DNA of 20,298 nucleotides from a virus: IMG/VR virus record IMGVR_UViG_3300013004_000239, positions 1 to 20,298 of that record. One strand, written 5' to 3'. The position numbers and the translations under genes are program-made. Shown piece by piece: positions 1 to 20,298 of the stretch. The notes below the pieces were generated by a model. It searched no databases, was not told the DNA's origin, and was given only the letters and a program-made list of their open reading frames with translations. Positions within the stretch are counted from its first letter, which is position 1. Every line of letters begins with the position of its first letter.

Positions 1-132
1 ACATTGCCAGCAGATTTGCAAGCTATAAACATTAGAAAGAACTTTAGCAGAACTCAAATTGAGCAAGGCAGTAGCCAAATCGCTTACCAAAAAATCTTGT
101 CTTATACCTTGGATATTTTCCAAGTATCTTGA
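1..132 (+). CDS. C-terminal end of an upstream tail-region protein (partial)
   Basis: Frame 1 is open from the first base to a TGA at 130-132, giving about 43 residues that end in LDIFQVS. The start is outside the window. It lies directly before the major tail tube gene. In siphophages the genes at this place are usually head-tail connector or tail terminator proteins, so a tail-completion role is a positional inference only. No domain can be recognised in the fragment. The -33 box of the next promoter overlaps its last codons and stop. Confidence 0.6.
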   Translation, partial: TLPADLQAINIRKNFSRTQIEQGSSQIAYQKILSYTLDIFQVS

Positions 133-156
133 TAAATAAAAATTTATGTATATTTG
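129..156 (+). promoter_or_regulatory. Bacteroidota-type promoter for the tail tube gene
   Basis: TTG at 129-131 is followed after exactly 17 nt by TATATTTG at 149-156. This matches the known Bacteroidota -33/-7 consensus (TTG, about 17-23 nt, TAnnTTTG). The box ends 17 nt before the ATG at 173. The short leader has the segment GAATAAG just before the start, which also occurs in the leader of the XRE gene at 19766. A strong separate promoter fits the high copy number needed for the tail tube protein. Confidence 0.75.
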
Positions 157-172
157 TTAAAACGAATAAGCA

Positions 173-589
173 ATGGCAACATATCAATTAGGCAATTTCT
201 TTACTTTCGAGTGGAACTCTCTTCCAGTCGTTTGTAAAACCTCCGCTTCTGTTTCAATTTCCAACGAATCTGTAATTGTAAGAAACGATTGCACAGGCGA
301 TTATGGAGTTAGACTAGAAGGCGGCGACAAATCAGGCTCTTTCTCTTTTAGTGGAGACCTCGATTTTGCATCTACTGGAGCATCCAACCTCTCAGCTTTT
401 GACTTGATGGAAGATATCGGCAAAGTATTTGAATTGGTTTTTGGAGGTACTGAGTCAGGTGACAAAATTATTACAGTTGACGCTCAGTTAAACTCTCTTG
501 AAATTACCGCAGAAAGAAACTCTCAAGTATCTTTCTCAGGAACTTTCGACTTTGCTGGCGCTCCAGTAATTAGCGTTATACCAACCTAA
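173..589 (+). CDS. Major tail tube protein
   Basis: A 138-residue protein, probably the subunit that polymerises into the tail tube. It is rich in beta-strand patterns (alternating polar and hydrophobic residues, many Ser, Gly and Thr) and has no membrane segment or signal peptide. The motif pairs SGSFSFSG and QVSFSGTFDF are typical of tail tube folds. Length and position agree: it lies immediately before a frameshifted chaperone pair and the tape measure gene, the conserved order in siphophages. It has its own strong promoter at 129-156. The ATG at 173 is the first start after that promoter. Assignment rests on order and composition rather than a diagnostic motif, but the order is very consistent. 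Confidence 0.8.
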   Translation: MATYQLGNFFTFEWNSLPVVCKTSASVSISNESVIVRNDCTGDYGVRLEGGDKSGSFSFSGDLDFASTGASNLSAFDLMEDIGKVFELVFGGTESGDKIITVDAQLNSLEITAERNSQVSFSGTFDFAGAPVISVIPT

Positions 590-598
590 TAAACATAT

Positions 599-928
599 AT
601 GGCTAAATACCATTCTACTCCCTTTAAAGAAGGGGAGATTTTCTTTTACCCAAATCTTGGGGCATTGGCTAATTTTGAAGACTTTACTGGAAAAAGTTTA
701 GGTGAAGTTTTTCAAAATGGAAAGATGCCAAAGCTAGATTTAATTTACGCTTTGCTTATTGAATGTCACAAAGTTGCTTGCATTCGTAAATCGGCAAATC
801 CAATTAGCTTAGATGAGTTAAAAACTTGGGTTGAGGGTAAAGAGGTAATTAATTTATTTAACGACGTTTTGGCCGACTTGCTTTTGGAGTTGGGGATTGG
901 TGAAAGTACCGAACAAAAAAAAACGTAA
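599..928 (+). CDS. Tail assembly chaperone, short form (gpG-like)
   Basis: A 109-residue soluble, mostly helical protein between the tail tube and tape measure genes, the place of the lambda gpG/gpGT-type chaperones. These bind the tape measure protein and recruit tube subunits, and are absent from the mature tail. The short form ends at TAA 926-928, only four bases after an A9 run at 915-923. Ribosomes that slip by -1 in that run avoid this stop and continue in the frame that leads to 1287. The gene starts at ATG 599, ten bases after the tail tube stop. Confidence 0.75.
   Translation: MAKYHSTPFKEGEIFFYPNLGALANFEDFTGKSLGEVFQNGKMPKLDLIYALLIECHKVACIRKSANPISLDELKTWVEGKEVINLFNDVLADLLLELGIGESTEQKKT
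916..922 (+). promoter_or_regulatory. Probable -1 ribosomal frameshift site (A AAA AAA)
   Basis: In the frame of the short chaperone the codons are CAA AAA AAA ACG TAA. Bases 916-922 thus form a perfect A_AAA_AAA slippery heptamer inside an A9 run. A -1 slip moves reading to the frame that is open from 904 to 1284, because the upstream stop in that frame is TGA at 901-903, just before the slip site. This arrangement is the known signature of siphophage tail chaperones. I did not find a clear downstream pseudoknot. Confidence 0.75.
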
Positions 929-1287
929 GTGAAGACGAAAGCGAGAATTACAATGCTCGCGAAAATTTATTGCTGCTCGTAGGTCGGACAAAAATCCCTT
1001 ATGAGCAGCTTTTTCATTTAAGCCGTAAAGAGTTAAAGGTTTTAATAAAAGGCCACGAGATAGACCAAAAAGACATGGTAGAGGCAATGCGTAAACAGGC
1101 TATAATTTTATTGCAACCTCATTTAAAGAAGGGAGTAAATTTAGACCCAACAAAAATTTGGCCTTTGTCCTGGGATAATAATCCAAAGCCTTTGGAGTCA
1201 ACGCCTCAAGACTTTGCTAAAGCAAAGAAATTGTTGGAAATTGCATCTAAACTAGAAAGAAATGGCAAATCCAAGAATAGAGGTTGA
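922..1287 (+). CDS. Frameshift extension of the tail assembly chaperone (T domain)
   Basis: Read after a -1 slip at 922, this gives about 121 more residues fused to the first 108 of the short form, for a product of about 229 residues. The extension starts NVSEDESENY and is rich in charged residues and Lys. A separate start is unlikely, since the only early start codon is a TTG at 970 without a ribosome site. The segment overlaps the tape measure start (1262) by 26 bases, which fits translational coupling. By analogy with lambda gpGT, the T part should recruit tail tube subunits while the G part coats the tape measure. Confidence 0.7.
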   Translation, partial: NVSEDESENYNARENLLLLVGRTKIPYEQLFHLSRKELKVLIKGHEIDQKDMVEAMRKQAIILLQPHLKKGVNLDPTKIWPLSWDNNPKPLESTPQDFAKAKKLLEIASKLERNGKSKNRG

Positions 1288-3049
1288 GATAGGCGCTAAG
1301 ATTAGCGAATTCGATAAAAAATTTAATGAGGTAAATTCCAAACTTGACCAGTCAGGCAAAGAGTTTAGCAAATTTGAAAAAATCTCCTCAACTGCATTAA
1401 CATCTTTAGGAGCTGCTTTTTCTGTTGGAGCAGTTTTAAGTTTTGGAAAGGCGATAATTGATACGACCGCACAATTCCAAAAAATGGAAGCGGTTTTAAC
1501 TAATACTTTAGGTAGTAGCTCAGCCGCTCAGGTGGCAATGAATCAAATTGTAGACTTTGCCTCAAAAACACCTTTTCAAGTTGACGAATTAACAAACGCT
1601 TTTGTAAAATTAGCCAACCGAGGATTTACGCCAACAGTTAAAGAAATGACGGCTTTAGGTGACTTGGCATCCTCAACTGGAAAATCTTTTGACCAATTAG
1701 CCGAAGCAACTTTGGACGCAATGACTGGAGAGTTTGAGCGTTTAAAAGAATTTGGCGTTAGGGCCAAAGCCGAAGGAGATAACGTCGCGTTTACTTTTAA
1801 AGGTGTAACTACTGAAGTAGAAAAAACAGACGTAGCTATACAAGAGTATTTAATTAGCCTTGGAGAGGCTGAAGGAGTTACAGGCTCAATGGCGGCAATT
1901 TCTGAGACCGTAGGCGGTAAAATATCCAATTTAGGAGACAACTTTACTCAATTACAATTAGCAATTGGTAACTCTTCGAGTGGGTTGGTTTCAGGTGTTT
2001 TAGATTTGGCCAATAGTTTAACCAGCAAATTAGTAACCTCATTAACCGCAGTAAATACAGTTGCTCAGTATACTGGAGAAAATGGCTTTGTAACTTTTGG
2101 CAAGCAATTACTTTCTCTTTTAAATCCAATTTATGCCAATAAATTAGAAGGCCAGGCAATATTAATTAAGGGAATTCAGAAAGCATCTGTTGAAGCTGCT
2201 GCTGGTGTTGAGACATTTAATGAAGTAAGCGACGAAACAAAGGCAGAGGAAAGAGCGAAGGCGTTTGAAGAATATTCCAAAGGATGGGACAAACTTAATA
2301 AAGTAATTTTGGCTGGTAATCCTGAAATGAATACCGCTAATTTTCTACTAGAAAGGCAAACTAAACTCGCAAAAGAATTAGACGCAAGTTTTCTTGCTAT
2401 GGCTGAATCAATTGCAAAGCCAATGCCCATTGGATTAGATTTAGATAAACTAGCGGAAAGTATAGTAATACAACCCGAGATTGCAGACATTGACGAATCC
2501 AAAAAAACTAATTTCTTATTAGCCTTAAAAGATTTTAACGCTGAAGCTTCGGCTATTATAACAAATGGAGCGGTTAATGGATTAGGAGATATTGGCTTTG
2601 CGATTGGTGAGGCTTTAGCTACTGGAGGCGATGTTGTAAAAGCTGCTGGTAATGCTCTTTTGGGCGGTGTTGCAACTATTGCCGAAGGATTGGGACAAGC
2701 GGCTATTAAAGTAGGTGTCGGAATGATTGCAATTAAATTAGCATTTAAAAACCCAGCTACGGCAATTGCTGCTGGTGTTGCCTTAATTGCATTGGCTGGA
2801 TATATTAGAGCTAAGATTGGTGGAGGTGGAGGAGGAGGAGGTATTACCTCAGGAATTGGAGGAGGAGGAGGCGGTGGTGGTTCTTCCGTTGGAGCGTCAG
2901 GTGTTGGAGGCGGTGGCTCGTCATTTACTGGAGGCGCTCAAGGTGGTTTATTTGAGCAAAACAGAGATGTGAGCGGCGAGTTTGTAGTAAAAGGAAACGA
3001 TTTGGTTTATGTTTTAGGACAAGCAAACAATAAGATAAATAAAGGCTAA
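1262..3049 (+). CDS. Tape measure protein
   Basis: A 595-residue protein that sets tail length and probably takes part in DNA delivery through the host envelope. Residues about 60-200 carry the conserved tape measure N-terminal pattern (SKTPFQVDELTNAFVKL, then FDQLAEATLDAMTGEFERLK and EFGV-AK). Before it lies a coiled-coil-like stretch. Residues about 470-517 are strongly hydrophobic (helix-forming Ala, Ile, Val), a likely membrane-inserting part. Residues 520-561 are glycine-rich with runs of eight or nine Gly. At roughly 0.15 nm per residue the tail would be near 90 nm. The last base of its stop is the first base of the next ATG (TAATG at 3047-3051). Confidence 0.92.
   Translation: MANPRIEVEIGAKISEFDKKFNEVNSKLDQSGKEFSKFEKISSTALTSLGAAFSVGAVLSFGKAIIDTTAQFQKMEAVLTNTLGSSSAAQVAMNQIVDFASKTPFQVDELTNAFVKLANRGFTPTVKEMTALGDLASSTGKSFDQLAEATLDAMTGEFERLKEFGVRAKAEGDNVAFTFKGVTTEVEKTDVAIQEYLISLGEAEGVTGSMAAISETVGGKISNLGDNFTQLQLAIGNSSSGLVSGVLDLANSLTSKLVTSLTAVNTVAQYTGENGFVTFGKQLLSLLNPIYANKLEGQAILIKGIQKASVEAAAGVETFNEVSDETKAEERAKAFEEYSKGWDKLNKVILAGNPEMNTANFLLERQTKLAKELDASFLAMAESIAKPMPIGLDLDKLAESIVIQPEIADIDESKKTNFLLALKDFNAEASAIITNGAVNGLGDIGFAIGEALATGGDVVKAAGNALLGGVATIAEGLGQAAIKVGVGMIAIKLAFKNPATAIAAGVALIALAGYIRAKIGGGGGGGGITSGIGGGGGGGGSSVGASGVGGGGSSFTGGAQGGLFEQNRDVSGEFVVKGNDLVYVLGQANNKINKG
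2819..2946 (+). repeat. GGN-rich low-complexity tract in the tape measure gene
   Basis: About 128 bases made mostly of GGA, GGT and GGC codons encode two runs of eight to nine glycines and several shorter ones. The tract follows the hydrophobic segment and precedes the conserved C-terminal tail. Such tracts can change length by replication slippage in steps of three bases. Confidence 0.7.
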
Positions 3050-6000
3050 TGGCTAACGATTACAGATTATTACTTGCAGTTCGAGAAGGTCTTGGAACGA
3101 TTACCGTTAACGGCGTTGCTCCTTTAGAATTCTATACAGAAGGCGATTCGCTTACAATTGCAGTTGCACCCGAGTCGGGTTATCATACGGCTATGTGGTA
3201 TAGCTCTCCAGGCAATACTTTCTTGTCTTCTAGCTTGTCTTTTAGCTACACCATGCCGAGTGAGGATGTTAAAGCATACGTTGTTTTAACAGGACAAAAC
3301 GCGCCTGTAAATGATTACGGACTAAAATATGAGGGGGGGTATGCGACCAACTACGGCGGCAATGTTTGGAACTTGCAAATTTTCAGAACTGGCTATTCAG
3401 GAGCGGTTACACCTTTGCTGATTAACGACATCACCTACAATTGGGGTAATACAGGAAACGACCCATTAGAGACAATAATTGGCTCCTCGGTTGACTTTAC
3501 AATCGCTGGCGAAACTGGAGATTTTAACGAGTTTCTTGTTGGTGGCAATCGAACTTGGAGAGTTGCGTTAAATCAAGTTAGCGCAAACAACGATATTACT
3601 GATTGGCAAGCCGCTTCTCCAACTGGAGGTTTTAGAGGCATGGCTTATGGAAATGGGTTTTTTGTTGGTGTTTTTGCAAATGTGCAATATTCTTCGGATG
3701 GAATTACTTGGACAAGTGGCGGTTATTTAGGTGCTGAACACGTTACTTATGGAAATGGTCAATTTGTAGCCATTGGTTTTGTAATTGCTTCAGGAGTTCC
3801 AACATCATATATTAATACCTCACCAGATGGAATAACATGGACAAGCAGAACTCCTAGTGAGGTAATGACTTTTCAAGATATTTCATTTGGAAATGGATTA
3901 TATGTTGCGGTTGCTAGTACTGGAACTAATCGTATAATGACATCACCAAATGGAATTACTTGGACATCAAGAACAACAAGTATAAATCCATCATTTAGCG
4001 GTGTTGCTTATGGTAATGGAATTTGGGTCTCGGTTTGTAGCGCATCTTCAGGAGGGACAACTTTTACTTCTTATGATGGTTTAAATTGGGATGAGCAAGC
4101 AACAGTTTTTAACTCTACGACAATTTTTTTTGCAGATGGTAAATTTACTACTGGCTCAAGATATTCAGTTGATGGATTAACTTGGATAAGTAATTCAATA
4201 CCATTTTCTCCAGAGTCAATAGCTTATGGAAACGGATATTTTGTTGCAACTAGAAGTAGTGGAACTAACCGAATAGCTTACTCTACAAACGCAATAAATT
4301 GGACTGCAATACCAGCGGCTTCAGTTGCTACTTTTGAATCGATTGCGTTTGGAAATAATACCTTTGTAATTGGAGCAACAAGTGGAACAAGTAAAATTAA
4401 TTACTTAGAATTTGAAGGCGTTCAATCTTTCTTTAGCGGATACATAGCACCTGACTTTATTACATCTCCCTATAAGAGTGGGCCAAAGCTTTTCTCTTTT
4501 ACTGCGGTTGATGGATTGAAAGGATTTGATTCAATACGCTCAAACTTTACCTCTTGGCCTGATCCAAGAACTCAAGCCTTATCGGCAGTTGTTGGTGCTT
4601 TAAATCAATCTTTTGTTGAGCAAAGACCTGTCTTTATTGGTTGCGAAATCCACGAGGCTAGAATGGATTATGACGAAAGCGTTTTCCGTCAATTTAATGT
4701 GCCACAAAATGCAATATTTACCGATGGACTAGACGCTAAATTTAGCAACGGAGTAAGGATTGAAAACGAGCAACTTTACCTAAAGAACACAATCGAGAGA
4801 ATGGTTAACCCTTTCCTTTGTCGCGTGTTTTTGTGGAAAAATCAATTTTACGTTGTAAGATTGACCGAGTTAGGCAAGTTATCTTACAAGATGTACGAAT
4901 TTTTGCCCGACCTAAGTTTAACGGCAACAAGTACAATTGTAAACGGCGACGACTTAAACGCCGATATTAACTCTCCTGAAGAAACCGCTAGAAGAGTATT
5001 TACAGAATTTAACTCTTATTTAAATCTAGGTGTATTAGACGTATATAGCCAGGGAGGAGTATTTGACGCTAAATTTGGGATTGAGGAGTGGAATTTAAAC
5101 GGAGTTGGCTCAACTTACGACGGCATTTACCAATTAAAGCTTTGGGATTATCACATGGCAATCCCAACTAACCAGCCGTCAAGCGTGCCAAGTGGAAATA
5201 CGGCCTTAGTGCAGTACGTTTCAGGGGGGGGGGAGTATGTACAAATATGGACAACAACCACAACCGATGGAATAGACGACCCGAACTTGTCTTGGATTTC
5301 GGCAAGCACAAACACAACTGGAGGAGCAATTACAATTGCAGAGGAGACGGCCAACACTATTTCTTTGACCTTTCAATACATGGTCGAAAGAGTAAGCACG
5401 AGTTACGCGGTTACTCCAGCGGCTCACGCCGTTGGCCTTATGATTAAAATAGGCAATCAATACTTGTCAAGAACTGGAGCAACAACCTTTGCTTGGACTG
5501 CTACAAGTACGGTAATGGAATTTACGGTTACGGCTGGCTCTGTTTGGAATCCCATTGCAATAAACAACGTATTAGTCCCAGTTGACGGGGAGGTTGAAAT
5601 TAGATTGCATCAACTAATCTGTAATGGAGGAACGGCTAACAGATACGTTGTAAGGTATGAAAACCTTTCGCTAAAGATTGAGAAAACAGATGGCTTATCT
5701 TTGTCAAAGTTAGGAGTTAAAGCGGTTACTGGCTCACCTTATGCCAACGTGCATCCCGATTACAATACATACATTGGCGACGCAATTACGAGCAACTCAG
5801 TTTCGGCTATTCGATTGCTAGATTTTGGTAATGCAGTTTCTACGGATTGGACTAGAGATGGAGTTGAAGAGTTACCTTTGCTAGACATAATCGTGCAAGA
5901 ATTAGCTAACTTGAAAGGCCGAACGAATTACAGAGTTTTAGCAACCATTGAGCGAAGACCAATAGACCCTTTTAGAAGTTTCTTGTTTAACGGACGATAT

Positions 6001-6087
6001 TGGGCGCTAATGAGTTACGAACTTGATTGCAGAAAAGGAACGGCTAGAATTGAGCTTTACGATTTAGGAATAGAACCAACGACATAA
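3049..6087 (+). CDS. Baseplate hub / tail tip protein with InlB-like and seven-bladed propeller domains
   Basis: A 1012-residue tail tip protein. Residues about 8-79 resemble a divergent InlB B-repeat (GTITVNG, GDSLTIAVAPESGYH, then FSYTMPSEDVKAYVVL). Residues about 92-180 and from about 462 on look like the hub protein of Bacteroidota siphophages: NRTWRV, FFSGYIAPDFI, FSFTAVDGLKGFDSI and, at the C-terminus, a DWTRDGVEELPLLDII part. Between them, residues about 186-458 hold seven repeats of the type YGNG-(F/Y/W)V plus SxDGxTWT, a predicted beta-propeller. The propeller seems inserted between two strands of the hub fold. It may bind cell-surface glycans (inference). A G10 run lies in the coding frame at 5224-5233. 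Confidence 0.8.
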   Translation: MANDYRLLLAVREGLGTITVNGVAPLEFYTEGDSLTIAVAPESGYHTAMWYSSPGNTFLSSSLSFSYTMPSEDVKAYVVLTGQNAPVNDYGLKYEGGYATNYGGNVWNLQIFRTGYSGAVTPLLINDITYNWGNTGNDPLETIIGSSVDFTIAGETGDFNEFLVGGNRTWRVALNQVSANNDITDWQAASPTGGFRGMAYGNGFFVGVFANVQYSSDGITWTSGGYLGAEHVTYGNGQFVAIGFVIASGVPTSYINTSPDGITWTSRTPSEVMTFQDISFGNGLYVAVASTGTNRIMTSPNGITWTSRTTSINPSFSGVAYGNGIWVSVCSASSGGTTFTSYDGLNWDEQATVFNSTTIFFADGKFTTGSRYSVDGLTWISNSIPFSPESIAYGNGYFVATRSSGTNRIAYSTNAINWTAIPAASVATFESIAFGNNTFVIGATSGTSKINYLEFEGVQSFFSGYIAPDFITSPYKSGPKLFSFTAVDGLKGFDSIRSNFTSWPDPRTQALSAVVGALNQSFVEQRPVFIGCEIHEARMDYDESVFRQFNVPQNAIFTDGLDAKFSNGVRIENEQLYLKNTIERMVNPFLCRVFLWKNQFYVVRLTELGKLSYKMYEFLPDLSLTATSTIVNGDDLNADINSPEETARRVFTEFNSYLNLGVLDVYSQGGVFDAKFGIEEWNLNGVGSTYDGIYQLKLWDYHMAIPTNQPSSVPSGNTALVQYVSGGGEYVQIWTTTTTDGIDDPNLSWISASTNTTGGAITIAEETANTISLTFQYMVERVSTSYAVTPAAHAVGLMIKIGNQYLSRTGATTFAWTATSTVMEFTVTAGSVWNPIAINNVLVPVDGEVEIRLHQLICNGGTANRYVVRYENLSLKIEKTDGLSLSKLGVKAVTGSPYANVHPDYNTYIGDAITSNSVSAIRLLDFGNAVSTDWTRDGVEELPLLDIIVQELANLKGRTNYRVLATIERRPIDPFRSFLFNGRYWALMSYELDCRKGTARIELYDLGIEPTT
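3604..4428 (+). repeat. Seven degenerate repeats coding for a beta-propeller
   Basis: Seven units of about 33-45 residues, each with an (A/T/S)(Y/F)GNG-like strand followed by an SSDGITWTS-like turn: RGMAYGNG, EHVTYGNG, QDISFGNG, SGVAYGNG, TIFFADGK, ESIAYGNG and ESIAFGNN. Units 2-3 and 6-7 are the most alike in DNA (GGAATTACTTGG-type and AGTGGAACTAA-type words). Base composition is more AT-rich than in the flanking hub sequence. Confidence 0.75.
5224..5233 (+). repeat. Poly-G tract (G10) inside the hub gene
   Basis: Ten consecutive G in a generally AT-rich gene, read as the three-glycine part of VSGGGEYV. A one-base insertion or deletion would shift the frame. One shifted frame stops within about 40 bases (TAG at 5273); the other stays open for about 200 bases. 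Confidence 0.8.
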
Positions 6088-8316
6088 ATGGAAGACGTAA
6101 ATATTAGCAAATTTAGAGCGCAAGTTGTTAGAGCTGGCTCAACTCCAGCCTCTCCAGGCTTTGTTGTTTCCGAGGGGCAAAATCCAGTCGACCCAAGTGG
6201 AAGCGGTCAAAACCATTTGCCAGTAACAATTGCAACGGCCTCAACTGGTTTGTCTATTACAGAAAGCCAAGTTTTAGGTGGCGCAGGAACTGTTGGGCAA
6301 TACATTAGAGGCGATGGCTCTTTGGCTGACTTTCCAGCAACTACGGGCGGAGGCTCCTCTGTTAGCTATTATTTGAATGGTTCTGTTTCGCAAGGCACAA
6401 TCGGAGGAGTTGCTTATAAGGAACTTAACAAAACGCCAATATTTGGCGCTGGAACTGACATAAGCATAAACGCAGATGGATATATTGCCTCATTTATTAC
6501 AGATGCTGGCGACCCTAATAAACTACTTATTCCAGCTGGAAACTGGAACTTAGAAACCTATTTTAGCGCGTCAAGTAGTGGTGGAACGCCTTCGTTTTAT
6601 GTTGAGCTTTACAAGTACAATGGCTCGACATTTACTTTAATTGCATCAAGTAGCTCAGCGCCTGAATTAATCGCTTTTGGCACAAATTTAAATCCATATT
6701 TCAGCACGTTAGCGGTGCCTGAAACAATTCTAACTTTAACAGATAGGTTGGCGCTTCGATATTACGTTACACATTCAGGCCGTACAATCACTTTGCATAC
6801 AGAAAACAACCATTTATGCCAAGTTATTACCACGTTTACAACTGGCTTGACTGCATTAAACGGACTTACTAGCCAAGTGCAATATTTAACGGTTGGGACT
6901 AGCGGAACAGACTTTGCAATTTCTAGCGCAAGCGATACCCATACGTTTAATTTACCAACGGCAAGCGCGACAAATAGAGGCGCTTTAAGCTCGGCGGATT
7001 GGACAACGTTTAACAATAAGACCTCAAACCTTGGAACGGTTACCTCTGTCGGCTTATCATCAGCCACTAGCGGCGTTACTATTGGCTCAACTCCAGTAAC
7101 AACAAGCGGAACTATTACCTTAGCAATTGCAACGGCCAGCGGCTCGCAAAATGGCTTGTTATCGAGTACCGATTGGACTACCTTTAACTCTAAGCAAAAC
7201 GCGCTTACTAACCCAGTAACGGGAACGGGAACGACTAATTACTTGCCAAAGTTTACAGGCAGTACAACGATTGGGAATTCAATAGTTAGTGAAAGTTCAG
7301 GTATTATAACTGTTGCTGGTAGATTTAATGCGAATGGAAATGATTATCATACATTATCAGTTGATGAAGGTAGTGCACAATTAAGACTTGAAAGAAAAAT
7401 TACAAGCACAGGTCTAATGTATTTAGGTGCTGACAATGTTGGTTTTAAAATATTTGACTCTGGGTTTACGCCTCGTTTAATTTTAACCAGCGGTGGCAAC
7501 CTACTTGTCGGCACAAATACAGACGCTGGCTTTAAGCTAGATGTTAACGGTACTGGGCGGTTTAGTGGGAGTGTGACGGCTGGAAATATTATTGCAAGAA
7601 GAGACTCTACAACTAGCGCAACAGACGCTCAATTTATTTCAGAAAATCGAACAGGCAGTTCAGGACAATATGCTATATATGGAAGCAGATTAGATAATGG
7701 TTCAGGGGCTGGTTTTGTACCTGTTGCTTTTGGGGCTATTCAAACATCTGGAGCGGGTAGAACTGGCGATTTTATTATAGCTGTTTCAAATACAGATAAT
7801 GTAAACCTATCTACTCACGAACGAATGCGAATTACCTCAGACGGCTACGCTAGGCTATCAGCTAGCTCAGGAGGTATTCAATTTAATGGAGATACGGCGG
7901 CGGCAAACGCTTTAGACGATTACGAAGAGGGTACATTTACACCATCAATGACATTTGGTGGTGGGTCTTCTGGAATTAGTTATTTTGATAGAATCGGTAA
8001 TTATACAAAAATAGGAAGTCAAGTTACTTGCACTATATATTTAGCTTTAACTGGAGTTGGAAGCTCTACTGGAACTGCAAAAATAACAGGCCTTCCTTTT
8101 ACTGCATCAAATGCAAATAGAGGAATAGCTGCCGCCTCAACAATAAGATTTAACTCAATAGTTTTTGTCGGTCAATTAGGCGTGCAAGGTCAAACAAATG
8201 GAACTGTTATTGACTTTTTTCAAACAACCGAGGCTGGAGTTTCTAGTGCTTTGACTAATTTAAATTTTAATAGTTCTTCAGAAATGGTAATAACAATAAC
8301 TTATTTTACTGCATAA
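6088..8316 (+). CDS. Tail fibre / receptor-binding protein
   Basis: A 742-residue fibre, rich in Ser, Thr, Gly and Asn, directly after the hub stop with no gap. The N-terminal part (to about 60) probably docks to the hub. A middle part has two LSS(A/T)DWTTFN(N/S)K repeats at residues 298-311 and 356-369, common in Bacteroidota phage fibres. They are followed by a TNYLPKFTGSTTIGNSIV linker and LLVGTNTDAGFKLDVNGTGRF, a beta-helical-like repeat. The C-terminal part, from about ALDDYEEGTFTPSMTF on, resembles known phage fibre tips. Composition is mosaic: about 7266-7480 and from 7930 on are more AT-rich than 6100-7260, which suggests module exchange. Host recognition is inferred from position and composition. 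Confidence 0.85.
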   Translation: MEDVNISKFRAQVVRAGSTPASPGFVVSEGQNPVDPSGSGQNHLPVTIATASTGLSITESQVLGGAGTVGQYIRGDGSLADFPATTGGGSSVSYYLNGSVSQGTIGGVAYKELNKTPIFGAGTDISINADGYIASFITDAGDPNKLLIPAGNWNLETYFSASSSGGTPSFYVELYKYNGSTFTLIASSSSAPELIAFGTNLNPYFSTLAVPETILTLTDRLALRYYVTHSGRTITLHTENNHLCQVITTFTTGLTALNGLTSQVQYLTVGTSGTDFAISSASDTHTFNLPTASATNRGALSSADWTTFNNKTSNLGTVTSVGLSSATSGVTIGSTPVTTSGTITLAIATASGSQNGLLSSTDWTTFNSKQNALTNPVTGTGTTNYLPKFTGSTTIGNSIVSESSGIITVAGRFNANGNDYHTLSVDEGSAQLRLERKITSTGLMYLGADNVGFKIFDSGFTPRLILTSGGNLLVGTNTDAGFKLDVNGTGRFSGSVTAGNIIARRDSTTSATDAQFISENRTGSSGQYAIYGSRLDNGSGAGFVPVAFGAIQTSGAGRTGDFIIAVSNTDNVNLSTHERMRITSDGYARLSASSGGIQFNGDTAAANALDDYEEGTFTPSMTFGGGSSGISYFDRIGNYTKIGSQVTCTIYLALTGVGSSTGTAKITGLPFTASNANRGIAAASTIRFNSIVFVGQLGVQGQTNGTVIDFFQTTEAGVSSALTNLNFNSSSEMVITITYFTA
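6979..7194 (+). repeat. Pair of 14-residue fibre repeats (LSS-DWTTFN-K)
   Basis: Two related 42-base units at 6979-7020 and 7153-7194 encode GALSSADWTTFNNK and GLLSSTDWTTFNSK. The DNA has diverged while the protein is kept, so the repeat is selected at the protein level. Confidence 0.7.
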
Positions 8317-8317
8317 A

Positions 8318-8563
8318 ATGGCACTAACAGAAAAAAAAATTATCGACAAAATAGAATTACTTGAAAACAATTCTATACAAGTAAGGACTGCAAATGTAAT
8401 TGAAAAGGATGGCGTAGAAATTTCACGAATCTTTCACCGCCATGTGGTAAATCCTGGCGACGACCTAGCAGAGCAAGACCTAAAAGTTAAATCAATTGCT
8501 AATGCAATTTGGACAGACGAAATAATTTTTAACTTTTTACAATCGCAAAATAAAATAGCATGA
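8318..8563 (+). CDS. Small fibre-proximal protein, function unknown
   Basis: An 81-residue protein beginning MALTEKKIIDKIELLENNSIQVR. It starts one base after the fibre stop and ends in an ATGA overlap with the next gene. It is soluble, without Cys-rich or membrane parts. The sequence style (IEKDGVEISRIFHRHVVNPGDD) resembles small proteins next to fibres in other Bacteroidota phages, but no function is known to me. Co-transcription with the fibre suggests a structural or fibre-assembly role (inference). Confidence 0.75.
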   Translation: MALTEKKIIDKIELLENNSIQVRTANVIEKDGVEISRIFHRHVVNPGDDLAEQDLKVKSIANAIWTDEIIFNFLQSQNKIA

Positions 8564-8850
8564 AAAAAATAGAACCAGTAACAATTTGGAAAAACGGCGA
8601 AAGCCAAGAGGCTAATTTATTAAATGCCTACATTATTAACGACAACTTGCAATCGTCTTGCTCGTTTTACTATTCGCTAAACACAAGCGGAGACGGAACG
8701 GAGGCAATGCCATTATTATTGGGTCAAGTAGTTGCCGAGGGTAACCTAACAATGGACGGAGAACAATATTTGGCTTGGGGCGGCTCAAATGATATTGCCT
8801 TTGCTTACATTGCAGAAAAATTAAACTTAACACTTATTGAAACTGTATGA
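8560..8850 (+). CDS. Small tail-region protein, function unknown
   Basis: A 96-residue acidic protein, ATGA-coupled to both neighbours. It contains a SCSFYYSLNTSGDG segment and a GNLTMDGEQYLAWGGSND segment that suggest a small beta-rich fold, as in accessory baseplate or fibre proteins. No catalytic motif is visible. Confidence 0.75.
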   Translation: MKKIEPVTIWKNGESQEANLLNAYIINDNLQSSCSFYYSLNTSGDGTEAMPLLLGQVVAEGNLTMDGEQYLAWGGSNDIAFAYIAEKLNLTLIETV

Positions 8851-9128
8851 TTGTAAACCTAGTCGTTGCCGTTACTGACATTGAAGGCAACAAAATCACA
8901 AATGAAAATGGCGAGTTTATGTACTTGTCAAAAATGGTTGGGAATGCTTTGTTTTCAGCCGAAGAGAAAGACGACCCAATTAGAGTTTATGAGTTGGCAA
9001 AAAAGATTTATCACTCTAAAGCAGAAATTGAACTAAGTAAAAGCGATGCCGATTTAATCATGGACAAGGTAAAAGCCAAAGGCTTTACTGTGCTTGTTTT
9101 GGGGCCTCTTTACGGATTATTAAAATAA
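8847..9128 (+). CDS. Small tail-region protein, function unknown
   Basis: A 93-residue protein, starting in the ATGA overlap with the previous gene. The N-terminal half looks beta-stranded (MIVNLVVAVTDIEGN) and the C-terminal half helical, ending in LVLGPLYGLLK. It is the last gene before the terminator at 9206-9231, so it probably closes the tail operon. Confidence 0.75.
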   Translation: MIVNLVVAVTDIEGNKITNENGEFMYLSKMVGNALFSAEEKDDPIRVYELAKKIYHSKAEIELSKSDADLIMDKVKAKGFTVLVLGPLYGLLK

Positions 9129-9205
9129 AAGTAATGGTAATTAGAGAGAACCGTTAGTTTGCGGATGTTTAAAACTATAAAACTAGCATACGTCATACTC
9201 TATTT

Positions 9206-9231
9206 AAAGGGCTAAATTTTAGCCCTTTTTT
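9206..9231 (+). terminator. Intrinsic terminator after the tail operon
   Basis: AAAGGGCTA at 9206-9214 pairs perfectly with TAGCCCTTT at 9220-9228 around a 5-nt loop and is followed by a run of T. In the 151-base gap 9129-9279 this is the only clear element apart from a weak promoter-like box. Confidence 0.85.
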
Positions 9232-9249
9232 ATTTGCTTTAAAATGCCT

Positions 9250-9257
9250 TATTTTTG
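9250..9257 (+). promoter_or_regulatory. Possible -7 box (TATTTTTG) before the lysis genes
   Basis: TATTTTTG fits TAnnTTTG and lies 23 nt before the ATG at 9280, just after a terminator, where a new promoter is expected. No TTG lies at the usual 17-23 nt upstream, so it is weak or incomplete. Confidence 0.35.
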
Positions 9258-9279
9258 GTAAACGAATTAATAAAAAGTA

Positions 9280-9489
9280 ATGCACCACGTCCCTCCATTT
9301 GAACAAGTTTTAGGCCTCGGAATTATTGGAACGCTTGCCTCGATTATCGATATGAACGAATCCTTACGATTTCTAATTTTGGTCTTTATGTTTCTTGGCA
9401 TAGTTATTAAGACTTGGGAGCAAGTAAAGAAAAGCGAGTTTTTCTTGGAGGACATGAAAGGGATTTGGCGCAAAATATTTAAAAAGTAA
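9280..9489 (+). CDS. Small membrane protein, holin candidate
   Basis: A 69-residue protein with two hydrophobic stretches, about residues 9-22 (LGLGIIGTLASII) and 29-44 (LRFLILVFMFLGIVI), and a basic C-terminus (WRKIFKK). It is the first gene after the tail terminator and lies 1.1 kb before the endolysin. Size, topology and position fit a holin that makes holes in the inner membrane, but holins have no shared motif. Its stop overlaps the next start (TAATG). Confidence 0.65.
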   Translation: MHHVPPFEQVLGLGIIGTLASIIDMNESLRFLILVFMFLGIVIKTWEQVKKSEFFLEDMKGIWRKIFKK

Positions 9490-9611
9490 TGGCAAAGGCA
9501 GTACAAGCAAACAAGCCAAATTCATTTGGCAAGCGTCGGAACGGAAAAGCTAAAAAATCATATTCTAAAAATGAGCAAAAGCCAAAAAGATATCGTGGAC
9601 AAGGACGCTGA
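9489..9611 (+). CDS. Very small basic protein (40 residues)
   Basis: ATG at 9489 in a TAATG overlap with the previous stop opens a 40-codon frame ending TGA 9609-9611. The product is strongly basic (many Lys and Arg) with the pattern FGKRRNGKAKKSYSK and the ending RYRGQGR. I recall similar short KRRNGKA...YRGQGR proteins in other Bacteroidota phages. The overlap and the conserved style support a real gene. It may bind nucleic acid or membrane surfaces (inference). Its last 41 bases overlap the next gene in a different frame. Confidence 0.6.
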   Translation: MAKAVQANKPNSFGKRRNGKAKKSYSKNEQKPKRYRGQGR

Positions 9612-9753
9612 AAAATCAAAATACATCCGCCTGGGAATTTGGGCGGTTTTTTTAATTGTAGTCGGCGGAGTTGCTGCCTACTTTCTACCTGAGCATTCGG
9701 TTGGGTCATTCTTTGACCTACTTAAAACAATTGTAACCTCTTTAATCCTATAA
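9571..9753 (+). CDS. Small single-span membrane protein
   Basis: A 60-residue protein from ATG 9571. A TTG at 9526 in the same frame is a worse start, because it would overlap the 40-residue gene much further. Residues about 18-36 (YIRLGIWAVFLIVVGGVAAYFL) form one membrane segment after a charged N-terminus rich in Lys and Asp. The C-terminus is hydrophobic (FFDLLKTIVTSLIL) and may be a second, shorter helix. A second holin or a holin partner is possible from position. Its stop overlaps the next ATG (TAATG). Confidence 0.65.
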   Translation: MSKSQKDIVDKDAEKSKYIRLGIWAVFLIVVGGVAAYFLPEHSVGSFFDLLKTIVTSLIL

Positions 9754-10634
9754 TGGAAATAAAAAGAATTTCGAGGAATTTGCACCAAATCAACCTCGAC
9801 CAAAAAGAGTCCAAAATTGCTTTATTGTCGGACATCCATTGGGACAATCCTAAATGCGACCGAGAGAAATTAAAGCGGCATTTGGATTACTGCAAAGAGA
9901 AAGAAATGCCAATATTTATAAACGGCGATTTCTTTTGCCTCATGATGGGGAAATATGACCCTAGACGAAGCAAAAAGGATATTTTACCCGAACATAATAA
10001 GGCAAATTATATAGACGCGGTAATTGAGGACGCCGTAGATTGGTGGACACCTTACGCCCATTTAATTACGGTTATTGGTTACGGCAATCACGAGACAGGA
10101 ATTATAAAGCATTTAGAAACAGACCCATTGCAACGCTTTGTTGATTTGCTAAATTACACGAATAAGACTAGCGTATATACTGGCGGTTATGGTGGTTGGC
10201 TAGTCATTAAAAAGCAAGTTGAAACCAACACTTTCATGACAAAAAATTTAAAGTATTTTCATGGAAGCGGAGGCGGTGGTGTTGTTACAAAGGGAGCGAT
10301 TAACTTGACAAGAGCGTTAGAAATGTATGAGAATATGGATGTATTTGTAATGGGCCACATACACGAAAATTCAAGTCGTAACGATGCTAGGGACACAATC
10401 CAATACAACCCAGGTAAGCATTACCACGAGCTATTGCAAAAACAAATTCATCTTGCAATAACTGGAGCCTACAAAGAGGAATATGAGGACGGATTTGGTG
10501 GATGGCATATTGAACGCGGCGCCCCAATAAAGCCGACAGGAGGCCGCATTTTAACCTTAGAGGGTCGACGAATTAGGTCGAAGGATAATGACTCTTGGGA
10601 ATTGTTAGTTGATTCTTGTAAATTTCCGTTATGA
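9753..10634 (+). CDS. Calcineurin-like metallophosphoesterase
   Basis: A 293-residue enzyme of the calcineurin-like phosphoesterase fold. The metal-binding motifs are in order: D27-x-H29 (SDIHWD), G58-D59 (NGDFF), G111-N112-H113-E114, H170 (YFHGSG) and G201-H-I-H204. All expected metal ligands are present, so the protein should be active with two metal ions. The substrate is unknown; family members act on nucleic acid ends, nucleotides or phosphoproteins. It sits between holin-like genes and the endolysin, an odd place for a DNA enzyme. No signal peptide is seen, so it acts in the cytoplasm. ATGA overlap to the endolysin. Confidence 0.85.
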   Translation: MEIKRISRNLHQINLDQKESKIALLSDIHWDNPKCDREKLKRHLDYCKEKEMPIFINGDFFCLMMGKYDPRRSKKDILPEHNKANYIDAVIEDAVDWWTPYAHLITVIGYGNHETGIIKHLETDPLQRFVDLLNYTNKTSVYTGGYGGWLVIKKQVETNTFMTKNLKYFHGSGGGGVVTKGAINLTRALEMYENMDVFVMGHIHENSSRNDARDTIQYNPGKHYHELLQKQIHLAITGAYKEEYEDGFGGWHIERGAPIKPTGGRILTLEGRRIRSKDNDSWELLVDSCKFPL

Positions 10635-11008
10635 AACTTTCGACAAACTTTAGCCTCGACGAATTTGCCAGCGCTGACGGTACGGCGCCAACAAATGACG
10701 TGCTTAAAAACTTGACCGAGTTAGCTAAAAACTTGGAGGCTCTACGTAAGCATTTGGGCCAGCCAATACGTATAACGTCAGGGTTTAGGTCAAAAGAACA
10801 CAACGCAAAAATTGGAGGCGCTTTAAATAGCTTTCACGTCCTGGGGATGGCGGCCGACATTCAGGTTGCAAAAATGAAACCCGAAGACGTTGCAAAGGCA
10901 ATAGAGCTATTGATTAAGGATGGCAAAATTAAAGAAGGCGGTTTGGGAATTTACCGAACTTGGATTCATTATGATATTAGAGGAACTAAAGCACGCTGGA
11001 AAATATGA
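10631..11008 (+). CDS. Endolysin, M15 family peptidase
   Basis: A 125-residue zinc peptidase that should cut the peptide part of peptidoglycan at lysis. The M15 signature is complete: R53 in TSGFRS, S67-x-H69-x-x-G-x-x-x-D76 (NSFHVLGMAAD) and W111-x-H113-x-D115 (WIHYD). H69, D76 and H113 are the zinc ligands. The length suits a single-domain M15 lysin without a cell-wall binding domain. There is no signal peptide, so it needs a holin to reach the periplasm, in line with the membrane proteins just upstream. Confidence 0.9.
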   Translation: MKLSTNFSLDEFASADGTAPTNDVLKNLTELAKNLEALRKHLGQPIRITSGFRSKEHNAKIGGALNSFHVLGMAADIQVAKMKPEDVAKAIELLIKDGKIKEGGLGIYRTWIHYDIRGTKARWKI

Positions 11009-11226
11009 AAGCAATTTTAGAATATTATTTACCCGAAGAAAACGACGATTTTCAAGCGGCAATAAACGGCCATAACTATAAAAGCGCCATTTGGGATTTT
11101 GACCAGTTGCTAAGGTCTGAAATGAAGTACAAGGAATTATCGGACGATACTTATCAGGCTTATAAATGGTGTCGCGAGGAGCTTAGAAAAATTTTAGAAC
11201 AAGATAACCTTTTCATCGAGCAATAA
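11005..11226 (+). CDS. Small conserved phage protein, function unknown
   Basis: A 73-residue acidic helical protein with a YKSAIWDFDQLLRSEMKY segment and a WCREELRKILEQ segment. WDFDQxLRxxxKY proteins are common in phages of several host groups, but I know of no function. It is coupled to the endolysin by an ATGA overlap and to the next gene by TAATG. Confidence 0.75.
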   Translation: MKAILEYYLPEENDDFQAAINGHNYKSAIWDFDQLLRSEMKYKELSDDTYQAYKWCREELRKILEQDNLFIEQ

Positions 11227-11369
11227 TGCCACTACCAAAGCCAAAACCAGCCGAAACTCAAAGCGATTTTGTCGCTCGATGTGTTGCAGACCCAATTATG
11301 GAAAAGGAATTTCCACGCATCGACCAGCGTTTAATAATTTGTTACGTTCAATTCAGAGGCAAAAAATGA
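11226..11369 (+). CDS. 47-residue conserved phage protein, function unknown
   Basis: ATG at 11226 (TAATG overlap with the previous stop) opens a 47-codon frame to TGA 11367-11369. The product has the pattern SDFVARCVADPIMEKEFP followed by QRLIICY. This is close to the DFxxRCMxDxxMxxEFPDxxQRxAVCY pattern found in many phage proteins, sometimes as a separate small protein. The match to that pattern and the tight coupling on both sides support a real gene although it is short. Function is not known to me; the two conserved Cys may matter. Confidence 0.7.
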   Translation: MPLPKPKPAETQSDFVARCVADPIMEKEFPRIDQRLIICYVQFRGKK

Positions 11370-11914
11370 GAGAGTTACTAGACGACGAGCGGATAAGAAT
11401 TGCAATTATTTCGTTTTTAATTGGCGTTTTGCTGGCTTTTGTTGTTTACCCAAGACCTGAGCAAGAGACAGTATATAAGTTTGAAAGCGTGACAAAAACA
11501 GACACTTTAATTGTCGAGGTTAAGGACACCGTTTACGTCCCTAAAACAAAGATAAAAACGCAAGTTTTAAGGGATACAATCCTAGTCGATTATAAGCCTA
11601 AAATAAGCCAGTTTAACGCGTCCTTTCCTTTTGAGTATGGAAGTACCAATGTAAGCGGCGAAGTCTTGGGAGAAGTGCTTAAAATGACCGCGACAAGCGA
11701 TTTTAAAATACCAGTCGTAACCAACACGATTACGAATACAGAAACCAAGACAATTGTGCAAAAACCTAAAGGAATTTACTTGGGCGCTGGCGTCAATTCG
11801 TTGCTTCAGCCAAATGCTAAAGTTTCCTATTTGGACAACAAATATTTGTTTAGCTATCAATATCAACCTTTGGAAAAAGTTCACCAAATCGGAATTGCTA
11901 AAAAGTTATTCTAA
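11366..11914 (+). CDS. Membrane-anchored envelope protein, possible spanin-like role
   Basis: A 182-residue protein from ATG 11366, which overlaps the previous stop (ATGA). A TTG or ATG further upstream in this frame would cover the 47-residue gene, so this start is preferred. Residues about 11-29 (RIAIISFLIGVLLAFVVYP) are one membrane segment. The rest is likely periplasmic, with alternating charged and beta patterns (TKTDTLIVEVKDTVYVPKTK). The end (GIYLGAGVNSLL ... IGIAKKLF) looks like a beta-rich domain. It resembles a Bacteroidota phage family of anchored periplasmic proteins, and the position after the endolysin fits an inner-membrane spanin. That is an inference. Confidence 0.65.
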   Translation: MRELLDDERIRIAIISFLIGVLLAFVVYPRPEQETVYKFESVTKTDTLIVEVKDTVYVPKTKIKTQVLRDTILVDYKPKISQFNASFPFEYGSTNVSGEVLGEVLKMTATSDFKIPVVTNTITNTETKTIVQKPKGIYLGAGVNSLLQPNAKVSYLDNKYLFSYQYQPLEKVHQIGIAKKLF

Positions 11915-11947
11915 AGGTTAATAAAAGTTCCCAATTTGTCAACTTAT

Positions 11948-11990
11948 AGGTTGTTATTCGGTTAAATTCCGAATTGTTTGTTACCTTTTT
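11948..11990 (+). terminator. Possible weak terminator after the lysis operon
   Basis: ATTCGG (11956-11961) pairs with CCGAAT (11969-11974), and outside it AGGT pairs with ACCT, followed by T5 at 11986-11990. The stem is interrupted, so confidence is low. The rest of the 186-base gap 11915-12100, between the convergent gene blocks, shows only a short direct repeat (ACATTTTGGC / ACATTTGGCA) near 12036. Confidence 0.35.
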
Positions 11991-12100
11991 ATATAAATTC
12001 GTCCCAAAAATCGACAATATAAGTGGCCAACCGTCTACATTTTGGCGACATTTGGCACGTTATAAATGCATGAATTTTTCCTAATTGTGGCAGATTCGCC

Positions 12101-12301
12101 TTATTTAGGTTTTACTATGTCCTGAAGCTGACCCCAAATAGCTTCGCTTAAATCACCCCAGTACATTTCGCATTTGCCATCCTTAATAGGCGGATTCATA
12201 AAATAGGATTGCATATACTCGCTTGGCTTTGCCGTAAATCTGTAGCAGCTTTCTTTGTAGGGACAATTTGTCCCTGGGCACATGGTTATGTCAGGACTCA
12301 T
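12101..12301 (-). CDS. Small four-cysteine protein, probable zinc-binding
   Basis: A 66-residue leftward protein with Cys at 8, 13, 19 and 44 in the pattern MCPGTNCPYKESCYRFTAKPSEYMQSYF ... KCEMYWG, shortened here to its key residues. I recall the same CPG-x2-CP-x-K-x2-CYR style in small proteins of other Bacteroidota phages. Four spaced Cys suggest one zinc site. The protein is soluble. Its role is unknown. It is the last of three leftward genes, 124 bases after the previous one, so it may have its own promoter; no TAnnTTTG box is visible there. Confidence 0.75.
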   Translation of the reverse strand: MSPDITMCPGTNCPYKESCYRFTAKPSEYMQSYFMNPPIKDGKCEMYWGDLSEAIWGQLQDIVKPK

Positions 12302-12425
12302 TATTATATGTATTTAGGCGTTTTATTGCACTTTTGTACGATTTATACGGAATTGCATATAAAAATAGCCGTTAATGCGTAGTATATCTTACATTTTATA
12401 CCCTTTTTGTAAACTCTAGTTAACC

Positions 12426-12686
12426 TTATCCATTTATCTTTAGCAATACCAGGTAACCAATCAAATCGTTTATAACGTCCTCATCGTCTCGCTCTAAGCT
12501 ACCATTTTTAATTCGCTTTAGCTTGTCGTCAATCCTAACCAGTAGTCCCTCCTTAGCGGACAACTGACTAAATACGCAAAGAGGCTCAAGAGCGGAGTTT
12601 CCGTATTTTAGATTTTTGGCAATTAGCAAGTCCCGTATTTCGTCAAGTACAACACAAACTTGGACGGCAAATAAATTATTCTCCAT
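12426..12686 (-). CDS. DUF1599-like protein (nucleotide modification associated domain)
   Basis: An 86-residue leftward protein. The core KNLKYGNSALEPLCVFSQL, the following RIDDKLKRIKNG, and DEDVINDLIGYLVLLK match the DUF1599 / nucleotide modification associated domain 1 family. That family is helical and related in style to MazG-type nucleotide pyrophosphohydrolases, and is often found in phages with modified DNA bases. Acidic residues (E48 region, D55-D56, D73-D78) could bind metal. A nucleotide-related role is likely; the exact reaction is not known. It is coupled to the upstream leftward gene by TAATG at 12684-12688. Confidence 0.75.
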   Translation of the reverse strand: MENNLFAVQVCVVLDEIRDLLIAKNLKYGNSALEPLCVFSQLSAKEGLLVRIDDKLKRIKNGSLERDDEDVINDLIGYLVLLKING

Positions 12687-13006
12687 TATTTAGTATTTTC
12701 ATCAATAATGCCATGAGCAACAAAATACCAATTATCGTTGGAGTCATTCTTAAAAGTCTTTTTCTCGTCATAATATTGCTTAAATGATTTGTACTCGTCT
12801 CCAAACGTGTATTGGCTACTTTTGTATTTTGACCGTCCTTTTTTAACCAGCAATCCATCGGGAAACAAAACGTAAAATTCGTTTTCCTCGACTGCCTGGT
12901 TAAACTCCAAATATTGCATCCACCAATCTACTGGCTTTCTGTTTTCGTCCAGCACCTTGGTCGCTTTCAGGTAGCCAAACGGATTTAAAATTTTGTCCTC
13001 TTCCAT
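12686..13006 (-). CDS. Leftward early protein, function unknown
   Basis: A 106-residue protein from the ATG at 13006-13004. A longer frame up to 13195 exists, but its extra N-terminus (rich in Phe, Cys and Ile) crosses the divergent regulatory region and overlaps the rightward gene at 13150, so the shorter start is preferred. The protein is soluble, rich in Lys, Asp and aromatic residues (NPFGYLKATKVL, VDWWMQYLEF, NWYFVAHGII). I do not recognise a family. It is the first gene of the leftward cluster. Confidence 0.65.
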   Translation of the reverse strand: MEEDKILNPFGYLKATKVLDENRKPVDWWMQYLEFNQAVEENEFYVLFPDGLLVKKGRSKYKSSQYTFGDEYKSFKQYYDEKKTFKNDSNDNWYFVAHGIIDENTK

Positions 13007-13149
13007 ACGCAAGTTAAAAGCATAAAAAATGACACGGAAAAAAAAGATTGCCTTTTGATTAAAATATTTTTGGTAATATGTTGGAATATCAGAAATAAGT
13101 AATAATTTCGGGTATTCATTTAAACAAACACCCACAAACCCATTTAAAA
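13007..13149. promoter_or_regulatory. Divergent control region between leftward and rightward early genes
   Basis: This 143-base AT-rich gap separates the diverging genes at 13006 and 13150 and must hold promoters for both. On the + strand a TATTTTTG box lies at 13065-13072, with TTG at 13048-13050 (14-nt spacing, shorter than usual). Directly after it are two similar words, TTGGTAATAT (13070-13079) and TTGGAATAT (13081-13089), spaced 11 nt apart. They could be an operator (inference). No good -7 box is seen for the leftward side. Confidence 0.45.
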
Positions 13150-13404
13150 ATGAGCAATTCAGAAACAGTATCACGCGAATTCTTTGACAAACCATTAGAT
13201 TTTACCTACGAAGGCCGCGATTACATTTGGTATGGTATTTATAAGCTCCGGAACACAGGACTCCGGGTAGATATTGAGATTTTAGATACAGATTTTTTCG
13301 CTTATTACCGAGATTTTAGTGATGTTTTAATACAAATATTACCAACAAATGACATTCTAAGTCAGATTGAGATTGAAATACAAAAAATTATAAATTTTAA
13401 ATAA
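13150..13404 (+). CDS. Small acidic early protein, paralogue A
   Basis: An 84-residue acidic protein, first gene of the rightward early block. It shares with the next gene an N-terminal FTYEGRDYIWYGIY / FIYEGFEYVWQGDY segment and a C-terminal ILPTNDILSQIEIEIQK / VIPTASILMELEIEIER segment, so the two are tandem paralogues that have diverged strongly in the middle. No known domain. Early position and small acidic nature fit a host-takeover or DNA-mimic type role, but that is speculation. Confidence 0.75.
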   Translation: MSNSETVSREFFDKPLDFTYEGRDYIWYGIYKLRNTGLRVDIEILDTDFFAYYRDFSDVLIQILPTNDILSQIEIEIQKIINFK

Positions 13405-13417
13405 TCAAAACACACCT

Positions 13418-13684
13418 ATGAACTACGACACAGAAACACATTACGACCAGCAAGTAAATTTTATTTACGAAGGCTTTGAGTACGTTTGGCAAGGCGACTA
13501 CACTGTTAACAATTCCGCCGAGGACGAGAGCGAGTACGCGCCAGGATATGGCGAAACAGAAATTGTAATAGACCATACCTCCAGCCTATTTTATTTTAAC
13601 CCGTCAACCGATGAGGTAATTGAGGTAATCCCGACGGCAAGTATTTTAATGGAATTAGAGATAGAAATTGAACGCAACCTTTAA
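13418..13684 (+). CDS. Small acidic early protein, paralogue B
   Basis: An 88-residue very acidic protein, 13 bases after its paralogue at 13150. The shared ends are described there. The middle differs: EDESEYAPGYGETEIVIDH replaces a shorter part. The leader AACACCTATG also occurs before the ERF gene, which suggests a common initiation signal. Function unknown. Confidence 0.75.
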   Translation: MNYDTETHYDQQVNFIYEGFEYVWQGDYTVNNSAEDESEYAPGYGETEIVIDHTSSLFYFNPSTDEVIEVIPTASILMELEIEIERNL

Positions 13685-13698
13685 ACACTTAAACACCT

Positions 13699-14250
13699 AT
13701 GGAAAAATCACAGAGTATCACAAACCTAACGCAAGGCTTAGCCAAGTTCCATGCCATGGTTGGGAAAATTAGCAAAGACGCTAAGAATCCGTTTTTTAAG
13801 TCCAATTATGCCAGCTTGCCTCACATTATTACAGAGGTTAGCGAACCGCTCGAAAAGGCTGGTTTAATCCTTAGCCAGTTTCCAAACGGCGACGGTCTTA
13901 CCACAATGCTAATACACGCCGAGAGTGGCGAGTACATTTCGGCAACTTACACGCTCCAGGTAGTGAGACAAAACGACCCACAAGCGCAAGGCTCGGCAAT
14001 TAGTTACGCTCGTAGATATGCAATTACAAGCATTCTAAACCTAGCAATTAGCGACGATGACGGAGAGGCTGCAACACGACCAGTACGCCAGGCTCCAGCG
14101 GTTACAAAAACCAAACCGACCGACGAGCAATTTGCCTACATCGTTAGATATCTAAACGGAACGGATGCACAAAAAAAGCAAGCCAAAGAGGCTTTGAGTA
14201 AATACATTTTAACACAAGACCAACAAGACACCTTAGACGGATTATTATGA
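13699..14250 (+). CDS. erf: ERF family single-strand annealing protein
   Basis: A 183-residue recombinase that should bind single-stranded DNA and anneal complementary strands during phage recombination and replication. The ERF core is clear: KDAKNPFFKSNYASLPHI (about 26-43), the EPLEKAGLILSQ segment (49-60), and the signature GSAISYARRYAITSILNL at 98-115, followed by DDDGEAA. The C-terminus (TDEQFAYIVRYLNG...) is a short helical part. It is ATGA-coupled to the Gp157-like gene, a common pairing in phage recombination modules. Confidence 0.92.
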   Translation: MEKSQSITNLTQGLAKFHAMVGKISKDAKNPFFKSNYASLPHIITEVSEPLEKAGLILSQFPNGDGLTTMLIHAESGEYISATYTLQVVRQNDPQAQGSAISYARRYAITSILNLAISDDDGEAATRPVRQAPAVTKTKPTDEQFAYIVRYLNGTDAQKKQAKEALSKYILTQDQQDTLDGLL

Positions 14251-14729
14251 ACTTATACGAAATAACAAGAGAGGCTCAAGAGTTAGCCTTTCTACTTGAA
14301 ACTGACGAGCTTACACCTGAGCTGGAGCAAATGCTGGTAATTAACCAAGAGCAACTCCAGGCAAAGGCTGGCAACTATGCCAAGGTAATCGCAAACATTC
14401 AAAGCGATGCAGACGCAATCGACCAAGAAATTAAAAGACTCAAGGCGATGAAGGACAATAAAGAGCGAGCTATTACAAGGCTCAAGGACGCTCTAAGAGA
14501 GGCAATGCTAGTAAGTGCCATCGACAAGATAGAAAGTCCTTTATTCAAGCTCTCTTTACGCCGTAGCGAAGCGGTTGAGGTTGACATTGTGGAGGCTTTA
14601 CCTAGCCAGTTTGTCAATATTAAAAACGTGGTAACCGCTGATAAGGTAGCAATCAAAGAAGCCATTAAACGAGGCGAAAATATTACTGGCGCAAGAATAA
14701 TTGAAAATTTTAACCTCCAAATCAAATGA
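14247..14729 (+). CDS. Siphovirus Gp157-like protein
   Basis: A 160-residue protein matching the Gp157 family: MNLYEI start, a long coiled coil at about 45-95 (rich in Lys, Asp, Glu and Ala), then SPLFKLSLRRSEAVEV and a C-terminal KREAIKRGE-like helix followed by GARI. In Streptococcus phages this family is linked to phage resistance; in most phages it lies beside the single-strand annealing gene, as here. It probably works with ERF. ATGA overlaps on both sides. Confidence 0.88.
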   Translation: MNLYEITREAQELAFLLETDELTPELEQMLVINQEQLQAKAGNYAKVIANIQSDADAIDQEIKRLKAMKDNKERAITRLKDALREAMLVSAIDKIESPLFKLSLRRSEAVEVDIVEALPSQFVNIKNVVTADKVAIKEAIKRGENITGARIIENFNLQIK

Positions 14730-14863
14730 GCCATTACACATATTTAGGCAAGTTTATACAACGCCCTGGAGACTTGGCGCCAAAAGGTGTCGCCTCCACA
14801 TTTAACGAAGAGAAATTACCTTTTAACGAAACATTCGAAAGACTATGGAATTTGATGAAATAA
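14726..14863 (+). CDS. 45-residue protein, function unknown
   Basis: ATG 14726 in an ATGA overlap with the Gp157-like stop opens a 45-codon frame to TAA 14861-14863. The product begins MSHYTYLGKFIQRPGD and contains a FNEEKLPFNETFERLW segment. It overlaps the next gene by 19 bases. It is supported by coupling and by filling an otherwise empty 115-base gap. The internal FNE-KLPF resembles an SSB-tail-like acidic-aromatic motif, but not at the C-terminus. Confidence 0.55.
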   Translation: MSHYTYLGKFIQRPGDLAPKGVASTFNEEKLPFNETFERLWNLMK

Positions 14864-15177
14864 CCCAGCAAATCAAGTCCCTTTACCTGGAGGGATTGAC
14901 AAGAAAAAAGATAGCCAAAACGCTTGGCTTAGATGTTCAAAAGGTTGGCTATTTGCTCTACACAAAAATGAAGATGCATGAGATTTACCCTCGTAAATTA
15001 ATGGACGAAAACATTTTCCAAATCCTTACCGACCATCAAATTAGTAGGATTCTAACTTTGGCAACTTACGGCTATTGCTGCCGAGAAATAGCTGAAGACC
15101 AAAACCTAGAATTTCGAAAGGTTAAAAAGTTGCTGGATGTGGCAGAGGCTAAAAACATGATTCAGAAAAAAGTATAA
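14845..15177 (+). CDS. Double helix-turn-helix protein, putative regulator
   Basis: A 110-residue basic protein with two HTH-like parts. The first is at about 9-38 (LYLEGLTRKKIAKTLGLDVQKVGYLL), the second at about 66-95 (ILTLATYGYCCREIAEDQNLEFRKV). Both have the helix, turn at a small residue, and recognition-helix pattern of resolvase-type or sigma-like HTH. It probably binds DNA as a regulator or replication accessory protein. It overlaps the 45-residue gene by 19 bases. Confidence 0.7.
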   Translation: MEFDEITQQIKSLYLEGLTRKKIAKTLGLDVQKVGYLLYTKMKMHEIYPRKLMDENIFQILTDHQISRILTLATYGYCCREIAEDQNLEFRKVKKLLDVAEAKNMIQKKV

Positions 15178-15236
15178 ATTCTTTTTTATTTCTAAGATTA
15201 AGTTTAATATTGCTAAAAATTTAAACCAAAACATAC

Positions 15237-15326
15237 ATGAAAACGCTATTTAAAATCATTTACACAATCCTGGCTTTCGCGCCAATCTTTGCCTTGTTTT
15301 ATATGCTTGGCTTAAAATTATCCTAA
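15237..15326 (+). CDS. 29-residue membrane peptide
   Basis: ATG 15237 to TAA 15324-15326 gives a 29-residue peptide: basic start (MKTLFK), a hydrophobic span of about 20 residues with FAPIFALFYMLG, and a short tail (LKLS). It fills the gap between 15178 and 15346 and is preceded by a 59-base AT-rich leader with a weak TAATATTG box (15205-15212). Such single-span peptides are common in phage early regions; the role is unknown and the small size limits certainty. Confidence 0.45.
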   Translation: MKTLFKIIYTILAFAPIFALFYMLGLKLS

Positions 15327-15346
15327 ACACCTAAAACCAAACTCCT

Positions 15347-15646
15347 ATGGAAACGATTAAAATTAAAACCACGCATTTTGTAGAAACCGAGTTTAATTTA
15401 CCTAAGTACTTTAAAATTGCTCATCACTACCAAATGATTTTGGACGACAAAAATTACTTATTTGTCAAGTCTCGTTTAGAAAATACATTACTTATTTATC
15501 CTGAGATTTCAATACATCCAATTAGCTATTCTGCTGGACGCTGGTACGACGAAACCATTAAACAGGAACTAATACCAATTAGCGAGCAAGAGTTTAAAGA
15601 CGAGTTTACAAAAGCAAGTGTTGAACTATTAAACTATTTGAATTGA
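15347..15646 (+). CDS. Early protein, function unknown
   Basis: A 99-residue soluble protein beginning METIKIKTTHFVETEFNLP. The pattern of aromatic and beta-forming residues suggests a small mixed fold. It is preceded by a leader with ACTCCTATGG-type start context, like the ACACCTATG starts of the genes at 13418 and 13699. No known motif. TGATG overlap with the next gene. Confidence 0.75.
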   Translation: METIKIKTTHFVETEFNLPKYFKIAHHYQMILDDKNYLFVKSRLENTLLIYPEISIHPISYSAGRWYDETIKQELIPISEQEFKDEFTKASVELLNYLN

Positions 15647-15855
15647 TGGAATCGACCGACTCTCAAAACGCACTTATCAAGGGATGGCTTTTAAACGGCC
15701 ATTCCCTTACTCAGCTAGAAGCTTTGACCCAGTTTGGATGCTTCAGGCTTGCGGCTAGGATTGCTAACCTTAGAGATAAGGGTTTTAATGTAGAAACCGA
15801 CATGGTTACGCTAGAAAATGGAAAAAGAGTTGCACGATATTTTATAAAACGATGA
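15646..15855 (+). CDS. Helix-turn-helix domain protein
   Basis: A 69-residue protein from ATG 15646 (TGATG overlap; a TTG one codon earlier is less likely). The sequence NGHSLTQLEALTQFGCFRLAARIANLRDKGFNVETDMV resembles the small phage HTH proteins in which the helix pair SLTQLEAL / FGCFRLAARI is followed by a beta wing and KRVARYFI. It probably binds DNA. It is ATGA-coupled to the next gene. Confidence 0.8.
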   Translation: MESTDSQNALIKGWLLNGHSLTQLEALTQFGCFRLAARIANLRDKGFNVETDMVTLENGKRVARYFIKR

Positions 15856-16073
15856 CACCTAAAGAAAAAGCTATTGAAATTTATACTAAAATGTATAACG
15901 AAGTTTATGCCTCTTATGGGACTGATTTTTTAGCGAAACAATGCGCTTTAATAGCGGTTAATCAACTTGTTGATGAAATTATTTCTTTTGATTCTCAAAT
16001 GTCAGAAGCAAGGCTTTTCGATAAAGATTTAAAATATTGGTTAGAAGTAAAAAAAGAAATCGAAAAGCTATGA
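15852..16073 (+). CDS. Small conserved phage protein, function unknown
   Basis: A 73-residue helical protein: KAIEIYTKMYNEVY, KQCALIAVNQLVDEII and YWLEVKKEIEKL. The combination KQCALIAVxxxVxEI with YWxEVKxEIEK is familiar from many Bacteroidota phages, but I know of no assigned role. It overlaps the next start by ATGA. Confidence 0.75.
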   Translation: MTPKEKAIEIYTKMYNEVYASYGTDFLAKQCALIAVNQLVDEIISFDSQMSEARLFDKDLKYWLEVKKEIEKL

Positions 16074-16435
16074 CACGAGAGGAAATAATAATAGAACTCA
16101 ACCACAGAGCAACCCAAAAGTATTTGGTATACTTGGCCCTCCAGGAAATCATGCTGGATTATTACGAGGACATTACGATGTTAAAAGCCTTTGACGGCGA
16201 TTTAAAAACCAAACACAAAAACATGATTAACGCGCTAAAAAGAAAGTCAACCGAGGCGTTTAGATTCTTGGAGAATTACGATGGAGGAGAGGCTACAATT
16301 AAGCAGTTTCACGAGTTTGTGACCTTGTTTGAAAAGCTGCATCATTCCATTGACAAGGGCGGCTCTTTGTTTCACGATTGCCTAAATGCTATAGAACTAA
16401 TCTTAAATAATAATGAGACACAGAAACCTAACTGA
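16070..16435 (+). CDS. Helical early protein, function unknown
   Basis: A 121-residue protein from ATG 16070, in an ATGA overlap with the previous stop. An ATG-less extension to 16037 would run into that gene and is rejected. It is almost entirely helical, with four or more predicted helices and many Glu, Lys, His and Phe. The end (LNNNETQKPN) overlaps the next small gene by 23 bases. No motif recognised. Confidence 0.7.
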   Translation: MTREEIIIELNHRATQKYLVYLALQEIMLDYYEDITMLKAFDGDLKTKHKNMINALKRKSTEAFRFLENYDGGEATIKQFHEFVTLFEKLHHSIDKGGSLFHDCLNAIELILNNNETQKPN

Positions 16436-16562
16436 ATACGAAAAGCAGCTAATTTTTGAAAAATGGCAAGACCGTACACCTACAAAGGTAATTGCCTTGG
16501 AAATGGGTGTAAGTTATATGTGCATTTATTACCAACTAAAGAAGCGTAACTTGGTTGGTTAA
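16413..16562 (+). CDS. 49-residue HTH-like protein
   Basis: ATG 16413 to TAA 16560-16562 encodes 49 residues: LTEYEKQLIFEKWQDRT, then PTKVIALEMGVSYMCIYYQLKKR. The second part has the spacing of a helix-turn-helix (KVIALEMGVS-x-CIYYQL). It overlaps the previous gene by 23 bases and its last codons contain the -33 box of the promoter for the structured RNA. A small DNA-binding role is likely from the HTH pattern. Confidence 0.6.
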   Translation: MRHRNLTEYEKQLIFEKWQDRTPTKVIALEMGVSYMCIYYQLKKRNLVG

Positions 16563-16582
16563 ATCCAAAATGTTTATATTTG
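16555..16582 (+). promoter_or_regulatory. Bacteroidota-type promoter before a structured RNA
   Basis: TTG 16555-16557, exactly 17 nt, then TATATTTG 16575-16582. This is identical in layout to the promoters at 129-156 and 19722-19749. With the usual 6-8 nt spacing, transcription should start at about 16588-16590, exactly at the foot of the first RNA hairpin (16591). Confidence 0.8.
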
Positions 16583-16588
16583 TGTATT

Positions 16589-16680
16589 AAATGAGAGATT
16601 TAAGAGGTCGGAGCCTTAAATCTTTCATAGGTGAAATTCACCCAAGGCCCATCGACTCCGACACGATAGGGCCTTTTTTA
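16589..16680 (+). ncRNA. Structured RNA with three hairpins and a predicted kissing loop
   Basis: Three hairpins follow each other. H1 pairs 16591-16604 with 16615-16628 (14 bp, one G-U) around a 10-nt loop. H2 pairs GGTG 16630-16633 with CACC 16639-16642. H3 pairs AAGGCCC 16644-16650 and ATCG 16651-16654 with CGAT 16664-16667 and GGGCCTT 16669-16675, one bulged A, followed by a T run: an intrinsic terminator. The H1 loop contains GTCGGAG (16607-16613) and the H3 loop CTCCGAC (16656-16662), a perfect 7-bp match. The RNA would be about 90 nt. It may be a free small RNA or an attenuator leader for the replication gene at 16689. A 33-codon frame also runs through it (see findings). Confidence 0.7.
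16644..16680 (+). terminator. Intrinsic terminator forming the third hairpin of the RNA
   Basis: An 11-bp stem (one bulged base at 16668) with 9-nt loop, followed by six T at 16674-16679, ends just 9 bases before the ATG at 16689. Transcripts of the replication gene must read through it or start elsewhere. Confidence 0.75.
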
Positions 16681-16688
16681 TTTTACTT

Positions 16689-17399
16689 ATGAGCGGATGG
16701 ATTAAGGTACACAGGCAATTATCAAACCATTGGATTTGGGATAAACCCGAATATTTAAAATGGTGGTTGGACATTTTGATGCAAGCCAACATCGAACCAA
16801 AGAAGGTTTTAATTAAAAACCAGCTTATAGAAATCAACCGAGGCGAGGTTGTTTATTCTTACGAAACCTGGGCAAATAGATGGAAAATTAACAAATCTAA
16901 AGTTTTGAGGTTTTTAAAAATGCTTGAGAAAGATTCAATGATTGTGTTAAAAAGCGAAACGGTTACGACACGGATAACTATCTGTAAATATGATACTTAC
17001 CAAGGTGAGCGAAACGATAGTGAAACGCAAGTGAAACGCACACGAAACGCAAGTGAAACGCAAGTGAAACCAACTAAAGAAGTAAAAGAATTAGATAAGG
17101 AAATAAGTAAAGAAATGTTTATCTCTTTGGATGAGATTACGCAAGAGATGGCAAAGGAAAAGCCAATGCAAAGACCTTACTTTTTAAGGATGCAAGAAAT
17201 ACACGGAATAAGTGAAAGCCATGTAAAAGACTATTTCACTAAATGGAAAATATTAAAGGAAGGAGAAGCAATGACAATAAGCAAAGCTCAGAACTCATTT
17301 AACCTTTACTTAAAAAATAGTTTATCCAGCAATCAAGGCACAAAAGAAAATGAGCCTCCTAAATACGCTAAATCAACAATAAAAGACAACTGGTGGTAA
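16689..17399 (+). CDS. Replication initiator-like protein (winged-helix N-terminus)
   Basis: A 236-residue protein. Residues about 1-105 (SGWIKVHRQLSNHWIW, LDILMQANIEPKKV, GEVVYSYETWANRWKINKSKVLRFLKMLEKDSMI) look like the winged-helix N-terminal domain of phage replication proteins of the lambda O / DnaD type. A charged linker at about 108-130 is encoded by the iterons at 17011-17071. The C-terminal domain (PYFLRMQEIHGISESHVKDYF ... AQNSFNLYLKN) is helical and probably contacts the helicase encoded next door, as O and DnaD-type proteins do. The gene starts directly after a terminator hairpin and shares ATGA with the short frame that overlaps the RNA. Confidence 0.75.
   Translation: MSGWIKVHRQLSNHWIWDKPEYLKWWLDILMQANIEPKKVLIKNQLIEINRGEVVYSYETWANRWKINKSKVLRFLKMLEKDSMIVLKSETVTTRITICKYDTYQGERNDSETQVKRTRNASETQVKPTKEVKELDKEISKEMFISLDEITQEMAKEKPMQRPYFLRMQEIHGISESHVKDYFTKWKILKEGEAMTISKAQNSFNLYLKNSLSSNQGTKENEPPKYAKSTIKDNWW
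17011..17071 (+). repeat. Six iterons of GAAACG at exact 11-nt spacing, candidate replication origin
   Basis: GAAACG starts at 17011, 17022, 17033, 17044 and 17055, and GAAACC at 17066. Five intervals are all 11 nt, one helical turn. The consensus unit is GTGAAACGCAA. Because 11 is not a multiple of 3, the frame rotates, and the protein shows an 11-residue repeat (RN-SETQVK). The array lies within the gene for the probable initiator, in the linker, as in lambda ori within gene O. Confidence 0.7.
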
Positions 17400-17400
17400 G

Positions 17401-17703
17401 ATGAAAGAGATACAAGAATTAAACGACCTAAACAGAAATGTTTGGGGATTGATTGTACAAGCTCAGCAAACTAAGAATTGGGCCTTAATGGAAGTAAACC
17501 TAAAAAGGTTGTACGCTCTACAAAAAAAGTATGTCAATATTATAAATTTACAAGATTACGATTTAAAAGGTACTAAATTAGCATTGCAAGAAGAGGCAAG
17601 GCAAAATAGGATATTTGAAAGGCAATGGTTTACAGACCTAGCCAAGAAGCAAGGCAAATACAACGAACTTAAAACGGAAATTGATAAATACTTTTTTGAA
17701 TGA
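17401..17703 (+). CDS. Helical protein between initiator and helicase, function unknown
   Basis: A 100-residue helical protein rich in Gln, Lys and Leu (ELNDLNRNVWGLIVQAQQTK, LKRLYALQKKYVN). It starts one base after the initiator stop and is ATGA-coupled to the helicase. Helicase loader proteins often lie here, but no AAA+ motif is present, so a loader of that type is excluded. Role unknown; a small accessory to the helicase is possible. Confidence 0.7.
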   Translation: MKEIQELNDLNRNVWGLIVQAQQTKNWALMEVNLKRLYALQKKYVNIINLQDYDLKGTKLALQEEARQNRIFERQWFTDLAKKQGKYNELKTEIDKYFFE

Positions 17704-18749
17704 AAAAACATAACAAAGAGTTCGACCTAGATTTTTGCGAGGCATCAATTAAGACATTTGCTGGCCAACGCGAGTCAATGCTAAACAATTTCCGTAAGGG
17801 CAAAGAGGCTGGGAGTAAAACCTATGTAAGGGATATCGACCAAGTAACCAGCGGAGGATTGCAAAATAAGATGTGGTCTTGGAAGGCTGGAGAGTTTAAC
17901 TTGTGGACGGGATACAACAACGAAGGTAAATCCCAATTCCTTATTTTTCTTTGCGTCTTAAAGGCAATAAATGAGGGTTGGAAATTCGCTTTTTTTAGTC
18001 CTGAAAATTACCCTCCTGACGAGTTCTTCGATGACATTATACACACGATAACTGGAAAGAGTACCGACCGAGCTTACAAGAATTTTGACCTTAGCGAAGA
18101 GGAGTATTTAAATGCCTTTGATTTGGTAAAGGATAATTTCTTTTTTGTTTACCCTGAAAAAAACGGAGTTCCTGACTTTAGAATAGAACAGATTGAAAGC
18201 GTATTTGAGTTTCTTGTGTGGGAGAGAGGAGTTAACGCGGTAATTGTTGACCCGTACATTAAAATCCGTCATGAGATGGGCCCTGGAGAGCAAGAGCATT
18301 TGTACGCGTCGCGCTTTATGATGGACCGAATCAACTTTACTCGAAAGAATAATGTTTCTTATCATTTGGTAATGCACCAAACAACACCACGAAAAGAGAA
18401 AGACGGCAATTATCCGCCTCCAAGTCTCTACCAAATTAAGGGGGGGGGTACCTTTGCAGATTCGACCGACAACACCATAAGCGTTTGGAGACCGAATAGA
18501 GCAACCGACCCTAACGATACAACGCTAATAATTAAGACGGATAAGATTAAGAAGCAAAAGCTGGTTGGAATACCTTTTGAGATTACAATTGATTTTAACA
18601 GAAAGCGCAACCGTTACATTGGTAAAGATGGATTCGATTACTTTGCAAACGCAAATGTTAAAAGCCATCAATTTCCAGGAGTAGAAAAGTTTCCCAATTT
18701 GGGAACAAATAATTTTGAGATTGAAACAGAAACTAAATCACCGTTCTAA
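17700..18749 (+). CDS. RecA-fold replicative helicase (DnaB/Twinkle-like)
   Basis: A 349-residue ATPase that should unwind DNA at the phage fork. The Walker A is G71-YNNEG-K77-S78; the FFSPENYP segment (99-105) corresponds to the conserved FSLEM strand; Walker B is VIVD at 181-184; a motif with H226-Q227 follows. GGGTFADSTDNTISVWR (248-264) corresponds to the hexamer-interface motif with an arginine at 264. It is shorter than DnaB and lacks the DnaB N-terminal domain, as in Bacteroidota phage helicases. A G9 run lies in the codons for the glycines at 18440-18448. The last residues (ETKSPF) are flexible. Confidence 0.85.
   Translation: MKKHNKEFDLDFCEASIKTFAGQRESMLNNFRKGKEAGSKTYVRDIDQVTSGGLQNKMWSWKAGEFNLWTGYNNEGKSQFLIFLCVLKAINEGWKFAFFSPENYPPDEFFDDIIHTITGKSTDRAYKNFDLSEEEYLNAFDLVKDNFFFVYPEKNGVPDFRIEQIESVFEFLVWERGVNAVIVDPYIKIRHEMGPGEQEHLYASRFMMDRINFTRKNNVSYHLVMHQTTPRKEKDGNYPPPSLYQIKGGGTFADSTDNTISVWRPNRATDPNDTTLIIKTDKIKKQKLVGIPFEITIDFNRKRNRYIGKDGFDYFANANVKSHQFPGVEKFPNLGTNNFEIETETKSPF
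18440..18448 (+). repeat. Poly-G tract (G9) inside the helicase gene
   Basis: Nine consecutive G encode K-GGG in a conserved motif. GGG glycine codons are otherwise rare in this window. A one-base length change would end the helicase early within its catalytic core. Confidence 0.75.
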
Positions 18750-18753
18750 AAAT

Positions 18754-18933
18754 ATGGCAACTACTTATTTTTTATCAAACAGGAAAGAAAAAGATTGGGT
18801 GCAATTAACTAGGCAAATACAAATGTTTTGCCTTAGGAAAGGAATACCATTAGACGCAAATATTAATATTGAAATTAGTGAATCAATGATTTTTCAAACA
18901 GGATTACAGACAGTAAAAATAACTATTAACTAA
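18754..18933 (+). CDS. 59-residue protein, function unknown
   Basis: ATG 18754, four bases after the helicase stop, is preferred over a start inside the helicase gene. The protein has a FLSNRKEKDWVQLTRQIQMF helix and a NINIEISESMIFQTGLQTVKITIN beta part, a small alpha-beta fold. No known family. It lies in the replication block. Confidence 0.65.
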   Translation: MATTYFLSNRKEKDWVQLTRQIQMFCLRKGIPLDANINIEISESMIFQTGLQTVKITIN

Positions 18934-18940
18934 AAAAACC

Positions 18941-19213
18941 ATGAGCAAGATTTACGGCGGAAACGCAAAAATTATCCAAACCAAGTTTGGCGAAATGACA
19001 AAGATTAGCCAAAGCCGTAGCGATTTAGAAAAGCTATTGGCATACCTAAACGCAAACGATTCAGAATGGGTAAACCTGGTATTAAAGGAAAAGCAAGAAA
19101 AGGTTGAAGGCAAGCCAACTCACTACTTGGAGGTTGACGATTGGAAGCCAGTACAAGTGGCAAACAAGCCGACAGAGAAACGCATTGTCGAAAACGATAA
19201 CTTACCTTTTTAA
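18941..19213 (+). CDS. Small replication protein with SSB-like C-terminal tail
   Basis: A 90-residue protein. Residues 1-70 (YGGNAKIIQTKFGEMTKISQS, NLVLKEKQEKVEGKPTHYLEVDDW) resemble a family seen in Bacteroidota phage replication modules. The last residues, ENDNLPF, match the acidic-aromatic tip (DDDxPF type) with which SSB proteins recruit replication and repair enzymes. There is no full OB-fold signature that I can recognise, but the strand-rich N-terminus could be a small one. It may be a single-stranded DNA-binding protein or a mimic that competes with host SSB (inference). Confidence 0.65.
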   Translation: MSKIYGGNAKIIQTKFGEMTKISQSRSDLEKLLAYLNANDSEWVNLVLKEKQEKVEGKPTHYLEVDDWKPVQVANKPTEKRIVENDNLPF

Positions 19214-19363
19214 ATGAAAAAAAATGATTTGTACGCAATCTTTGTGGCGCTTGTAGGGATTACCCTACTGGCGTTGCTAAAGGTTTCTAGTTTGCTGCTT
19301 TTTGTAGTGGCTTTGGCTTTGTGGACTTTGGCTTGGTCTTGGATTTACAAAAAATGTAAATGA
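19214..19363 (+). CDS. 49-residue two-span membrane protein
   Basis: ATG 19214, directly after the stop of the previous gene, to TGA 19361-19363, in an ATGA overlap with the RusA-like gene. The product has a short polar start (MKKNDLY), two hydrophobic spans (FVALVGITLLALL and LLLFVVALALWTLAW) and a basic end (YKKCK). Tight coupling on both sides supports a real gene. Role unknown; a small early membrane protein could be a superinfection-exclusion factor (speculation). Confidence 0.6.
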   Translation: MKKNDLYAIFVALVGITLLALLKVSSLLLFVVALALWTLAWSWIYKKCK

Positions 19364-19701
19364 TTCAATTTAAGATAAACGAAAAGCCTTTGAGTGTTAA
19401 TTTAGCTTGGCAAGGCAAACGTTTTAAAACGCCAGCTTACAAAGAATACGAAAAAGCAATGCTCTTGCGTATGCCAGCGTCAAAGGTGGACACAAGCCAA
19501 ATGTTAAGGGTTGAGTTTTTTTTTGGCTTTAGCAACAAAGCTTCTGACCTTGACAATCCCGTAAAGTTATTATTGGATTTGGCTCAGAAAAAATACGGCT
19601 TTAATGATTCGAATGTTTACGAGTTAAACGTCCGCAAATGCATTGTCAAAAAAGGAGATGAGTTTATACAGATGGGGATTTATAATTTATTGCCGTTTTA
19701 A
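19360..19701 (+). CDS. rusA: RusA-like Holliday junction resolvase
   Basis: A 113-residue endonuclease that should resolve four-way DNA junctions. The metal-binding core is D63-x-D65-N66-P-x-K69 and D73, then D83 (GFNDSNVYELNVRK) and K93, as in RusA. The protein has usual RusA length (about 110-120). It should work with ERF-mediated annealing on branched replication DNA. It is the last gene of the replication operon, with an ATGA overlap to the membrane protein. Confidence 0.88.
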   Translation: MIQFKINEKPLSVNLAWQGKRFKTPAYKEYEKAMLLRMPASKVDTSQMLRVEFFFGFSNKASDLDNPVKLLLDLAQKKYGFNDSNVYELNVRKCIVKKGDEFIQMGIYNLLPF

Positions 19702-19721
19702 ACAAAAATCTAGTTTTTAAC

Positions 19722-19749
19722 TTGTATTATTATCGGAATCCTATATTTG
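19722..19749 (+). promoter_or_regulatory. Bacteroidota-type promoter for the XRE regulator
   Basis: TTG 19722-19724, 17 nt, TATATTTG 19742-19749, identical in layout to the promoters at 129 and 16555. The box ends 17 nt before ATG 19766, the same distance as for the tail tube gene. Confidence 0.8.
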
Positions 19750-19765
19750 TCTAAAGAATAAGGAA

Positions 19766-19984
19766 ATGAGCATTTACGAAGGGTTATTCATACGAAAAGC
19801 ACGCAAAGCCGCTGGTTATACGCAAGAGCAGTTGTCCGAGAAAATCGGACTATCCTTGGCTCCAATTAACCAAGTGGAAAATGGTTGGGAAAGCATAAGC
19901 TTAAACAGACTTAGACAGATTTGCGAGGCAATTGGCTTGGAGGTTGTAATTAGACGAAAAGATGCCGAGAATCCAGCCAACTAA
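19766..19984 (+). CDS. XRE family transcription regulator
   Basis: A 72-residue single-domain HTH protein. Residues about 8-62 are the XRE fold: IRKARKAAGYTQEQLSEKIGLSLAPINQVENG, with the first helix pair at TQEQLSEKIG and the recognition helix near LAPINQVE. It has its own promoter. A 23-base overlap with the next gene shows co-translation. A switch between early and late or lytic and lysogenic genes is possible, but no operator pair is visible near it, so the target is unknown. Confidence 0.88.
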   Translation: MSIYEGLFIRKARKAAGYTQEQLSEKIGLSLAPINQVENGWESISLNRLRQICEAIGLEVVIRRKDAENPAN

Positions 19985-20210
19985 AACCGATTATTCGTTA
20001 GAAATTAGATACAGACTAAGAGATGGCCAATGGTCTCCTTGGTCAAATAAAGGAAAAGGCAAGTTTGAGACAATAGAGCTTGTACAAAGGCAAATTAGAA
20101 CGCTGGCGGCCGCTTATCAACTTAGAGAGAAAGAGGTACGATTTGAATGGAATGGAGTTCTTTGCGACTTTGCTGGCAATAAGACTGGCGAAGTTATTAC
20201 ACTTAAATAG
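19962..20210 (+). CDS. Small protein in operon with the XRE gene
   Basis: An 82-residue basic protein, overlapping the XRE stop by 23 bases. It has beta-rich patterns: YSLEIRYRLRDGQWSPWSNKG, then ETIELVQRQIRTLAAAY and EVRFEWNGVLCDFAG. The shape (strand, strand, helix, strand) suggests a compact domain. It may modulate the regulator (inference from overlap). No family recognised. Confidence 0.7.
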   Translation: MPRIQPTKTDYSLEIRYRLRDGQWSPWSNKGKGKFETIELVQRQIRTLAAAYQLREKEVRFEWNGVLCDFAGNKTGEVITLK

Positions 20211-20235
20211 TTAGTTTTGGGTTAGTGTTAACTGG

Positions 20236-20266
20236 AAAGCCTTGCTCAATCGGGCAAGGTTTTTTT
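20236..20266 (+). terminator. Intrinsic terminator after the XRE operon
   Basis: CCTTGC 20240-20245 pairs with GCAAGG 20254-20259 around an 8-nt loop. The foot is extended by AAAG with TTTT, and a T run follows. It closes the two-gene XRE operon. Confidence 0.85.
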
Positions 20267-20269
20267 ACT

Positions 20270-20277
20270 TAAATTTG
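20270..20277 (+). promoter_or_regulatory. Possible -7 box (TAAATTTG) for the next gene
   Basis: TAAATTTG fits TAnnTTTG directly after a terminator and six bases before the ATG at 20283. No TTG is at the right distance upstream, and a transcript from it would be leaderless, so confidence is low. Confidence 0.3.
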
Positions 20278-20282
20278 TGATT

Positions 20283-20298
20283 ATGGAAAAGCATTTAC
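20283..20298 (+). CDS. Start of a next gene (partial)
   Basis: ATG at 20283 opens a frame MEKHL that runs off the window. It follows a terminator and a possible -7 box. Only five codons are visible, so whether it is a gene cannot be judged. Confidence 0.3.

Follow-up and report, generated by a model that had tools for sequence, protein, structure and literature searches.

A kissing-loop RNA before phage replication genes that is probably a new kind of replication switch

Purine riboswitches are leader RNAs that reach a compact fold through an intramolecular loop-loop contact. The put RNAs of phage HK022 are two-hairpin phage RNAs located right behind an early promoter, where they suppress termination, and type III toxin-antitoxin systems follow the order promoter, structured RNA, terminator, gene. 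The rep-leader attenuators of the pT181/pIP501 type, which serve in plasmid copy control, have a structured leader, an intrinsic terminator just before the replication-initiator gene and a specificity that is borne by loops. In pT181 a kissing hairpin interaction governs the terminator ahead of the replication gene (PMC3753616).

The phage RNA analysed here is like the pT181/pIP501 leaders in these traits of layout and specificity. It is located in the window, the whole stretch of DNA that was analysed, which is an IMG/VR virus contig of 20,298 bases from a Bacteroidota phage. The initial annotation of this contig had proposed a new-looking three-hairpin RNA with its own promoter and a kissing contact between two loops, acting either as a free small RNA on host or phage mRNAs or as a switch for the replication gene behind it. 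The same design, with loops that change together, was found in more than 100 other phage sequences before replication and DNA-processing genes. The module is widespread, exists in at least three architectures and is not peculiar to this phage. The kissing-loop RNA is probably a new kind of phage replication switch.

Organization of the RNA locus in the window

All features of the locus are on the + strand. The promoter has a -33 element TTG (16555..16557) separated by a 17-nt spacer from a -7 element TATATTTG (16575..16582), both identified by sequence reading and the latter also by the family-wide promoter motif. The promoter is of the Bacteroidota type by its consensus. The MFE fold of positions 16589-16680 consists of exactly three hairpins (-35.8 kcal/mol). 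Hairpin H1 (16591..16628) has a 7-nt loop formed by GUCGGAG alone (kissing sequence 1, 16607..16613) and a 14-bp stem with one extra closing pair beyond a bulged A, a correction to the initial annotation. The predicted small hairpin H2 (16630..16642) is not conserved. Hairpin H3 (16644..16675) is the stem of an intrinsic terminator and runs into a U-run (T6, 16674..16679); its loop ACUCCGACA (16655-16663) includes kissing sequence 2, CUCCGAC (16656..16662), the perfect complement of the H1 loop. Pairing of the two sequences as an isolated duplex of 7 bp is calculated at about -10.7 kcal/mol. Apart from the closing pair of H1, sequence reading and the MFE fold agree with the promoter, H1, H2 and terminator H3 as they had been described.

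Complementarity of the two loops at seven of seven positions, which had been said to be hard to explain by chance, is indeed no coincidence, as shown by the relatives presented in the next section. A wider segment folds better than each of 200 dinucleotide-shuffled versions (z -5.8), and the 7-mer GTCGGAG is confined in the window to the two loops, with one occurrence per strand. A purpose-built detector, which searches for a hairpin loop complementary to the loop of a downstream terminator, gave a score of 31.5 for the window and 28.5 for the best of 300 dinucleotide-shuffled windows; it is unspecific at lower scores, a value of at least 20 being reached in 61 of the 300 shuffled windows.

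The gene behind the RNA (16689..17399) codes for a DnaD-like helicase loader of 236 aa (phrog_2514, E 1.9e-32) and its ATG lies about 10 nt past the U-run. Upstream of the RNA, a gene read from the sequence (16413..16562) codes for a small protein of 49 aa that looks helix-turn-helix-like by eye; the tested part, 16437-16562, had no family match. The end of this gene is also recognisable in the closest relatives of the locus (group A, see below). Note that the same early gene cluster of the window codes for an Erf-family single-strand annealing protein (13699-14250) and a RusA-like Holliday junction resolvase (19360-19701).

Relatives, architectures and pairing of the two loops

A search with the loader protein yielded 63 viral loci, of which about 34 have the RNA immediately upstream of the loader gene. 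In L023 and L036 the RNA is found roughly 450-540 nt further upstream with another gene inserted. The loops of these group A relatives are GUCGGAG, GUCGCAG, GUAGGAG, GUGGAAG, GUGAGAG and GUGGUAG, and the terminator loop carries the exact complement in every case. The statistics of the group A loops were anchored on the loops themselves because a MAFFT alignment of all sequences put the terminator and the loops in the wrong place. All seven kissing pairs are kept in 24 sequences (168/168), a count that is partly obtained by construction since loop 3 was located via its complement. Kissing positions 3, 4 and 5 covary in these 24 sequences, with 3, 2 and 4 pair types, respectively.

The subtype to which the window belongs (10 sequences) could be followed through the whole structure. 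H1 is paired in 99.3% of cells with three doubly changed pairs, H3 in 100% with two and the kissing helix in 100% with one, while sliding the partners by one column lowers overall pairing from 94% to about 45%. The compensating changes anticipated by the initial annotation for H1, H3 and the kissing pairs are therefore present in relatives, and the segment does not vary without them. Only 57% of the H2 cells are paired in this subtype, and H2 is absent from the B and C relatives presented below. The conserved core is for this reason defined as two hairpins plus the kissing helix: the three hairpins first described are found in the fold of the window, and H2 is dispensable.

Loaders that are 46-57% identical to that of the window are preceded by RNAs of other sequence that follow the same plan. 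These B and C types have no detectable sequence similarity to the window RNA and precede related genes. The B type features a short H1, an A/U-rich linker and a terminator with an AGUA/GAA internal loop. The C type features a pyrimidine-rich loop 1 followed by AUUAUA, and a terminator with AAUGAAGUAG...CUACGGAUU. The conserved unpaired elements, namely the B-type AGUA/GAA internal loop, the C-type GAA/GGA internal loop with AUUAUA in the loop, and the A/U-rich linker, would suit an RNA that binds a phage or host protein (e.g., RNA polymerase, an RNase or a ribosomal protein) by its three-dimensional shape, the kissing contact serving only to build this shape and gene control being secondary. 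This explanation is improbable in our view: the elements are absent from group A, and the types swap before related genes, a pattern not to be expected if a single protein were dedicated to binding the RNA.

IMG/VR was scanned with patterns of the terminator core only, yielding 93 B and 81 C stretches, a few of the C pattern matches being coding false positives. For each terminator loop, the longest complementary stretch in the sequence upstream of it was then compared with that found in members carrying different loops. These terminators were collected blind to loop 1, and it is this comparison, not the group A count of 168/168, that is the unbiased test of the kissing contact. A partner of at least 6 nt was present in the own upstream sequence for 114 of 115 terminators, against 5% (B) and 8% (C) of foreign partners; foreign partners of at least 8 nt were found in 0 of 756 comparisons for the C type. 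The sole exception among the 115 is a C-type RNA (L326:800-881) whose loop 1, GGTCTGAC, mismatches its terminator loop GTGAGAG; L326 is possibly a recombinant or an assembly chimera.

The kissing helix shows 98.8% pairing in an alignment of 20 C-type sequences, and six of its eight pairs have double changes. The values for the whole structure were reached by 0 of 500 shuffles, and a slide of one column reduces overall pairing from 96% to 46%. Compensatory changes thus affect the helices, kissing helix included, as selection on the RNA would produce. The C-type helices have 37 G-U pairs versus 5 A-C mismatches when read on the + strand, and it follows that selection acts on the + strand RNA. 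The initial view, that of a new-looking structured RNA transcribed from a promoter of its own and having a genuine kissing contact, is supported.

These data also bear on the reading of the segment as a DNA-level element (a replication origin or protein-binding palindromes) or as a small coding sequence, with an incidental RNA fold. The segment does adjoin replication genes, and in the window it holds a frame of 33 codons (16591-16692) that begins with ATG 16591 and whose end overlaps the rep gene in an ATGA. Such a reading is nevertheless very improbable considering the G-U pairs kept and the A-C mismatches rare on one strand, the covariation of the kissing pairs, the conserved promoter and U-run, and the presence of the module also before endonuclease and antirepressor genes. 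A coding origin of the segment was rejected: the frame is open in several close relatives and broken in L022 and in the A2-type. It is probably incidental, judging from these comparisons.

The model of the C type does not recover group A and, consequently, no common descent is claimed for A and B/C. They are equivalent by position and plan. Further variants are suggested by eye in L113, L118, L131 and L146. In L113 and L118 a fourth architecture combines a GAAG-CGTAGGAAA-CTTC hairpin with an AAAGGT...ACCTTT terminator and the kissing sequences CGTAGGA/TCCTACG, about 300-400 nt upstream of the rep gene.

Gene context and proposed mode of action

In 94 of 104 members the motif TAnnTT(T/C)(G/A) lies 2-42 nt ahead of loop 1; control segments taken 100 nt upstream contain it in 6 of 104 cases. 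The terminator lies 5-35 nt before the ATG of an open frame in 108 of 113 cases, compared with 132 of 1011 other terminator-like sites of the same contigs located within 40 nt of a start, although closeness to start codons could partly reflect packing, phage genomes being compact. The genes behind the RNA are mutually non-homologous and mostly have replication or endonuclease functions. They code for DnaD-like loaders, DUF6291/Phg_2220_C proteins, a BT4734-like primase, an HTH_36 replication protein, a DNA methyltransferase, a DUF4326 protein, NUMOD4-HNH endonucleases and small proteins.

One and the same B RNA sequence is found before unrelated replication genes. Conversely, rep proteins 85-90% identical to that of L043 (~128 residues) are encoded behind B- or C-type RNAs. 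Some phage contigs carry two RNAs with different loops, often B plus C, before different genes (L041:1258-1337 and 4701-4784; also L180, L183, L191, L196, L202, L214, L237 and L242). From these three observations the RNA is viewed as an interchangeable cassette, apparently working in cis on whichever gene follows. NUMOD4-HNH genes are found repeatedly 7-9 nt after a B-type RNA with GUUACGG-like loops (L041:4784, L183, L189, L201; also L219, L225, L238, L242), as if they travelled together. The first gene behind C-type RNAs (L042, L059, L113, L281 and others) codes for rapidly varying proteins of 55-70 aa. Several of them have a carboxyl-terminal motif like LYDLIGALHxxQ and one shows a weak match to the T4 y05I carboxyl-terminal domain.

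Two carriers are cultured flavobacterial phages. In Tenacibaculum phage Gundel_1 the RNA precedes gp064, annotated as antirepressor. In Croceibacter phage P2559S, where the RNA spans about 33910-33997 of NC_018276, the annotated start of gp48 (L353:13956-14195 = NC_018276.1:33955-34194) falls inside the RNA, and the true start is likely ATG 34000 in the same frame. The window segment had no DNA match in isolated phages and the C-type query found no plasmid. The B pattern and the C model, which both recover known viral contigs as positive controls, had no match in 396 Bacteroidota genomes, a scan with stricter filters than the controls and one genome per species that could miss rare prophages. 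The RNA appears, from this limited sampling, to be a trait of mostly virulent flavobacterial phages.

Since the promoter sets the transcription start at H1, the RNA forms the 5' leader of the following gene. A second promoter would not fit between the U-run and the ATG, so the gene needs read-through, whether this originates at the present promoter or in genes further upstream, and the terminator is therefore a control point. The layout is that of an attenuator, with a promoter and a structured leader before the gene and an intrinsic terminator before the start codon. Sequence comparison establishes the two hairpins, the kissing helix, the position of the promoter, the terminator and its place before the start codon. 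The kissing contact with the terminator loop is the one feature retained through all sequence change. We estimate at roughly 0.55 the probability that the RNA is a cis-acting transcription attenuator leader of early phage genes, above all of replication-initiation genes. The switch for the replication gene that had been envisaged initially fits the family-wide layout, in which promoter, RNA and terminator are followed a few nt later by the start codon.

In the proposed mechanism transcription would start at the base of H1 and the nascent RNA would fold H1. The loop of the intrinsic terminator would then pair with the H1 loop over 6-9 bp, generating a compact kissing complex that sets terminator behaviour. 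We infer that termination is conditional and that the kissing contact stabilises the terminator. The majority of transcripts would end after ~90 nt, and the read-through fraction would provide the helicase-loader mRNA. Some factor (protein, RNA or ribosome) would relieve termination at the right time. No alternative antiterminator structure was found in the sequence, and the switch itself is therefore invisible in it.

Part of the B type has an additional element. Among 50 B-type members, 21 have a complete third copy of loop 1 that occupies the ribosome-binding position, after the terminator and ahead of the start codon. It matches the own loop each time (GTTGCAG, GTGCAG, AGGCAG, CAGCAC; e.g., L043, L052, L041, L099 and L191, with AGGCAG cases added by L099, L103 and L104) and covaries with the kissing loops; controls had no copy of at least 6 nt in about 375 comparisons. 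In the B-type subgroup the terminator loop may pair with the third copy over the ribosome-binding region instead of with the H1 loop, which would add a translational arm to the control. Neither group A (0 of 23 members) nor group C (0 of 32) has the copy at this place, and the translational arm is accordingly not general.

The third copy is also the strongest evidence for the main rival of the attenuator, a trans-acting phage small RNA. In the terminated ~90-nt RNA, the terminator loop would serve as antisense seed while the H1 loop would be a built-in lock or RNase shield, and in the B subgroup the RNA would target the ribosome-binding region of the replication gene as a dosage-dependent brake like that of plasmid copy-number control. 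Nearly all members have their own promoter and terminator, and the pairs of RNAs with differing loops in some phages would suit such a role. We consider it rather unlikely, given the lack of the copy in groups A and C, the absence of a consistent third loop copy at other places of those group A contigs that were read, and a targeting loop that is already paired within the molecule. The version of this idea put forward initially, a free RNA acting on host mRNAs, is disfavoured further by the free variation of the loops, which need only match one another.

Returning to the attenuator, a broader proposal can be made tentatively, short of favouring it. Self-kissing attenuators may constitute a new class of exchangeable promoter-RNA-terminator cassettes placed before early replication and endonuclease genes of Bacteroidota phages. 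They would be defined by obligatory pairing of the terminator loop with the loop of an upstream hairpin and would use different loop pairs within one phage. Some terminator loops would switch to the ribosome-binding region, so that one 7-nt sequence controls termination and translation.

Comparison with known RNA families and systems

Rfam 15 has no family above the gathering threshold for the window RNA and 20 relatives, using curated and permissive thresholds, in agreement with the initial opinion that the RNA matches no known family. The best sub-threshold match was the trpB motif, with 23.3 of 59 bits. The RT-14 RNA (RF02921) matched L043 below threshold (26.5 bits versus a gathering value of 48.1) over positions 90-144 of 144 only. 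The AGUA/GAA internal loop of its last hairpin is that of the B-type terminators, but its loop is aaaa and has no kissing partner, and the window is unmatched. No description of such a kissing-loop phage leader was found in the open literature. A bulk catalogue of predicted structured RNAs of viruses and phages by Fremin, Bhatt and Kyrpides reportedly exists and could include such sequences as anonymous motifs. We know of no description of an intrinsic terminator with a loop for which pairing with a hairpin upstream is obligatory.

Bacteroidota phages are abundant in freshwater, sea and gut, and the timing of their genes is little known. The cassette precedes replication initiators that belong to several unrelated protein families, and it offers a direct handle on replication timing. 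With an obligatorily paired terminator loop, the known rules for terminators and attenuators would be extended, and RNA engineering would gain natural orthogonal loop pairs.

Type III toxin-antitoxin systems were considered and rejected: the phage leader has no repeat units, and the genes downstream are non-homologous replication and endonuclease genes, with no toxin among them. The HK022 put RNAs, unlike the phage leader, have neither a terminator nor kissing loops. Compared with the purine riboswitch, the phage RNA has no ligand-binding junction, one of its partners is the terminator loop, and its loops vary with compensation. In the pT181/pIP501 attenuators the partner loop is found on a separate antisense RNA, whereas the phage RNA unites both loops in a single transcript, with the loop of the terminator as one of the two partners.
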